From: Sphingomonas sp. J315
Lineage (GTDB): Bacteria > Pseudomonadota > Alphaproteobacteria > Sphingomonadales > Sphingomonadaceae
NCBI RefSeq assembly: GCF_024666595.1
Contig: NZ_CP088296.1
Location: 1,798,001 to 1,862,000 of the forward strand
DNA: 64,000 nucleotides
Reading direction: 5' to 3'
Within the stretch, counting starts at the first letter, position 1, and every line of letters starts with the position of its first letter. Both the position numbers and the translations under genes were made by a program. The notes under the pieces were generated by a model. That model had not been told where the DNA came from. It searched no databases and saw nothing but the letters and a program-made list of their open reading frames with translations. This document shows, piece after piece, positions 1 through 64,000 of this stretch.

Positions 1-2325
1 GCGGAACGCATGGCGGCGCTGGCCGGGGAGAAGGTGGGCGCGACCTTCGGATACGCGACGCGGATGGACACGCGGCGGTCGGCTGCGACGCGGGTCACGG
101 TCGTGACCGAAGGGATTTTCGTCAACCGCATCCAGGTCGACCCCGAGCTGGCCGGAATCAGCGCGGTATTGTTCGACGAGGTCCATGAACGCAGCCTCGA
201 CAGCGATTTCGGGCTGGCGCTGGCGCTGGATGCTCAGGGTGCGTTGCGGCCCGACCTGCGCATCGTGGCGATGTCGGCGACGCTCGACGGCGGACGCTTC
301 TCCGCGCTGATGGACGGCGCGCCGGTGATCGAGAGCGAGGGTCGCAGCTATCCGCTGGAGCTGCGCCATCTTGGCCGCCCGGCCGAGGCGCGGATCGACG
401 AGCCGGTTGCCGCCGCGATCCGCCAGGCTTTGCGCGAGGCTGAGGGCGGCATCCTCGCCTTCCTGCCCGGCGTTGCCGAGATCGAGCGCACCGCCGAGCG
501 GTTGGGCGATGTCCCCGGTGCGGTGGTCTACAAGCTCCATGGCAGCCTCGACCCCGGTGCCCAGCGCGCCGCGATTGCCCCCGATCCGCAGGGGCGGCGC
601 AAGATCGTGCTGGCGACGTCGGTCGCCGAAACCTCGCTGACCCTCGACGGCATCCGCGTCGTCGTCGATTCGGGACTGGCGCGTCGCCCGCGCTATGACC
701 GCGCGGCGGGGATGACGCGGCTGGTGACCGAACGCGCGAGCCAGGCATCGGCGACCCAGCGCGCCGGTCGTGCGGCGCGACAGGGGCCGGGGGTTGCCTA
801 TCGGCTCTGGGAAGCCGCCGCGACAGCGGGGATGCCGCCATACGACCCGCCCGAGATCCTGGAGGCCGATCTGTCGGCGCTGACGCTCGATTGCGCGCTT
901 TGGGGTGTCGCCGATCCGCGTGACCTCAACTGGCTCGACCCGCCGCCGGCCGCCGCCGTGGCCGAGGCACGCGCGCGGCTGACCACGCTCGACGCGCTCG
1001 ACGCCGCTGGCCGCCCCACCGCGCATGGCAAGGCGATCGCCGCGCTCCCGCTCCCGCCCCGGCTCGGCCATATGCTGGTGCGGGCAGGGGAATTGGGGTT
1101 GGCGACCATCGCCGCGCAGGTCGCGGTGCTGCTCGGCGAGCGCGGGCTGGGCGGCCCCGACGCCGACCTCGAAACCCGGATGCGGCGCTGGCGGAGCGAA
1201 CGCGGCCAGCGCGCCGAGGCGGCGTGGAAGCTGGCCGAGCGCTGGGCGAAACTCCTCCCTCTCCCCTCCGGGGAGAGGGCCGGGGATAGGGGCGGTGCCA
1301 TGCCCTCTCCACTACTGCCCCTCTCCCAACCCTCTCCCCGGAGGGGAGAGGGCTTTGATGACGTCGCCCTGTGCATCGCCCTCGCCTTCCCCGACCGGAT
1401 CGCGCGGCGGCGCGACGCATCGGGCGAGACCTGGGCCTCGGCCGGCGGACGCGGGTTCAAGCTCGACCCCGCATCGTCGCTCGCCCGCCACGAATGGCTT
1501 GCGGTCGCCGAAACCCAGGGGATGGCAGCGGGCGCGCGCATCCTGTCCGCCGCCCCGCTCGACCCCGCGCAGATCGAGACCCTGTTCGCCGATCGCATCG
1601 AAACGCGCCGCCATGTCCGCTTCGACCCCGCCACCGGGCGGGTCGAGGCCATGCGCGAACGGCGGCTGGGCGCGATCCGCCTGTCCAGTGGCCTCGACAC
1701 TAGCGCCGACCCGGACGAGGTCGCCGCCGCCCTGCTTGAAGGAGTGCGCGCGCATGGCCTGGCGCTGCTCCCCTGGTCCGACACCGCGCGGGCGCTGCGC
1801 ACCCGCGCCGCCTATGCCGGGTTGGAGCCGCTCTCGGACGCCGCGCTGATCGCCGATCTCGATGACTGGCTCCCCCGGCTGCTGACGGGCAAACGCCGCC
1901 TCGACGCCGTGTCGGCAGAGGGGCTGACCCAAGCGTTACAGAACCGCATCGGCTGGGACGGGCAAAAGACGCTCGACCGCCTCGCCCCCGCGCGGCTCGA
2001 AACCCCCGCCGGGTCGAGCCATGCGATCGATTATGCGGCGGAGGGCGGCCCGACGGTCGAGGTGCGGGTGCAGGCGCTGTTCGGCCTTGCGACGCACCCG
2101 ATGCTCGGCGACGGCACGCCGCTGGTCCTGTCGCTCACCTCCCCCGCCGGTCGCCCGATCCAGACGACCCGCGACCTGCCCGGTTTCTGGAAGGGCAGCT
2201 GGGCCGACGTCGCCAAGGAGATGCGAGGCCGCTACCCCCGCCACCCCTGGCCCGACGATCCCGCCGCCGCCAATGCGACGCTGCGCACCAAAAATGCAGA
2301 TGCACGGCGCAGCGGTTCGCGATAA
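1..2325 (+). CDS. hrpB: ATP-dependent DEAH-box helicase HrpB, 5'-truncated by window edge
   Basis: DExH-box RNA helicase-like ATPase of the HrpB family. The reading frame is open from base 1, so the start and Walker A region lie upstream. Visible motifs are DEVH (in LFDEVHERSLDSD), the SATLD motif III, the motif VI region QRAGRAARQGPG, and a typical HrpB C-terminal domain ending near RHPWPDDP. The ATG at base 10 is internal and is not the true start. Codons at about 1257-1352 encode an extra Pro/Ser/Arg-rich segment (starting LPLPSGERAG) that is exactly a palindromic repeat element inserted in frame between two otherwise normal HrpB segments. Cellular role in alphaproteobacteria is poorly defined. 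Family assignment is secure. Confidence 0.95.
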   Translation, partial: AERMAALAGEKVGATFGYATRMDTRRSAATRVTVVTEGIFVNRIQVDPELAGISAVLFDEVHERSLDSDFGLALALDAQGALRPDLRIVAMSATLDGGRFSALMDGAPVIESEGRSYPLELRHLGRPAEARIDEPVAAAIRQALREAEGGILAFLPGVAEIERTAERLGDVPGAVVYKLHGSLDPGAQRAAIAPDPQGRRKIVLATSVAETSLTLDGIRVVVDSGLARRPRYDRAAGMTRLVTERASQASATQRAGRAARQGPGVAYRLWEAAATAGMPPYDPPEILEADLSALTLDCALWGVADPRDLNWLDPPPAAAVAEARARLTTLDALDAAGRPTAHGKAIAALPLPPRLGHMLVRAGELGLATIAAQVAVLLGERGLGGPDADLETRMRRWRSERGQRAEAAWKLAERWAKLLPLPSGERAGDRGGAMPSPLLPLSQPSPRRGEGFDDVALCIALAFPDRIARRRDASGETWASAGGRGFKLDPASSLARHEWLAVAETQGMAAGARILSAAPLDPAQIETLFADRIETRRHVRFDPATGRVEAMRERRLGAIRLSSGLDTSADPDEVAAALLEGVRAHGLALLPWSDTARALRTRAAYAGLEPLSDAALIADLDDWLPRLLTGKRRLDAVSAEGLTQALQNRIGWDGQKTLDRLAPARLETPAGSSHAIDYAAEGGPTVEVRVQALFGLATHPMLGDGTPLVLSLTSPAGRPIQTTRDLPGFWKGSWADVAKEMRGRYPRHPWPDDPAAANATLRTKNADARRSGSR
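1257..1352. repeat. Double-palindrome repeat element inserted in frame in hrpB
   Basis: Two perfect hairpins face each other: CCCTCTCCCC/GGGGAGAGGG with loop TCC at 1257-1279, and the same 10-bp stem with loop GGA at 1330-1352. The two loops are reverse complements, so the arms can also pair with each other. The element is 96 bp, exactly 32 codons, so the hrpB frame survives. It has the same architecture as the elements at 15878-15986 and 63162-63257. No transposase is nearby, which suggests a non-autonomous REP- or MITE-like element (inference). Confidence 0.85.
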
Positions 2326-2335
2326 AGAGCGCGTC

Positions 2336-2618
2336 ATGGCAAGCGCACGCATCTATCAACGCCCCAAGAACGCGATGCAGTCGGGTCGCGCCCGCACCGA
2401 CCGCTGGGTGCTCGAATTCAGAATCGACCGACAAGCAGCGCCCCGACCCGCTGACCGGCTGGGCCGGATCGGGCGACACGCGCGCGCAGCTGCGGCTGAA
2501 CTTCCCGACGCTGGAGGCGGCGCAGGATTATGCGAAGCGCGAAGGAATCGACGCGCATGTCGTCCCGGCGCCGGTAAAGACGCTCAAGCTCCAGGCCTAC
2601 GCCGACAATTTTCGCTGA
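2336..2618 (+). pseudogene. NADH dehydrogenase complex I accessory subunit (NDUFS4/ETC_C1 type), frameshifted
   Basis: The first 28 codons (MASARIYQRPKNAMQSGRAR..., ending VLEF at about 2419) and the segment from about 2427 (TDKQRPDPLTGWAGSGDTRA... to LKLQAYADNFR, stop 2616-2618) together make one short complex I subunit of about 94 residues, the alphaproteobacterial counterpart of mitochondrial NDUFS4. They lie in different frames. Seven bases (2420-2426) sit where six would keep the frame, so one extra base is present. If real, the protein is truncated soon after residue 28; if a sequencing error, the gene is intact. The stop is just before the convergent Nudix gene. Product identity is from recalled family sequence, not a search. 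Confidence 0.8.
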
Positions 2619-2621
2619 GGC

Positions 2622-3155
2622 TCAGGGAAGCAGGCTGCTTCCCAACGCCAGTAACAGCTTCACGTCGATCGCCACGCCGCGTGCGCGGCAACCCGCGACA
2701 TAAGCCGGGACGTCCGCCAGCTTGACGCGGTGGACGATGATATTCTCGCCTTCCACCCCACCGCCGTCGCTCACCCGCGTCAGGCCATGCGCGCGGACCA
2801 AAGTGAAACTCTCGCTGACCATGCCGGGCGACGAGAAGAACTCCCCCAGCGATTCGACCCGCGCCGCGCGATAGCCGGTCTCTTCCTCCAGTTCGCGGGC
2901 GGCGGCGATCTCGACCGCCTCATCGTCGCCGCCATCGCCGATCAGCCCGGCGGGCAGCTCGAGGCAGTTGCGGCCGAGCGGCACGCGATATTGCTCGACC
3001 AGCAGCAGATGCCCGTCGTCATCCACCGCGACGATCACCGCCGCGCGAATCCCGCGGGCGCGGGCGACATATTCCCAGCGGCCCTGGCGTTTCGCCGTGA
3101 TGAACTTGCCCTGCCAGACCGTCTCGACCGGCGCGTCGCTGTCGGGAAAGCTCAC
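2622..3155 (-). CDS. Nudix hydrolase, ADP-ribose pyrophosphatase type
   Basis: 177-residue Nudix protein. The full Nudix box is present: G-x5-E-x7-RELEEETGY, starting at GDGGDDEAVE in the middle of the protein, so metal-binding and catalytic Glu residues are intact. Overall layout (N-terminal strand pair, VEQYRVPLGRNCLELPAGLIGD before the box) matches ADP-ribose or nucleoside-diphosphate-sugar pyrophosphatases. Substrate is inferred only. It is the last gene of the minus-strand lemA/TPM operon; its start overlaps the preceding TPM gene by 4 bases (ATGA), indicating translational coupling. Confidence 0.88.
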   Translation of the reverse strand: MSFPDSDAPVETVWQGKFITAKRQGRWEYVARARGIRAAVIVAVDDDGHLLLVEQYRVPLGRNCLELPAGLIGDGGDDEAVEIAAARELEEETGYRAARVESLGEFFSSPGMVSESFTLVRAHGLTRVSDGGGVEGENIIVHRVKLADVPAYVAGCRARGVAIDVKLLLALGSSLLP

Positions 3156-3832
3156 AGCTCGATCAGCCGGTCGGGCAGCTCGTTCTGGTCAGTCGCGGTT
3201 TTGGGGAAGTGCGTGGTCAGCACCGCGCCGATCCGCGTCACCGCATCGGCCATGCCGCCCGCCGGGTCGCCGGCGCGCACCTTGTCGACCAGCGCGACCA
3301 TCGCCTCGCCCCACACGCCTTCCTCGACCTTGGCCAGGATCGCTTCATCCGCGACGATCTCGGCGCGGTGTTCGGCAAGGCTGACATAGAGCAGCACGCC
3401 GACACGCGCGGCAGTGCGCTTTTCGGCGCTCGCCTTGAAGAACTGCACCGCGCGCCGCCGCACCCGCCGTCCGCGCACCGCTCCGGGGATCAGCACCCCG
3501 CGCATCGGCAACGCCTCGAAGCCGAAGCGCACGCCTAGGAAGACCAGCGCCTGAACCACCACCAGCAGCGCCAGCTGAAGATGCCGCTCCGCCTCCCCCC
3601 AACCGCCGGTGAACAACGCGAGCTTGGCGTCGAGCAGGTCGGGGAAGAAGGCGAACAGACCCAAGGCCGCCAGCATCGCCGCGCCGGCATAGTAAAGCGA
3701 GACATCGTGATAATGATCCGACCAGTCGGTGACAATTGTCACGATCTCGCCATCGGTACCGCGCTCAGCCTCCGCCACCGCAGCGGTGACGCGGGCATGT
3801 TCTTCAGCTGTAAAACGCCGTGCCATCACCAT
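3152..3832 (-). CDS. TPM-domain membrane protein (third TPM paralog of the cluster)
   Basis: 226 residues. An N-terminal stretch (residues about 1-40, RFTAEEHARVTAAVAEAERGTDGEIVTIV) resembles the start of TPM domains. Two hydrophobic segments follow (about residues 47-70 and 85-103), then a soluble region with VGVLLYVSLAEHRAEIVADE and KVRAGDPAGGMADAVTRIGAVL, typical of TPM-domain C-termini. The fold is therefore a TPM domain interrupted by a transmembrane hairpin. TPM proteins are linked to membrane-protein or photosystem repair in other organisms; the function here is unknown. Overlaps the upstream TPM gene by 7 bases and the downstream Nudix gene by 4. Confidence 0.75.
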   Translation of the reverse strand: MVMARRFTAEEHARVTAAVAEAERGTDGEIVTIVTDWSDHYHDVSLYYAGAAMLAALGLFAFFPDLLDAKLALFTGGWGEAERHLQLALLVVVQALVFLGVRFGFEALPMRGVLIPGAVRGRRVRRRAVQFFKASAEKRTAARVGVLLYVSLAEHRAEIVADEAILAKVEEGVWGEAMVALVDKVRAGDPAGGMADAVTRIGAVLTTHFPKTATDQNELPDRLIEL

Positions 3833-4638
3833 CCCCCCGATGCGCCGCCGCCACCGAAACCGCCACCGCCGCCGGAAAAACCTCCCCCGCCGCCAAAGCC
3901 GCCTCCACCACCCCAGGAGGAGCCACCGCCTCCGCCCCAGGACGATCCGCCGCCGCTACCCCAGCCGGGTCCCCAGATCACCACCGGCGCGCGGCCACGG
4001 CGATATTTCTTGCCGCGCGCCGCGCCGATGATGATCGGCAGCACGACGAAGATCAGGATCGCGAGCCAGAAGATCAGCACGATCAGGCCCGCGCCGTCTT
4101 TCTTGCGCGACTTGCCGCTGTCGATTAGCTGCTTGGCGCGCGCCTCAGCGGCTTCGAGCGGGAGCTTGAGTTGTTCGTTGATCGCGGTTGCGCCCGCCAT
4201 GATCCCGCCGGGCATGTCCCCATCCCTGAAGCGTGGGATGATCGTGTCGCGGACGATCATCCCCGACAGCGCGTCGGTCATGATCGGCTCAAGGCCATAG
4301 CCGACCTCGATCCGCACCTTGCGCTCATTGGGCGCGACCAGCAGGATGATGCCGTTGTCGGCATCCTTCTGCCCGATCTGCCACGTGCGCCCGAGCTTGT
4401 AGCCGAAATCCTCGATCGGATAGCCTTGAAGGTCCGGCACCGTGGCGACCACCAGCTGACGCCCGGTCGCCTTCTCGGTCGCGTCCGACATCGCGGTCAG
4501 CTCAGCCTCCTGTGCGGGGCTCAGCAGATTCGCCGCATCTACGACCCGCCCGGTCAGCTTGGGAAAATTCTGCGCCGATGCCGCCTGCCCCGCAAAGGCG
4601 GCGAGCAACAGGGCGAGAAGAAGGTGCATCAGCCTCAT
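3826..4638 (-). CDS. TPM-domain protein with signal peptide, membrane anchor and Gly/Ser-rich tail (YgcG-like)
   Basis: 270 residues. Residues 1-22 form a cleavable signal peptide (LLLALLLAAFAGQAASA). The periplasmic TPM domain (about 27-150) starts FPKLTGRVVDAANLLSPAQE and contains VRIEVGYGLEPIMTDALSG and TIIPRFRDGDMPGGI. One transmembrane helix lies near residues 190-210 (IVLIFWLAILIFVVLPIII), followed by a basic patch and a cytoplasmic tail almost entirely Gly, Ser and Trp. This is the architecture of YgcG-type proteins, often encoded next to lemA. Starts in a 4-base overlap with the preceding TPM lipoprotein gene. Confidence 0.88.
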   Translation of the reverse strand: MRLMHLLLALLLAAFAGQAASAQNFPKLTGRVVDAANLLSPAQEAELTAMSDATEKATGRQLVVATVPDLQGYPIEDFGYKLGRTWQIGQKDADNGIILLVAPNERKVRIEVGYGLEPIMTDALSGMIVRDTIIPRFRDGDMPGGIMAGATAINEQLKLPLEAAEARAKQLIDSGKSRKKDGAGLIVLIFWLAILIFVVLPIIIGAARGKKYRRGRAPVVIWGPGWGSGGGSSWGGGGGSSWGGGGGFGGGGGFSGGGGGFGGGGASGGW

Positions 4639-5144
4639 GGCGTTGCTCCGGGTACATTGATTTCACGGATGATCGCGGCGCTTCCGGCTAGAATGGCCCC
4701 GGACATGTTGCCCGATCGGATGCGCGGAATGATCGTGCGGGTGATAATCGCCTTTGCCTCTTCGTCGCGTAGCACGCCTTCGAGGCCATAGCCGACCTCG
4801 ATCCGCACCTGACGTTCATTGGGCGCGACGATCAGCATGACGCCGTCATCGACATCCACCCTACCGATACCCCATTTGCGACCCAGCTCCACACCGACGT
4901 CCTCGATCTTGCGGCCGTGCAGCGTCGGCAAGGTTACGACGACGAACTGGCCGCGCGTTGCGCGCTCGGTGGTCTGCAACGCACGGTCGAGCAGCGCCTC
5001 CTTGTCCGGCGACAGCAGGTCCGCCGCATCGACAACCCGCCCCGTCAGCGCGGGCAATGTCGGCGACGCATCCGGCGTCGACCCCGACCCTGCCGTCCCG
5101 CACCCGGCGAGGAGCAGGAGCGGCAGAAGGCGGTGCGCGATCAG
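4635..5144 (-). CDS. TPM-domain lipoprotein, probable CTG start
   Basis: TPM domain clear from LPALTGRVVDAADLLSPDKE through VRIEVGYGLEGVLRDEEAK to TIIPRIRSGNMSGAILAG. The first ATG/GTG/TTG in frame (TTG at 5057) would remove a good lipoprotein signal: upstream codons read HRLLPLLLLAGC, with lipobox LAGC. The only sensible start is CTG at 5142-5144, whose last two bases are the first two of the lemA stop (CTGA in place of the usual ATGA overlap), giving 169 residues. Exported, lipid-anchored domain; probable partner of LemA and the adjacent TPM proteins. Start choice is inference; the domain is secure. Confidence 0.8.
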   Translation of the reverse strand: MIAHRLLPLLLLAGCGTAGSGSTPDASPTLPALTGRVVDAADLLSPDKEALLDRALQTTERATRGQFVVVTLPTLHGRKIEDVGVELGRKWGIGRVDVDDGVMLIVAPNERQVRIEVGYGLEGVLRDEEAKAIITRTIIPRIRSGNMSGAILAGSAAIIREINVPGATP

Positions 5145-5725
5145 TTGCTGTTCCCGAAGTCCACCTTGGGCGCGGTGTCGGCGCCCGGCGTGGTCGCCTG
5201 GAACGGGGCCATCGGCTTGGCACCGTAGAAGATCTTGGCGCCGATCGCGTCGGGGAAGGTGCGGATGGTGGTGTTATAGCTCTGCACCGCCTCGTTATAA
5301 TCGCGGCGGGCGATGCCGATGCGGTTCTCCGTCCCCTCCAGTTGGCTCATCAGCGTCGCGTAATTGGCCTGGCTCTTGAGCTCGGGATAGGCCTCCTGCA
5401 GCCGCTGAAGCGACAGGGTCACGCCGGCCTGCACGCGGTCATAGGCGGCGAGCTTGGCGGGATCGGTCAGGTCGGCGTCGCTGACGCGCACCTGAGTCGC
5501 GGCGGCGCGCGCCTGCGTCACCTCGGTCAGGATCGCCTTTTCCTGTGCGCCCGCCGCGCGGACGGTGGAGACGAGATTGGGGATCAGGTCAGCGCGCCGC
5601 TGATATTGATTCTGCACCTCGGCCCATTTTGCCTTGGCAGTTTCTTCGGCGGTCGGAACGCTGTTGAGCCCGCAGGCGGACAGCATGGCCGCGGCAACCA
5701 GCGCGGCAACCAGACGAAGCTTCAT
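5141..5725 (-). CDS. lemA: LemA family lipoprotein
   Basis: 194 residues from the ATG at 5725. The N-terminus has a lipoprotein signal (VAAAMLSACG, lipobox LSAC). The mature part is the LemA helical domain: QNQYQRRADLIPNLVSTVRA, ALLTEVTQARA-like helix, then NYATLMSQLEGTENRIGIAR and YNEAVQSYNTTIRTFPDAIG, all LemA hallmarks. LemA proteins are extracytoplasmic helical-bundle proteins of unclear function commonly encoded next to TPM/YgcG proteins, as here. A longer reading from 5851 exists, but it adds a non-hydrophobic leader ahead of the signal peptide and is unlikely. First gene of a five-gene operon running to 2622. Confidence 0.92.
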   Translation of the reverse strand: MKLRLVAALVAAAMLSACGLNSVPTAEETAKAKWAEVQNQYQRRADLIPNLVSTVRAAGAQEKAILTEVTQARAAATQVRVSDADLTDPAKLAAYDRVQAGVTLSLQRLQEAYPELKSQANYATLMSQLEGTENRIGIARRDYNEAVQSYNTTIRTFPDAIGAKIFYGAKPMAPFQATTPGADTAPKVDFGNSN

Positions 5726-5745
5726 CGCGGTGAATCCCTCATAGT

Positions 5746-5765
5746 GTGTCGCATCCATACGACAC
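5746..5765. promoter_or_regulatory. Inverted repeat in the lemA leader
   Basis: GTGTCG-8 bases-CGACAC, a perfect 6-bp dyad 20 bases upstream of the lemA ATG, in the 143-bp divergent region between lemA and mscL. Position suggests an operator or a leader hairpin; no regulator can be named. Confidence 0.35.
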
Positions 5766-5868
5766 CGCACATTTAGGGGGCGCTCGGGTAGTGCGCAATG
5801 GAAACCGGAAATTTGCAGCGGAGCGAGGCGTTGGCTAGCCTCACCACGCACTCAAAGGGGGATCGCCC

Positions 5869-6303
5869 ATGCTCAACGAATTCAAGGCCTTCATTGCGCG
5901 CGGCAATGTGCTCGACCTCGCCGTCGCAGTGATCATCGGTGCCGCGTTCGGCAAGATCGTGACGTCGTTGACCGAGGACATCATCATGCCGGTAATCGGC
6001 AGGATTTTTGGCGGCCTCGATTTCTCCAGCTACTTTCTGGTGCTGGGCGACGTCCCCGAGAACCTTCAGGGATCGACCGACTATGCCGCACTGAAGAAGG
6101 CAGGCGTCCCGCTGTTCGGCTATGGCGAGTTCGTGACCCAGGCGGTGAATTTTCTCATCATCGCCTTCATCATCTTCCTGCTGATCCGCGCGGTGAACCG
6201 CATCGTGCCGAAGCCCGAAGCGGCGGCGCCGAGCGATCCGGCCGACGTGGTGCTGCTGCGTGAGATCAGGGACGAACTGCGCAAGCGGAACGAAAGCGCT
6301 TGA
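5869..6303 (+). CDS. mscL: Large-conductance mechanosensitive channel MscL
   Basis: 144 residues, normal MscL length. Starts [29 protein letters not shown], the amphipathic N-helix and first transmembrane helix that line the pore. The periplasmic loop is followed by the second helix ([20 protein letters not shown]) and a C-terminal cytoplasmic bundle ([12 protein letters not shown]). Acts in the inner membrane as an emergency valve under hypo-osmotic shock. AAAGGGGG precedes the ATG at a suitable distance. Transcribed away from lemA. Confidence 0.97.
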
Positions 6304-6334
6304 GTTGAGGAGGCACCGTCAGGCGCCAAGAAAA

Positions 6335-6766
6335 TTAGGCCGCCGCTAGATCCTCGGCGGTGGCATCCGCCAGACTGGTCCCGTCGAGGATGCGTGCGGT
6401 TTCGTCGCGTACCCGCGCCATGGCATGACGGATCGCGCACGCCGCCTCGTCCTTGCAGTCGAGGCAAGGGCGATAGGCGGTGCGGCTGACGCATGGCACC
6501 AGCGCCAGCGGCCCTTCGATCACCCGGATGATCTCGCCCAGCGAGATCAGGTGGTTGGCACGCGCGAGCCGGTAGCCGCCCATCTTGCCGCGCGTCGACA
6601 GGATGAACCCTGCTTCACGCAGATCGGCCAGGATCAGTTCGAGAAACTTGCGCGGCACATTCGCTTCGGCGGCGATCCGCGTCATCGGCGTCGGCGCGCC
6701 ATCCCGCGGCTGCTTCGCCAGAAACAGCATGGCGCGCAGGGCATAGCGAGAGCGCTGAGTCAGCAT
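6335..6766 (-). CDS. Rrf2 family transcriptional regulator
   Basis: 143 residues. N-terminal winged helix-turn-helix (LTQRSRYALRAMLFLAKQP, then VPRKFLELILADLREAGFI and the wing STRGKMGGYRLAR) is the Rrf2 signature. A cluster of four cysteines, PCVSRTAYRPCLDCKDEAAC, resembles the iron-sulfur-binding cysteines of IscR/RsrR/NsrR-like members, so a redox- or Fe-S-sensing role is plausible. The gene stands alone between mscL and ssrA; its target is not evident from context. Confidence 0.9.
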   Translation of the reverse strand: MLTQRSRYALRAMLFLAKQPRDGAPTPMTRIAAEANVPRKFLELILADLREAGFILSTRGKMGGYRLARANHLISLGEIIRVIEGPLALVPCVSRTAYRPCLDCKDEAACAIRHAMARVRDETARILDGTSLADATAEDLAAA

Positions 6767-6884
6767 GGCATGCTCTTTGCGCGCGGTTTATGGCGATGGG
6801 AAGGCCAAATCCCATCGTTCTTGTTAGATTTCGGCACCGACCCGCGCCAGAACCCGCTCTTTTCAATCGGATTTGGCGTCCCTA

Positions 6885-7155
6885 TATCGGTGAGGCCGGG
6901 TTCGCCCGGCTATGACGATAAATTGTGGCGTGCAATAGACGCAGCGGACCCGGGGGCAGTACCCGGCGGCTCCACCAGAAATGGTGGCTTTCTGGAGACC
7001 GTTTCTGACGGGGCCGAACCAGGATCGACGTGTGTTGAAAAGCGTTTCTTTCGTTCGGAATGGGACCACCGCGACGGCCCATACACACAAGTGCCAACGA
7101 TAACGAAGCACTCGCTATTGCGGCCTAACCCCAAGTCCTAACGGACTAAGGTTAG
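6885..7155 (+). ncRNA. ssrA: Transfer-messenger RNA, circularly permuted two-piece form (alpha_tmRNA)
   Basis: The acceptor piece comes first and ends GGCUCC-A-CCA at 6977. A T-arm (CCGGG, 7-base loop, CCCGG) precedes it and a GCCGGG-UUCG-CCCGGC hairpin lies at 6895-6910. After a 32-base internal spacer (6978-7009) the coding piece starts GGGGCC at 7010. GGGGCC pairs with GGCUCC, including G3-U70, the alanine identity element. The tag frame at 7093-7128 reads ANDNEALAIAA then TAA, an alphaproteobacterial-type degradation tag. A hairpin (TAACC..AGTCC/GGACT..GGTTA) follows the tag. Ends are approximate. Rescues stalled ribosomes with SmpB. Confidence 0.95.
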
Positions 7156-7176
7156 ACTAAAATGCGCGGTTGGACC

Positions 7177-7232
7177 GCACCGGGCAACAGAAGCGGATTC
7201 CAGCGGTACGGGGAGCACCGGGCAACAGAAGC
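7177..7232. repeat. Short direct repeat and hairpin just 3' of ssrA
   Basis: GCACCGGGCAACAGAAGC occurs at 7177-7194 and again at 7215-7232, 38 bases apart. The second copy is flanked by GGGGAGC and GCTCCCC (7210-7216 and 7231-7237), making a perfect 7-bp hairpin just past the stop of the convergent hydrolase gene. It may act as a terminator or be a remnant of an insertion at the tmRNA gene. Confidence 0.6.
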
Positions 7233-7238
7233 TCCCCA

Positions 7239-8381
7239 CTATCTGCCCTTTGCCAGCTTCTCTTCCTCGACGCTGAACGCCGACCGCCCCTTGCTTGTGG
7301 GCGGAGTTGCGGTGGCGAAGAAGGCCACGCCCTTCCCCGCCGCGCGGTCGATCCACAGCCCCGAGCGTAACCCATAGGCCTCTCCGGCATGGCCGATCCG
7401 CGTGCGGCCATCGCCGAACAGGTCGTCGTCGCATCCGGCCCGCGCAGTCGGCAATGTGGTAACTGCCAGCCCATACTGGCAGTAGAAGCCACCCGTCGTG
7501 TCACCATTGGCGCCGTCGAAGCGCCACGCTACGCGCTCCAGCTCGGCGATCGACTCCTTCCTGAGGAACCTGCCGTCATTGCGCAGCAGCATCGCCCCAA
7601 TCACCGCCAGGTCGCGCATCGACGCACGCAGCCCGCCCTGTGGCGAGAACAGCGCGCCATTTTCCCCCAGCCGGTATTCGCCAAGGTCGCAGCCATCTTT
7701 GGCGATCACCGCGCACTCGGGCCGCTTGCCCTTGAGGTCGTCGAGCGCGGTCTCCCCGCTCGCACGGTACAGTACGACATGCCGCGCAATCTTCGCGTCC
7801 GAACAAGTCGACCAGTTGAAACAGGCATCGAGCTTCAACGGCGTCAGGACCAACCGCTGCATCAGCCGGTCGAACCGCTCGCCACCGGCCTTCTCCATCA
7901 CGCTCGCGATCACCGGGAATGCAACGTTGGAATAGCGGAAATAGCTGCCCGGACCGTGCTGTGCGTCCCATAACGTCGGTCGCGCAATCACATCGGCAAG
8001 CCGGTCGCCGAGCGGCACGCGATACTCCTCCGGGTCGATCAGCCCCGAACGATGCGACAACAGATGGCGCAGGGTCACCGGCGCGTCGGGAAAGGCCGGG
8101 TTGCGCATCCGCCAGCCCAGCACTTCCGACACGTCGCGATCCAGGGCGAGCTGCTCCGCCTCGACCATCCGCATCACCCCGAGCGCGACCACCAGCTTGG
8201 AGATGCTGGCGATCCGCACCGGATCGTCGGCGGTGACGCGGCGTCCGGTGGTGCGATCCGACACACCGTTCGCCCGCGCCCCCGTCACGCCCTTCGCGTC
8301 AAAGGCGACCCGCACCTCGGCCGGGCCGGTGGTCGCGCAGCCCGCGAGCAGCAGCCCGGCGACCAGCACGACCGACCGCAT
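7239..8381 (-). CDS. Serine hydrolase, beta-lactamase/class C-type lipoprotein
   Basis: 380 residues. Lipoprotein signal LVAGLLLAGC at the N-terminus. The penicillin-binding/beta-lactamase fold is indicated by the nucleophile motif SISK (near residue 59), the segment LRHLLSHRSGLIDPEEYR, and YFRYSNVAFPVIASVMEKAGG, where the YSN triad sits. Near the C-terminus RIGHAGEAYGLRSGLWIDR replaces the KTG-region motif with an H-x-G form common in esterase/peptidase members. Likely an outer-membrane-anchored D-aminopeptidase or esterase; the substrate is unknown. Ends 5 bases before the DUF885 gene's end region, same strand. Confidence 0.87.
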   Translation of the reverse strand: MRSVVLVAGLLLAGCATTGPAEVRVAFDAKGVTGARANGVSDRTTGRRVTADDPVRIASISKLVVALGVMRMVEAEQLALDRDVSEVLGWRMRNPAFPDAPVTLRHLLSHRSGLIDPEEYRVPLGDRLADVIARPTLWDAQHGPGSYFRYSNVAFPVIASVMEKAGGERFDRLMQRLVLTPLKLDACFNWSTCSDAKIARHVVLYRASGETALDDLKGKRPECAVIAKDGCDLGEYRLGENGALFSPQGGLRASMRDLAVIGAMLLRNDGRFLRKESIAELERVAWRFDGANGDTTGGFYCQYGLAVTTLPTARAGCDDDLFGDGRTRIGHAGEAYGLRSGLWIDRAAGKGVAFFATATPPTSKGRSAFSVEEEKLAKGR

Positions 8382-8386
8382 CGCGC

Positions 8387-10213
8387 TCAGCCCTTCTTCG
8401 CGGCGATGTAGCGGTCGACTTCCTCGCTCAGCACGTTGAGCGGCACCGCGCCATTGGCCAGCACCACCTCATGGAAATCGCGGATGTCGAACTTCGCGCC
8501 CAGCGCGGCTTCCGCCTTCTTGCGCAATTCGGCGATCTTGAGCTGGCCGATCATGTAGCTCGTCGCCTGGCCCGGATTGTTGATGTAGCGATTGACCTCC
8601 CGCTCGATATCGGCGGGCGAGATCGACGAGTTCGCCTTGAAATAGTCGATCGCCTGTTCGCGGCTCCACTTCTTGGCGTGCAGCCCGGTATCGGTCACCA
8701 GCCGGATCGCCCGCCACATCTGGAGCGAGAGCATCCCGAATTCCGAATAGGGGTCGGCATATCCGCCCATCTCCTTGGCCAGCCGCTCGGTATAGAGGCC
8801 CCAACCCTCGCTATAGACGCTGTATCCGCCGAAACGGCGGAACTTGGGCAGCCCCTCCAGCTCCATCGCGCGCGCAATCTGGAAATGATGCCCCGGCGCG
8901 CCTTCATGCACCGCAATCCCCTCCAGCTGGATCTTCTGCACCTGATCCATATTGGCAAGGTTGGTATAGTAGATGCCGGGTCGAGATCCGTCGGGCGCGG
9001 GGCGGTTGTAGAAAGCGACCGACGCGGTCCCCTCACGCCATTTCTCGACCGCACGCACCTCCAGCTTCGCCTTGGGCAGGCGGTGGAACCAGCGCGGCGC
9101 TGCCTCCATCATTTTGGCGACCACGGCACGCGCTTCGGTCAGATAGGCTTCGCGACCGGCATCGGTGTTGGGGAATTTCAGCTTGGGATCGGTCCGGACG
9201 ACCTCGAAGAAGGATTCGAGACTACCGGTATAGCCGATCCGCGCCTTGACCGCTTCCATCTCCGCGCGGATCGCGGCGACCTGATCGAGACCGATCTGGT
9301 GGATCTGGTCGGCGGTCATGTCGGTCGTCGTATTCTGCGCCAGCCGGTTGGCATAGAAGGCCGCGCCATTGGGCAGACTCCACGCCCCGTCATTTCCTTT
9401 CGACTTGGGCTCGATCTCGTCGAGGACTGCGAACAGCGTGTCGAAGCCGCGCTTGAACGGGCCGGTCAGCGCCTTTTCCGCGTCCGCGATCAGCGCCGCC
9501 TTCTCGGCATCGGGGATTTCGAGCGCGGTCACCTTCTTGCGAAAATCAGCGAGCAATGTGCTGTCCTCGCCCGGCCCGAATGGCGCGCCGGTGATGACCT
9601 TGCGCGCGTCCTCGCGCGCAGGCTTGAATACCATCTTGGGGGGCACGATGCCCTTCTTCGCCTGATCGCGCATCGTCGTGGCGACCTCGCCCATCACCCG
9701 CTCGACCTCGGCGATCCGGGCAATGTAAGCGCGCGCATCCGCGACCGTCGCGATGCGGTGATTGTTGATCAGAAATACCGGGATCTGACCCGCCGGGCTG
9801 CCGTTGGTCGACACCGGAAAGCCATAGTCGCGGAACATGTATGACGCGCGCGACCGTTCGACTTGGGTCTCGAACAGGCGATAGCTCAGCCGCGCCTGCG
9901 GGCCGAGTTTCGCAGGATCGAACTGCGCGCGCATCTGTTTCAGCGTCGCCTCGGCCATCGCCATGCGTTTCTCGCCGCTGGCGCGGCTATAGTCGTCGAG
10001 CTTGTCGTAATTGGTCTTGAGGCCGAGCGCGGTTTGCGATTCGGGGCTCAGCGCGACATTGGCGTCGAACGCAGTGTCGAGAAACGCATTGAGCCGCGCA
10101 TCCTCGGCCCGGGTATCGGCGGCGGCGGGCGCGGCCTGCGGCGCGGCGTTCGAGACGAGCGCGGGGGCGGCGACGCCGGCGAGCAGCAATGGAAGGGCAA
10201 GGCGAAGCGTCAC
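8387..10213 (-). CDS. DUF885 family secreted protein, putative zinc peptidase
   Basis: 608 residues with an N-terminal signal peptide (LALPLLLAGVAAPALVSNAA). The family hallmark near residue 440, AVHEGAPGHHFQIARAMELE, has the HExxxxHH-like metal-binding arrangement. The preceding PAPDGSRPGIYYTNLANM and the later YSVYSEGWGLYTERLAKEMG are also typical of DUF885. The family is thought to be metallopeptidase-like, but substrates are not known. Probably periplasmic. Followed closely by the serine hydrolase gene, so the two may be co-transcribed. Confidence 0.9.
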   Translation of the reverse strand: MTLRLALPLLLAGVAAPALVSNAAPQAAPAAADTRAEDARLNAFLDTAFDANVALSPESQTALGLKTNYDKLDDYSRASGEKRMAMAEATLKQMRAQFDPAKLGPQARLSYRLFETQVERSRASYMFRDYGFPVSTNGSPAGQIPVFLINNHRIATVADARAYIARIAEVERVMGEVATTMRDQAKKGIVPPKMVFKPAREDARKVITGAPFGPGEDSTLLADFRKKVTALEIPDAEKAALIADAEKALTGPFKRGFDTLFAVLDEIEPKSKGNDGAWSLPNGAAFYANRLAQNTTTDMTADQIHQIGLDQVAAIRAEMEAVKARIGYTGSLESFFEVVRTDPKLKFPNTDAGREAYLTEARAVVAKMMEAAPRWFHRLPKAKLEVRAVEKWREGTASVAFYNRPAPDGSRPGIYYTNLANMDQVQKIQLEGIAVHEGAPGHHFQIARAMELEGLPKFRRFGGYSVYSEGWGLYTERLAKEMGGYADPYSEFGMLSLQMWRAIRLVTDTGLHAKKWSREQAIDYFKANSSISPADIEREVNRYINNPGQATSYMIGQLKIAELRKKAEAALGAKFDIRDFHEVVLANGAVPLNVLSEEVDRYIAAKKG

Positions 10214-10290
10214 GGGCGGTTTCCTGTGCGGGAGGAGCGAGATAGCCCACGCTACCGCCAGTTTCCGGGTCGAGCAAATGGCGCAGAAAC

Positions 10291-10320
10291 GAAAAAGGGC
10301 CCCGGTTTCCCGGAGCCCTC
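10291..10320 (-). terminator. Rho-independent terminator of pnp
   Basis: On the minus strand: GGGCTCCGG, GAAA tetraloop, CCGGGGCCC, then TTTTTC. A 9-bp stem with one G-U pair and a GNRA loop, starting about 25 bases after the pnp stop. Confidence 0.88.
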
Positions 10321-10344
10321 TTCGTTCTTGCGACCGTCAGGCGA

Positions 10345-12684
10345 TCAGTCGTCGCTGCCACCGGTCAGGAATGCCGGGAGGCCGATATTCTCGCCGCCCT
10401 CGTCCTTCGACTCCGAACGCTCGCTGCGCGGGCGGTCGTTGCGGTCGCCACGGTCGCGGCGCGGGCCACGGTCGCGGTCGCCACCACGGCCACCATCGCC
10501 GCGTCCGCCTTCGCGACGGCGATCGCCGCCACGGGCGCCTTCGCGATCACCACGCTCGCGCGGTTCACGGGCGGGACGGGTATCTTCCAGCTCGGCACCG
10601 GTTTCCTGATCGACGACACGCATCGACAGGCGAACCTTGCCGCGCTGGTCGATCTCGAGCACCTTGACCTTGACCTCCTGACCTTCGGACAGGACGTCGC
10701 TGACCTTCTCGACGCGCTCGTTCTTGATTTCCGACACGTGAACCAGGCCGTCCTTGCCGCCCATGAAATTCACGAACGCGCCGAAATCGACCAGGTTGAC
10801 GACCTTGCCGTTGTAGATCTTGCCGACCTCGGCCTCTTCGACGATGCCCTTAATCCAGTTCATCGCAGCTTCGATCTGGCTGACGTCGGACGAGCTGACC
10901 TTGATCACGCCCTCGTCGTCGATGTCGACCTTCGCGCCGGTGGTGGCGACGATCTCGCGGATCACCTTGCCGCCGGTGCCGATGACGTCGCGGATCTTCG
11001 ACTTGTCGATCTGCATCGTCTCGATGCGCGGCGCATGGGCCGACAGCTCGGTGCGGGTTTCGCCCAGCGCCTTGGCCATTTCGCCCAGGATGTGCGCGCG
11101 GCCTTCCTTGGCCTGCGCCAGTGCAACGCGCATGATCTCGTCGGTGATGCCGGCAACCTTGATGTCCATCTGCATCGTGGTGATGCCTTCGGACGTGCCG
11201 GCGACCTTGAAGTCCATGTCGCCCAGGTGATCCTCGTCACCAAGGATGTCGGACAGGATCGCGAAATCCTTACCTTCCAGGATCAGGCCCATGGCGATGC
11301 CCGACACCGGACGCTTGAGCGGAACGCCCGCGTCCATCATCGACAGCGAACCGCCGCACACCGTCGCCATCGACGACGAGCCGTTCGACTCGGTGATGTC
11401 CGACAGGACGCGGATCGTGTAGGGGAACTCGTCCTTGCTCGGCAGCACCGGGTGCAGCGCGCGCCATGCCAGCTTGCCATGACCGACTTCGCGACGGCCC
11501 GGCGCGCCGAAGCGGCCGACTTCGCCGACCGAATAGGGCGGGAAGTTATAGTGGAGCATGAAGTTCGAGTAGGACAGGCCGTCCAGCCCGTCGATCATCT
11601 GCTCGGCGTCCTTGGTGCCCAGCGTGGTGGTGCAGATCGACTGCGTCTCGCCACGCGTGAACAGCGCCGAACCATGCGCACGGGGCAGGAAGTGGACCGC
11701 CGCCTCGATCGGACGGATCTGGGTGGTCGAGCGACCGTCGATGCGGGTGCCGTCCTTGAGGATGGCGCCGCGGACGATTTCCGCCTCCAGCTTCTTGACC
11801 AGCTTCATCGCGGCCATCTGATCCTGCGGGGTGGCGTCGGAGAACGCCTCCTTCGCCTTGGCGCGTGCGGCGTTCAGCAGGTCCGAACGCTTGGACTTGT
11901 CGGTCACCTTATAGGCGGCGGCGATGTCCTTGCCGATCAGCTTCTTGAGCTTGTCCTTGGCGGCCGAGAGGTCGGCCTGCTCGGCCATTTCCCACGGATC
12001 CTTCGCGGCCTGCTCGGCCAGGTCGATGATCGCGTTGACGACCTGCTTGCACGCCTTGTGCGCGAACTGGACGGCGCCCAGCATGACCTCTTCCGACAGC
12101 TCCTTGGCTTCGGATTCGACCATCATCACGGCATTGCCGGTGGCGGCGACGACCAGGTCGAGATCGCCCTCTGCAACCTGCTCATTGGTCGGGTTCAGCA
12201 CGTAGTCGCCATCGACATAGCCGACGCGCGCCGCACCGATCGGGCCCATGAACGGCACACCCGAGATCGTCAGAGCAGCCGATGCCGCGACCATCGCCAG
12301 AATGTCCGGCTCATTCTCGCCGTCATAGGACAGCACCTGACAGATGACGTTGATTTCGTTGTAGAACCCTTCGGGGAACAACGGGCGGATCGGGCGGTCG
12401 ATCAGGCGGCTGGTCAGCGTTTCCTTTTCGGTCGCGCCGCGCTCACGCTTGAAGAAGCCACCCGGAATGCGGCCGGCGGCCGAGAATTTTTCCTGATAGT
12501 GCACGGTGAGCGGGAAGAAATCCTGCCCTTCCTTCACCGACTTGGCGGCGGTGACGGCGCACAGCACCACGGTTTCGCCGAGCGTCGCCATCACGGCGCC
12601 ATCGGCCTGACGGGCAACCTGCCCGGTTTCGAGTGTCAGGGTTTGTCCGCCCCACTCGATCGATACGGTTTTCTTGTCGAACAT
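10345..12684 (-). CDS. pnp: Polyribonucleotide nucleotidyltransferase (PNPase)
   Basis: 779 residues from the ATG at 12684 ([21 protein letters not shown]), preceded by AAAGGA. Two RNase PH domains ([16 protein letters not shown]..., then [20 protein letters not shown] and [19 protein letters not shown]), a KH domain ([20 protein letters not shown]) and an S1 domain ([20 protein letters not shown]) are in the standard order. 3'-5' phosphorolytic exonuclease of the RNA degradosome. Unusual is a roughly 70-residue Arg/Gly/Asp/Glu-rich tail, likely disordered, ending [12 protein letters not shown]; such a terminal hydrophobic motif could dock to RNase E. Last gene of the nusA-infB-rpsO series. 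Confidence 0.97.
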
Positions 12685-12699
12685 GTATTTTCCTTTGGA

Positions 12700-12770
12700 C
12701 CGGACGCCCAATGCGTCCGGGGCCTGTGTGCAAGCTGTCCGGCTTGCGCGGTGCGGGGTGACGTCACCCC
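12700..12770 (-). promoter_or_regulatory. Structured pnp 5' leader, three consecutive stem-loops
   Basis: Between rpsO and pnp the transcript can form GGGGTGACGTCACCCC (12755-12770), GCAAGC-6-GCTTGC (12730-12747) and CCGGACGC-ATTGG-GCGTCCGG (12700-12720). Hairpins here resemble the RNase III-cleaved pnp leader that mediates PNPase autoregulation in other bacteria. The structures are visible; the mechanism is inferred. Confidence 0.6.
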
Positions 12771-12831
12771 TGTTGCGGGTTCATGGCCGAATTGCCGGTG
12801 ACCCTGGATTCGGGCGGATGCCCGAAATGGC

Positions 12832-12857
12832 AAAAAGGCGACCCGAAGGCCGCCTTT
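12832..12857 (-). terminator. Rho-independent terminator after rpsO
   Basis: On the minus strand: AAAGGCGGCC, TTCG loop, GGTCGCCTTTTT. A stable UUCG-capped hairpin with a T tract begins a few bases after the rpsO stop, so pnp probably has some independent transcription or depends on read-through. Confidence 0.85.
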
Positions 12858-12861
12858 CCGG

Positions 12862-13131
12862 TTACTTGCGAAGCCCGAGCTTCGCGATGAGGGCGGTGTA
12901 GCGATCCCCGTCCGTCTTGCGGAGATAGTCGAGGAGGCTGCGGCGCTTGTTGACCATCATCAGCAGGCCGCGGCGCGAATGGTTGTCCTTCGCATGGCCC
13001 TTGAAGTGGCTGGTCAGGTTGACGATGCGCTCGGTCAGGATCGCGATCTGGACTTCGGGGCTGCCGGTATCGCCTTCGGCGCGGCCATGTTCCTTGGTCA
13101 GTTCAGCCTTGCGCTCGGTCGTGATCGTCAT
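12862..13131 (-). CDS. rpsO: 30S ribosomal protein S15
   Basis: 89 residues, exact family length. Contains the S15 signature [19 protein letters not shown], followed by [20 protein letters not shown] and [10 protein letters not shown]. Primary 16S rRNA-binding protein of the 30S platform. Sits between truB and pnp, the conserved order in many proteobacteria, and has its own terminator. Confidence 0.99.
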
Positions 13132-13152
13132 GTGTTTTCCTTCGACATCATT

Positions 13153-14049
13153 CTACAGGTTGAAGCCGCGCACGACGCGGACGCTTCTGTCCGAAACCTC
13201 GACCAGCGCGACCGGCGTTTCGCCGTCCAGCGCAAAGTGTTGGCCATCATTCGCGGCAATCCCGGTCAGAACTTTCCCCTGGCGGAGAGCCCCTGCCTGA
13301 CCGGGTTCGAGGAATAGAGCCGGGATGTCGTCCAGCCCCGCCCTCAGCGGCAGGAGGCAATGTTCAAGGGTGCGGCCCTTAGCGGATTCGGCCAGTTTGT
13401 CCAGCGATATCGCCGAATCGAGCGTGAATGGCCCGGCCTTTACGCGCCGGAGCATCGTGACATGGCCGACGCTGCCCAGCGCCAGTGCGATATCGCGGGC
13501 GAGGCTGCGGATATAGGTGCCCTTTGACACATGGGCAGTCAGTGTCGCCGAATCGGCATCGGTTTCGCCCAGCGTGAGCGCATGAATCGTCACCGCGCGG
13601 GTCGCCAGCGTCACCACCTCTCCCTTTCGCGCAAGGTCATAGGCGCGTTCGCCTTCGACCTTGAGCGCGGAATAAGCGGGCGGCACCTGATCGATCGGCC
13701 CGGTAAAGCGTGGCAGGACCGCCGCGATCTGTTCGCGAGTCGGGCGCACGTCCGATTCGGCGACGGCCTTGCCCTCCAGATCGAGCGTGTCGGTCTCCAC
13801 CCCGAACCGGATCGTGAAGTCGTACACCTTATCACTGTCGAGCATCCGCCCGGCAAGCTTGGTCGCCTCCCCCACCGCGATCGGCAGGACGCCGGTCGCC
13901 AGCGGGTCGAGCGTGCCGCCATGCCCAACCTTGGGCAGGTCGCGCAGCTTTGGCCCATAGCCGCTGTCGCGCAGGGCGCGCTTGACCGCGCTGACCCCCT
14001 GGGTCGAGCCGAGCCCCAGCGGCTTGTCGAGAATGATCCAGCCATGCAT
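13153..14049 (-). CDS. truB: tRNA pseudouridine(55) synthase TruB
   Basis: 298 residues. The N-terminus HGWIILDKPLGLGSTQGVSAVKR and the catalytic block GHGGTLDPLATGVLPIAVGEATKL contain the nucleophilic Asp of GTLDP. VPPAYSALKVEGERAYDLAR and the PUA-like C-terminal region are in place. Makes pseudouridine 55 in the T-loop of tRNAs. Located 21 bases upstream of rpsO on the same strand, within the translation cluster. Confidence 0.97.
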   Translation of the reverse strand: MHGWIILDKPLGLGSTQGVSAVKRALRDSGYGPKLRDLPKVGHGGTLDPLATGVLPIAVGEATKLAGRMLDSDKVYDFTIRFGVETDTLDLEGKAVAESDVRPTREQIAAVLPRFTGPIDQVPPAYSALKVEGERAYDLARKGEVVTLATRAVTIHALTLGETDADSATLTAHVSKGTYIRSLARDIALALGSVGHVTMLRRVKAGPFTLDSAISLDKLAESAKGRTLEHCLLPLRAGLDDIPALFLEPGQAGALRQGKVLTGIAANDGQHFALDGETPVALVEVSDRSVRVVRGFNL

Positions 14050-14061
14050 CGGGGTACGCGC

Positions 14062-14757
14062 CTAGACGGTGAGGTTCACGAGTCCCAGCACGAATCGTGT
14101 GATCGCATTGATCATTGGTGCGGCGATCCACTCCCCGACTCGCGCGTGCGGGTCGAGCAGCGGGATCGCCACCACCGTGGCGATCACGGCGAGCACGACC
14201 AGCCGTCCGGCGAGCCGCAGCCGCTGCCGCGCGGGGACAGGCAACAGCGCGCTCAATGCCCGGCCCATGTCGAATGGCGGGACCGGCAGCAGGTGAAAAC
14301 TCGTCATGCACGCATTCGCAAGGATGAAGTTGAACAGATTGCTCGTGACGAGCCAGCCCATGCCTCGCTCGGACATCGTTCCGTCCGAAGCTGCGACCAC
14401 CGCGCCCAGCGCCATCGCCGCAACCAGCGCCGCGGCAAAGCTCGCCACCGGACCAGCCAGCGCGCTGATCAGCCGCCGCCGCCGCGCCAGCGCATCCTCG
14501 CCCAGCGCGAACGGACGGTGACGCGGCCAGCCGAACACCGGTGCGCCGGACAGCGCCAGCGCGATCGGGACGATCACAGTCCCCACCGGATCGACCGCGC
14601 GCAAGAAACGGGGCAATCGGCTGGGCATTGGCTCGGGTGCATCGGCTTCGGCGGGCAACCAGCTCGCCACCAGCCGCTGCGCAGCATCATGGAGCAGTAC
14701 CGCCGCAATCGCGGGTAACGTCCACACGGCCAGCGAATCGACGATCGGCTGCATCAT
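14062..14757 (-). CDS. Site-2-protease-like membrane protein with degenerate metal motif
   Basis: About 231 residues from the double ATG at 14754-14757, preceded by a GGGGGG run. The layout matches small M50 site-2 proteases: a hydrophobic start, then ALLHDAAQRL-type sequence at the HExxH position, several transmembrane helices, and FHLLPVPPFDMGRALSALL in place of the usual NLLPxPPLDGG motif. HExxH has become HDAAQ, with both the catalytic Glu and the second His changed, and DG became DM, while the Asp ligand is kept. Probably a catalytically dead paralog. Lies between tdk and truB; role unknown. Confidence 0.75.
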   Translation of the reverse strand: MMQPIVDSLAVWTLPAIAAVLLHDAAQRLVASWLPAEADAPEPMPSRLPRFLRAVDPVGTVIVPIALALSGAPVFGWPRHRPFALGEDALARRRRLISALAGPVASFAAALVAAMALGAVVAASDGTMSERGMGWLVTSNLFNFILANACMTSFHLLPVPPFDMGRALSALLPVPARQRLRLAGRLVVLAVIATVVAIPLLDPHARVGEWIAAPMINAITRFVLGLVNLTV

Positions 14758-14845
14758 CCCCCCGTCACACACCGTGGCCGAAGGGCGCGCGCGTCTCCAC
14801 CTGATTCCTTGCGGGCGGCAGTCGCGTAACGGGACGTATTGAACC

Positions 14846-15430
14846 CTAATCCGCGGCTGCCAGCGCCTCGGTGAAATGCCGTCGACACAGCGCGACATAG
14901 CGGTCGTTGCCGCCAATCTCGGTCTGCGCGCCGTCGGCCACGGCGCGGCCCTCCGCATCGACGCGCAGGTTCATCGTCGCCTTGCGCCCGCAGCGGCACA
15001 CCGACTTGATCTCGACCAGCGCGTCGGACAGCGCGAGCAGCCGCGCCGATCCGGGGAACAGCGCGCCACGGAAATCGGTGCGCAATCCATAGGCGAGCAC
15101 CGGTATCCCCAGGACATCGGCTACCGCCGCCAGCTGATCCACCTGCGCCCCGCTCAGAAACTGCGCCTCATCGACCAGCACGCAATGCACCGGGCCGTGA
15201 TCCATCTCGCGCTCGACGTGGAGGCGCAGATCGGTGTCGGCGGCAAATCCTACCGCCTCGGTATCCAGGCCGATCCGCGACGCGATCCGCCCCGCGCCCG
15301 ATCGATCGTCGAGCGCCGCGGTGAACAGGAGGGTGCGCATGCCGCGCTCGCGATAGTTGAAATCGGCCTGCAACAGCGTGGTCGATTTACCCGCATTCAT
15401 GCTGGCATAGTAGAAATAGAGCTTGGCCAT
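14846..15430 (-). CDS. tdk: Thymidine kinase, type II
   Basis: 194 residues. P-loop [14 protein letters not shown] at the N-terminus, [20 protein letters not shown] as Walker B/lid region, and zinc-binding cysteines in CRCGRK and ALCRRHF. The substrate-binding segment ([14 protein letters not shown]) closes the protein. Phosphorylates thymidine in the pyrimidine salvage pathway, cytoplasmic. Inserted in the translation cluster upstream of the S2P-like gene and downstream of rbfA, all on the minus strand. Confidence 0.95.
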
Positions 15431-15464
15431 GGCGCGACCCTAGCGCGGCTCCAGCAAAACGCGA

Positions 15465-15872
15465 TCAGCTTTCCGCATCGCCTTCATCTCCCAGATCCCG
15501 CGCCACCTTGGGGTCGCGCAGCAGCTGGTCGATATGGCTGCCCTCGTCGAAGCTCTCGTCGGCCAGAAATTTGAGTTTCGCGGCGTATTTCATCTTCATC
15601 CGCCCGGCGACCTCGCGCTGGAGATAGGCGGTGTTGGTGCGCAGCGCCTTGATCACCGCTTCCTCGTCCTTGCCCAGCAGCGGCTTCACGAAGACGGTGG
15701 CGTGGCGCAGGTCGGGCGACATGCGCACTTCGGTCACGCTCACCACATGGCTGGTCAGCACATCGTCATGCACCTCCCCGCGCGCGAGGATGTCCGAGAG
15801 GATATGGCGCACCTGCTCGCCCACGCGCAGCAGGCGGACGGAGCGGGTCTCGGGCGTGTCGTTGTGCTTCAT
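15465..15872 (-). CDS. rbfA: Ribosome-binding factor A
   Basis: 135 residues. [41 protein letters not shown] and [35 protein letters not shown] give the RbfA KH-like domain with its conserved C-terminal part. Needed for late 30S maturation and cold adaptation. Follows infB in the usual nusA-infB-rbfA-truB order; a palindromic repeat fills the gap to infB. Confidence 0.96.
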
Positions 15873-15877
15873 GAACT

Positions 15878-15986
15878 CCCTCTCCCCTTCAGGGGAGAGG
15901 GCCGGGGAGAGGGGCAGTGCGAGACTGCCGCCGTCCGGCTAAGGGACAGGCCCCTCTCCCAACCCTCTCCCCTGAAGGGGAGAGGG
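15878..15986. repeat. Double-palindrome repeat element between infB and rbfA
   Basis: Two hairpins with the identical 10-bp stem CCCTCTCCCC/GGGGAGAGGG: loop TTCA at 15878-15901 and loop TGAA at 15963-15986. The loops are reverse complements, so the 109-bp element is also one long inverted repeat. It almost fills the 122-bp infB-rbfA gap. Stem sequence is identical to that of the element in hrpB (1257-1352). In transcripts it could affect read-through between infB and rbfA. Confidence 0.9.
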
Positions 15987-15994
15987 CAATTTGA

Positions 15995-18667
<2,673 letters not shown>

Positions 18668-18745
18668 GTTTCTGTTCCTGCTTTTCTTCGTCGTTCGTCG
18701 GATCGCCGCAAGGCCCGATGCGCCTTGCGAGTGGGTTTCGCAAGG

Positions 18746-19450
18746 CTATGGGGCCGGGTCGGGTCCGATAAAATGGAGCAGACGGTCGAGTGCATCGCGC
18801 ACCCGCCCCGCCGCTCTGGGGTCGGTCAGGCCAGCATGTACCACATTTTCGCGGCCAAGCGCCAAGGACAATATGGTGCGCGGAAACGGCAATGTGAACC
18901 CCGTGTCGCCCGAACCCTCGCGGTCGGAGCCGACCCGCAATGCCTGATCGAGCTTGCGCGACCCGTCCGCGCCCGCGTCGGACGCATGGAACAGCAGATG
19001 AAGCTTGCCCATGCGGCCCGCTTTCTCGATCCGCTCGCCGCCGATCACCACGTGACCAGCCTTGGCTTCCAGTCCCAGCCGATCGAGAAATGCGCGCTCG
19101 AGCTGCGCCACAATGCGCGCGCCGAGATCGTCGGGAATATTGAGGTCGCTCGTCTTGAACGCCCGCGCCAGAGCACCGCGCAGCTGCTTGCCGCTGGCGT
19201 CAAGCTCGGCGCGGGTCACGCCTATCCACGCACCGCGACCGGGTGCCTTGGCGCGGACATCGGGCAGCACATCGCCATCGGGCGACACGGCAAGCCGGAT
19301 CAGCCCGTCGCGAGGTTGCCCTTCGCGCGAGAGGATACAGGTGCGGATGGGACCCCCATCCGCACGCTGACCGTCCGTCAGTTCAGCCGGGCGCTCATTG
19401 CTCGGAGTCCGCAATTGCGTCCTCCTCGCCGGCCGAAGCCGGTTCTTCAT
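18746..19450 (-). CDS. YlxR-like RNA-binding protein (DUF448) with L7Ae-like C-terminal part
   Basis: Up to 234 residues. The YlxR domain begins near IRTCILSREGQPRDGLIRLA and includes APGRGAWIGVTRAELDAS. The second half (LERAFLDRLGLEAKAGHVVIGGERIEKAG... LGRENVVHAGLTDPRAAGRV) has the L7Ae/YlxQ fold pattern, a fusion seen in alphaproteobacteria. The ATG at 19450 overlaps nusA by 56 bases and lacks a clear ribosome site. A TTG at 19414, preceded by GAGGAGG at six-base spacing, is the better-supported start. Functions in RNA or ribosome binding; exact role not settled. Confidence 0.88.
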   Translation of the reverse strand: MKNRLRPARRTQLRTPSNERPAELTDGQRADGGPIRTCILSREGQPRDGLIRLAVSPDGDVLPDVRAKAPGRGAWIGVTRAELDASGKQLRGALARAFKTSDLNIPDDLGARIVAQLERAFLDRLGLEAKAGHVVIGGERIEKAGRMGKLHLLFHASDAGADGSRKLDQALRVGSDREGSGDTGFTLPFPRTILSLALGRENVVHAGLTDPRAAGRVRDALDRLLHFIGPDPAP

Positions 19451-21032
19451 CCGCGAACCAGTGTGCGCGGGCGGCCATGATGATCTCGTTGCCCTGCTCG
19501 TCGGTCAAGCCGTACTCGCCGAGCACGCCGCCCTTGTCCTGCTCGCGCATTTCGCGCTGCGGGGCGGCGGGACCGTCGCCACGGCGGCGGGGTTCGGCGC
19601 GCTTCTTGGCGACCAGCTCGTCGGTGGCGAGATCGGCGAGGTCGTCGAGCGTCTTGATCCCGGCCTTGCCCAGCGTGACCAGCATCGCTTCGGTCAGATA
19701 GGGCATGGTCGCCAGATCGTCCTCGACGCCCAGCGCGCGGCGGGCTTCGCGATTGGCTTCCTCGCGCCGCTCCAGCGCCTCGGCCGCACGACTCTGCAGC
19801 TCCTGCGCGAGGTCGTCGTCGAACCCTTCGATGCTCGCCAGCTCGTCGATCTCGACATAGGCGACTTCCTCGAGCTGGCTGAAGCCCTCGGCGACCAGCA
19901 GCTGTGCCAGCGTCTCGTCGACGTCCAGCTCGTTCTGGAACATCTCGCTGTTCGCGACGAATTCCTGCTGGCGCTTCTCGCTCGAATCGGTCTCGGTCAG
20001 GATGTCGATGGCCTTGCCGGTCAGCTGGCTGGCGAGGCGGACATTCTGGCCGCGACGGCCGATGGCAAGGCTGAGCATGTCGTCGGGGACGACCACTTCG
20101 ATGCGGTCATCCTCTTCGTCGATGACGACGCGCGCGACATTGGCCGGCTGCAGCGCGTTGACGACGAAGGTCGCGGTATCGGGCGACCAGGGGATGATGT
20201 CGATCTTCTCGCCCTGCATCTCCTGCACGACCGCCTGCACGCGGCTGCCCTTCATGCCGACGCACGCGCCGACCGGGTCGATCGAGGAGTCATGCGAGAT
20301 CACGCCGATCTTGGCGCGCGAACCCGGGTCGCGGGCGGCGGCCTTGATCTCGATGATCCCGTCATAGATTTCGGGGACTTCCTGCGCGAACAGCTTCTTC
20401 ATGAAGTCGGGATGCGCGCGGCTGAGGAAGATCTGCGGGCCGCGCGTCTCGCGCACGACCTTCAGGATCAGGCTGCGGACGCGGTCGCCGACGCGCACCA
20501 CTTCGCGCGGAATCTGCGCGTCGCGGCGGATCACGCCCTCGGCGCGGCCCAGATCGACGACGACATGGCCGAACTCGACGCGCTTGACGACGCCGGTGAT
20601 GATTTCGCCCTGGCGGTCCTTGAACTCTTCATACTGGCGCTCGCGCTCGGCGTCGCGGACCTTCTGGAAGATGATCTGCTTCGATGCCTGCGCCTGGATG
20701 CGGCCAAATTCGATCGGAGGCAGCGGATCGACGATGAAGTCGCCGACCTTGGCGTCCTTCTGCAGCTTCTGTGCGCCCTTGAGGTCGACCTGCTTGAAAT
20801 AGTCATCGACCGCCTCGACCACCTCGACCACGCGCCACAGGCGCAGGTCGCCGGTCATCGGGTCCAGCTTGGCGCGGATGTCGTTCTCGACGCCATAGCG
20901 GTTCTTGGCGGCGCGCTCGATCGCGTCCTCCATCGCCTCGATGACGATCGCCTTGTCGATCATCTTCTCGCTCGCCACCGAATTGGCGATGGCAATCAGC
21001 TCGGCCTTGTTGGCGGAAATGGCGGTGGCCAT
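19395..21032 (-). CDS. nusA: Transcription termination/antitermination protein NusA
   Basis: 545 residues. N-terminal RNA polymerase-binding domain ([23 protein letters not shown], then [11 protein letters not shown]), S1 domain ([20 protein letters not shown]), two KH domains ([39 protein letters not shown]), and two helix-hairpin-helix acidic repeats near the C-terminus ([19 protein letters not shown] and [19 protein letters not shown]). Binds RNA polymerase and nut/boxA RNA. Start overlaps the rimP stop by one base. Confidence 0.98.
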
Positions 21033-21577
21033 CAGTCCTGTTCCTCTGCTTCGAATTCGTCCGCGCCCTCGGTCGAGAGCGGCTTGGTTGCGGCAATCAG
21101 CCGGTCGGTAATCATCAGCTTCGCGTCCTCGATGGTCGCGAAGGCGATGTTGTGGGTCAGCCCGTGCCCGTCGGTGATCGCGATCGACTCGCCCTCCACC
21201 CCGGCCAGGTCGCCCTTATATTGTTTGCGCCCGTCGATCTTCTCGGTGAGCGTGATGCGCGCCTCATGCCCCTGCCAGTCCGCGAAATCCTTGAGCCGGG
21301 TCAGCGGCCGATCGATACCGGGCGAGCTGACCTCGAGCCGATAGGCTTCGGGGATCGGGTCGCGGCCGGCCTCTTCAAGCGCGTCGAGCTGGTCGGAGAT
21401 GCGGCGCGACAGGTCGGCGCAATCGTCGATGTTCAGCTGGCGGGTGTCGGGCCGCTCGGCCATCACCTGCAGCGTGCGATCGCCCTCGCCGCCGAACAGC
21501 TTGACGCGCACCAGGTCGAAGCCGAGCGCACGCGCCTCGGGCTCGATGATTGCGGTCAGGACAGCCAGGTCGGCCAC
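21032..21577 (-). CDS. rimP: Ribosome maturation factor RimP
   Basis: 181 residues from a GTG at 21577 (ADLAVLTAIIEPEARALGFDLV follows it), preceded by GGAG about eight bases upstream. A longer frame to 21697 only adds non-conserved residues. Core motifs: LNIDDCADLSRRISDQLDA, YRLEVSSPGIDRPLTRLKDF and the C-terminal SH3-like part. Cytoplasmic factor for 30S assembly. First gene of the rimP-nusA-ylxR-infB series. Confidence 0.95.
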   Translation of the reverse strand: MADLAVLTAIIEPEARALGFDLVRVKLFGGEGDRTLQVMAERPDTRQLNIDDCADLSRRISDQLDALEEAGRDPIPEAYRLEVSSPGIDRPLTRLKDFADWQGHEARITLTEKIDGRKQYKGDLAGVEGESIAITDGHGLTHNIAFATIEDAKLMITDRLIAATKPLSTEGADEFEAEEQD

Positions 21578-21707
21578 GCGAAAACTCCAAATACGTCGGA
21601 AACACCCCATCGCCGCCGGACCCTGTGGGCCCGACCTCGGCAAGGTTTCCAATGTCGAGAACGGTTCCTCTATAGAGCCATGCTGTGCGAACGGCAAGGA
21701 TTTCGAG

Positions 21708-23411
21708 TCAGCGGGAGGCGACTCTTTGCGCGCCGTCGCTCTTGGGCGGTCGGGCGAGCGCCGCGACGTCGATCCGTCGCCATTCGGGCTTGCGGCCGAG
21801 GCGGGCGTGAAAGCGACTGTTGAAGCGCATCTCGTCGATCAGCTTCGCATCGAGCGATTCGCCATAGGCCGCGCGCACCGCATCGGGAGCATAGCCCATC
21901 AGGCGCAGCAGCGTCGGAAACAACTGGTAATGGCTCGCCCGATTGCGGTTCAGCGCAGCAGCGGCGGGCCACATGCCTGTTGCGTCCGCATCGGTCAGCA
22001 CCGCCAGCGGCACCGCGCCCTCTTCGGGCACGGGGTCGGTGCTGCAATGGGTGTGCACGCCCGATCCACCACGCTCGTTCAAATCCTGGCCGTGATCGGC
22101 GGTATAGATCACCGTCGCGCCCTGCAGCGAGCCGGGTGCCAGCAGCCGGTCAAAGAAGCCGCCGACCTTCCACAACAGCGCATTGCGATAGGCGTTGCGA
22201 TAGAGCTGCCACTGGTCGTCGCTACCGTCGAACCCGTCGCGCTTGCCGGTATCGGCAATGCCCAGGAACCCGCCGCGTGGCAGCGCGGGGCGATGCACCG
22301 CGTGACTGTCGGGATATCGGTCGTGCACGGGGAAATGCGCGCCGACCTTGTTGACCAGGATGAACTCGCGCCGACCGTTGGCCAGCAACGCGGCAATGCG
22401 ATCGGCCGCGGCGATGTCGCGCTGCTCGACGGGCACATCGTCGAACTGGATGAAGGTCGCGATGCGCGCCTGTTCGGCCGCGTCCATTCCGTTCTGCAGC
22501 CCCCCGCCGGTGCGCTGCGCATCGATATAGACCGGCGCGAAGCCGGCCTTGCGCGCATAGTCCCAGATCGCCGGGCCGGTTGCATTGAGCTTCATATAGG
22601 CCGCGCGCGTGCCGCCGTGACGCAGGGTGAGGTTGGTGCCGAGCGAGCAGTTGGTCACCGATGCCGCGACGCCGAAATTGTGTACCGCGATCCCGGATGG
22701 CGGAGTCAGCAGGCCGGAGCGCACCCCGGCGGGGTCGACGAAATCGAGATAGCGCGCGGCAACGCTCTCATCCACGATCAGCACCACGTCGCCGCGTGCC
22801 GGCACCGGTCGATGCGCCATCGTCACTGCGCGGCGGGGGCCGCCGCTCACAAGCCCCTCACCGGTCGCAAGCGCGAAATAGGCGATCGGCGTGAACGCCC
22901 CGGGCAGACCCCGCGCTCCGTCTCCGCCGCGCACGAACAGGATCGCGACCAGGATCGCGAAGGCACCAGCCGGAACGCCTGCCCAGCGCAGCCGAAGCGC
23001 GCCGGGAGAGCGCGGCCTCAACCCGATCCCCGGCAACAACGGCAGCGCCACGAGTGCACCGACCAAAATCCGCGTACCATGTTCGCCCAATGCATCGCCC
23101 GCAAACCCGGTCGATCCGGCCAGGTTGAGGAATGCGTCATAGGTCAAATGGTCGCCCAGTGCGCGCTCGCTCGCGCCGATGAACGCCGCGCCCGCGAACA
23201 GTGCAAGGGCGACCAGCCAGCGCAACCAGTTCGCATCGAGCCGCGACGCAACCCACAACGCAGCAGCGACCATCGCATAGAGCGCCACATAGCTGATGAG
23301 GGACAGTGACAGGCCGAGCGACTCTACCCGCTCGACCAGGGCACCCCAGTCCGCGACCAGATACAGGAGAATCAGCGCCTCCTTGATCGGGAAGCGGCGG
23401 AGCGGGTGCAT
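21708..23411 (-). CDS. Sulfatase/phosphoethanolamine-transferase-like membrane protein
   Basis: 567 residues from the ATG at 23411 (MHPLRRFPIKEALILLYLV), which has GGAGA just upstream. About four to five transmembrane helices occupy residues 1-180. The C-terminal alkaline-phosphatase-superfamily domain starts VVLIVDESVAARYLDFVDPAG and contains FILVNKVGAHFPVHDRYP and ATVIYTADHGQDLNERGG, matching metal-binding positions of EptA/OpgE-type enzymes. The nucleophile region VTNCSLGTNLTLRHGG is in the expected place. Likely transfers a phospho-head group to an envelope glycolipid or polymer in the periplasm; the acceptor is unknown. Confidence 0.83.
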   Translation of the reverse strand: MHPLRRFPIKEALILLYLVADWGALVERVESLGLSLSLISYVALYAMVAAALWVASRLDANWLRWLVALALFAGAAFIGASERALGDHLTYDAFLNLAGSTGFAGDALGEHGTRILVGALVALPLLPGIGLRPRSPGALRLRWAGVPAGAFAILVAILFVRGGDGARGLPGAFTPIAYFALATGEGLVSGGPRRAVTMAHRPVPARGDVVLIVDESVAARYLDFVDPAGVRSGLLTPPSGIAVHNFGVAASVTNCSLGTNLTLRHGGTRAAYMKLNATGPAIWDYARKAGFAPVYIDAQRTGGGLQNGMDAAEQARIATFIQFDDVPVEQRDIAAADRIAALLANGRREFILVNKVGAHFPVHDRYPDSHAVHRPALPRGGFLGIADTGKRDGFDGSDDQWQLYRNAYRNALLWKVGGFFDRLLAPGSLQGATVIYTADHGQDLNERGGSGVHTHCSTDPVPEEGAVPLAVLTDADATGMWPAAAALNRNRASHYQLFPTLLRLMGYAPDAVRAAYGESLDAKLIDEMRFNSRFHARLGRKPEWRRIDVAALARPPKSDGAQRVASR

Positions 23412-23542
23412 GCTTGTCTCCGTTGACTCGCCCACTCCATGACACGCTACCCGTTGCCATGCCGTAAAGGTCTCGCCGCGCGGGCGCGCGCGTGCAACAA
23501 GCAGCCGCTCAATGCGTTGCGCGTTCACCACCGGAGGAATTC

Positions 23543-24694
23543 ATGCGCCTGTTACCGATCGCTGCCATCTCGCTGACCCTGATCGCCTGCACAAGCGCCC
23601 AGCCGGGGAACAGCCAGGAAGCGGCAGCCGCGACCGACGGCCTTCCCTTCACCGTGACCCCGGTCGCCGACTTCGACGCGCCTTGGGCGATGACCTTCCT
23701 GCCCGATGGCCGGATGCTGGTGACCGAGAAGGTCGGCAAGCTGATCCTGCTGAGCGCCGACGGGCAGACAAAGACCGAAGTCAGCGGCGTTCCGACGGTG
23801 GACAGCGTCGGCCAGGGCGCATTCAAGGACATCGTCCTCGCCCCCGATTTCACCACCAGCAAGCGCGTCTATTTCAGCTTCTCCGAGGCCGGGCAGGGTG
23901 GCAAGGGCGTGGTGCTCGCCCGCGCGATTCTGGCCGATGGTGCCAGTCCTGCGCTGACCAATGTCGAGCGGCTGTTTCAGGCGACCCCCTATGTCGAGGG
24001 CAATGGCCATTATTCGGGCCGCATCGCCTTCGCTCCGGACGGCAAGCATCTGTTCTTCGCCAATGGCGAACGTCAGAAGTTCGAGCCGTCGCAGGATCCG
24101 AAGTCCACGCTCGGCAAAATGCTGCGGCTGACCCTCGACGGAAAGCCGGCGGGCGACGCGGGGCTTGCCGCGCGCGGGTTTCACCCGGCGGTCTGGTCCT
24201 ATGGCCATCGCAACCTGCTCGGCATCGCCTTCGACGCGGAGGGCAATTTGTGGGAGCAGGAAATGGGGCCGAAGGGCGGGGATGAGGTCAATCTGATCCT
24301 GCCCGGCCGCAACTACGGCTATCCGATCGTGTCCGACGGCGATCATTATGACGGGCGCGACATTCCCGACCACAAGACCCGGCCGGAGTTCGAGGCACCC
24401 AAGGTTTCATGGAACCCGGCAATCTCCCCCGGCGGCCTGATCGTCTATTCGGGCAAGATGTTCCCCCAATGGAAGGGCGATCTGTTCATCGGCGGCCTGT
24501 CGAGCCAGGCGCTGGTCCGCGTCGATGTCCGCGGCACCAACGCGGTCAAGGGCGACCAATGGCCGATGGGCGCGCGCATCCGCGAGGTTGAGGAAGGCCC
24601 GGATGGCGCGATCTGGCTGCTTGAGGATGGTGGGCGCGGCTCGGAAGGGCGGCTGCTCAAGCTGACGCCCGCGAAAGTGAGCGGGGCAAAATGA
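23543..24694 (+). CDS. PQQ-dependent soluble aldose sugar dehydrogenase-like lipoprotein, copy 1
   Basis: 383 residues from the ATG at 23543, behind GGAGG. Lipoprotein signal with lipobox LIAC. Six-bladed beta-propeller of the YliI/GdhB type: PWAMTFLPDGRMLVTEKVGKL, GHYSGRIAFAPDGKHLFFANGE, WSYGHRNLLGIAFDAEGNLWEQEMGPKGG (PQQ and calcium region) and REVEEGPDGAIWLLEDG. Oxidizes aldose sugars in the periplasm if PQQ is available. No pqq genes are in the window. Overlaps the following paralog by 4 bases (ATGA). Confidence 0.9.
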   Translation: MRLLPIAAISLTLIACTSAQPGNSQEAAAATDGLPFTVTPVADFDAPWAMTFLPDGRMLVTEKVGKLILLSADGQTKTEVSGVPTVDSVGQGAFKDIVLAPDFTTSKRVYFSFSEAGQGGKGVVLARAILADGASPALTNVERLFQATPYVEGNGHYSGRIAFAPDGKHLFFANGERQKFEPSQDPKSTLGKMLRLTLDGKPAGDAGLAARGFHPAVWSYGHRNLLGIAFDAEGNLWEQEMGPKGGDEVNLILPGRNYGYPIVSDGDHYDGRDIPDHKTRPEFEAPKVSWNPAISPGGLIVYSGKMFPQWKGDLFIGGLSSQALVRVDVRGTNAVKGDQWPMGARIREVEEGPDGAIWLLEDGGRGSEGRLLKLTPAKVSGAK

Positions 24695-25893
24695 CCGTCA
24701 GGCGCCGGGTCGCGTTCGGCGCCGCCTTGCTCGCCCTCGCCGCGTGCGATTCGGGTGGGGTTGGCGGCGGCGTATCGACACCGGCGCCCAGCCCGACCGC
24801 GTCGCCCTCCCCTTCGCCGTCTCCCTCGCCCAGCCCCAGCCCCAGCCCCAGCCCCGCCCCGATCACCGGGGTCCGGACGACTGCGGTCGCGACGTTCGCG
24901 TCGCCCTGGGCAATGGTCTTCCTGCCCGATGGTCGCGCCCTGGTGACCGAAAAGGGCGGGACGTTGCGTATCGTGACGCAGACCGGGGTCACGTCCGCAG
25001 CCCTAGGCGGCGTTCCCGCGGTCGCGGCGGGCGGCCAGGGTGGCCTGCTCGACGTCGCCTTGCACCCGAATTTTGCGAGCAACGCGCTCGTCTATCTGAG
25101 CTTCTCCGAATCGGGCACCGGCGGGTCGGGCCTTGCGGTCGCGCGCGGAACTTTGGTCGAGGATGCGGGCGGTCCGCGCCTGACCGGGGCCAGCACGATC
25201 TGGCGCCAGACCCCCAAGGTATCGGGCAGCGGCCATTTCGGCGGGCGCATGGCCTTTGCCCCCGACGGCACGCTCTATGTCACTGCGGGCGAGCGCCAGC
25301 GCGGCAGCCCGGCGCAGGACATGGCGCAGACATTGGGCAAGATCATTCGGATCAATGCCGATGGGAGCATCCCCAGTGACAATCCCTTCGTCGCGACCAC
25401 AGGGGCGCTGACCGAAATCTGGTCGCTCGGCCACCGCAACCCCTATGGCCTCGCCTTCGATGCCTCAGGCCGGCTGTGGGAGCATGAGATGGGACCCGAG
25501 GGCGGCGACGAGTTCAACCTCATCACGCGCGGCGGCAATTACGGATGGCCGAACGTCTCCAACGGCCAGGACTATGGCGGGGGCAATATCCCGGACCATG
25601 CACCCGGCGACGGCTATGTCGCGCCCCTGCTGTCCTGGACCCCGGTGATCGCGCCGGGCGGAATGATTCTGTATTCGGGCACCCTGTTCGCCGCGTGGCA
25701 GGGCGACGCGATCATCGCAGGGCTGGTCAGTCAGGGACTGGTCCGCGTGCGCTTCACCCCGACCAGCGCGAGCGAAATGCAGCGCATCCCGCTCGGCGCG
25801 CGCATCCGTGAGGTCGAACAGGGGCCGGACGGCGCGATCTGGGTGCTGGAGGATTCGAGCAGCGGTCGGCTGCTCAGGCTGGTGCCGAACTAA
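24691..25893 (+). CDS. PQQ-dependent sugar dehydrogenase-like lipoprotein, copy 2 with Ser-Pro linker
   Basis: 400 residues. Signal peptide ends at a lipobox (ALLALAAC). A linker of alternating Ser and Pro (about residues 30-55) tethers the propeller to the membrane. The propeller repeats the features of copy 1: PWAMVFLPDGRALVTEKGGT, GHFGGRMAFAPDGTLYVTAGE, WSLGHRNPYGLAFDASGRLWEHEMGPEGG and REVEQGPDGAIWVLED. A tandem duplicate, translationally coupled to the first. The Ser-Pro linker is the main difference and suggests display farther from the membrane. Its last 20 bases overlap the convergent thioesterase gene. Confidence 0.9.
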   Translation: MTVRRRVAFGAALLALAACDSGGVGGGVSTPAPSPTASPSPSPSPSPSPSPSPSPAPITGVRTTAVATFASPWAMVFLPDGRALVTEKGGTLRIVTQTGVTSAALGGVPAVAAGGQGGLLDVALHPNFASNALVYLSFSESGTGGSGLAVARGTLVEDAGGPRLTGASTIWRQTPKVSGSGHFGGRMAFAPDGTLYVTAGERQRGSPAQDMAQTLGKIIRINADGSIPSDNPFVATTGALTEIWSLGHRNPYGLAFDASGRLWEHEMGPEGGDEFNLITRGGNYGWPNVSNGQDYGGGNIPDHAPGDGYVAPLLSWTPVIAPGGMILYSGTLFAAWQGDAIIAGLVSQGLVRVRFTPTSASEMQRIPLGARIREVEQGPDGAIWVLEDSSSGRLLRLVPN

Positions 25894-26272
25894 TCAGGAA
25901 ATTCATCCGCGCCGCCGCGACCGGACGCTCGGGATCATCCTGCCACGCGAACGCCTCGACATTGGCGACCCGGTTGCCGAGACGGCTGACCTTGCCCTGT
26001 GCGCGCGTCACCTTCTCACGCCCGCCGCGCATGAAATCGACGGTGACGTTGACCGGCTTGATCCGGGACTGCCCGCGCCCGTCCGCCGCCAGCGCGTGTT
26101 TGAGCGCTGCGATCGCCGCCATCTCCAGCAATCCCGACAGCGCGCCGCCATGGACGAAGCCGGGGCGCCCCAGCACGCCGCTGCCGAACGGCATCGCCAG
26201 CACCGGCGCGCCGTCGCCAGGCTCGATCACAATACCGATCGTCTCGGCATAGGGCGGGAGGGTGAAGCTCAT
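25874..26272 (-). CDS. PaaI-family hotdog thioesterase, copy A
   Basis: 132 residues, single hotdog domain. FGSGVLGRPGFVHGGALSGLLEMAAIAALK holds the PaaI-type catalytic segment (HGG followed by an acidic residue four to five positions on). VNVTVDFMRGGREKVTRAQGKVSRLGNRV forms the later strands. Probable acyl-CoA thioesterase, with substrate unknown, in the cytoplasm. Downstream of a second thioesterase with a 4-base overlap, so the two may act together or as a heteromer. Confidence 0.88.
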   Translation of the reverse strand: MSFTLPPYAETIGIVIEPGDGAPVLAMPFGSGVLGRPGFVHGGALSGLLEMAAIAALKHALAADGRGQSRIKPVNVTVDFMRGGREKVTRAQGKVSRLGNRVANVEAFAWQDDPERPVAAARMNFLISSAPA

Positions 26273-26703
26273 GCCGACGCTTCCATGAACATGAAGGTGC
26301 CGGCGACATGCGCGACCGGATCGTTGGGATCGCCATCATGCGCGATGCCGCGCACGAAGCCGACCGATCGGGTGATCCGATAACATTCGCCCCGCCCGAT
26401 CACCGTCTGCCCAGCCGCTGCCGGGCGCAGATAGTCGACGCGCAGGTCGAGCGTCGCATGCGGCAGGAACCCGCCCCGCTTCATCCACACCGCGACGCTG
26501 GTCGCCATGTCGAGCAACGTGATGATCGGCCCCGACGCCAGCACCCCGCGCTCGACATCGCCGATCAGCCGCGAATCGAAGGGCAGCGCCAGCTCGCACC
26601 AGTCCGTGCCATGCGCGCGATAGCGGATGCCCAGCGCATCGCCATGTCCGCCGACGCGGCGCGCGAAGAACATTGCAGGGTCGAAGGGCGTCGGTGCCGT
26701 CAT
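26269..26703 (-). CDS. PaaI-family hotdog thioesterase, copy B
   Basis: 144 residues from the ATG at 26703 (MTAPTPFDPAMFFARRVGGHG). Hotdog features: RLIGDVERGVLASGPIITLLDMATSVAVWM, then LRVDYLRPAAAGQTVIGRGE and VGFVRGIAHDGDPNDPVAHVAGTFMF. At the catalytic site the HGG of typical PaaI proteins is replaced by GVLASG, followed by Asp in LLDMA. The upstream extension to 27000 is a shadow of the small-peptide gene. Coupled to copy A by an ATGA overlap. Confidence 0.86.
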   Translation of the reverse strand: MTAPTPFDPAMFFARRVGGHGDALGIRYRAHGTDWCELALPFDSRLIGDVERGVLASGPIITLLDMATSVAVWMKRGGFLPHATLDLRVDYLRPAAAGQTVIGRGECYRITRSVGFVRGIAHDGDPNDPVAHVAGTFMFMEASA

Positions 26704-26829
26704 GGGCAGCGCGCTAGCTGGCGCGCGCCTTCGCCGCAACCCGGGGCACGCCGCAACATAAAGTGGAATTAACTCAGCCCAAGGCCCGCACCGGCCTAGC
26801 TTGGGCCTACCAACAATGGGGGACCGACC

Positions 26830-26970
26830 ATGCTGACACTCGCACTGTCCGACATCGCTTCGCTTGGCACCCAGGTCGCGATGCACGGCTCGATCCGCGC
26901 CTCCGAAGTCGCCGGGGACGAGATTTTCGAGATGATGGTGGCCATCGTCGTCATCGTTTACGAAGGCTGA
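26830..26970 (+). CDS. 46-residue peptide, possible precursor or membrane peptide
   Basis: Reads MLTLALSDIASLGTQVAMHG in the first 20 residues and ends EIFEMMVAIVVIVYEG. GGGGGA lies six bases before the ATG, a good ribosome site. The N-terminal part is mildly amphipathic; residues 31-43 are very hydrophobic (IFEMMVAIVVIVY) with an acidic flank (GDE before, EG after). No cysteines. Ten bases later comes a HEAT-like protein gene, followed with a 4-base overlap by a cupin-HEAT protein gene. Short length, hydrophobic C-terminal half and tight linkage to a putative oxygenase would suit a modified-peptide precursor, but it could also be a small membrane protein. Family not recognised. Confidence 0.6.
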   Translation: MLTLALSDIASLGTQVAMHGSIRASEVAGDEIFEMMVAIVVIVYEG

Positions 26971-26980
26971 AGCCGCGTAC

Positions 26981-27844
26981 GTGTCAACCGCCGCCGCCAA
27001 CGCCGCCTTTGCAGAGTCGGTTCAACTCGCAATCGCGCCGCGCTTTGCGGGTCTTGCGGATGCCGACGCGGTGCTGGCGGCGGCGCGTGCATTGCTCGCC
27101 GACCATGTGTGGATCGCCGATCTGATCGCGCCATTGGTCGACCACTTGCGCACCGATCCGTGGTTTGATCCGGCGCTGCGTTTCACCCGCGATGTCCTGC
27201 GCACGGCGGTTGTCCTCGCCGACCTGCCCGAAGTGACGCTGACCGCCAGCGTCACCTCCGCCGCAGCGTTGGCGCAGCTAGCGCTTCCCGCGACGGTAGT
27301 GCTGTCGGGCCGTCGCGCGCTCACCCGCTATGTCCGTGCCGACGGGGCGCAAATGCGGCGATGGCGGCTGGCCGACGACGCGCCGCACCGCTGTGTCGAG
27401 GTCGCACCACTTCACCTTCGCGATGGCGAACTGATCGCACTCGACGGGGGGCGCGAGGGGCGGCTGATCGTCGCCGCGCCGCGCGATGTCGTCGCGATCA
27501 CCGCAACCGCCAAGCCGGGAGCCGACGCGCTGATGCACGAATTTTCGACCAGCGATGGCCACCACGTCCGCAGCGCCACCGCCGACGACCGCGCCTCGCG
27601 CGCCGAACTACTGCTCGCGCTGCTGCGCGCCAGCGGGCGGAGCGACGCGGCCGACAGTTTCGACGCGATCAGCCGCGACTCTGCGTTTCACCTGCGCTGG
27701 GCGGCGATGCGCGAATGGCTGATGCTCGACGCACGCGCGGCGCGGCCCCGGCTCGCGGAGATGGCGGCGAGTGACCCCGATCCCGGGGTACGCAGCGCCG
27801 CCGCCCAGACGCTCCAGCGGCTGGACGCACGGATCGCGGCATGA
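26981..27844 (+). CDS. Uncharacterised helical/beta/HEAT-like protein
   Basis: 287 residues from GTG 26981. I do not recognise a family. Three parts are visible: a helical N-terminal region (residues 1-75), a beta-rich central region (about 75-185, LPATVVLSGRRALTRYV, HLRDGELIALDGGREGRLIV), and a C-terminal helical region resembling HEAT repeats (FHLRWAAMREWLMLDARAAR, then PDPGVRSAAAQTLQRLD). The order is the same as in the next gene's product, but no HxH metal site is present, so it may be a non-catalytic partner. Ten bases downstream of the peptide gene; overlaps the next gene by ATGA. Confidence 0.75.
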   Translation: MSTAAANAAFAESVQLAIAPRFAGLADADAVLAAARALLADHVWIADLIAPLVDHLRTDPWFDPALRFTRDVLRTAVVLADLPEVTLTASVTSAAALAQLALPATVVLSGRRALTRYVRADGAQMRRWRLADDAPHRCVEVAPLHLRDGELIALDGGREGRLIVAAPRDVVAITATAKPGADALMHEFSTSDGHHVRSATADDRASRAELLLALLRASGRSDAADSFDAISRDSAFHLRWAAMREWLMLDARAARPRLAEMAASDPDPGVRSAAAQTLQRLDARIAA

Positions 27845-28770
27845 CCAGGATCATCGATCCGGGTCCGGGCGGCCCGATGACACTCGACGAACTGGTCGAC
27901 GCGCTGGAGACGACACCCTTCGATCCGCATGACGAGGAAAGCTTCGCGGCGCTCGGCCCGCTGCTCGCCCGGCTGGGGCGCAATCGCGCCTTCCTCGCCG
28001 ATCTCGCCATCGCCGAACTCAAGCAGCGCTGCGCCGGGCAGAGCGCCGCCAATGGCTATGGTGCGCAGGTTTTCCTGCTGCGCCCGCCCAATGCCCGCTT
28101 CGTGCTGCGCGCCAATTTTTGGCCCTCACATGACGATGGCATCCTCCAGGCGAGCGGGACCGCGCCGTTCGTCTATGGGATGGCGCACGATCACAATTTC
28201 CCGTTCCTGACCTATGGCTATCTCGGCCCGGGCTATTGGAGCGATTATTGGGAGCGCGACCCCGATCGCCCCGAGGACCCGATGCGCTTCACCGGACGAC
28301 GGCGGATCGAGCCAGGGCAGCTGGCGCTCTATCGCATGCGCCGCGACGTCCATGCGCAGCTGCCGCCCGACGCCTTCTCGGTGACGCTCAACATCTTGGG
28401 CAGCCACCCATCGCACCGCTGGATCGACCAGTATCGCTTCGACCCGACGACTGGCGGAATCGCCGAAGTGCTCACCACCGCCCCCTCCGAAGGGCTGGCG
28501 ACGATCGCCGCGCATCTCGGCGGCGGCAACGGGCTCGACCTGATCGACCATCTTGCCCGGCGTCACCCGCATCCCCGGATGCGCGCCACCGCAGTTGCGG
28601 CGCTGGCGTCGGCGCGGCCCGGCGATCCGGAGGCGCTGACGCTGATCGCGCGCGCCGTCCCCGACCACCCCGTTTTGGATGCATCTTCGGCAGACAGGGT
28701 GCTGCCGGCCCGCGCAATAACATCGGGTGGCCCCGGTGATTCTGTCCGAAGTCGAGATACCGCAGCTTGA
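27841..28770 (+). CDS. Cupin-like putative metal enzyme with C-terminal HEAT-like repeats
   Basis: 309 residues. Helical N-terminus, then a cupin-type beta domain (about 75-185): VYGMAHDHNFPFLTYGYLGP gives H116-x-H118, GYWSDYWERD follows with E138, and IEPGQLALYRMRRDVHAQLP supplies the second cupin motif with H171, then an Asn after SVTLN. These fit a mononuclear-metal three-His or His/Glu site. The C-terminal part (HPRMRATAVAALASARPGDP) looks like a HEAT repeat. Possibly an oxygenase or hydroxylase acting with the preceding protein on the small peptide; this is inference from architecture and linkage. No named family recognised. Confidence 0.75.
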   Translation: MTRIIDPGPGGPMTLDELVDALETTPFDPHDEESFAALGPLLARLGRNRAFLADLAIAELKQRCAGQSAANGYGAQVFLLRPPNARFVLRANFWPSHDDGILQASGTAPFVYGMAHDHNFPFLTYGYLGPGYWSDYWERDPDRPEDPMRFTGRRRIEPGQLALYRMRRDVHAQLPPDAFSVTLNILGSHPSHRWIDQYRFDPTTGGIAEVLTTAPSEGLATIAAHLGGGNGLDLIDHLARRHPHPRMRATAVAALASARPGDPEALTLIARAVPDHPVLDASSADRVLPARAITSGGPGDSVRSRDTAA

Positions 28771-29347
28771 GCGCGCGATGCACGCACGTGGCTATGTTCT
28801 AAAGATCGGGGCGCTGGAGGTCGGCGACCCGGTGCCCGATCCGGCATCGCATGTCGCAGCAATCCTGTGCCGGTGGCGGACCGGACAGGCGATCGCGGCA
28901 GGATCGGTCCCGCGCATCGCACTCGCCAGCAACAGCGCGGCGCTGATCGCCGCACTCGATGCGGGCGCGTCCGACGCCGTCGCGGTGCCGGTCGATCCCG
29001 ACGAGCTGGCCGCGCGAGTCGACCTCCGCGTGCGCCGACATGCCGCCATCCCGCTCAGTGTCGGTGCGCTGACACTCGATCCGGTCACGCGCACCGTCAT
29101 CCGATCGGGCAGCCGCATCAGGCTGGTCCCGCGCGAATTCGCACTGCTCCGCTACCTCGCCGAGCACTCCGGCCGCTTCGTCACCCGCGCCGAGCTGCTC
29201 GAAGGCGTCTGGAATCTGCACTTCGACCCCGGCACCAATGTCGTCGCGGTGCACGTCTCAAACCTGCGCGCCAAGCTCGACCGGCCCTTCCCGACGGCAA
29301 TGGTCCAGAGCTGCAAGGGGCTAGGCTATCGCCTCGTTGCTGGTTAA
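28727..29347 (+). CDS. OmpR/PhoB-type winged-helix regulator with degenerate receiver domain
   Basis: Up to 206 residues from GTG 28727; an internal ATG at 28778 is another possible start. The C-terminal winged helix is clear: IRLVPREFALLRYLAEHSGRFVTRAELLEG, then VVAVHVSNLRAKLDRPF and GLGYRLV. The N-terminal half keeps the end of a receiver fold (ALDAGASDAVAVPVDPDELAARVDLRVRR), but the phospho-acceptor Asp region is lost and the conserved Lys before Pro is Val, so it is a pseudo-receiver that cannot be phosphorylated in the usual way. Overlaps the cupin gene by 44 bases, suggesting one operon. Confidence 0.82.
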   Translation: MAPVILSEVEIPQLERAMHARGYVLKIGALEVGDPVPDPASHVAAILCRWRTGQAIAAGSVPRIALASNSAALIAALDAGASDAVAVPVDPDELAARVDLRVRRHAAIPLSVGALTLDPVTRTVIRSGSRIRLVPREFALLRYLAEHSGRFVTRAELLEGVWNLHFDPGTNVVAVHVSNLRAKLDRPFPTAMVQSCKGLGYRLVAG

Positions 29348-29380
29348 CGTCCGCGTCAAGCAAAGCCGAATGGAGCGGAT

Positions 29381-30166
29381 ATGACCGAACAGCGCGTGAC
29401 CATCGACATCGCCAATGGCATCGCCGACGTCCGGCTGGCCCGGCCCGACAAGATGAACGCGCTCGACCCGGCAATGTTCGCCGGGATTGCGGGCGCAATC
29501 GACCAGCTGGCCGCGACGCCGGGGCTGCGTGCGGTAGTGCTGTCAGGCGAAGGCAACGCCTTCTGCGCCGGGCTCGACATGGCGAGCATGGCAGGCGGTG
29601 GCACCGGGCTCGACATCCATGCGCGCAGCCATGGCGAGGCCAATCTGTTCCAGCAGGTCGCCTGGGGCTGGCGCAACCTGCCCGTCCCCGTCATCGCGGC
29701 GGCGCACGGCGTCGCGTTCGGCGGCGGATTTCAGATCCTGTCCGGGGCCGATATCCGCGTCATGGCACCGGATACGCGCTGCTCGATCATGGAGATGAAG
29801 TGGGGGATCGTCCCCGACATGGCCGGATTCGCGCTGTGGCGGACGACGGTGCGCGACGATGTGCTGCGCGAGCTGACCTATACCGCGCGCGAATTCCTTG
29901 CCGAGGAGGCACTGGCGCTGGGCTTCGTCACCCACATCTCCGACGCGCCCTATGCCGCAGCGATGGACATCGCTGCCGCGATCGCCGCGCGCAACCCTGA
30001 CGCGATCCGCGCCGCCAAACGCCTCGCCAACCTGTCCGCTGACGCCAGCGCTGGCCCGATCCTCGCCGCCGAGAGCGCCGAACAGGCAAAGCTGCTCCGC
30101 TCGCCCAACCAGATGGAGGCAGTGATGGCAAACATGCAGAAGCGCACGCCGAAATTCACCGACTGA
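29381..30166 (+). CDS. Enoyl-CoA hydratase/isomerase family protein (crotonase)
   Basis: 261 residues. Crotonase fold: VRLARPDKMNALDPAMFAGI, VVLSGEGNAFCAGLDMASM (first oxyanion-hole strand) and VIAAAHGVAFGGGFQILSGAD (second oxyanion-hole region). MEMKWGIVPDMAGF replaces the hydratase Glu pattern with an isomerase-like one, so the exact reaction is uncertain. Acts on acyl-CoA in beta-oxidation-like pathways. Next to a thiolase gene on the same strand, 67 bases apart. Confidence 0.88.
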   Translation: MTEQRVTIDIANGIADVRLARPDKMNALDPAMFAGIAGAIDQLAATPGLRAVVLSGEGNAFCAGLDMASMAGGGTGLDIHARSHGEANLFQQVAWGWRNLPVPVIAAAHGVAFGGGFQILSGADIRVMAPDTRCSIMEMKWGIVPDMAGFALWRTTVRDDVLRELTYTAREFLAEEALALGFVTHISDAPYAAAMDIAAAIAARNPDAIRAAKRLANLSADASAGPILAAESAEQAKLLRSPNQMEAVMANMQKRTPKFTD

Positions 30167-30233
30167 TACTTCCAATTGATCGCCCCTCACGATAAAGGAT
30201 CGCCATACCCGATATACGAATGAGAGGATGTCC

Positions 30234-31430
30234 ATGCGCGAAGCCGCGATCGTCTCCACCGCCCGGACGGGCATCGGCAAGGCCTATCGCGGCGCGTTCA
30301 ACGCGACCGAAGCACCGGTCCTCGCCGGCCATGTGATGAACGCAGCGGTCGAACGCGCGGGGATCGACCCGGCACGGATCGATGACATCTTTTGGGGCGT
30401 CGGCAACCAATGGGGTACCCAGGGCGGCAATGCCGGGCGCATGGCGGTGTTCGCCGCCGGGCTGCCGCAAAGCGTTCCCGCCTTCACGCTCGACCGCAAA
30501 TGCGGATCGGGCCTCACTGCCCTCGCCCTCGCCGCGCGCTCGATCATCGCGGGGGACATCGACGTCGCGCTCTCCGGCGGCATGGAATCGATCAGCTTGA
30601 CGGTGACCAAGGATGCGCCGCGCTTCGCGAACAAGTCGGTCCTCGCCAACGAGCCGCATGCCTATATGCCGATGATCGAGACCGCCGAGATCGTCGCCGA
30701 ACGCTATGGCATCAGCCGCGCGGCGCAGGACGCCTATGCCGCACAGAGCCAGCAGCGCGCCGAGGCGGGCCTCGCCAATGGTGCCTTTGCCGAGGAGATC
30801 GTTGCCGTAACGGTCGAGAAAGCGCTGTTCGACAAGGAAGGCAACCGCACCGGGACCGAGACGGTCACGGTGACGCAGGACGAGGGTATCCGCCCCGGCA
30901 CCACCGCCGAAGCGCTCGCCGGACTCAAGACCGTGTGGAAGGACGGGCAGGTCATCAAGGAGGGGCGCCACATCACCGCCGGCAATGCCAGCCAGCTGTC
31001 GGACGGCGCGGCGGCGCAGATCGTGATGGATCGCGCCACCGCCCAGGCCGAGGGCAAGGAGATCCTCGGCATCTATCGCGGCTTTCAGGCGGCGGGATGC
31101 GGCCCCGACGAAATGGGCATCGGCCCGGTGTTCGCGATCCCGAAGCTGCTCGACCGCGCGGGGCTGTCGGTCGCCGATATCGGGCTGTGGGAGCTTAACG
31201 AAGCGTTCGCCAGCCAGTGCCTCTATTGCCGCGACACTCTCGGCATCGACCCCGAGAAGTATAATGTGAACGGCGGCGCGATCGCGATCGGCCATCCGTT
31301 CGGGATGACCGGCGCGCGGCTGGTCGGCCATGCGCTGATCGAAGGGCGCAAGCGCGGCGTGCGCTGGGTCGTGGTGTCGATGTGCACCGCGGGCGGCATG
31401 GGCGCGGCAGGGTTGTTCGAGATCGTCTGA
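30234..31430 (+). CDS. Acetyl-CoA acyltransferase (thiolase)
   Basis: 398 residues from the ATG at 30234, which has GAGAGG at the right spacing; the ATG at 30228 lies too close to it. Thiolase catalytic residues: Cys in [16 protein letters not shown], Glu/His in [13 protein letters not shown] and [17 protein letters not shown], and the second Cys in [16 protein letters not shown]. Cleaves 3-ketoacyl-CoA or condenses acetyl-CoA. With the crotonase gene it forms a partial beta-oxidation set. Confidence 0.94.
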
Positions 31431-31470
31431 CCCCTTCGACATCGCCGAAACGCTTCGCTAGACGGCGCAC

Positions 31471-32382
31471 ATGCTTCTCCGTCTCGGTACCCGCGCGTCG
31501 CCGCTCGCTCTCATTCAGGCCAATATGGTCCGCGACGCGCTGCTCGCAGCGCATGGCTGGTCGCCCGACGCGATCGAGATCGTACCGATCCGCACCACCG
31601 GCGACAGAGTGCAGGACCGCCCGCTCGCCGAGATCGGCGGCAAGGCGTTGTGGACCAAGGAACTGGACCGGGCGCTGCTCGACCGCGCGATCGACCTTGC
31701 GGTGCATTCGATGAAGGATGTCGAAACGATCCGGCCCGACACGATCGCGGTCGCGGCGATGCTCCCGCGCGCCGATGTCCGCGACCGGCTGATCGGCGCG
31801 GCATCGATCGACGCGCTGCCGCATGGCGCGCGCATCGGTACGAGCTCGCCGCGTCGCGCGGCGCAGTTGCGTCGCCTGCGCCCCGATCTCGCCATCGTTC
31901 CCTTGCGCGGCAATGTCGACACACGCCGTGCCAAGGTCGCCGCGGGCGAGGCGGACGCGACGCTGCTCGCCGCAGCGGGCCTCGAACGGCTGGGCTATGC
32001 CGATATCGGTGTGGCGATCGACGTCGATCTGCTGCTCCCCGCCCCGTCGCAGGGCGCAGTCGGGATCGAGGTGCGCGCCGAGGACGCCGCGACCCGCAGC
32101 CAGGTCGCGGCGATCGGCGACGCCGCCACCGAACGCTGTGTCTGGGCCGAGCGTGCCCTGCTCGCCGCGCTCGGCGGCGATTGCCACTCGCCGATCGCCG
32201 CGCTTGCGACACTCGAGGAGGACGGGCTGCGTCTTCGCGCCGAAATCCTGAATGCGGACGGGTCCGAGCATGTCGGGGTCGAGCGCCGCAGCCTTCACGG
32301 CACGGCCCAGGAGGCCGTCGCGCTCGCGCAGGCACTGCTCGGTCGCGCCTCGCCCCAACTGCGCCGCATGTTCGGGCATTGA
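31471..32382 (+). CDS. hemC: Hydroxymethylbilane synthase (porphobilinogen deaminase)
   Basis: 303 residues. LRLGTRASPLALIQANMVRD, the Asp-containing HSMKDVETIRPD segment, GTSSPRRAAQLRRLRPDL and the dipyrromethane cofactor Cys in LGGDCHSPIAALA are all present. Polymerizes four porphobilinogens in tetrapyrrole synthesis. Followed by hemD with a TTGA overlap. Confidence 0.97.
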   Translation: MLLRLGTRASPLALIQANMVRDALLAAHGWSPDAIEIVPIRTTGDRVQDRPLAEIGGKALWTKELDRALLDRAIDLAVHSMKDVETIRPDTIAVAAMLPRADVRDRLIGAASIDALPHGARIGTSSPRRAAQLRRLRPDLAIVPLRGNVDTRRAKVAAGEADATLLAAAGLERLGYADIGVAIDVDLLLPAPSQGAVGIEVRAEDAATRSQVAAIGDAATERCVWAERALLAALGGDCHSPIAALATLEEDGLRLRAEILNADGSEHVGVERRSLHGTAQEAVALAQALLGRASPQLRRMFGH

Positions 32383-33053
32383 CGCGACCGATCGCCATCT
32401 TGCGCCCCGCGCCGGGCAGCGACGCCACCGCGAGTCGGGTGCGCGACGTCGGGCTCGACCCGTTGCTGGTGCCGCTGTTCAAGGTGGTCCCGCTTGACTG
32501 GACGCCGCCCGACCCTGCCGAATTCGGCGCGCTGTTGCTGACCAGCGCCAATGCAGCGCGTTACGCCGGTGACGGACTCACCATGCTCGCTCGGCTGCCG
32601 GTGCTGGCGGTGGGGCCGCAGACCGGGCGCGCTGCGGAGCACGCCGGGCTTCGCGTCGTCGAATGCGGCAGTCGGGGCGTCGCCGCCTTGTTGGCACGCC
32701 AGCCGATGTGCCAGCGGGTATTGTGGCTGTCCGGGCGCGACCGGATGACGATCGAGCATCCGGCGATCCGCGCGGTCATCCCGGTCTATGCCAATGAGGG
32801 GGTCGATCTGACCCGTGACGCCGCGATGCGGTTGCCGGGCAGCGTCGCGCTTGTCCATTCGGCGCGCGCAACCCGTCAGCTCGCGGCCCAGCTCGATGCA
32901 CACGGCATCGCGCGCAATTGCGTGCGGATCGCGGCGATCAGCGCCCGCGCCGCCGACGCCGACGGGCGCGGATGGGACCGGGTCGCAATCGCCGCCGAGC
33001 CCAACGACACCGCATTGATCGCCGCCGCACACCGGCTGGCGATTGACCCCTGA
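32379..33053 (+). CDS. hemD: Uroporphyrinogen-III synthase
   Basis: 224 residues starting at TTG 32379, which overlaps the hemC stop (TTGA). The start gives MTRPIAILRPAPGSDATASR, the expected first strand. LLLTSANAARYAG, VLAVGPQTGRAAEHAGLRVV and VALVHSARATRQLAAQLDA match the two-domain HemD fold, which is weakly conserved. Closes hydroxymethylbilane to uroporphyrinogen III. Position after hemC strongly supports the call. Confidence 0.92.
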   Translation: MTRPIAILRPAPGSDATASRVRDVGLDPLLVPLFKVVPLDWTPPDPAEFGALLLTSANAARYAGDGLTMLARLPVLAVGPQTGRAAEHAGLRVVECGSRGVAALLARQPMCQRVLWLSGRDRMTIEHPAIRAVIPVYANEGVDLTRDAAMRLPGSVALVHSARATRQLAAQLDAHGIARNCVRIAAISARAADADGRGWDRVAIAAEPNDTALIAAAHRLAIDP

Positions 33054-33077
33054 TCGCTTCGGGAGAATAAGCAACCC

Positions 33078-33948
33078 ATGACCCCCGACGCCCCGGTTCC
33101 CACCGCCCCCACGCGCGGCAATCCCATGATGATGATCCTGGGCGCGGTGCTGGTCGCCTTCGTCACCGGCCTCGCAGTGATGGCCGTGGTGTTCCGCGCC
33201 GGCGACTGGTGGGGCCAGGCCGCGACCGCGCCCGTTGCCGTCGTTCAGCCGCCGATCTCCGCCGCTCCCATTGCGGCTCCGGGAATGGATGTCGCCACGC
33301 TCGCCGCGCGCGAGCAGGTTCTTGCCGCCCGGCTCGAATCGCTCGATGCCAGACTGAAGGCGACCGACGCCGATGCGCGCGTCGCGGCAAGCTATGCCGG
33401 GCGGGCCGAGGCGATGATGCTGGTGTTCGGCGCGCGCCGCGCGCTCGAACGCGGACAGGAGCTGGGAATCATCGCGGGTGAGCTGCGTCGCCGCCTGGGC
33501 GGGGCCGCGCCCGAAGCGGTCGCGACCGTCATCGCCGCCTCGGGCGAGCCGATCACGCTGGAGGATCTGCGCGTCGCGTTCGACCAGATCGCGCCGCGCC
33601 TCTCCACTTCTCAGCCCGATGACGGCTGGTTGAGCGCGATCCAGCGCGAACTCGCCACGCTGGTGATCATCCGCAAGCAGGACGCCCCCAGCCCCCCACC
33701 CGCGCGAACGGCTGGCGCGCGCACGGCGCCTGCTGGGGCAGGGGCATGTCGAGGCAGCTCTGGCCGAAGTCTCGCGCTTGCCCGGCGCGCAGGGCGCGGA
33801 AAGCTGGATGGCGGCGGCGGGCCGCTACATCGCGACGCGACGCGCGCTCGACACGCTCGAAACTGCTGCGATCGAGGGGAAGGCCCAACCCGTCCCCGGC
33901 GCAGCCAGCCCCGCTTCGCCAGTACAAAAAACCGTTCAGGGAGAGTAA
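33078..33948 (+). pseudogene. Mitofilin/Mic60-like inner-membrane protein, frameshifted
   Basis: Starts MTPDAPVPTAPTRGNPMMMI with one transmembrane helix (residues about 17-40), a short coiled coil (LAAREQVLAARLESLDARLK), then the helical mitofilin-type region up to [13 protein letters not shown]. At the C6 run near 33692-33697 the frame is lost. In the +1 frame the expected end resumes ([40 protein letters not shown]), stopping at 33946-33948, two bases before gcdH. One C too many explains it. The hemC-hemD-mitofilin order is a known alphaproteobacterial arrangement for the Mic60 relative that shapes inner-membrane folds. Confidence 0.78.
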
Positions 33949-33949
33949 G

Positions 33950-35134
33950 ATGGCCGCCATGGGCCGGTTCGACTGGCAGGATCCGTTCGCGCTCGACGCG
34001 CAGCTGACCGACGAAGAGCGGATGGTCCGCGACGCGGCGCGCGCCTATGCGCAGGAGCAGCTGCTGCCGCGCGTCACCCGCGCATTCCTCGACGAGAATT
34101 TCGACCGCGAGATCATGTCGGAGATGGGCCAGCTCGGCCTGCTCGGCCCGACCATCCCCGAAACCTATGGCGGCGCGGGCCTTGGCTATGTCGCCTATGG
34201 CCTGGTGGCGCGCGAGGTCGAGGCGGTCGATTCGGGCTATCGCAGCGCGATGAGCGTGCAGTCGAGCCTGGTGATGCACCCGATCCACGCCTATGGCACC
34301 GAGGAGCAGAAGCGGAAGTACCTGCCCAAGCTCGCCAGCGGCGAATGGGTCGGATGCTTCGGTCTGACCGAGCCCGATGCCGGCAGCGACCCCGGCGGAA
34401 TGCGCACCCGCGCGGCCAAGATCGACGGTGGCTACCGCCTGACCGGATCGAAGATGTGGATCACCAATTCGCCGATCGCCGATGTCTTCGTCGTCTGGGC
34501 AAAGAGCGAGGCGCATGGTGGCGGGATCAAGGGCTTTGTCCTCGAAAAGGGCATGAAGGGTCTGTCCACGCCGAAGATCGAGGGCAAGCTGTCCTTGCGC
34601 GCATCGATCACCGGCGAGATCGTGATGGACGGCGTCGAGGTGAGCGAGGACGCGCTGCTCCCCGAGGTTCAGGGGCTGAAGGGACCGTTCGGCTGCCTCA
34701 ACCGCGCGCGCTACGGCATCGCCTGGGGCACGATGGGCGCGGCGGAGGCCTGCTTCCACGCGGCGCGCCAGTACACGCTCGACCGCGCCCAATTCGGCCG
34801 CCCGCTCGCCGCGACCCAGCTGGTGCAATTGAAGCTCGCCAATATGGAGACCGAAATCGCGCTCGGCCTTCAGGCAGCGCTGCGCGCGGGCCGCATGTTC
34901 GACGAAGGCAGCCTCGCCCCGGAAGCGATCAGCATCATCAAGCGCAACAATTGCGGGAAGGCGCTCGATATCGCCCGGGTCGCGCGCGACATGCATGGCG
35001 GCAACGGCATCTCCGCCGAATTCCATGTGATGCGCCACGCGATCAACCTCGAAACCGTCAACACCTATGAGGGCACGCACGACGTCCACGGCCTGATCCT
35101 CGGCCGCGCGATCACCGGGATCGCCGCGTTCTGA
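33950..35134 (+). CDS. gcdH: Glutaryl-CoA dehydrogenase (acyl-CoA dehydrogenase family)
   Basis: 394 residues from the ATG at 33950, with GGGAGAG upstream. Acyl-CoA dehydrogenase fold throughout ([23 protein letters not shown]-binding [16 protein letters not shown]). The C-terminal block [20 protein letters not shown] followed by [20 protein letters not shown] is characteristic of GcdH, with the catalytic Glu in TYEGTHD. Converts glutaryl-CoA to crotonyl-CoA in lysine/tryptophan/glutarate breakdown. The class III CoA-transferase gene downstream could supply glutaryl-CoA, and the crotonase and thiolase genes upstream could process the product. Confidence 0.93.
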
Positions 35135-35168
35135 TGTGCAGTTCAGCTCCGCTGAACTGGGCGGCTTT

Positions 35169-35236
35169 CAGCCCGCTCCCCACCCGGCCTCCCACAGCGT
35201 ATCCTGAATGGGAGGCCGGGTGGGGGGAGCGGGCTG
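35169..35236. repeat. Long inverted repeat between gcdH and the GNAT gene
   Basis: A 26-base left arm (35169-35194, starts CAGCCCGCTCCCCACCCGGC) and a 28-base right arm (35209-35236, with two additional G) pair almost perfectly around a 14-base loop. No T tract follows, so not a classical terminator. Different stem sequence from the CCCTCTCCCC repeats. It sits in the 134-bp gap after gcdH and is read through in one frame into the GNAT gene. Confidence 0.85.
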
Positions 35237-35268
35237 GTGCCGGTCCGGCGCAGCCGGACACCCAAGCA

Positions 35269-35787
35269 ATGACGCCGGATCGGCAGCCGACACTGCACGG
35301 CGAGTTGGTCACAATTCGCCCGCTTGTTGCGGAGGATTGGGACGCCCTCTTCGCCGTCGCCTCCGACCCGCTGATCTGGGAACTCCACCCTGCCAACGAC
35401 CGCTGGCAGGAGCCGGTGTTCCGCAAATTCTTCGCCGAGGCACTCGCGTGCAGCGGGGGACTTGCGATCCTCGACAAGGCGACCGGCGCGGTGATCGGCT
35501 CCAGTCGCTACGATTATTGGGTTCCTGAAGACGACGAGATCGAGATCGGTTGGACCTTCATATCTCGCGCCTATTGGGGCGGCACCTACAACCGCGAAAT
35601 CAAGCGGCTGATGCTCGACCATATCCACCGCTTCGTGAACCGTGTGGTGTTCCTCGTCGGACAGGACAATCTCCGATCACGCGGCGCGATGGAGAAGATC
35701 GGCGGACGTCTGATCCCGGGCCGCACCCATCGCGGCGGCGGGAAATCCTTCCCCGACCATGTCGTGTACGAGATTTGCCGCGCATGA
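35269..35787 (+). CDS. GNAT family N-acetyltransferase
   Basis: 172 residues from the ATG at 35269 (MTPDRQPTLHGELVTIRPLV). Longer readings run backward through the long inverted repeat and are not supported. GNAT core: VTIRPLVAEDWDALFAVASD, then VIGSSRYDYWVPEDDEIEIGWTFISRAYWG and NLRSRGAMEKIGGRLIPG, matching the RimJ/RimL-like subgroup with the Q/R-x-x-G/A acetyl-CoA loop poorly conserved. Substrate unknown. Overlaps the CoA-transferase gene by ATGA. Confidence 0.85.
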   Translation: MTPDRQPTLHGELVTIRPLVAEDWDALFAVASDPLIWELHPANDRWQEPVFRKFFAEALACSGGLAILDKATGAVIGSSRYDYWVPEDDEIEIGWTFISRAYWGGTYNREIKRLMLDHIHRFVNRVVFLVGQDNLRSRGAMEKIGGRLIPGRTHRGGGKSFPDHVVYEICRA

Positions 35788-36902
35788 AACCGCTCGCCGG
35801 GATCAAGGTTGTCGAACTCGCCCGGATTCTCGCCGGACCGTGGTGCGGACAGCTGCTCGCCGATCTCGGCGCTGAGGTGATCAAGGTCGAGCGTCCGGGT
35901 GCTGGCGACGACACCCGCCACTGGGGCCCGCCCTTCCTGCATGACGCCGATGGGGTCAGCCGCGACGCCGCCTATTATCACGCGGCCAATCGCGGAAAGA
36001 CCGCGCGCTTCATCGACATCGCGACGCCCGAAGGTCAGGCTGAAGTCCGCGCGCTAGTGGCCGAATCCGATGTCGTGATCGAAAACTACAAGGTCGGCGG
36101 CCTCGTCAAATACGGCCTCGATCATGCCAGCCTCAGCACGATCAACCCGCGCCTGATCACCTGCTCGATTACCGGCTTCGGCCAAACCGGCCCCTATGCG
36201 CACCGCGCCGGATATGACTTCATCATTCAGGGAATGGGCGGGATCATGTCGCTGACCGGCGAGCCCGACGGCGCACCGCAAAAGGCGGGGATCGCCTATG
36301 CCGACATCTTCACCGGCGTCTATTCCGCCGTCGCGATCCTCGCTGCTTTGCGCCAGCGCGATGCGACGGGAGTTGGCGCGCATATCGACATGGCGCTGCT
36401 CGACACCCAGGTCGCGGTGCTCGCCAATCAGGCGCTCAACTGGATGGCCAACCCGGCAAAGGTGCCGCACCGCATGGGCAACGGCCACGCCAACCTCGCC
36501 CCCTATCAGGCGTTCACCGCCAGCGACGGCGACCTGATCATCGCGGTCGGCAATGACGGGCAATTCCGAAAGCTGTGCAGCGTTCTCGGCCTCACCCTCG
36601 CCGAAGACCCCGATTTCGCGACCAACCCGGCACGCGTGCGCAACCGCGCCCGCCTGATCGCGCCGCTTCAGGCGGCGGTGGCAGGCTGGACCAAACAGGC
36701 ACTGTCCGACGCGCTCGAGGCACAGGGGGTGCCCGCCGGGCCGATCAACACCGTGGACGAGGTGTTCGCCGACCCGCAGGTGATCGCGCGCGGCATGGCG
36801 ATCATGGCGCAGGGGCTCCCGGGAGTCGCCAGCCCGATCGTGATCGACGACCAGCGCATGGTCAGCGACCGCGCCAGCCCCGCACGCCCTGTGGAGGACT
36901 GA
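35784..36902 (+). CDS. CaiB/BaiF family class III CoA-transferase
   Basis: 372 residues from the ATG at 35784 (MKPLAGIKVVELARILAGPW), inside the GNAT stop. Family III signatures: LADLGAEVIKVERPGAGDDT, NRGKTARFIDI, and the catalytic Asp in HIDMALLDTQVAVLANQALN. Transfers CoA between acids. Next to gcdH it is plausibly a glutarate CoA-transferase like mammalian SUGCT; this is context inference. Ends with GGAGG that serves the next gene. Confidence 0.92.
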   Translation: MKPLAGIKVVELARILAGPWCGQLLADLGAEVIKVERPGAGDDTRHWGPPFLHDADGVSRDAAYYHAANRGKTARFIDIATPEGQAEVRALVAESDVVIENYKVGGLVKYGLDHASLSTINPRLITCSITGFGQTGPYAHRAGYDFIIQGMGGIMSLTGEPDGAPQKAGIAYADIFTGVYSAVAILAALRQRDATGVGAHIDMALLDTQVAVLANQALNWMANPAKVPHRMGNGHANLAPYQAFTASDGDLIIAVGNDGQFRKLCSVLGLTLAEDPDFATNPARVRNRARLIAPLQAAVAGWTKQALSDALEAQGVPAGPINTVDEVFADPQVIARGMAIMAQGLPGVASPIVIDDQRMVSDRASPARPVED

Positions 36903-36903
36903 G

Positions 36904-38076
36904 CTGCCCCCGCTCGACATCGCGGTGGCAGGATGCGGCACCGCCGGACTTGCCGCTGCGCTGCTGCTCCATCGAGACGGCCATCGCGTCACCTTGTTCG
37001 AGCGATTTGATTCGCCGCGCCCGCTCGGCTCGGGCCTGCTGATCCAGCCAACCGGGCAGGCCGTCCTGCGTGCGTTGGGCCTCGAAGCCGAGCTGCTCGC
37101 GCGCGGAGCGCGCGTCCAGCGGCTGATCGGCCATGCCGACGATCGCTGCGTTCTCGACGTGCGATACGCCGCGTTGAAGCGAGGCGGGATCGGGATCGGC
37201 GTCCACCGTGCGACACTCTTCGCGATCCTCCACGATGCCGTTTTCGAAGAAGGTATCGCGATCGAGGCAGGGCAAGCGATCACGGGTTGCGCCGATGGAC
37301 GACTACAGTTCGCGGTCCGCGCAAGCGCAGGGCCATTCGATCTGATCGTCGACGCGATGGGCAGCCGCTCGCCGCTCATCCCCGCGGCGCCGCCGCTTGC
37401 GTTCGGCGCGCTCTGGGCCGATCTCGACTGGGCGGGCGACTTCATCCCCGATGCGCTCCAGCAACACTATCGCCGCGCCAGCGTGATGGCCGGAGTGCTG
37501 CCGATCGGCACCCCGCGCCACGCGAGCGGACCCCGCGCGGCCTTGTTCTGGTCGCTGCGCGCCGACCGGCTGGCGGACTGGCGCGCAGCGGGTCTCGCGA
37601 TGTGGAAAGAACAGGTGCTGGAACTATGGCCCGCCACCGCGCCGTTGCTCGACCAGATCGCCGACCCGCAGCAACTGACCTTCGCCAGCTACGCCCACCG
37701 CACCTTGCGCCAACCGGTCGCCGACCGACTGATCCATATCGGCGATGCGTGGCATTCGACCAGCCCGCAGCTGGGGCAGGGGGCGAACATGGCGTTGCTC
37801 GACGCCTATGCCCTTGCGCTTGGTCTGCGCCGGAGCCGCGCGCTGCCCGACGCACTCGCAGAAACGGTGCGGCTGCGGCGCGACCAGATCGCCCTGTATC
37901 AGTTGCTCAGCCGCGTGTTGACACCGGTCTATCAATCCGACGGTACGGCGATCCCATGGCTGCGCGATCGGGTGATGGGTCCGGTGTCAAAGCTATGGCC
38001 GTTTACCGCAGCACAGGCGGCATTGGTCAGTGGTGCGGTGGGTCACCCGCTCGCTCGCCTCGGACTCAGCGCGTGA
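36904..38076 (+). CDS. FAD-dependent monooxygenase/hydroxylase, probable CTG start
   Basis: About 390 residues. The Rossmann motif is IAVAGCGTAGLAAALLLHRDG. The first conventional start, GTG 36925, lies inside this strand and would remove beta-1. CTG at 36904 is in frame, gives LPPLDIAVAGCG, and has GGAGG exactly six bases upstream. Further flavin motifs: LIHIGDAWHSTSPQLGQGAN, the second FAD-binding GD signature of aromatic hydroxylases. Substrate unknown; the neighbour CoA-transferase and gcdH suggest a catabolic role. Its last 11 bases overlap the convergent DUF72 gene. Confidence 0.82.
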   Translation: MPPLDIAVAGCGTAGLAAALLLHRDGHRVTLFERFDSPRPLGSGLLIQPTGQAVLRALGLEAELLARGARVQRLIGHADDRCVLDVRYAALKRGGIGIGVHRATLFAILHDAVFEEGIAIEAGQAITGCADGRLQFAVRASAGPFDLIVDAMGSRSPLIPAAPPLAFGALWADLDWAGDFIPDALQQHYRRASVMAGVLPIGTPRHASGPRAALFWSLRADRLADWRAAGLAMWKEQVLELWPATAPLLDQIADPQQLTFASYAHRTLRQPVADRLIHIGDAWHSTSPQLGQGANMALLDAYALALGLRRSRALPDALAETVRLRRDQIALYQLLSRVLTPVYQSDGTAIPWLRDRVMGPVSKLWPFTAAQAALVSGAVGHPLARLGLSA

Positions 38077-38863
38077 GGTTGGCCAGCGCGCGTGCCCCGG
38101 CGGGTGCGCGCACCTTGCCGCCATGGATCAGGAATACGAACGTCTCGCGCGGCACTGCCGGCGGATCACGCTCCTCGACATAGGGCAATCCGGCAGGCCG
38201 ACCGCCCGACGCCCAGCATTTTGCCACATCGGCCCAGCGGTCCAGCTCGCCCTCGGGATAACAGAGCGGATTGTCGTCCGCACCCGACTCCAACCGCGCA
38301 TAGACGAAGTCGCCGGTCACATCGGCGATGGCGGGATAGTCGGGCGAATGCGCATAGACGATCGCCACCCCCGCATCGCGGCAAAGCGCCACGAACTCGG
38401 GCACCGCGAAGCTCTCATGCCGTACCTGCACCGCATGACGTAGCGTGACTCCGTCATGGCTGGCAGGGAGCAGTTTCAGGAACGCGCCGAAATCGGCCGC
38501 GTCGAACTTCTTGGTCGCCATGAATTGCCACAGGATCGGGCCAAGCTTGTCGCCCAGCTCGACAATCCCCTGTCCCACGAATTTCGCAACCGATTCGCCC
38601 GCTTCCGCCAGCACCTTGCGGTTGGTGCAGAAGCGCGACGCCTTCACCGCGAAAACGAACCCGTCGGGCACGCTCGCCGCCCACCCGGAAAAGGTCGCGG
38701 GCTTGAAGCCGGAATAGTAAGTGCCGTTGATCTCGATCGCGTTCAGCTGGCGACTGGCGAACTCCAGCTCCTTCTTCTGCGCCAGACCCTCCGGGTAGAA
38801 GGTGCCGCGCCAGGGCTCGAAGGTCCAGCCGCCGATGCCGGTGCGAATGGGTGCGTGCGTCAT
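38066..38863 (-). CDS. DUF72 domain-containing protein (YecE-like)
   Basis: 265 residues, TIM-barrel-like DUF72. GIGGWTFEPWRGTFYPEGLA at the N-terminus, FASRQLNAIEINGTYYSGFK, FVFAVKASRFCTNRKVLAEA, and ALCRDAGVAIVYAHSPDYPA are the typical blocks. Possibly an endonuclease-V- or xylose-isomerase-like fold; biochemical activity is not established for the family. Single gene, transcribed opposite to the catabolic cluster. Confidence 0.9.
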   Translation of the reverse strand: MTHAPIRTGIGGWTFEPWRGTFYPEGLAQKKELEFASRQLNAIEINGTYYSGFKPATFSGWAASVPDGFVFAVKASRFCTNRKVLAEAGESVAKFVGQGIVELGDKLGPILWQFMATKKFDAADFGAFLKLLPASHDGVTLRHAVQVRHESFAVPEFVALCRDAGVAIVYAHSPDYPAIADVTGDFVYARLESGADDNPLCYPEGELDRWADVAKCWASGGRPAGLPYVEERDPPAVPRETFVFLIHGGKVRAPAGARALANLTR

Positions 38864-38898
38864 GCCGCGTGCTTAGCGCGCCGCGGCACCCCCGCGCA

Positions 38899-39351
38899 TC
38901 ACGAAATACGCTTCCAGGTCTGCGACTTGCAGATGAACCCCAGCACGCAGCCCTTCCCGATCATCGAATCGCCCTCGATCCGCATCTGCCCGCTGAACGT
39001 GCGGTTCATGTCGGGCACGAACACGCGCCCCTTATATTCGCCCGGCCCCACCTGACGGAATTCGCGGAAGAGGTTCGCACCGATCAGCTTCTCGGTCCCG
39101 CCCTTGCGCGCGTCCGCCTTGGCCTTCTCGCTCGCCCAGATCACGGTGCCGCAAACCTGACCCTCGCCACAGGGCGCGATCCGGACATGCACCGTGTTCT
39201 TTGGATTGCGCCACACGCTCGCCACCGGCAACGCCGCACCCTTGCTCCCGGCCGACGCCGCAAGCGGGGCGGTCAGCATCGCCAGACCTGCCAGCGCCAT
39301 CATCCATGCGCGCGGACGCGCCGTGCGCCGCACCGGTCCTTCGATCATCAT
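38899..39351 (-). CDS. DUF2147 family secreted protein
   Basis: 150 residues from the double ATG at 39348-39351, preceded by AGGAGA. Signal peptide MALAGLAMLTAPLAASA. The mature domain shows DUF2147 features: SVWRNPKNTVHVRIAPCGEG, then VCGTVIWASEKAKADARKGG, and YKGRVFVPDMNRTFSGQMRI. Two cysteine pairs may form disulfides in the periplasm. Function unknown; often small beta-barrel-like exported proteins. Confidence 0.87.
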   Translation of the reverse strand: MMIEGPVRRTARPRAWMMALAGLAMLTAPLAASAGSKGAALPVASVWRNPKNTVHVRIAPCGEGQVCGTVIWASEKAKADARKGGTEKLIGANLFREFRQVGPGEYKGRVFVPDMNRTFSGQMRIEGDSMIGKGCVLGFICKSQTWKRIS

Positions 39352-39533
39352 GGTTGAATCTCCTGTCATCTGTTCACGGCCACGCTTCGCGCGACCGAAA
39401 CCCTGTTTGAACAGATAATTAGGTACGAGACCCGGCACGAAAAGGGCGGGAAGGGGGCAATTTGCCAAACGGCGTGTTCGCGAAAACGTTACACGCCAGA
39501 TGTGGTGAGAGTGCGCGATCATCGCGCGGCGAC

Positions 39534-39608
39534 TGGAGCGGGCGAAGGGATTCGAACCCTCGACCCCAACCTTGGCAAGGTTGTGCTCTACCCCTGAGCT
39601 ACGCCCGC
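39534..39608 (-). tRNA. tRNA-Gly (anticodon GCC)
   Basis: 75 bases on the minus strand including an encoded CCA. Acceptor stem GCGGGCG/CGCCCGC, D-arm GCTC-AGGGGTA-GAGC, anticodon arm CAACC-TTGCCAA-GGTTG, T-arm GAGGG-TTCGAAT-CCCTT. The anticodon GCC reads GGC and GGT. Confidence 0.98.
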
Positions 39609-39797
39609 TCTCTGGCGCCATATGTGCCCACTCGGAACGCCGAGGGGGCGGGGCAAGGTGGCGGCCTCTAGCAGCGGGTTTCTGGGTCTGCAAGGGGGAA
39701 GTTGCGGGATTCGCGATTCGCGCGCAGGGGGTTGGCCCTGAGGATGCGAGCGCCCAAATAGGGCTTTAATTCTCGTTCGAACGACAAGGGATTCGCC

Positions 39798-40709
39798 GTG
39801 GCCACGCTTGGACTTTCCGCCGCCGACAAGGATGCCGTCGAGGCTTTCCGCCGCGACATCGCCGAACCGTCGATGACGAAGCTCGTCATCCTCGATTTCT
39901 GGGCGGAATGGTGCGGGCCGTGCAAGGCGCTGGGGCCGGTGCTCGACAAGGTCGCCGCCGACTATGCCGACAAGGGCGTGATGCTCGCCAAGATCGACGT
40001 CGACGCCAATCAGTTCATCGCCGCGCAGTTCCAGGTGCGCTCGATCCCCACCGTCTATGCGATGTTCCAGGGCCAGCTCGTTGCCGACCTGACCAACGCG
40101 CGCACCGAATCGCAATTGAAGTCGATGCTCGACCAGATTCTGGGCCAGCTGCCGATCCAGAGCGATGCCGCGGCGCAGGCCGCCGAGCTCGAACCGTTGC
40201 TGGCGATGGGTGAGGAGGTACTGGCGGGCGGCGAAACCGAGCGCGCGCTGTCGATCTTCGAACAGATCGCCGAAATCGCCCCCGACAACGCTCAGGCCGC
40301 CGCCGGTCGCGCCCGCGCGCTGACCGCGCTGGGGCGCCTCGATGAAGCCGCCGCCGTGCTCGATGCGCTGCCCGCCGATCCCGCCAAGGCGCAGGAGGTC
40401 GAGCGCGCCCGCGCCGCGCTGAGCATAGCGCAGGAGGCCCCCGCTACGTCAGACGACAGCGAACTGGGCGCGCTGCGCGCCAAGGCCGCGGGCGGCGACA
40501 TGGACGCCCGCTACGAACTCGCCGGCGCGCTGATGGCGAGCGACCGCGAGGGCGCGGCGGAAACGCTGCTGGCGATGATCGCGGAGGACAAGGAGTGGAA
40601 CGAGGGCGCCGCCCGCGCACGCCTGCTCAAGCTGTTCGAAGCGGTCGGCCTGGAAGACCCCTGGGTCTCGGCACAGCGCCGCAAGCTCTCCGCCATCCTG
40701 TTCGGATGA
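39798..40709 (+). CDS. Thioredoxin-like co-chaperone with TPR repeats (CnoX/YbbN family)
   Basis: 303 residues. N-terminal thioredoxin domain with LDFWAEWCGPCKALGPVLDK, so the active CxxC is kept, unlike E. coli CnoX. C-terminal part (about residues 120-300) has TPR-like helices: ALSIFEQIAEIAPDNAQAAA, RARALTALGRLDEAAAVLDA, LLAMIAEDKEWNEGAARARL. Family members protect unfolded proteins from oxidation and hand them to GroEL or DnaK. Overlaps the LON-domain gene by ATGA, a common pairing in alphaproteobacteria. Confidence 0.93.
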   Translation: MATLGLSAADKDAVEAFRRDIAEPSMTKLVILDFWAEWCGPCKALGPVLDKVAADYADKGVMLAKIDVDANQFIAAQFQVRSIPTVYAMFQGQLVADLTNARTESQLKSMLDQILGQLPIQSDAAAQAAELEPLLAMGEEVLAGGETERALSIFEQIAEIAPDNAQAAAGRARALTALGRLDEAAAVLDALPADPAKAQEVERARAALSIAQEAPATSDDSELGALRAKAAGGDMDARYELAGALMASDREGAAETLLAMIAEDKEWNEGAARARLLKLFEAVGLEDPWVSAQRRKLSAILFG

Positions 40710-41314
40710 GCGCGACGCGGCTCTCGATCTTTCCGCTGCCCGGGGCGCTGCTGTTCCCCGGCATGCATTTGCCGCTGCATATCTTCGAGCCGCGCTACCG
40801 AGCGATGGTCAACGACAGCCTTGCCCGCGACCGGCGCATCGCCATGATTCAGCCCAAGGGCGGAGGCGACAAGCCGCCGCTGTTCGAGATCGGCTGTGTC
40901 GGTCGCATCGCCGATGTCGAGGCGCTGGAGGATGGCCGCTTCAACCTGGTGCTGGAGGGCCTGTCGCGCTTCCGCATCCTGCGCGAGCTGGAGGTGACGA
41001 CATTGTTCCGCCAGGTCGAGGCCGAGCTGATCGCCGATCCGGCAGACGAGACACTGTCGCTGGGCGCACGCGCCGCGCTCGAACTCGAATCGCGCCGCTT
41101 CGCCGAGTTGCAGGGCTATGCGGTCGATTGGGAAGCGGTGACGCGGCTCGACGACCAGAATCTGGTCAACGGCATAGCCCAGATCGCCCCCTTCGACCCC
41201 GCCGCCAAACAGGCGCTGCTGGAAGCGGACTCGCTCAGCGACCGTGCCGAGCTGATCACCCAGCTGATGCAGTTTTTCGGTCGGCACGAGGGGGAAGAGG
41301 GGACGTTGCAGTAG
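40706..41314 (+). CDS. LON peptidase substrate-binding domain protein
   Basis: 202 residues from the ATG at 40706. LSIFPLPGALLFPGMHLPLH, IFEPRYRAMVNDSLARDRRI and RFNLVLEGLSRFRILRELEV are the LON N-domain blocks. No AAA or protease domain follows, so it is a stand-alone LAN protein, possibly an adaptor for protein quality control. Coupled to the CnoX-like gene by a 4-base overlap. Confidence 0.92.
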   Translation: MSATRLSIFPLPGALLFPGMHLPLHIFEPRYRAMVNDSLARDRRIAMIQPKGGGDKPPLFEIGCVGRIADVEALEDGRFNLVLEGLSRFRILRELEVTTLFRQVEAELIADPADETLSLGARAALELESRRFAELQGYAVDWEAVTRLDDQNLVNGIAQIAPFDPAAKQALLEADSLSDRAELITQLMQFFGRHEGEEGTLQ

Positions 41315-41321
41315 GCGGCGT

Positions 41322-41756
41322 TCACAGCACGTCTGATTTCAATTGCGGATCAAACTTGGTTCCGATCGACACCGCGCCGCAAGTCGTGGCCGCATCCACC
41401 ACATTGTTCGCGAAAAAACCGTGGTGGACGATCAGATTTGATGGCCCGTCCCATTCCAGCCGGACGCGGTCTGTTCCATCACCCAGAAACGCGCGGCAGC
41501 TCCAGCCCGGCGTGTCGGGCGGGAACCACGCCTTCTTGATGAAGACAGCTTTGCTCCAGCCACAAGGCGCGCCGCAATCATCGAACTGGACGCGGGCCTC
41601 ATTGGACCCGTCGGGCGACAATGCGCGAGCATAAACGGTGCGTTCGCCGGCAGCCCATAGCGCCAAGCCAAATAGAAGGCCGGGACTCAAAATGAGAAGC
41701 CCGGCCATGCCCAGACAGCCGACCGCGCAACCGACCTTTCTCAAATTGATATCCAT
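41322..41756 (-). CDS. Small membrane-anchored hypothetical protein
   Basis: 144 residues from the ATG at 41756, behind GGGGGA. One hydrophobic segment near the N-terminus (GCLGMAGLLILSPGLLFGLA), then a soluble part with ALSPDGSNEARVQFDDCGAP and several cysteines that could pair. The region around SPDGSNEARV resembles small secreted DUF proteins that place a beta-sandwich next to the membrane, but I do not recognise a named family. Convergent with the LON-domain gene; separate from ubiH-like. Confidence 0.7.
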   Translation of the reverse strand: MDINLRKVGCAVGCLGMAGLLILSPGLLFGLALWAAGERTVYARALSPDGSNEARVQFDDCGAPCGWSKAVFIKKAWFPPDTPGWSCRAFLGDGTDRVRLEWDGPSNLIVHHGFFANNVVDAATTCGAVSIGTKFDPQLKSDVL

Positions 41757-41870
41757 GTTCCCCCTTTTCAATTAGCCGGGGGTATCCGGACATCTGTTCC
41801 AGATCATGAGCGTGTCATGAGCTTTTGCTGAGCATGGTCTCGGATTTGCAGGGCTGGCAGATCGCTCGGC

Positions 41871-43088
41871 TCAAACCATCTCCCCATGCAGCAATCGCGG
41901 CACCTTGCCCGATTCGCCGCGCGCTTCGGCCATGAACCAGTTCTTTAGGCTAGGCACCTTGTCCACGGCCGACAGGCCGAACCGCCGCGCCGCATTCGCC
42001 GCACCGCCCGGAATCCCGAACAGATGCGTCAGCGCGTCGGTGGCGATGCTGACCATCATCGTGTCGAGGCTGCGCCAGCGTTCGTATCGGGTCAGCAACG
42101 CAGGATCGCCCATGTCGAGCCCCAGCCGCTTCCCCTCGACCAGCACCTCGGCCAAAGCCGCGACATCGCGGAATCCGACATTGACCCCCTGCCCCGCAAT
42201 GGGGTGGATGCCGTGCGCCGCGTCGCCGACCAGCGCCAGCCGGTCGGCGGTGATCTTCGCGGCATGGTGAAAGCCGAGCGGGTGGCTGAAACGCGGGCCG
42301 AGCGGCCCCAGCTTCCCCAGAAACCCGCCCATCTTCTTGTCCGCCTCGGCCAGGAAGCCGCGTTCGGACAGCTTCATCATCCCCGCTTCCTCGTGCCGCT
42401 TCACCGACCACACGATCGCCGAGCGATGCCCGCGATCATCGTCACGCAGCGGCAGGATCGCGAAGGGCCCCTGCGGGTAGAAGATCTCGAACGCGGTATT
42501 CTCGTGGCTGTGCTCGTGATGGAGCGAGGTCACGATCGCCGCATGGTCATAGGTCCAGCGCGCCACCCGCAACAGCGCCGCATCCCGCGTCGGCGAGGCG
42601 CGGCCCTCCGCCCCGATCAGCAATTGCGCGCGCACGCTCTCGCCGCTGCTCAGCGTCGCGGTGACGCCATGCGCGTCGCGTTCGACCGACAGCGCGCGCG
42701 TGTTCATCCGCACATCGGCCAGCTTCGCGCGCGCCGCCGCCGTCATCAACGCGCGGCGCAGGTCGCGATTCTCGAACATCGTGCCGAGCGCGCCCTCACC
42801 CTCCTGCGGATCGAAGTCGAGCTTGCCCGGCTTCAGCCCATCCGACACGCGGATGCTCTCGATCGGACAGCCCTTGCCCGCCAGATCCTCGGCCAGCCCG
42901 ATTGCCTCCAGCATCCGCAGCGGCGCGGCGGCGATGGCCGATGCGCGGCCGTCATGTCCGGCGGACAGGATCGCGTCCGGGTCCGCCGGGTCGATCACGA
43001 TGCTGGAGATGCCATGCGCGTCGAGCGCCACGGCAAGCGCGCTCCCGACCAGTCCGCCGCCAAGGATCAAGAGGTCCGCATTACTCAT
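41871..43088 (-). CDS. UbiH/UbiF-family ubiquinone biosynthesis hydroxylase
   Basis: 405 residues. FAD-binding N-terminus DLLILGGGLVGSALAVALDA, the middle motif DGRASAIAAAPLRMLEAIGL, and the second FAD motif LALVGDAAHGIHPIAGQGVN followed by VGFRDVAALAEVL, which is the UbiH/COQ6 signature. Hydroxylates the ubiquinone ring precursor at the inner membrane. Which ring position is used cannot be read from sequence alone. Divergent from ftsK. Confidence 0.92.
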   Translation of the reverse strand: MSNADLLILGGGLVGSALAVALDAHGISSIVIDPADPDAILSAGHDGRASAIAAAPLRMLEAIGLAEDLAGKGCPIESIRVSDGLKPGKLDFDPQEGEGALGTMFENRDLRRALMTAAARAKLADVRMNTRALSVERDAHGVTATLSSGESVRAQLLIGAEGRASPTRDAALLRVARWTYDHAAIVTSLHHEHSHENTAFEIFYPQGPFAILPLRDDDRGHRSAIVWSVKRHEEAGMMKLSERGFLAEADKKMGGFLGKLGPLGPRFSHPLGFHHAAKITADRLALVGDAAHGIHPIAGQGVNVGFRDVAALAEVLVEGKRLGLDMGDPALLTRYERWRSLDTMMVSIATDALTHLFGIPGGAANAARRFGLSAVDKVPSLKNWFMAEARGESGKVPRLLHGEMV

Positions 43089-43173
43089 GCCATCCCGTTA
43101 TCCCACCCCCCGCCTTGACGCCAGACTCCGCAGGGGGGATGATTGGAACGATTATCGAACACGGGTGGGGACG

Positions 43174-45474
43174 ATGGCGAGCCGGGTGCAGCCGATGCTG
43201 TGGCGTGACACGATGAAGGCGGGTGCAAGGCGAAGCGGGGCGCTGATCGGCGCGATCGCTTTGTTCCTGTTCACCCTCGCCGCCGTGCTCGCCGTCGGGA
43301 CATACAATGGCGAAGATCCCTCGCTGAATACCGCCGCGGGCGGCCCCGCGCGCAATCTGCTCGGCGAACCGGGGGCGTGGCTTGCCGACCTGCTGCTCGC
43401 GATCGGCGGGCTACCGGTCGTGCTGCTCGCGCCCGTCGGGATCATCCTCGGCCTGCGCCTCTGGCGGGGCGAGGGCGCGGGACGCTGGCGGCGGATGCTG
43501 CTCGGCGCGCTCGGCGGCATTGCGCTGATGGGCGCGGCGCTCGCCTCGATCTCGAACAGCGCGGTGATGGAACTTCCGGGCGGCTGGGGCGGCGTTGTCG
43601 GTCTCGCCGTCGCTGGGGCGATACGCGGACTGCTCGGCCTGATCGGCGACCCGATGGTGACGCTGTGGGGCACCCGCGTGCTCGGCCTGATCGTCGGAAT
43701 CGGCGGCGTGATCCTGTGGGCGCGCAGCGTGCAGTTCGATTTCCGCCAGCATCTCCGCCTTCCGAAGATGCCCCAGCGCGACGCGGCCGCGGCGCTTCCG
43801 TTCGATGTCGACGACGCCGACGAGGTGTTCACCCCCGCCGCGCCGCGCCCGCGCAAGGTGGCGCTGCCCGATGCCCGTCCCGGCCCGGTCATCGCCGACC
43901 GCACCCCCGCGCCCCAGCCGCCCAAGGCCAAGCCGGTCCAGGCGACCCTCGACTTCAAGGGGACCTACCAGCTTCCCCCGCTCAAACTGCTCAAGGAACC
44001 GGCGAAGAGCGGCAGCACGGCGATCGACAAGGCGGCACTGGAGCGCAACGCCCGGCTGCTCGAATCCGTCCTCGACGACTTCCATGTGAAGGGCCAGATC
44101 GTCGAAGTCCGCCCCGGCCCGGTGGTGACGATGTACGAGCTGGAACCCGCCTCGGGCATCAAGGCGAGCCGCGTGGTCCAGCTCGCCGACGATATCGCGC
44201 GCAACATGTCCGCCGTCTCGGCCCGCGTCGCGACCATCCCCGGACGCAGCGTGATCGGCATCGAACTGCCCAATGTGAAGCGCGAGACGGTGTCGCTCCA
44301 CGAACTGATCGGCAGCGCGACGTTCGAGGATATGGGCGCACAGCTCCCGATCGTTCTGGGCAAGAATATCGCGGGCGATCCGGTCATCGCCGATCTCGCG
44401 CCGATGCCGCATCTGCTCGTCGCGGGCACCACCGGCTCGGGCAAGTCGGTCGGGCTCAACTGCATGATCCTGTCGCTGCTCTACCGGCTGACCCCGGACC
44501 AGTGCCGCATGATCATGATCGATCCCAAGATGCTGGAACTCAGCATGTACAAGGACATCCCCCATCTGCTGGCGGATGTGGTCACCGATCCGCCCAAGGC
44601 GGTGCGCGCGCTCAAATGGGCGGTGGAGCAGATGGAGGAACGCTATCGCATGATGGCGTCGGTCAACGTCCGCAGCCTCGGCAGCTTCAACGACAAGGTG
44701 CGTCAGGCGCTCGCCAAGGGACAGAAGCTCGGCCGCAAGGTCCAGGTCGGCTACGACCCCGAAACGCGCAAGCCGCTGTACGAAGAGGAAACGCTCGACC
44801 TCACCCCGCTGCCGCAGATCGTGATCATCGTCGACGAACTCGCCGATCTGATGATGACCGCGGGCAAGGAAGTCGAATTCCTGATCCAGCGCCTCGCACA
44901 GAAGGCGCGCGCGGCGGGCATCCACCTGATCATGGCAACGCAGCGCCCCTCGGTCGACGTCATCACCGGCGTGATCAAGGCGAATTTGCCCACCCGAATC
45001 AGCTTCCACGTCACGTCGAAGATCGATTCGCGCACGATCCTGGGCGAACAGGGTGCCGAACAGCTGCTGGGCAAGGGCGACATGCTCTACATGCCCGGCG
45101 GCAAGCAGATCGCCCGCGTCCACGGCCCGTTCGTGTCGGATGAGGAGGTGATGGCGGTCGCCGATCACTGGCGCTCGCAAGGCGCGCCGGACTATATCTC
45201 CGCCGTCACCGAGGAGCCGGAGGGCGGCGAGTTCGCACTCGACGGTGCCCCGACCGGAGAGGATTCTCCGGAGGAACAACTCTACCGCCGCGCGGTGCAG
45301 CTTGTCGCGGAAAGCCAGAAGGCGTCGACGTCATGGCTGCAACGCCAGCTGCGCGTCGGCTACAACAGCGCGGCGCGCCTCGTCGAACGGATGGAAAAGG
45401 ACGGCCTCGTCTCCCGCCCCGACCATGTCGGCCGGCGCGAAGTGCTGATGGATCAGGACGGGCGGCCGCTCTAG
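43174..45474 (+). CDS. ftsK: DNA translocase FtsK
   Basis: 766 residues from the ATG at 43174. N-terminal membrane part with about four helices (ALIGAIALFLFTLAAVLAVG and onward to residue 190), a short linker, then the alpha and beta motor domains with Walker A VAGTTGSGKSVGLNCMILSL and Walker B IVIIVDELADLMMTAGK. The C-terminal gamma winged helix (ASTSWLQRQLRVGYNSAARL) recognises KOPS. Couples division to chromosome dimer resolution. The linker is short compared with E. coli, as is usual in this group. Confidence 0.97.
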   Translation: MASRVQPMLWRDTMKAGARRSGALIGAIALFLFTLAAVLAVGTYNGEDPSLNTAAGGPARNLLGEPGAWLADLLLAIGGLPVVLLAPVGIILGLRLWRGEGAGRWRRMLLGALGGIALMGAALASISNSAVMELPGGWGGVVGLAVAGAIRGLLGLIGDPMVTLWGTRVLGLIVGIGGVILWARSVQFDFRQHLRLPKMPQRDAAAALPFDVDDADEVFTPAAPRPRKVALPDARPGPVIADRTPAPQPPKAKPVQATLDFKGTYQLPPLKLLKEPAKSGSTAIDKAALERNARLLESVLDDFHVKGQIVEVRPGPVVTMYELEPASGIKASRVVQLADDIARNMSAVSARVATIPGRSVIGIELPNVKRETVSLHELIGSATFEDMGAQLPIVLGKNIAGDPVIADLAPMPHLLVAGTTGSGKSVGLNCMILSLLYRLTPDQCRMIMIDPKMLELSMYKDIPHLLADVVTDPPKAVRALKWAVEQMEERYRMMASVNVRSLGSFNDKVRQALAKGQKLGRKVQVGYDPETRKPLYEEETLDLTPLPQIVIIVDELADLMMTAGKEVEFLIQRLAQKARAAGIHLIMATQRPSVDVITGVIKANLPTRISFHVTSKIDSRTILGEQGAEQLLGKGDMLYMPGGKQIARVHGPFVSDEEVMAVADHWRSQGAPDYISAVTEEPEGGEFALDGAPTGEDSPEEQLYRRAVQLVAESQKASTSWLQRQLRVGYNSAARLVERMEKDGLVSRPDHVGRREVLMDQDGRPL

Positions 45475-45488
45475 ATCCGGGCCGGAAC

Positions 45489-45532
45489 GGGCAAGCATCT
45501 CGCGCCGCTCAGCGGCCGCTGATCGCTTGCCC
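45489..45532. terminator. Hairpin between ftsK and the LysR gene
   Basis: GGGCAAGC and GCTTGCCC frame an inner GC-rich segment with GCCGCTCAGCGGC in the 61-bp gap between convergent genes. No T tract; probably a bidirectional terminator. Confidence 0.5.
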
Positions 45533-45535
45533 CTC

Positions 45536-46426
45536 TCACCCCTCGATATCGAACAACCCGATCAGCCAGTCGTGGAACAGCTTCACCGGCCGCTGCTCCA
45601 ACGCGCGGGGGCGGCACACGAACCAGTAGCTGTACGGGCTCTTGACGCTCGGCTCCCCGAACAGCGTGCCGATGCGCGGGTCGTCGGGGTCGATGCGGTG
45701 CGAATCGAGCATGAACGCGATTCCGACTCCCTGCGCCGCCGCCTCCAGCAGCAGCGATCCCGAATCGAACAGATCGATCGACACCGGCTCCAGATCGGGC
45801 AGACCCAGCGCCGAACGCCAGATCTCGAAACTGTCAGCCATGTCGCGATGCGCGAGGATCGAGTAGCCGGCCAGCTCCTCGGGCCGCCCGATCGCTTCGG
45901 GGCCATAGACCAGCCGCCGCGCCGCCACCGGGCGGATGCGGTTGCGGTCGAGTCGCCGACCGTAGAGCGTTGGTTCGATATCGCGCGCCAGCACGATCGC
46001 GGCGTCCAGCCCGTCGCCCAGCCGCGACATGCCGTGCCCGCCGGTATCGATGTCCAGGTGAAGCTGCGGATGCACTGCGCGCAACGCGGTAAGATAGGGC
46101 AGGAGCCGCTGGCTCGCGAACAGCGACGGCGTGCCCAGGCGTAGCCGCAGCACCTCGGTCCCGCTGTTCATGCTCTCGATCGCGTCGCTCATCGTGTCGA
46201 GCGCCGGCGCGATCAGGCCCAGCAACCGCTCGCCCTCCGCATTCAGCTTCATCGCCTGATGCCGCCGCTCGAACAATTGCTTGCCGATGAAGCGTTCCAG
46301 CGCCTGGACCCGCCGACTCAACGCGGGCGACGACAGCGCCAGTTCCTCCGACGCGGCCTTGACCGATCCCAGCCGCGCGACCTGGACGAACGCCTCGATG
46401 GCGGTAAGGGGCGGCAACCTGCGCAT
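45536..46426 (-). CDS. LysR family transcriptional regulator
   Basis: 296 residues. N-terminal LysR helix-turn-helix: LPPLTAIEAFVQVARLGSVK followed by AASEELALSSPALSRRVQALE. The effector domain includes LRLGTPSLFASQRLLPYLTAL and ends near the C-terminus with a normal length. GcvA-type arrangement. The target is unknown; it is divergent from the small RNA/Cdc48 locus, so it might act on the dyads there. Confidence 0.93.
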   Translation of the reverse strand: MRRLPPLTAIEAFVQVARLGSVKAASEELALSSPALSRRVQALERFIGKQLFERRHQAMKLNAEGERLLGLIAPALDTMSDAIESMNSGTEVLRLRLGTPSLFASQRLLPYLTALRAVHPQLHLDIDTGGHGMSRLGDGLDAAIVLARDIEPTLYGRRLDRNRIRPVAARRLVYGPEAIGRPEELAGYSILAHRDMADSFEIWRSALGLPDLEPVSIDLFDSGSLLLEAAAQGVGIAFMLDSHRIDPDDPRIGTLFGEPSVKSPYSYWFVCRPRALEQRPVKLFHDWLIGLFDIEG

Positions 46427-46486
46427 CGGTTACATTTCTGTGGTGCAGCGTAGCATATTGCAACCCATTCCGGGTGAGGCGATCAC

Positions 46487-46513
46487 GATGACACCCCTGT
46501 CATCGGCTATAAT
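46487..46513 (+). promoter_or_regulatory. Promoter with consensus -10 and an overlapping dyad
   Basis: A perfect -10 hexamer TATAAT (46508-46513), rare in this GC-rich DNA. Just upstream is GATGACA-CCCC-TGTCATC (46487-46504), a perfect 7-bp inverted repeat over the place where -35 would lie, suggesting control by a dimeric regulator. Predicted start of transcription near 46520. Confidence 0.6.
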
Positions 46514-46519
46514 CAGGGA

Positions 46520-46665
46520 ATGTTACAGATTGCAGAATCTGCAATCGCATAGGTAGTTCTTCGCACTTGCACAAAAACACGCCGCACTGCACATAGGACG
46601 TGCCTTTCAGGCATCCTCTCCTAAACCTTTCAAAGGGCTGGTCTTCGGACCGGCCCATTTTTTTT
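46520..46665 (+). ncRNA. Probable small RNA or attenuated leader upstream of the Cdc48-like gene
   Basis: Between the consensus -10 and the strong terminator there is no plausible protein gene, but ordered structure: GATTGC-AGAATCT-GCAATC hairpin (46528-46546), TGCCT-TTC-AGGCA hairpin (46601-46613), a single-stranded CCTCTCCT (46615-46622), then the terminator hairpin. The exposed pyrimidine run is the form used by several alphaproteobacterial small RNAs to cover Shine-Dalgarno sequences. CTCTCCT is exactly complementary to AGGAGAG (46755-46761), the ribosome site of the downstream gene. It may be a trans-acting small RNA of about 146 bases, a cis leader, or both. Confidence 0.6.
46635..46665 (+). 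terminator. Rho-independent terminator upstream of the Cdc48-like gene
   Basis: GGGCTGGTC, TTCG loop, GACCGGCCC, A, then eight T. A 9-bp stem with one G-U pair capped by UUCG and followed by a T8 tract, the strongest terminator in the window. It lies 100 bases before the ATG of the AAA ATPase gene and downstream of a promoter, so it ends a short transcript. Confidence 0.93.
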
Positions 46666-46764
46666 GCCTGGATCGTGTGCGAAACGGTCCCTGACCTAGC
46701 TGATCCGGAACTACGTGCCTATCTGGCGCGTCACCCCCCGGACGGGCGAAGGGAAGGAGAGCCG

Positions 46765-49059
46765 ATGGCCGACACGGAATCAGACACGCGCAAGCTTCAG
46801 GTCGCCAATGCGCGGCCCGAGGATAGCGGTCGTGGCCTCGCGCACCTCCCGCGCGCGATGATGGAGTCACTCGGCCTGCAACAGGGCGACGTGGTCGAAA
46901 TCATCGGCAAACGCACCACGCCCGCGCGCGTCGTCTTCCCCTATCCCGAGGATGAGGGGCTGGAGATTCTCCGCATCGACGGGCTTCAGCGCGCCAATGC
47001 CGGCGTCGGCTCGGGCGATTTCGTCGAAGTGCGCAAGGCCGAATCGCGACCTGCGACCCGCGTCGTCTTCGCCCCCGCCCGCCGCGACCTGCGACTCGAA
47101 GGATCGGGCGACGCTCTCCGCCGCACCTTCCTCGGCCGCCCGCTGTGTCAGGGCGACACCATCTCCACCGTCGGGCAACAGCGCGTGTCGGACATGCCCC
47201 CTAATGTGCTCCAGCATCTGCGCGCGCCCGCCTACGCGCTGCAGGAGATCCGCCTGGCCGTCGTCTCCGCCGTCCCGCGCGGCATCGTCCATATCGACGC
47301 GGAGACCGAGATCGAGCTGCGCAACGAGTTCGAGGAAGCGCGCGAGTTGCGCCGCGCCGATGTGACCTATGACGACATCGGCGGCATGGCTGCGACCATC
47401 GATCAGCTGCGCGAGATGGTCGAGCTGCCGTTGCGCTATCCCGAACTGTTCCAGCGGCTCGGCGTCGATCCGCCCAAGGGCGTGCTGCTCCATGGACCGC
47501 CCGGCACCGGCAAGACCCGCCTCGCCCGCGCGGTCGCCAACGAATCCGACGCGCAATTCTTCCTGATCAACGGTCCCGAGATCATGGGGTCGGCCTATGG
47601 CGAATCGGAGAAGCGGCTGCGCGACGTGTTCGAGGAGGCGGCGAAGAACGCCCCCTCGATCGTGTTCATCGACGAGATCGATTCGATCGCGCCCAAGCGC
47701 GGCCAGGTGTCGGGCGAGGCCGAAAAGCGCCTCGTCGCCCAGCTGCTGACGCTGATGGACGGGTTGGAGGCGCGCGCCAACATCGTCGTCATCGCCGCGA
47801 CCAACCGGCCCGAAGCGATCGACGAAGCCCTGCGCCGTCCCGGCCGCTTCGACCGCGAGATCATCGTCGGCGTCCCCGACGAACGCGGTCGTCGCGAGAT
47901 CCTCGGCATCCACACCCGCGGCATGCCGATCGAGGAACGCGTCGATCTCGACGAGCTCGCCCGCACCACCTTCGGCTTTGTCGGTGCAGACATCGCAGCG
48001 CTGGCGCGCGAGGCCGCGATCGAGGCGGTGCGGCGAATCATGCCGCGGCTCAACCTCAGCGAGAAGACCGTCCCTTCCGATGTGCTCGAGACGCTCGCGG
48101 TCACGCGCGAGGATTTCGTCGAAGCACTGAAGCGCGTGCAGCCGAGCGCGATGCGCGAGGTGATGGTGCAAAAGCCGAACATCAAATGGGAGGATGTCGG
48201 CGGCCTCGATGACGCCCAGATGCGGCTGAAGGAAGGCGTCGAGCTGCCGATGCGCGATCCCGACGCGTTCCGCCGCCTCGGCATCCGCCCGGCCAAGGGC
48301 TTTCTGCTCTATGGTCCCCCCGGCACCGGCAAGACCCTGCTGGCCAAGGCGGTGGCGCGTGAGGCGGAGGCGAACTTCATCGCCACCAAGTCGAGCGACC
48401 TCTTGTCCAAATGGTATGGCGAGAGCGAGCAGCAGATCGCCCGCCTCTTCGCCCGCGCACGCCAGGTCGCGCCCTGCGTAATCTTCATCGACGAGCTCGA
48501 CAGCCTTGTTCCCGCACGCGGGTCGGGGATGGGTGAGCCGCAGGTGACCGAGCGCGTGGTCAACACCATCCTCGCCGAGATGGACGGGCTGGAGGAGCTT
48601 CAGTCGGTCGTCGTGATCGGCGCAACCAACCGGCCGAACCTGATCGACCCCGCGCTGATGCGTCCGGGCCGACTCGACGAGCTGATTTATGTCGGCGTCC
48701 CCGATGCCGAGGGGCGCGAGCGCATCCTCAAGATCCAGACGCAAAGGATGCCGCTCGCCGACGATGTCGATCTCGCCGAGGTTGCCGCGCGCACCGAGCG
48801 GTTCACCGGCGCGGACCTGGAGGACGTCACCCGTCGCGCGGGCCTTGCCGCGCTGCGCGAACGCCCGCCGGCAAGCCAGGTGACGATGGCGCATTTCGAA
48901 GCGGCACTCGCCGATTCGCGCGCCACCGTCACACCGGAGATGGAGCGCGAATATGAGCAGATCGTCGCCAAGATGAAGCAGGATGCGGTGGCGCTCAACC
49001 CGATCGGCTTTATCGCTCCGGGGATGCTTCAGGGCCGGACTCGCTTGTCCGAAGACTGA
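46765..49059 (+). CDS. Cdc48/p97/VAT-like AAA ATPase
   Basis: 764 residues from the ATG at 46765. N-domain (about 1-190) of the double-psi beta-barrel type: [34 protein letters not shown]1 AAA domain with [20 protein letters not shown] and [21 protein letters not shown]2 with [20 protein letters not shown] and [20 protein letters not shown]; arginine fingers and sensor residues in place ([40 protein letters not shown]). C-terminal helical tail. Hexameric unfoldase for proteins or complexes, archaeal-like and found only in some bacteria. The leader holds a promoter, anti-SD element and terminator. Confidence 0.95.
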
Positions 49060-50327
49060 ACCAGCCATAGGCGACGAGGATCGCGAGGGCGGCGGCCGCG
49101 ACCAGATAGGGGAGCGGCCGCCACCCACCATAGAGCGCGACGCCGATCGACGGGCCGAGGATGAAGGCGGCGCCGTTGATCGACGTCACCTTCCCCGCCA
49201 CCGATCCCTGCGCCCCCTGCCCCACCGCCAGTGACGACCCGGCGGTGAACCCCGGGCGCGAAAAGCCGAAGCCCATCGTCGTCAGAGCGTAAGCCGTGGC
49301 GATGCCGTAGAGCGACGTCGCGGTGCCCGTCGCCAGGCACCCGACCGCACTCAAACTCAGCCCGATCAGCATCAACTGACGCGGGTTGAGCCCCAGCAGC
49401 GGAATGATCCCCCCATTGCACCAGCAGCGCCGACCCCGCGCCCATCATCAGCACGAGTCCCGTCGCCTCGATCGCCTCCAGCGGCGCAACGCCCAGCCGG
49501 TCGATGATCAGGAATCCGATCACCTGCCCCGCCATCGCCTGTGCATGGCCGAGCACCAGGCCACAGATCATCCAGGCGCGCACGCGCGGATCGAGAAAGC
49601 CGATCGGCTCGACCTTGTCCGCAGTCGCCGCGGTGACGCTCGCCCCGCTCGCCTGCCCCCCGATCGAGGGATAGCTCGACGCCGCACCATGGCTGACCGA
49701 TTCGTCGACATCGCGCGGAAGCAGCCGGGCGACCGCGAACAGCATCGCCAGCGCGACGATGCTGAAGATCAGCGCCGGCCCCGCCAGTCCGATCGTCGGT
49801 CCGCCGCGCCACAGATCGCCGAGCACCAGATAGGGCGCGATGGCGGGACCCAGGATCGTGCCCAGTCCGAATGCCGAACCGAGCAGGGTCAGCGCCTTGG
49901 TCCGCTCATCCCGGCTGGTGCGCGACGCGACGATCGCCTGGATCGCGGGCGGTGCCGCCGATCCGAACCCGCCATAGAGCATCCGCGCAGCGACGAAGAA
50001 GGCGAAGGCGGTGACCGGCGCGATCCAGCCATTGATGCCGGCGGCGAGGAACAGCCCGCAAAAGAACAAGGACGCGGTCAGCCCAACCTGCCCCAGCAGC
50101 ACCATGTTGCGCCGCCCGTGCCGGTCGGACCGGTTGGCCCAGAAGGGGGCAACCAGCGTCCACAGCAATGCCGACACCGAAAATGCCGCCGCCACCGCGC
50201 TGTCGGGGACGCCCAGCGACCGCCCCAGCGCGGGCAGCACCGATTGCAGCGCGGTATTGCCCGCCGCGATCACGAACATCACCGCGAACAGGATCACAAA
50301 TGTGCGATCCATTCGCGCGGCGCTCAC
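49010..50327 (-). pseudogene. MFS transporter, frameshifted in a C6 run
   Basis: Major facilitator with about 12 expected helices. It starts at GTG 50327 (GTGA overlap with the monooxygenase-type gene), SAARMDRTFVILFAVMFVIA. Motif A-like FWANRSDRHGRRNMVLLGQV is present, and the frame continues to GSALLVQWG. At the C6 run 49409-49414 the frame is lost; after removing one base it continues IIPLLGLNPRQLMLIGLSLS to the stop at 49010. Substrate unknown; related to multidrug or metabolite efflux. The single extra base is either a mutation or an uncorrected read error. The 3' end overlaps the Cdc48-like gene by 50 bases. Confidence 0.85.
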
Positions 50328-50644
50328 CGCGCCCACTGATGCCCGCGCCGGATATCGACAACCATCAGGTCATAGCGCTGGAGCCATTTGCCGCGCCCCT
50401 CGTGCTGGATGCGGGCATGTTCGGGGTGTTCGCGCCAGGCGACGGCGCTGGCATCGTCGGCCCAATAGCTGATCGTGATCTCGCCCCCCTCGGCGCTGCC
50501 GACCCAGTCGACTCCGCGAAAGCCCGGCTGCTCTGCGACTAGGATCGCCATCGCCTCTGCGGCGGCGGCGTAACCCGGTTCATCCGCGCCGGTGGATTCG
50601 GACACGAAGATCACCGCGACCTGGCCTGTGCGTGGGTGCTCCAT
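50324..50644 (-). CDS. Antibiotic biosynthesis monooxygenase (ABM) domain protein
   Basis: 106 residues. QVAVIFVSESTGADEPGYAA, MAILVAEQPGFRGVDWVGSA and ITISYWADDASAVAWREHPE are typical of small ABM ferredoxin-like-fold enzymes (the YWxDxxxxxxWrxxxEH pattern). Most members act on quinones, heme or polyketides; no substrate is apparent here. GTGA overlap with the MFS gene suggests coupled expression. Confidence 0.88.
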   Translation of the reverse strand: MEHPRTGQVAVIFVSESTGADEPGYAAAAEAMAILVAEQPGFRGVDWVGSAEGGEITISYWADDASAVAWREHPEHARIQHEGRGKWLQRYDLMVVDIRRGHQWAR

Positions 50645-50776
50645 GCGTTTCAGGATGAAACGTTTCTCCCTTCCGCGCAACCGGCGCGGCGAGAACAACG
50701 TTAATGCGCCACGTCGATGATGACAGGACCGTTGCAACTGTCCTACAGCTACGCGACACCGACTTGAGGATTGTTG

Positions 50777-51400
50777 ATGACCGGTTCGACCACGATTGCC
50801 CGCACGAAGCGCAAGACTTCGCGCCCGCTTTCGCCCCAGGCGCTGTTTCTCCAGGGATTTTTCAAGCATCCGGTGATGGTCGGTTCGATCATTCCTTCTT
50901 CGGGCAAGCTGATCCGCAAGATGCTCGGCCCGGTGGATTGGGACCGGTGCAACCTGTTCGTCGAATATGGCCCGGGCGTCGGCACCTTCTGCCGCCATAT
51001 CCTTGACCGGCTCGGCCCGAACGCCAAATATATCGTCATCGACACCAACCCGGATTTCGTCGCCTATCTGCGTGCGACGATCGTCGACCCGCGCTTTTCG
51101 GCGATTCACGGATCGGCGGCTGACGTGAACGCGATCGTCGCCGACCATGGCGAGACGCATGCCGACTATGTCCTGTCGGGCCTGCCCTTCTCGACCCTGC
51201 CCGCCGGAGTGGGCGAGGAAATCGCCGAGGCAACGCATCGCGTCCTGCGCCCTGGCGGTCAGTTCTTGGTCTATCAGTTCAATCCGAACGTGCGCAATTT
51301 CCTGACCCCGCATTTCCCGCGCATCGATCATGCGATGGAATGGTGGAACATGCCCCCGGCACAACTGTGGTGGGCGTGGAAGGATGCACCCGCCGATTGA
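50777..51400 (+). CDS. PmtA-like phospholipid/SAM-dependent methyltransferase
   Basis: 207 residues from the ATG at 50777, with AGGA six bases ahead. Class I SAM-methyltransferase: [20 protein letters not shown] (motif I), [20 protein letters not shown] (motif II), [20 protein letters not shown]. The N-terminal basic amphipathic region ([20 protein letters not shown]) resembles the membrane-binding segment of alphaproteobacterial phosphatidylethanolamine N-methyltransferases. Could make phosphatidylcholine precursors; the head-group specificity is inferred. Confidence 0.85.
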
Positions 51401-51432
51401 CGGGAGCCACGGCGCACCACACATCTGCGCGC

Positions 51433-51843
51433 ATGGATCAGCTCAACCTGCCTGAGTCGGAGTGGCGCCAGCGCCTTACTCCCGAACAATATCATGTGCT
51501 GCGCGAAGCCGGGACCGAGCGCGCCTTTTCGGGCCATTATTCGGACAACAAGGCCGACGGCATCTATCGCTGCGCCGGGTGTCAGCTCGAACTGTTCGAC
51601 AGCGACGACAAATATGATTCGGGATCGGGCTGGCCCAGCTTCACCCGACCGGTCGCGACCGATCATGTCAGCGAGCATCGCGATGTCAGCCACGGCATGA
51701 CCCGGGTCGAGGTCCGTTGCGCCCGATGCGACGGACATCAGGGCCATGTCTTCCCCGACGGCCCGCCGCCCACCGGCCTGCGCTACTGCATCAACTCGGT
51801 CGCGTTGGAGTTCCGCGCCCGAGCAGCGTTATCGGACGAATGA
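51433..51843 (+). CDS. msrB: Peptide-methionine (R)-S-oxide reductase
   Basis: 136 residues from the ATG at 51433. Zinc cysteines in [20 protein letters not shown] and [20 protein letters not shown], catalytic cysteine in [13 protein letters not shown]. Reduces methionine-R-sulfoxide in proteins with thioredoxin. All residues needed for activity are present. Follows the methyltransferase closely on the same strand. Confidence 0.96.
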
Positions 51844-51905
51844 TTCACGCGATCGAAACGCTTGTGACAGCATCGGTTCACTCGTAAATCGTCACACAGC
51901 GTCCA

Positions 51906-54026
51906 ATGGCCATCCGCAAACCAACGCTCTCGCCCAAGGCGCGCCGCATCCTTATCTGGGTGGCTGGCGGAGCCGCGCTCACGGCGCTCGCGGCGTTCAT
52001 CGCGCTGCTGATCGCGGTCTATACGGCCAAGGCGTCGCTGCCGAGCTATGAGGAGCTCAAATCCTCGCCCAACGGCCAGATGATCCGCGTTCATGCCGCC
52101 GACGGCACGGTGATCGTGTCGCTCGGGCCGAGCTATGGCGAGTGGATCGAATATGACAAGATTCCGGAGCCAATGCGCGACGCGATGGTGGCGATCGAGG
52201 ATCGCCGATTCCGCTCGCACTGGGGCGTCGATCCGGTCGCGCTGATGCGCATCACCAAATTCGCGATCGACAATCGCGGCACCGGCCGCCGGCTTCAGGG
52301 CGCGTCGACGATCACGCAACAGGTCGCGCGCACCATCTTCCTGTCGAACAAATACGATGTCGGGCGCAAGTTCCGGGAGATGATCCTGGCGCTCGCCCTG
52401 GAGCGCAAGTTCACCAAGGACCAGATCCTCGAACTCTACCTCAACAAGGTCTATTTCGGCGGTGGTGCCTATGGCATCGACGCCGCGTCGCGCACCTTTT
52501 TCGGCCATCCGGCGACCAATCTGACCCTGTCGGAAGCGGCGGTGATCGCGGGTCTGGTCAAGGCACCGTCACGCTACTCGCCGACCGCCGATGCGCAGGC
52601 AGCGGTCGGGCGCGCCAGCGTGGTGCTCGACGTGATGGTCGAAACCGGTGCGCTGACCGCAGAAGAGGCCGCGACCGCAAGCCCCGCCAAGGTCAAGCTC
52701 GCCGCCGCGCCCAAGCAGAACAGCGTCCGTTACTTCACCGACTGGGCGCTGCCCCAGCTCGAAGTGCTGATCGACGAGACCGTTGCCCCGCTCGACGTGT
52801 GGACGACGATCGACCTCAAGATGCAGAATGCCGCGACCCAGGCGATTCAGGCGAACACGCCGGCAGGGGCGCAGGGTGCATTGGTCAGCCTCGATCGTGA
52901 CGGGGCGGTACGCGCGATGGTCGGCGGGCGCGACTATGTCTCGTCGATCTACAACCGCGCGACCCAGGCGACCCGCCAGCCGGGATCGGCGTTCAAGCTG
53001 TTCGTCTATCTCGCCGCGCTGGAATCGGGGCGCAAGGTCGAGGACCGCGTGGTCGATGAACCGGTGACGATCAACGGCTGGAGCCCGCGCAACAATAGCG
53101 GACGATTCAGCGGCGAGATGACGCTGCGCTCTGCCTTCGCCTATTCGATCAACACCGTCGCGGCAAAGCTGGGACAGGAGACCGGCTTCGGGACCGTCGC
53201 CGACATGGCGCGGCGCTTTGGCGTCACGACGCCGATCAATACTCAGCCGGCGATGGTGCTCGGCACTTCCAACGTCCGCCTGATCGACATGGCCCGCGCG
53301 TTCGCATCGGTCGGGCAAAAGGGCGTGGCGGTCACCCCCTATGCCATCACCCGCGTTACCGCGAACGGCGCGGTGATCTACCAGCATGAAGTCGATACCT
53401 CGCGCGTGCTGGTCGCGCCCTATGTCGCGGCGCAGATGACCGATCTGCTCCAGACCGCGGTCAACACCGGCACCGGTCGCGCGGCGCAGATCGGCCGCCC
53501 CGTCGCGGGCAAGACCGGCACGACGTCCTCGAACAAGGATGGCTGGTTCCTCGGCTTCTCCTCCGGCCTCACCACCGGCGTATGGATGGGCCGCGACGAT
53601 GCCAAGCGCGTCGGCGGGCTTCAGGGCGGCACCGCGCCCGCACGTGCCTTCGCCAATTTCATGCGCGTCGCCGTCGCCAATCGCCCGGTCGAGAATTTCG
53701 AGACCGAGGTGACGCTGCCCGAATGGCAGCTTGAGCCTGATGAAGAGGCGTGGGGTGAAGCCGATAATGGCGTGTTCGTCGATGAAGACGGCAATCCGGT
53801 CGCGCGCGACGGCGGCGAGGGTGGCGAGGCGATCGAAGGCGAGCCCGCAGCGAGCGATGAGGGCGGCATCAGCCAGGACTGGCTCGACCGCATGACCGGC
53901 CGCGACGCCCCGCGCGACCCGCAACCGGCACCGCGCCGCGACCCCGCCGACCGCCCGCCGCAGCAGCAGCAACAGCCGCCGCGCGAGCCGCTACGCGCGC
54001 CTCAGGACGACCGCCCGAACGAATGA
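51906..54026 (+). CDS. Class A penicillin-binding protein (PBP1A family)
   Basis: 706 residues. One transmembrane helix (WVAGGAALTALAAFIALLIA). Glycosyltransferase domain with AIEDRRFRSHWGVDPVALMR and GASTITQQVARTIFLSN; transpeptidase domain with SxxK in RQPGSAFKLFVYL, SxN in AYSINTVAAKLG and KTG in VAGKTGTTSSNKDG. The C-terminal 100 residues are acidic then Gln/Pro/Arg-rich and probably disordered. Polymerizes and crosslinks peptidoglycan in the periplasm. The 3' end overlaps a convergent gene by 25 bases. Confidence 0.97.
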   Translation: MAIRKPTLSPKARRILIWVAGGAALTALAAFIALLIAVYTAKASLPSYEELKSSPNGQMIRVHAADGTVIVSLGPSYGEWIEYDKIPEPMRDAMVAIEDRRFRSHWGVDPVALMRITKFAIDNRGTGRRLQGASTITQQVARTIFLSNKYDVGRKFREMILALALERKFTKDQILELYLNKVYFGGGAYGIDAASRTFFGHPATNLTLSEAAVIAGLVKAPSRYSPTADAQAAVGRASVVLDVMVETGALTAEEAATASPAKVKLAAAPKQNSVRYFTDWALPQLEVLIDETVAPLDVWTTIDLKMQNAATQAIQANTPAGAQGALVSLDRDGAVRAMVGGRDYVSSIYNRATQATRQPGSAFKLFVYLAALESGRKVEDRVVDEPVTINGWSPRNNSGRFSGEMTLRSAFAYSINTVAAKLGQETGFGTVADMARRFGVTTPINTQPAMVLGTSNVRLIDMARAFASVGQKGVAVTPYAITRVTANGAVIYQHEVDTSRVLVAPYVAAQMTDLLQTAVNTGTGRAAQIGRPVAGKTGTTSSNKDGWFLGFSSGLTTGVWMGRDDAKRVGGLQGGTAPARAFANFMRVAVANRPVENFETEVTLPEWQLEPDEEAWGEADNGVFVDEDGNPVARDGGEGGEAIEGEPAASDEGGISQDWLDRMTGRDAPRDPQPAPRRDPADRPPQQQQQPPREPLRAPQDDRPNE

Positions 54027-54676
54027 AGCCGCATCGCGTTGCTGCGCAGCCACGCCCGTTCCGGCACAGGGTCGCGGCCATAGAGCGTGCGGACCAAGTC
54101 ATGGAACGCCGGGCTGTGGTTCATGTGCGTGCGATGTGCCACCTCATGCGCCACCGTCGCGCGGCGCACGGCAGGCGGGGCGAGGATCAGCCGCCAGTTA
54201 TAGCGGATCACCCCCGACGACGCGCAGCTGCCCCAGCGCCCCTTGGGATCGCCGATTGCAACCTTGCTGACCGTAACCCCGGATAGGGTCGCATATTCGG
54301 CGGTCTCGGCGCTCAGCGTGTCGAGCGCCTGTCTACGCAACCAGCGTTCGATCCGTCGCTCACAGCCCTCCCGCGGCCCGCCCACGATGATCTGCCCATC
54401 GTCGAGCACCGGGGTGCGCGGAAACCCGCTGTCCCAGCCCAGCGCAACCTCTTCGCCCAGATACAGGATCGTCGCCCCCGGTTCGAATGGCGTCGGCGCG
54501 GCGCGGTTGGCGAGTGCCTTCGCAATCCACTCCCCCTGCCCCTCGGCCCAGCGCAGCGCCGGCCCGGCGGGCGCGCGCGGCGGAATCGTCAGCCGCACCG
54601 CACCGGTCGCCTGATCGACCGACAACCGCATCGTCCGCGCTCGCGGATGGCGCACGACCTGGATCGGCACGCTCAC
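54002..54676 (-). CDS. YgjP-like metallopeptidase
   Basis: 224 residues, the DUF45/M48-related YgjP family. Zinc site: VAHEVAHRTHMNHSPAFHDL contains HExxH and the downstream His. Upstream block YATLSGVTVSKVAIGDPKGR then WGSCASSGVIRYNWRLILAP is the other family signature. Function unknown; often cytoplasmic. Coupled by 4-base overlap with the YcgN gene before it. Confidence 0.91.
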   Translation of the reverse strand: MSVPIQVVRHPRARTMRLSVDQATGAVRLTIPPRAPAGPALRWAEGQGEWIAKALANRAAPTPFEPGATILYLGEEVALGWDSGFPRTPVLDDGQIIVGGPREGCERRIERWLRRQALDTLSAETAEYATLSGVTVSKVAIGDPKGRWGSCASSGVIRYNWRLILAPPAVRRATVAHEVAHRTHMNHSPAFHDLVRTLYGRDPVPERAWLRSNAMRLHSFGRSS

Positions 54677-55110
54677 AGGATACGGTCGACCATATGATGC
54701 TCGAGGTCGCCGGCGACATCCTCCGAAATCGTCCAGCCACGGGTCGATTCACCCGCCTCATGCACGCTCTCGCGGCTGCCAGAGATCAGATAATGCCAGT
54801 CGGGCAGCGGTTCGCCCGCCGCGCGCAGCCGATAGGCACAGGTCACCGGCAGCCACGGAATGTCGTCGACATTCCCCGCATTCAGCCGCACGCATTCGGC
54901 GACATAGGCGTGGCGATGGCGATAATCGCTGCACCGCCCCTGATCGCGATCAAGCAGGCGGCATGCGACATTGGTCGCATAGAGGTCACCGGTATCGGCG
55001 TCCTCGATCTTGTGCAGACAGCATTTGCCGCACCCGTCGCACAGCGCCTCCCACTGCGCGCGGTCGAGCCGGGCGAGCGGCATTTCCCAGAAGCGGGTCA
55101 GCCGATCCAC
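54673..55110 (-). CDS. YcgN-family cysteine-cluster protein (UPF0260)
   Basis: 145 residues. CDGCGKCCLHKIED, CRLLDRDQGRCSDY and ECVRL...CAYRL give a dense set of cysteines that may bind an iron-sulfur cluster or zinc. Start MDRLTRFWEMPLARLDRAQW is conserved in the family. Overlaps the end of the SCO gene by 13 bases and the YgjP gene by 4, so the three are one operon. Function unknown. Confidence 0.9.
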   Translation of the reverse strand: MDRLTRFWEMPLARLDRAQWEALCDGCGKCCLHKIEDADTGDLYATNVACRLLDRDQGRCSDYRHRHAYVAECVRLNAGNVDDIPWLPVTCAYRLRAAGEPLPDWHYLISGSRESVHEAGESTRGWTISEDVAGDLEHHMVDRIL

Positions 55111-55691
55111 CGCGTGATTTCCGCGACGATCGCGTCAGGGCTCTGTTCCTGCGGCAGCAGCGCGATCGGTTCGCCATTGGGGCCCATCAGATAGGCCTGA
55201 CGCCCATGGTCCATCAGATAGCCGGTCGGCGTCTCGCGCTTGGCATAGGGGACGCGATAGACCTTGGCTGCCGCATCGACCTGCGCCGCGCTCCCGGTCA
55301 GCCCGACCATGCGCGGGTGGAACGCGGCCGTGAACTCCTTGACCACCGCCGGCGTGTCGCGCGCCGGGTCGATCGACACGAAGACCGGCACGATCTTCGC
55401 CGCCAGCTCGGGATTCTGCTGATCGAGCCGCTTCATCGCGCCGCCGATATTCTGGACATCGACCGGGCAGACATCGGGGCAGAAGGTGTAGCCGAAATAC
55501 ATGATCCGGTACTTGCCGGCGAACGCCTTCTCGGTGACGGTCTTGCCGTCGCCATTGACCAGCGTGAACGGCCCGCCGATCGACGCTCCGGCGAGCGGGG
55601 CGTCGGCGAGCGACTTGGGTTGCGGCGCACCTCCGCCGCAGGCGGCGAGCGCCAAAGCCAATGGAAGCGCGAAGAAGGATATCCTGTTCAT
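55098..55691 (-). CDS. SCO1/SenC/PrrC family copper-binding lipoprotein
   Basis: 197 residues from the ATG at 55691. Lipoprotein signal with lipobox LAAC. Thioredoxin fold with the copper-binding FCPDVCPVDVQNIGGAM and distal His in TGYLMDHGRQAYLMG. Delivers copper to cytochrome c oxidase CuA, or acts as a thiol oxidoreductase in the periplasm. First of the three-gene minus-strand operon with the YcgN and YgjP genes. Confidence 0.94.
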   Translation of the reverse strand: MNRISFFALPLALALAACGGGAPQPKSLADAPLAGASIGGPFTLVNGDGKTVTEKAFAGKYRIMYFGYTFCPDVCPVDVQNIGGAMKRLDQQNPELAAKIVPVFVSIDPARDTPAVVKEFTAAFHPRMVGLTGSAAQVDAAAKVYRVPYAKRETPTGYLMDHGRQAYLMGPNGEPIALLPQEQSPDAIVAEITRWIG

Positions 55692-55762
55692 GACAAGGCG
55701 ACCCATGATCTGATAGGGAGGGTTAGGCAAGGCTTGCATCCTATCGGGGGTTTGTTCCGACC

Positions 55763-56362
55763 ATGTTGACCGTTTCGTCCCGGCTCGTATTCGCCGCGGT
55801 ACTGCTGTGCGTTGCGCTTCCCGCTGGTGCCCAGCGCTTTTCCGAAAGCTATCTGTTCCTCAAGGCTGTGCGCGAGCAGGATGGCAACAAGGTCACCGAA
55901 TATCTGAGCGCGCCCGGCCAGACGATCGTCAACGTCAAGGGCGACGATGGCGACGCGGCGATCCATATCGTCGCCAAGCGCCGCGACATGACCTATCTGC
56001 GCTTCATCCTCGCGCGCGGGGGCAATGTGAATCTGCAGGACGGGCAGGGCAACAGTCCGCTGATGCTTGCCGTCGAGGCCAACTGGCCCGAGGGGATCCG
56101 GGAAATCCTCACCCGCAAGGGCAATGTCAATCTGGCCAATAATGGGGGCGAGACTCCGCTGATGCGCGCCGTCCAGCGCCGCGATCTCGAACTGGTCCAG
56201 CTGCTCCTCACCAGCGGTGCCGACCCCGACATGGTCGATCGGCTTGCGGGCCTGAGCGCTCGCGACTATGCCGCCCGCGATACCCGCGCGCCGGCCGTCG
56301 CCGAAGCGCTCAAAAATGCCCCCAAGGTCCAGAAGCGCGCGGTCTCCGGCCCGAGTTTCTAA
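55763..56362 (+). CDS. Secreted ankyrin-repeat protein
   Basis: 199 residues with a signal peptide (LVFAAVLLCVALPAGAQ). Four ankyrin repeats: VKGDDGDAAIHIVAKRRDMT, GNVNLQDGQGNSPLMLAVEA, GNVNLANNGGETPLMRAVQR and ADPDMVDRLAGLSARDYAAR. A periplasmic protein-binding scaffold; binding partner unknown. Divergent from the SCO gene; stop overlaps the convergent MmcB gene by 4 bases. Confidence 0.92.
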   Translation: MLTVSSRLVFAAVLLCVALPAGAQRFSESYLFLKAVREQDGNKVTEYLSAPGQTIVNVKGDDGDAAIHIVAKRRDMTYLRFILARGGNVNLQDGQGNSPLMLAVEANWPEGIREILTRKGNVNLANNGGETPLMRAVQRRDLELVQLLLTSGADPDMVDRLAGLSARDYAARDTRAPAVAEALKNAPKVQKRAVSGPSF

Positions 56363-56877
56363 CTACCCCAACCCAGTCCATCCGCTTCGGGGTCGGTCAG
56401 CGTGATCACCCGCCGCGCCGCGCGGCGGGCAAAGGCCAATGTGCATTTGCGCCGTGTCGCGCTCGCCAGCGGCACGGTCCGCGCCTCGCGCACGATCGCC
56501 GCGTCGTAGCGGTCGGCGACGATCACCCCGGCGCGCTCGGGCAGGAAATCGGGACGGTCGAACGGCGCCAGATCGAATCCAGCCGGCACGGCCCAGAAAT
56601 AACGGTCGCAATGGGCGAGATAGTCGGTCCACTTGCCGTCGCCGATCAGGTCGGCGCGCGACACCTTGACCTCGACGATCACGATCTCGCCGCGCAGGTT
56701 GAGCGCCATCAGGTCGGCGCGTCGTCCATCGCCCAGCGGCACTTCCGCCATCGCAATCGTCTCGTGCCGCAGCAGCATGCGGCAAACGCCGCGCGTCACA
56801 TCGGCGGCGATGAGTGGCGCAGCCGCAGCGTCGAGCTCTGGATCAACGGGAAAGGCCGGGGAAGGCATCGAAACCAT
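56359..56877 (-). CDS. mmcB: MmcB-family DNA repair-associated nuclease-like protein
   Basis: 172 residues. RGEIVIVEVKVSRADLIGDGKW is the restriction-endonuclease-like core (E-x-K with a preceding D in RADLMALNL), DYLAHCDRYFWAVPAGFDLA and PERAGVIVADRYDAAIVREA are further MmcB blocks. In Caulobacter MmcB is linked with mutagenic DNA repair by ImuB/DnaE2. A second ATG at 56868 is possible. Symbol given from family recognition, not a search. Confidence 0.83.
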   Translation of the reverse strand: MVSMPSPAFPVDPELDAAAAPLIAADVTRGVCRMLLRHETIAMAEVPLGDGRRADLMALNLRGEIVIVEVKVSRADLIGDGKWTDYLAHCDRYFWAVPAGFDLAPFDRPDFLPERAGVIVADRYDAAIVREARTVPLASATRRKCTLAFARRAARRVITLTDPEADGLGWGS

Positions 56878-56927
56878 CCCCGGCCCTTAGAACATTTGAC
56901 GAACGAACGAAAGCCCGTCCGGCAGGA

Positions 56928-57564
56928 TCAACGATAGAAGATATGGTTGCCGACGCTGCCGACCCGCGCGCGGCGCCAACCGGGCGAGACATAACGGGCA
57001 TGGAAGAACAGCGCGTTCGATACGCTGCTGTCCCAGGCATCGTCGCGTGCGACCTGTGCCACCGCGAGCGCGGTCTTCCACGCACGCGCACCCGCCGGTG
57101 GCTGGACGAGACGACCGCCGCGGACGAAGGAGAACTGGCCGCGCTGGGTGAGCACGCCGCACACCGATGCCGGGAAGCGGCCCGACTTGGCGCGGTTGAG
57201 GATCACCTCGGCGACCGCGAGCTGGCCCTCGAGCGGCTCGCCCTTGGATTCGTAATAGACGCCGATCGCGAGGCAGTTGAGCTCGGCATCGTCGGCGACC
57301 GCGTCCTGCGCGGCGACCGCAGCGGCCAGCGTCGCGTAGGTGGCGGATTCGGAATCTGAGTCCTGGGGGGAGGGCGGCATCGTCGGCGTCGAGCGCGGCA
57401 AGCGATTCGCCCATCGTGGGAACCTGTTCGGTCGCGGCTTCGTTAATCGCCTGGACCGGGGTCTTTTCGGCTTCTCCGGCGATACCCGGGGCCGTTGCGC
57501 CAATGCCTGCGGCAATGGTCAGGGTCGTGGCCGCGATCATCGCAGCCCGGAACGAGAAAGACAT
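56928..57564 (-). pseudogene. SleB-like cell wall hydrolase, frameshifted in a C6 run
   Basis: Start ATG 57564 with signal peptide (MIAATTLTIAAGIGA). The linker reads QVPTMGESLAALDADDAALP up to the run of six G on the plus strand (57365-57370); after dropping one base it continues QDSDSESATYATLAAAVAAQ and the hydrolase domain: LNCLAIGVYYESKGEPLEGQ (catalytic Glu), VAEVILNRAKSGRFPASVCG, FHARYVSPGWRRARVGSVGN. Hydrolase domain of the SleB/CwlJ type, lytic transglycosylase-like. The C6 insertion breaks it between signal and enzyme. Mutation or read error cannot be told apart from this sequence alone. Confidence 0.86.
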
Positions 57565-57727
57565 TCAACATCGATACTGTGCGGTTGGTGCGCGATTCGG
57601 TCCCACGGGGTGCTTTTGCACGGACCGATCGGGCTTGCCCCCCGACTGCGTAACCACCGGCCTCTGACCCCGACGGCACAACGCTATTTATAACGTCGCG
57701 CGCCTCTGCCGCCGATGTTGCGGTGCG

Positions 57728-58069
57728 TCAAGCGCCGATAATCGTTTCAGCGGCGAACCGTTCTGCCGCTGCGATATCCAGTTCGACCACCCACAGGTCG
57801 GGGTCGCGGCTGCGGCGACGCTGCCAGTAGTCGCTCACCCCGAACGGATCTTCGAACGCCGATGGGCCGCTGCGCACCAGCGCTGGCTCGCCATCCGCCC
57901 CGATTCCGCGCTCGAAAAAGCCGGGATTCATGCCGCGCTCCAGCGTCAGGACCAGGATCGCGCCCGCCTCTTCATGCCCCCTGGCAAGCACCATCGCGCT
58001 CCCGCCTTCGGCATTGACCCGGCGGATCAGCGCATTGACGATCAGCCCGCTGGCGAGCCGGGCGCTCAT
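57728..58069 (-). CDS. DUF1491 family protein
   Basis: 113 residues. ARLASGLIVNALIRRVNAEG, ARGHEEAGAILVLTLERG and SDYWQRRRSRDPDLWVVELD are the typical DUF1491 blocks, an alphaproteobacterial family with no assigned function. Probably cytoplasmic. Overlaps the thioesterase gene by 4 bases at the end of the hpf-ptsN operon. Confidence 0.88.
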   Translation of the reverse strand: MSARLASGLIVNALIRRVNAEGGSAMVLARGHEEAGAILVLTLERGMNPGFFERGIGADGEPALVRSGPSAFEDPFGVSDYWQRRRSRDPDLWVVELDIAAAERFAAETIIGA

Positions 58070-58542
58070 CGCGCAGTGCGATAACCGGGCAGCCCGGCCA
58101 GCGCGATCCGCGACTTCATGAAGGTGCCGGTCCCGCGCGCCGCCTCTTCGCCGCTCGCGTCGATCAACCGCGCCTCGGCGACGAACACCCGCCTTTGCCC
58201 GCTGACCCAGCGCCCCTCGGCGGTCACGGGTCCCGGACCCAGCGGCTTTGTGAACAGCAGGTTGAACGCCGTGGTGAGCAGGAACCGGTCGGTCACCAGG
58301 CTGTTCGCCGCATAGAAGGCGGCATCGTCGAGCATCTTGAAATAGCTCGTCCCATGCGCCGCGCCGCCCGCGTGGAAATGACGTTCGTCGATGGTGAAGC
58401 GGATATGCGCCACGCCGGCGCGCGCGATCTCCAGCCGCGATTCGAACAGCTGGTTGATGGGCGCGGCGGCATAGAGCGATTCGAGCGCGCGATGATGCGC
58501 CTCTGCCCCGACCGCCGCGATCGCGTCAGGCTGCGGCGTCAC
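58066..58542 (-). CDS. Hotdog-fold thioesterase
   Basis: 158 residues from GTG 58542. PINQLFESRLEIARAGVAHI, FHAGGAAHGTSYFKMLDDAA and FYAANSLVTDRFLLTTAFNL show a single hotdog domain; the HGTSYFKMLDDAA segment supplies the likely catalytic acidic residue. Substrate unknown. Overlaps ptsN by 17 bases, so it belongs to that operon. Confidence 0.83.
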   Translation of the reverse strand: MTPQPDAIAAVGAEAHHRALESLYAAAPINQLFESRLEIARAGVAHIRFTIDERHFHAGGAAHGTSYFKMLDDAAFYAANSLVTDRFLLTTAFNLLFTKPLGPGPVTAEGRWVSGQRRVFVAEARLIDASGEEAARGTGTFMKSRIALAGLPGYRTAR

Positions 58543-58996
58543 GCGCTTCGGTCCCCGCGAGCAGCGCATAGATGGCATCGGCCGACCCGGCGCCGCGCAA
58601 TTTGGCGGTAAAGCCGCGATCGCGCAGCCGCCGCGACACCCGGGCCAGCGCCTTCAGATGCTCGGCCCCGGCATTCACCGGCGACAGCAGCATGAACACC
58701 AGATCCACCGGACTGTCGTCCACTGCGGCGAAATCGATCGGCCGGTCGAGCCGCATCATCACCCCGCGCACGCTCTCCAGCCCCTCGATCCGCCCGTGCG
58801 GAATCGCGATTCCGCCGCCAAAGCCAGTCGTGCCCAGCCGCTCGCGCGCCGCAAGCGCGGCAGCGACGGTCGCGGCGTCGAGCCCATAGGCCCGCGCCGC
58901 GACGTCGGCGAGCAGCGCGAAGAGCTTCTTCTTGCTGCCCGCCGTCACGCCCGAAGCCACCGCCTCGGGCGTCAGCAGATCATGGAGATCGTGCAT
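58526..58996 (-). CDS. ptsN: PTS IIA-like nitrogen regulatory protein (EIIA-Ntr)
   Basis: 156 residues. LTPEAVASGVTAGSKKKLFA, LAARERLGTTGFGGGIAIPH, then GRIEGLESVRGVMMRLDRPI: the phosphorylatable His is in AIPHGRI. Part of the nitrogen PTS with EI-Ntr and NPr, regulating potassium transport and stringent response. Nine bases after hpf, the standard hpf-ptsN order. Confidence 0.95.
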   Translation of the reverse strand: MHDLHDLLTPEAVASGVTAGSKKKLFALLADVAARAYGLDAATVAAALAARERLGTTGFGGGIAIPHGRIEGLESVRGVMMRLDRPIDFAAVDDSPVDLVFMLLSPVNAGAEHLKALARVSRRLRDRGFTAKLRGAGSADAIYALLAGTEARDAAA

Positions 58997-59005
58997 CGTC
59001 CCGCG

Positions 59006-59584
59006 TCAGGCCGCCCGGTTGGGTTCGACCCAGCCGATCGTGCCGTCGGTGCGGCGATAGACCATGTTGTAGGTGCCGGTTCCGGTATTCTTGAACAGCA
59101 GTGCATTGGTGTTGCGCAGGTCGAGCATCATCACCGCGTCCGACACGCTCGCATCGGGCACGTCCACCCGCGTTTCGGCGATGATCGGCGGCGCGTCGGC
59201 GGCCTCTTCCTCATCGGTCTCGATCTGGAAAACGGTGTAGCCCGCGTCATAGGCGGCATCCATCATCGCCTGCTGCTGGCCGTTGTTGCGGTCCTTCAGG
59301 CGGCGCATGTACCGGCGCAGCTGCTTTTCGATCTTGTCGGCGGCACCGTCGAACGCAAGGTGCGCCTCCTGCGCGGCATGCGATCCCTTGAGCACCAGCC
59401 CCTGCATCACGTGCGCGACGATGTCGCAGGTGAAGCCGTAATCATGCGGCCCCTTGCCGAACGTGACCTGGGCCGAGATCGCGCGGGCGAAATATTTCTC
59501 GGCGATACCCTGGAGCCGGTCGTCCACGTGCTGCCTCAGCGCAGTGCCCGTGTCCACCTGGTGACCAGAAACCCGGATATCCAT
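59006..59584 (-). CDS. hpf: Ribosome hibernation-promoting factor, long form
   Basis: 192 residues. N-terminal ribosome-binding domain (MDIRVSGHQVDTGTALRQHV, AQVTFGKGPHDYGFTCDIV) and a C-terminal dimerization domain (ADAPPIIAETRVDVPDASVS, VMMLDLRNTNALLFKNTGTG). Two-domain (long) HPF makes 100S ribosome dimers in stationary phase. TCCTCCGT on the plus strand at its start is a good ribosome site (GGAGG). Followed by ptsN. Confidence 0.96.
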   Translation of the reverse strand: MDIRVSGHQVDTGTALRQHVDDRLQGIAEKYFARAISAQVTFGKGPHDYGFTCDIVAHVMQGLVLKGSHAAQEAHLAFDGAADKIEKQLRRYMRRLKDRNNGQQQAMMDAAYDAGYTVFQIETDEEEAADAPPIIAETRVDVPDASVSDAVMMLDLRNTNALLFKNTGTGTYNMVYRRTDGTIGWVEPNRAA

Positions 59585-59635
59585 ATTTTCCTCCGTCCTA
59601 ACAAGAGGAGCACCTAGGAATGGGGGCCGACAGCG

Positions 59636-60328
59636 TCAACCGGACGCCTCCGTTCCCCACACTGGGTCCTCGAACCCGGCCATAAACGCCGAATGGCGGG
59701 CCAGTTCCGCATCGCTCGGCACAAAAATGCGTGCCGGTCGCACATGCGTCTTCGCGGCGCCGAACTCGATCCGCTCGGGTCCGGCCGCCTGTTCCACCGC
59801 GAGCCCAAGCGCAATCTGGCGTCCGCCGGTCAATTCGATGAACACCTGCGCCAGCAACTGCGCGTCGAGCAGCGCGCCGTGCAGCTCGCGCGCCGACAGG
59901 TCGACGCCATAGCGCACGCACAGCGCGTCGAGCGTATGCTTGGCCCCGGGATGCTTGGCGCGCGCGATCTGCAGCGTATCGACGATGCGATCGACCGGCA
60001 GCAGTGCGCGCCCGCACGCCTTCAGCTCGCCATTCATGAATCCCAGGTCGAACATCGCATTGTGCGCGATCAGCGGGCAATCGCCCAGAAATTCGATCAG
60101 ATCGTCGCAAATCTCGTGGAACCGCGGCTTGTCGGCCAGGAACGCCTCCGACAGGCCATGCACCGCGAACGCCTCGATCGGCATGTCGCGATCGGGATTG
60201 AGGTAGCGGTGGAAATGACGACCGGTCGGCACGCGGTTGATCAGCTCGACGCACCCGATTTCCACCAGCCGGTGCCCGGCGCTGTAGCTCAGGCCGGTCG
60301 TTTCGGTGTCGAACACGATTTCGCGCAT
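59636..60328 (-). CDS. dnaQ: DNA polymerase III epsilon subunit (3'-5' proofreading exonuclease)
   Basis: 230 residues. DEDDh exonuclease motifs: EIVFDTETTGLSYSAGHRLV (ExoI), LIAHNAMFDLGFMNGELKAC (ExoII), and KHTLDALCVRYGVDLSARELHG then ALLDAQLLAQVF (ExoIII, with the His-x4-Asp). Proofreads chromosomal replication. The C-terminal part is basic and includes AHSAFMAGFEDP. Follows coaE on the minus strand, near the putative origin. Confidence 0.96.
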   Translation of the reverse strand: MREIVFDTETTGLSYSAGHRLVEIGCVELINRVPTGRHFHRYLNPDRDMPIEAFAVHGLSEAFLADKPRFHEICDDLIEFLGDCPLIAHNAMFDLGFMNGELKACGRALLPVDRIVDTLQIARAKHPGAKHTLDALCVRYGVDLSARELHGALLDAQLLAQVFIELTGGRQIALGLAVEQAAGPERIEFGAAKTHVRPARIFVPSDAELARHSAFMAGFEDPVWGTEASG

Positions 60329-60335
60329 GCCCTGC

Positions 60336-60932
60336 TTATCCGCCTGTTTCGCGCGCGAGGCAAGCGATCAGCGCGGCAACTTCGGCCCTTGTCTCATCCT
60401 TGGACCCGCCGGTCGAAATCACGAAATCTGCGCGCGCGCGCTTCTCCGCATCGGGCAGTTGCCTGGCAAGGATCGACTCGAAGCGTTCGACCGTCATGCC
60501 GGGCCGCGACAGCACTCGTTCACGCTGAATTTCGGCCGGCGCGGAGACGACGACGATCTTGTCCACCTGCCGCCAGCCACCCGCTTCGAACAGCAGTGGC
60601 ACGTCGAGCAGCACCAGCGGCTTGTCGGCATTGGCCTTGAGAAATTCATTGCGCGCATGCGCAACGGCGGGATGCACAATCCCTTCCAGCCGCTTGAATG
60701 CTTCCGGGTTGCCGAACACCGCCTCGCCCAGCAGCGTGCGATCCACCCCCAGCTCGGTCGTCGTATCGGGAAACTCGGCTTCGATCTGCGCGACCAAAGC
60801 ACCGCCCGGCCCCTGCAGCCGGTGCACCTCAGCATCGGCGTCGAATACCGGCACCCCTGCCTCGGCAAACATCGCCGCGACGGTCGATTTGCCCATGCCG
60901 ATCGACCCGGTGAGACCGAGAATCAGGGTCAT
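60336..60932 (-). CDS. coaE: Dephospho-CoA kinase
   Basis: 198 residues. P-loop [60 protein letters not shown]. Last step of coenzyme A biosynthesis. Overlaps the aroE end by 4 bases. Confidence 0.97.
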
Positions 60933-61754
60933 GCCAGCAGCAGCGCTCGCAACTCGGCATCATGTTCGCGCGGTGCCGGTTCGCCAAAGAACAGCTCGAA
61001 CGCCAGCGCCGCCTGGCCGATCAGCATCTCCAGCCCGTCGACCGTCTCCAGATCGCGCGCCCGCGCCGCCGCGAGCAGCCCGGTCTCGAGTGGCGCATAG
61101 ACCGCGTCATAGACCAGCGCATCTTCGGGCAGGTTCGACAAGTCGAGGTCGAGCGGCGGATGCCCCACCATTCCCAGCGAACTGGCATTGACCAGCAGCG
61201 CCACCGGCGGCAGCGGCGCGTCGAGCGGCACCGCATCGCCCTTCAACCCGAAGGTCGCAAGCAGCCCCATCGCCTTCAACGGCGATCGGTTGAGGATGGT
61301 GACCCGCTCCACCCCCGCCCGCGCCAGCGCGAGACAGGATCGCGCGCGCCGCGCCGCCCGCACCGACCACCGCGACCGGCGCGCCCTCCAGATCGAACTC
61401 GGCAATCGGCGCATAGAAGCCGGCTGCATCGGTATTGGTCCCGATCAACGCGCCATTCGCCCCGCGAAACACCGTATTGATCGCGCCTATGCTGTCGCGC
61501 ACCCCGCCCGGATCGGGCACATGGTCGAGCGCCGCCACCTTGTGCGGGGCGGTGATGTTGCACCCGCGCCAGTCGGGGTCGTCACGCCGCGAGGCGAAGA
61601 AATCGCCCAGCCCCTCGGGCGTTACCAGCGTCTTGGCATAGCGGGCGTCGAGCCCAAGCTTGTCGATCCAGAAGCCATGGATCAGCGGCGACTTGGACTG
61701 TGCAATGGGGTCGCCGATCACCTCAGCATATGGGGGGGCAAAAGGGGTGGTCAT
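60929..61754 (-). pseudogene. aroE: Shikimate dehydrogenase, frameshifted by one base
   Basis: Starts at ATG 61754: MTTPFAPPYAEVIGDPIAQS, shikimate-binding segment QSKSPLIHGFWIDKLGLDAR, catalytic Lys in NITAPHKVAALDHV. The NADP motif VAVVGAGGAARAIL ends the first frame; after removing one base near 61334 the frame continues LALARAGVERVTILNRSPLK, then NASSLGMVGHPPLDLDLSNL and LIGQAALAFELFFGE to the stop at 60929. All other neighbours overlap by ATGA, so the gene is expected to be intact in vivo: aroE is needed for aromatic amino acids. A sequencing or assembly error is the simpler explanation. Confidence 0.88.
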
Positions 61755-62338
61755 GACGTCAACTTGCCTCTGGTCCGCAGAAAATCGAGGATGTTGAGCA
61801 GCGGCATCCCCAGGATGGTGTAGTGGCTGCCCTCGATCCGGCTGAACAGCTGAACCCCCGGACCTTCGACCCGGTAACAGCCGACACAGCCCGAAATCGC
61901 GGGCCACTCGGCATCGAGATACTCGGCGATGAACCGATCCGACAGCGGCCTGACCCACAGCCGCGCGCGATCGACATGCCGCCACAGCGCTTGGCCATTC
62001 TCCGCGATCACCGCCGCGCTGTAGAGATCGTGGCGCTTGCCCGACAGCATCTTGAGGTGCCGCTCGGCATCGGCGCGATCGACCGGCTTGTCGACCAACG
62101 TCCCGTCCTCGATCGCCACCACCGAATCCCCGCCCAGCACCAATGTCCCCGGCACACGCTGGCTGACCTTGAGCGCCTTCATCTCGGCCAGCGCATCGGC
62201 CAAGTCGCGCGGCGCGACTTTTCCAAGGCTCGCCTTGACCGCATCCTCATCGACATGCGCTGGCAGCGCCTCGTGCGCCACGCCCGCCGCCGCAAGCATC
62301 GCGCGCCGCGACGCGCTGGTCGAAGCCAGCACGATCAT
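61751..62338 (-). CDS. maf: Maf/YhdE family nucleotide pyrophosphatase
   Basis: 195 residues. LASTSASRRAMLAAAGVAHE, VLGGDSVVAIEDGTLVDKP and ISGCVGCYRVEGPGVQLFSR are the Maf signatures, with the substrate-binding Arg and catalytic Asp present. Hydrolyses nucleoside triphosphates, probably non-canonical ones. Overlaps aroE and ppsR by 4 bases each, in the dnaQ-coaE-aroE-maf-ppsR chain conserved near alphaproteobacterial origins. Confidence 0.94.
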   Translation of the reverse strand: MIVLASTSASRRAMLAAAGVAHEALPAHVDEDAVKASLGKVAPRDLADALAEMKALKVSQRVPGTLVLGGDSVVAIEDGTLVDKPVDRADAERHLKMLSGKRHDLYSAAVIAENGQALWRHVDRARLWVRPLSDRFIAEYLDAEWPAISGCVGCYRVEGPGVQLFSRIEGSHYTILGMPLLNILDFLRTRGKLTS

Positions 62339-63156
62339 GGCCGCGCCTCCGCGTTGACGCGCTCATTGGCCATGGTAATGATCGCCGCCGCTGTCTCCTC
62401 GATCGACCGGCGCGTCACGTCGATCACCGGCCAGCCATTGTCGGCGAACATGCGCCGGGCATAGGCGACCTCCTTCTGCACCGCTTCCTGCTCGATATAG
62501 CTGGTCTCATCCTGCTGGTTGAGCGCGAGCAGCCGGTTGCGCCGCACCTGGATCAGCCGCTCGGGGCTGGTGGTCAGCCCGACCACCATCGGGTTCTTCA
62601 ATCGATAGAGCAGGTCGGGCGGCGGCGATTGCGGCACGATCGGGATGTTTGCGACCTTGAACCCGCGATTGGCGAGGTAGATCGACGTCGGCGTCTTCGA
62701 CGTGCGCGACACGCCCGCCAGCACGATGTCCGCCTCCTCCCAATTCTCCCAATTCACCCCATCGTCATGCGCGATGGTGAACTGGATCGCGTCCACGCGC
62801 GCGAAATAGGCGGCGTCCAGCATATGCTGCCGCCCCGGCCGCGCCTTCATCTCCTGTCCCAGCAGGTTGGACAACGCATGATTGACCGGATCGAGCGGTG
62901 CGACCGCTGGCAAGCCGATCGCGCGGCACCGCGTCTCGAGCTGGCGGCGGATCTCCGGATTGACCAGCGTGAAGATCACCAGCCCCGGATTCTGCGCGAT
63001 TTCGGCGAGGATGCGCTCGAGATGCGTTTCGCTGCGCACCATCGGCCAGAAATGGCGCAACACCTCGACATCGTCGAACTGCGCCAGCGCCGCCTTGGCG
63101 ATATTCTCCAGCGTCTCGCCGGTGGAATCGGAGAGAAGGTGCAGGTGGAGTTTCAA
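62335..63156 (-). CDS. Pyruvate, phosphate dikinase/PEP synthase regulatory kinase-phosphorylase (PPSR/PDRP)
   Basis: 273 residues. HLHLLSDSTGETLENIAKAA opens the protein; the P-loop-like GVSRTSKTPTSIYLANRGFK is the ADP-binding motif. VGLTTSPERLIQVRRNRLLA and YARRMFADNGWPVIDVTRRS finish the DUF299 domain. Controls PEP synthase or PPDK by phosphorylation/dephosphorylation of a Thr. First gene of the minus-strand chain that starts beside the putative origin. Confidence 0.94.
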   Translation of the reverse strand: MKLHLHLLSDSTGETLENIAKAALAQFDDVEVLRHFWPMVRSETHLERILAEIAQNPGLVIFTLVNPEIRRQLETRCRAIGLPAVAPLDPVNHALSNLLGQEMKARPGRQHMLDAAYFARVDAIQFTIAHDDGVNWENWEEADIVLAGVSRTSKTPTSIYLANRGFKVANIPIVPQSPPPDLLYRLKNPMVVGLTTSPERLIQVRRNRLLALNQQDETSYIEQEAVQKEVAYARRMFADNGWPVIDVTRRSIEETAAAIITMANERVNAEARP

Positions 63157-63161
63157 AGATT

Positions 63162-63257
63162 CCCCTCCCGCTTGCGGGAGGGGCTAGGGAGGGCGTGTCC
63201 ACTCCGGAAACATCCAAAAACAGGCCCTCCCCCGACCCCTCCCGCAAGCGGGAGGGG
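63162..63257. repeat. Double-palindrome repeat element beside the putative origin
   Basis: Two hairpins with stem CCCCTCCCGC/GCGGGAGGGG: loop TT at 63162-63183 and loop AA at 63236-63257; the loops are reverse complements. Same 96-bp layout as in hrpB but with a different stem sequence. Lies directly between the ppsR start and the DnaA-box region. Confidence 0.88.
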
Positions 63258-63262
63258 GAGAA

Positions 63263-63581
63263 AAACGCCTAGTCTGGACGGATCTGTGGAAAACATGGGG
63301 GAAATCGCTAGCGCAACGCGCAACACCCGCCAAGCGTGGGAGTCGGTCCACGCTCCGGATCATTCGTCCACAACCGCGCCCACAGCCAGGCGATCCGCCA
63401 CACAGGCTGTGGATAACGGGGACGACTGAATCGAATCGCGGCGGAATCGCGGGAGTCCGCCCGGTCAATCTGTTGGCAGAATGGGGACGAACGCCTAAGC
63501 CCCGGCATCCACGCACCAACGTACAACTACATCCTACTTAGATTCTTCTTCTTATTTTTGTTGAGAGAGACGGACGGTCCT
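63263..63581. other. Putative chromosomal replication origin (oriC) between ppsR and hemE
   Basis: Non-coding, with a perfect DnaA box TGTGGATAA (63408-63416, complement of TTATCCACA), a near box TGTGGAAAA (63285-63293) and a weaker TCGTCCACA (63364-63372). Four GANTC methylation sites lie at 63428, 63433, 63444 and 63541. An AT-rich stretch (about 63515-63570, with ATTCTTCTTCTTATTTTTG) could be the unwinding element. Location between the dnaQ-to-ppsR chain and hemE is the known oriC position in several alphaproteobacteria, such as Caulobacter. Confidence 0.8.
63408..63416 (-). promoter_or_regulatory. Consensus DnaA box
   Basis: TTATCCACA on the minus strand, the exact high-affinity DnaA box, within the putative origin. 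Confidence 0.8.
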
Positions 63582-64000
63582 GTGACTCCGAAGAAACTGC
63601 TCCGAGTGCTGTCAGGCGAGCGCGTCGATGCACCGCCGATGTGGCTCATGCGTCAGGCGGGCCGATACCTTCCCGAGTATCGCGCGCTCCGGGCCGAAAA
63701 GGGCGGGTTTCTCGAACTGGTCAACGACAGCGACGCCGCGGCGGAGATCACGCTCCAGCCGATCCGCCGCTTCGGCTTCGACGGCGCGATCCTGTTTTCC
63801 GACATTCTCGTCGTACCGCATGCGCTCGGCCAGGATCTGTGGTTCGAGGCGGGGGAGGGGCCGCGCCTTGCCCCCAGGCTGGTCGATCATGCGCTGGAAA
63901 GCCTCACAGCGGCCCCACAGCGGCTCGACCCGGTCTATGGCACTGTGCGCCGCGTCGCCGCCGCCTTGCCGCCTGAGGTGACGTTTCTGGGCTTTGCAGG
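63582..64000 (+). CDS. hemE: Uroporphyrinogen decarboxylase, 3'-truncated by window edge
   Basis: First 139 residues from GTG 63582 ([20 protein letters not shown]). The substrate-binding signature [20 protein letters not shown] and the later [20 protein letters not shown] identify HemE. Decarboxylates uroporphyrinogen III to coproporphyrinogen in heme synthesis. The gene runs off the right end of the window. GTG start has only weak ribosome-site support. Its promoter must lie in or near the putative origin. Confidence 0.96.

Follow-up and report, generated by a model that had tools for sequence, protein, structure and literature searches.

Thiol dioxygenases carry a Ser-His-Tyr catalytic triad, according to the accessible part of the source (PMC10966181). 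For RiPP pathways, the accessible part of a second source describes hydroxylases that are cupin-like, such as the JmjC-related PbsQ (PMC12257519), and multinuclear iron enzymes that act with partner proteins are known from such pathways as well. The operon described here can be compared with both, as it encodes a short peptide together with a protein, C, of predicted thiol-dioxygenase fold and a paralogue of it, B. In our literature search, whose coverage leaves subscription papers mostly outside, none of the papers listed dealt with this operon or described a RiPP enzyme of the thiol-dioxygenase type, and nothing combined cysteine dioxygenase, RiPP and precursor peptide.

In the window, by which we mean the whole stretch of 64,000 nucleotides analysed, the gene of a 46-residue peptide, the proposed precursor (26830..26970, plus strand), gene B (26981..27844, plus strand, 287 residues, GTG start) and gene C (27841..28770, plus strand, 309 residues) form one operon. 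Ten bases separate the peptide stop from the GTG of B, and B and C overlap by ATGA; the three reading frames, the gap and the overlap are all as the sequence-only reading had described them. The ribosome site which that reading called good is present, TGGGGGACCGACC preceding the peptide ATG, and was graded as fair by eye. Gene D (28727..29347, plus strand, 206 residues) starts inside gene C and overlaps its end. It encodes an OmpR-type winged-helix regulator (Trans_reg_C, E 1.3e-21) with a barely recognisable receiver (Response_reg, E 0.2) and is the probable regulator of the operon. A scan of 26600-29500 gave neither a sigma-70 promoter nor a terminator, Rfam at gathering scores had no match near the operon, and no protease or exporter is encoded within it. 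Elsewhere in the window, Rfam places an alphaproteobacterial tmRNA at 6856-7201. Acyl-CoA genes (thioesterase, enoyl-CoA hydratase) flank the operon, and their BLAST families recur at many Sphingomonas loci. Two tandem thioesterase (4HBT) genes on the minus strand, at 25874-26272 and 26269-~26703, are divergent from the peptide operon, and their BLAST family is present in 58 of 80 neighbourhoods. Tandem glucose/sorbosone-dehydrogenase genes (GSDH, PF07995) lie at 23492-24694 and 24691-25893 with a 4-base overlap, the second having a Pro/Ser repeat stretch near its N-terminus.

Structure prediction gives the central parts of B and C the thiol-dioxygenase (cysteine dioxygenase) fold, and a helical, HEAT-like tail comes after it in each protein. 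In C, the proposed oxidising enzyme, the thiol-dioxygenase-type cupin domain spans about residues 8-213 and the HEAT-like part about residues 215-275. The N-termini of both models are helical, the one exception being a short strand formed by residues 3-5 in C, and the two proteins are homologous over their C-terminal halves (hhalign probability 95%). H116 and H118 of C (codons within 28186..28194, plus strand), the proposed metal ligands 1 and 2, and H171 (28351..28353, plus strand), the proposed ligand 3, are histidine in 64/64 aligned homologues and align with the HDH and the third histidine of two CDO_I proteins. The sequence-only reading had proposed a cupin pattern HxH...E...H for C. Its three histidines stand, but position 138 varies (E 48, D 7 among the 64) and is thus not a constant ligand, so that the four-ligand cupin was ruled out and a three-histidine site of the thiol-dioxygenase type is predicted instead. 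None of these metal-type histidines is conserved in B, and therefore B, with its helical N-terminus, site-less cupin domain and HEAT-like C-terminus, is by its sequence a catalytically dead paralogue of C, a pseudo-enzyme partner. The homology of B and C, their common predicted fold and the restriction of the histidines to C agree with the pair of enzyme and pseudo-enzyme that had been suggested earlier. In the sequence alignment with the two CDO_I proteins, the Ser-His-Tyr triad falls on S180 (64/64), position 182 (S 63, T 1) and N184 (63/64) of C. Compared with CDO_I, C thus has the cupin fold in the model and a three-histidine metal site predicted from sequence, but not the triad.

PF05995 is absent from the matches of the 64 C proteins at E up to 1, a range in which HMMER filters drop most matches above 0.1, and has no match in the window's own genome. 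Comparison by hhalign with a CDO profile of two CDO_I sequences gave 0.15% for C and 0.10% for B. The same 64 proteins matched 16 Pfam families at E up to 1, and DUF692 is not among these. For window B and C, Pfam gave sub-threshold HEAT matches at most and NCBIfam no match, a B relative at locus L073 passes the HEAT_2 cut-off, and neither for the peptide nor for the catalytic domain did a curated family score above cut-off. Neither a RiPP family of Pfam or NCBIfam nor, among their general family models, a RiPP recognition element was matched by window B or C; this element is a peptide-binding domain that occurs in many but not all RiPP classes. The sequence-only reading knew of no named family for the pair, and we found none beyond HEAT, whose matches are weak for the window proteins; B and C matched no known unrelated family. 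Several NCBI records name C a transposase. No transposase domain was found in window B and C or in the 64 C proteins, and the name is apparently a propagated misannotation. An anti-phage defence system was rejected on 0 PADLOC matches (8 proteins, E up to 0.1), and the C protein of Alteromonas had no match in a phage collection.

C was found in 8 of 61 genomes, the window's own included, and on reading the sequences a small open reading frame stands before B in all eight. Further loci came from 80 named genome contigs, a class sample and a family sample. The operon is present in 5 of 385 genomes of the class sample and, in the family of the window's genome, in 137 of 397 genomes and 46 of 96 genera; other Proteobacteria hold scattered members. 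A B match lies just upstream of C in 121 of 122 loci, and at the exception, L013, B was recovered when a later HMM was applied to a longer piece of this region (L140). A peptide HMM, seeded with 11 peptides from these loci and enlarged with its own hits, was run on the 700 bases upstream of B. At E<1e-6 it had same-strand matches in 113 of the 121 loci, and the count for the opposite strand was 0 of 121. Since the model was trained on these loci and the set is partly redundant (some records were fetched twice; 107 distinct C proteins), the opposite-strand control weighs more than the E-values. Among the remaining eight loci, a similar small open reading frame was seen by eye in six, with HMM scores of E 0.009 at L102, 0.085 at L088 and L109 (which have one C protein), 0.84 at L081 and 4.5 at L121, and no hit at L008; L087 has B and C without a peptide, and the contig of L086 begins at B. 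At seven distant loci (L137-L143) B and C were found by HMM and the peptide was not found at E 0.01; each has at least one small open reading frame upstream of B, chosen by eye among several, most of them with a Val/Ile-rich end. Absence of the small reading frame beside homologues of B and C, which would have spoken against the sequence-only reading, is thus not what the 113 of 121 HMM matches show.

The peptide is also a gene under purifying selection, judged by dN/dS values of 0.07-0.37 (eight pairs of 46-51 codons, one pair near silent-site saturation). A database search returned 600 homologues; among the 120 listed, those that bear a name are called "hypothetical protein" with one exception. 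NCBIfam matches were scattered within the set of 94 peptides, the best being a glutamate synthase model (E 0.0015, 4/94), and the window peptide has no match in Pfam or NCBIfam. Alignment of the 94 peptides reveals the pattern I-D-x3-[IL]-x-[ED]-L-x-T-x-V-[AG]-x2-G in the N-terminal half (about residues 4-21), most conserved at L12 (91), T14 (85) and G20 (88), followed by a variable, hydrophobic and Val/Ile-rich C-terminal half (about residues 22-46). Mean pairwise identity is 0.41 for residues 5-21 and 0.27 for residues 22-46, so the division into a conserved and a variable half, which the sequence-only reading had named as support if seen across genomes, exists with the N-terminal half as the more conserved one. 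We also compiled 223 distinct peptides (the 94 aligned, 11 hand-picked and the 120 listed database hits, minus repeats); the database share leans to one clade with "EVGG", and percentages over this set are therefore not unbiased. The last 22 residues contain V in 100% (rounded), I in 98% and Cys in 59% of these peptides, the C-terminal half is the more hydrophobic one in 87%, and the mean net charge is -4.2. Because V alone reaches a rounded 100%, the reaction is not readable from the sequences. Cys is entirely missing from 84 of the 223, the window peptide among them.

Across 85 loci, and without control for ancestry, the identity of the peptide tracks that of C (Spearman 0.71) and of B (0.72). 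Four genomes have two loci each; for all of these loci (8/8), at least one locus is common to the two nearest peptides and the two nearest C proteins. Position 121 of C, near the HxH, carries Ser in 28 of the 29 C proteins whose peptides are Cys-bearing. Of the 56 others eight have Ser there, and Pro (38) and Asp (9) are the usual residues. Ancestry is not controlled in this count either, and we regard the association, seen in the alignment, as a lead only.

The surroundings of the operon were compared in 80 named neighbourhoods with our own simple gene caller, which produces some wrong-strand shadows. The BLAST family of D occurs in 41 of the 80, a family of ECF sigma factors in nine and a second small protein, for which nothing scored above a cut-off, also in nine. 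The regulators change between clades, and peptide, B and C remain together. Among the loci listed, many have nothing but housekeeping neighbours, and exporter genes stand beside few. On an Alteromonas stellipolaris plasmid (L137), two small peptide-like reading frames (unannotated, recognised by eye) are followed by B and C, next by an ABC ATPase gene that overlaps C, and last by an ABC-2 permease gene; HlyD, ABC and MacB-type genes lie upstream. At L084, genes for an outer-membrane factor, an ABC protein and HlyD follow C, and L082 and L085 have the ABC BLAST family of L084, a second peptide and, besides B and C themselves, a third gene of their family. We did not count as linked exporters the members of families 24 and 46 that lie on the opposite strand in L075, L080, L083 and L091. 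Shorter forms were seen as well. On a Vibrio plasmid, a gene assigned as B by its position is followed by a short gene resembling C (23.5% identity, E 1e-4); on this plasmid a different short reading frame (L166, 6551-6823) comes after, not before, the short B/C-like pair. At L139 the HMM search revealed B and C as a short pair, and an AcrB-type efflux pump gene lies at 3731-6931, upstream of the short peptide/B/C operon. In L141 the operon lies, with the region 4707-6422 beside it, between genes that we take to be yidC-like and yihA/engB-like, and the region 8611-10407 near the copy in L163 presumably holds another yidC-like gene.

C39 transporters were considered as exporters and rejected. 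The C39 peptidase family has no match in the window's own genome. It was matched in 15 of 44 hand-picked genomes, 11/24 with the operon and 4/20 without it (manual count, genus not controlled), and in five of seven chosen genomes of g348, whose inspected peptides mostly carry "EVGG" or "EVAG"; the closest C39 gene noticed, in G788, is about 15 kb from the operon.

That peptide, B and C are functionally linked is near certain in our judgement, and the peptide is likely their substrate. We propose that the locus is probably a RiPP-like biosynthetic pathway: the conserved N-terminal half of the peptide would be bound by the two proteins, and C would be the enzyme that oxidises the peptide. Two traits of RiPP loci are present, namely a short precursor gene beside a candidate modifying enzyme (113 of 121 loci) and a conserved leader with a variable core (0.41 and 0.27 identity in the 94 peptides). 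Thus, of the peptide-modification system suggested by the sequence-only reading, the conserved operon and the pair of enzyme and dead paralogue hold, and the modification itself is what we infer. Points against a RiPP pathway are the housekeeping neighbours at many loci, L087 without a peptide, L137-L143 without an HMM-detected peptide, no known modified product, a reaction not readable from the peptide sequences, no RiPP family of Pfam or NCBIfam matched by window B or C, no protease or exporter in the operon, and no C39 match in the own genome.

The proposed pathway would begin with the acidic, conserved N-terminal half of the precursor (I-D...L-x-T-x-V-[AG]-x2-G), which may be bound by the B/C pair. 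C would be a mononuclear oxygenase of thiol-dioxygenase fold, presumably with iron at the three-histidine site, and B most likely would hold the precursor or complete the active complex. The target of oxidation by C could lie within the hydrophobic, Val/Ile-rich C-terminal half or next to it. The resulting product would be released, perhaps by cleavage, and in some lineages might be exported by the linked transporter. Control of the operon would lie with a DNA-binding regulator, OmpR-type or, in another clade, a sigma factor. We speculate, more tentatively, that these loci represent a new RiPP class whose sole modifying machine is a three-histidine iron oxygenase of thiol-dioxygenase fold with its dead paralogue, and which oxidises a non-thiol residue or an aliphatic side chain in Cys-free precursors without 2-oxoglutarate. 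To our knowledge, such chemistry is not known for the thiol-dioxygenase fold. If C modifies the peptide, a thiol-oxidising fold would have been turned into a RiPP enzyme for often Cys-free peptides, and its partner would be the dead paralogue. Although common, occurring in 137 of 397 genomes of the family sample, the genes lack a family name, and in some records C is entered as a transposase.

Oxidation of a peptide cysteine to sulfinic acid by C, in the manner of thiol dioxygenases, would fit the Cys in the last 22 residues of 59% of the 223 peptides and the Ser at position 121 (28/29 with Cys-bearing peptides and 8/56 in others, ancestry not controlled). With 84 of 223 peptides free of Cys, the window's included, plain cysteine oxidation cannot be general, and the Ser-His-Tyr triad is replaced by Ser-Ser/Thr-Asn; we consider this reading extremely improbable. 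The peptide could instead be a small subunit that stays unmodified in a complex with B and C. The true substrate of the complex would then be another molecule, for example a small thiol, or an acyl compound linked to the thioesterase and enoyl-CoA hydratase genes nearby. A fold and three-histidine site like those of small-molecule thiol dioxygenases speak for a small substrate, as do the acyl-CoA genes that flank the window operon and recur at many Sphingomonas loci, but these neighbours are missing in other clades, and a structural subunit would not usually come as two peptides from one locus (L082, L085 and, by eye, L137) or vary so strongly in its hydrophobic end. We hold this reading to be rather improbable.

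Regulatory and toxic roles of the peptide were weighed as well. In an oxygen or redox sensor, iron and oxygen would be bound by C, and the two proteins together would control the peptide as a signal or small regulator, and thereby the linked transcription factor; the peptide would be a partner or effector and no substrate. A regulator is often linked (D family 41/80, ECF sigma family 9/80), and ADO, a thiol dioxygenase, is described as an oxygen sensor in the part of the literature accessible to us. The regulators differ by clade, however, and peptide, B and C persist; the C-terminal half of the peptide varies widely; and L082, L084, L085 and L137 have exporter genes or additional copies of the peptide, all of which leaves the sensor an unlikely explanation. 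In an arrangement of the toxin-antitoxin type, the hydrophobic peptide would be a membrane-active toxin that B and C neutralise or sequester. This would be in line with the Val/Ile-rich C-terminal part (the more hydrophobic half in 87% of the 223) and with the tight gene linkage, but sequestration needs no invariant oxygenase-type site, there is no PADLOC match, and the peptides are acidic with a mean net charge of -4.2. Typical type I toxins are unlike such acidic peptides in charge. We therefore judge a toxin to be very improbable and retain the RiPP-like pathway as our preferred reading.

As a RiPP-like pathway, the operon is possibly a new class; pathways with an oxidative enzyme and a partner are already known, as the accessible part of the literature reports. 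The MNIO (DUF692) systems resemble it, by the part of their description available to us, in that a peptide, an iron-type oxidative enzyme and a partner protein are encoded together. In contrast to them, C matches no DUF692 model and has a cupin fold with one three-histidine site, and its partner is a paralogue of the enzyme itself. PbsQ, of a biphenomycin-like pathway, is likewise a cupin-like (JmjC-like) protein that hydroxylates a ribosomal peptide, and the accessible part of that report relates it to the JmjC protein BpmG (PMC12257519), whereas C belongs to the thiol-dioxygenase type, has the pattern HxH...H and stands alone as candidate enzyme in its operon. From the N-terminal cysteine dioxygenases ADO and PCO, C differs as a bacterial operon enzyme with HEAT-like repeats, and 84 of 223 of its associated peptides are Cys-free. 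The thiol dioxygenases of CDO_I (PF05995; cysteine, 3-mercaptopropionate and mercaptosuccinate dioxygenases) share with C the predicted cupin fold and three-histidine site. C departs from them in having no PF05995 match, a Ser-Ser/Thr-Asn arrangement at the triad and a HEAT-like tail, and in being encoded together with a site-less paralogue and a peptide.
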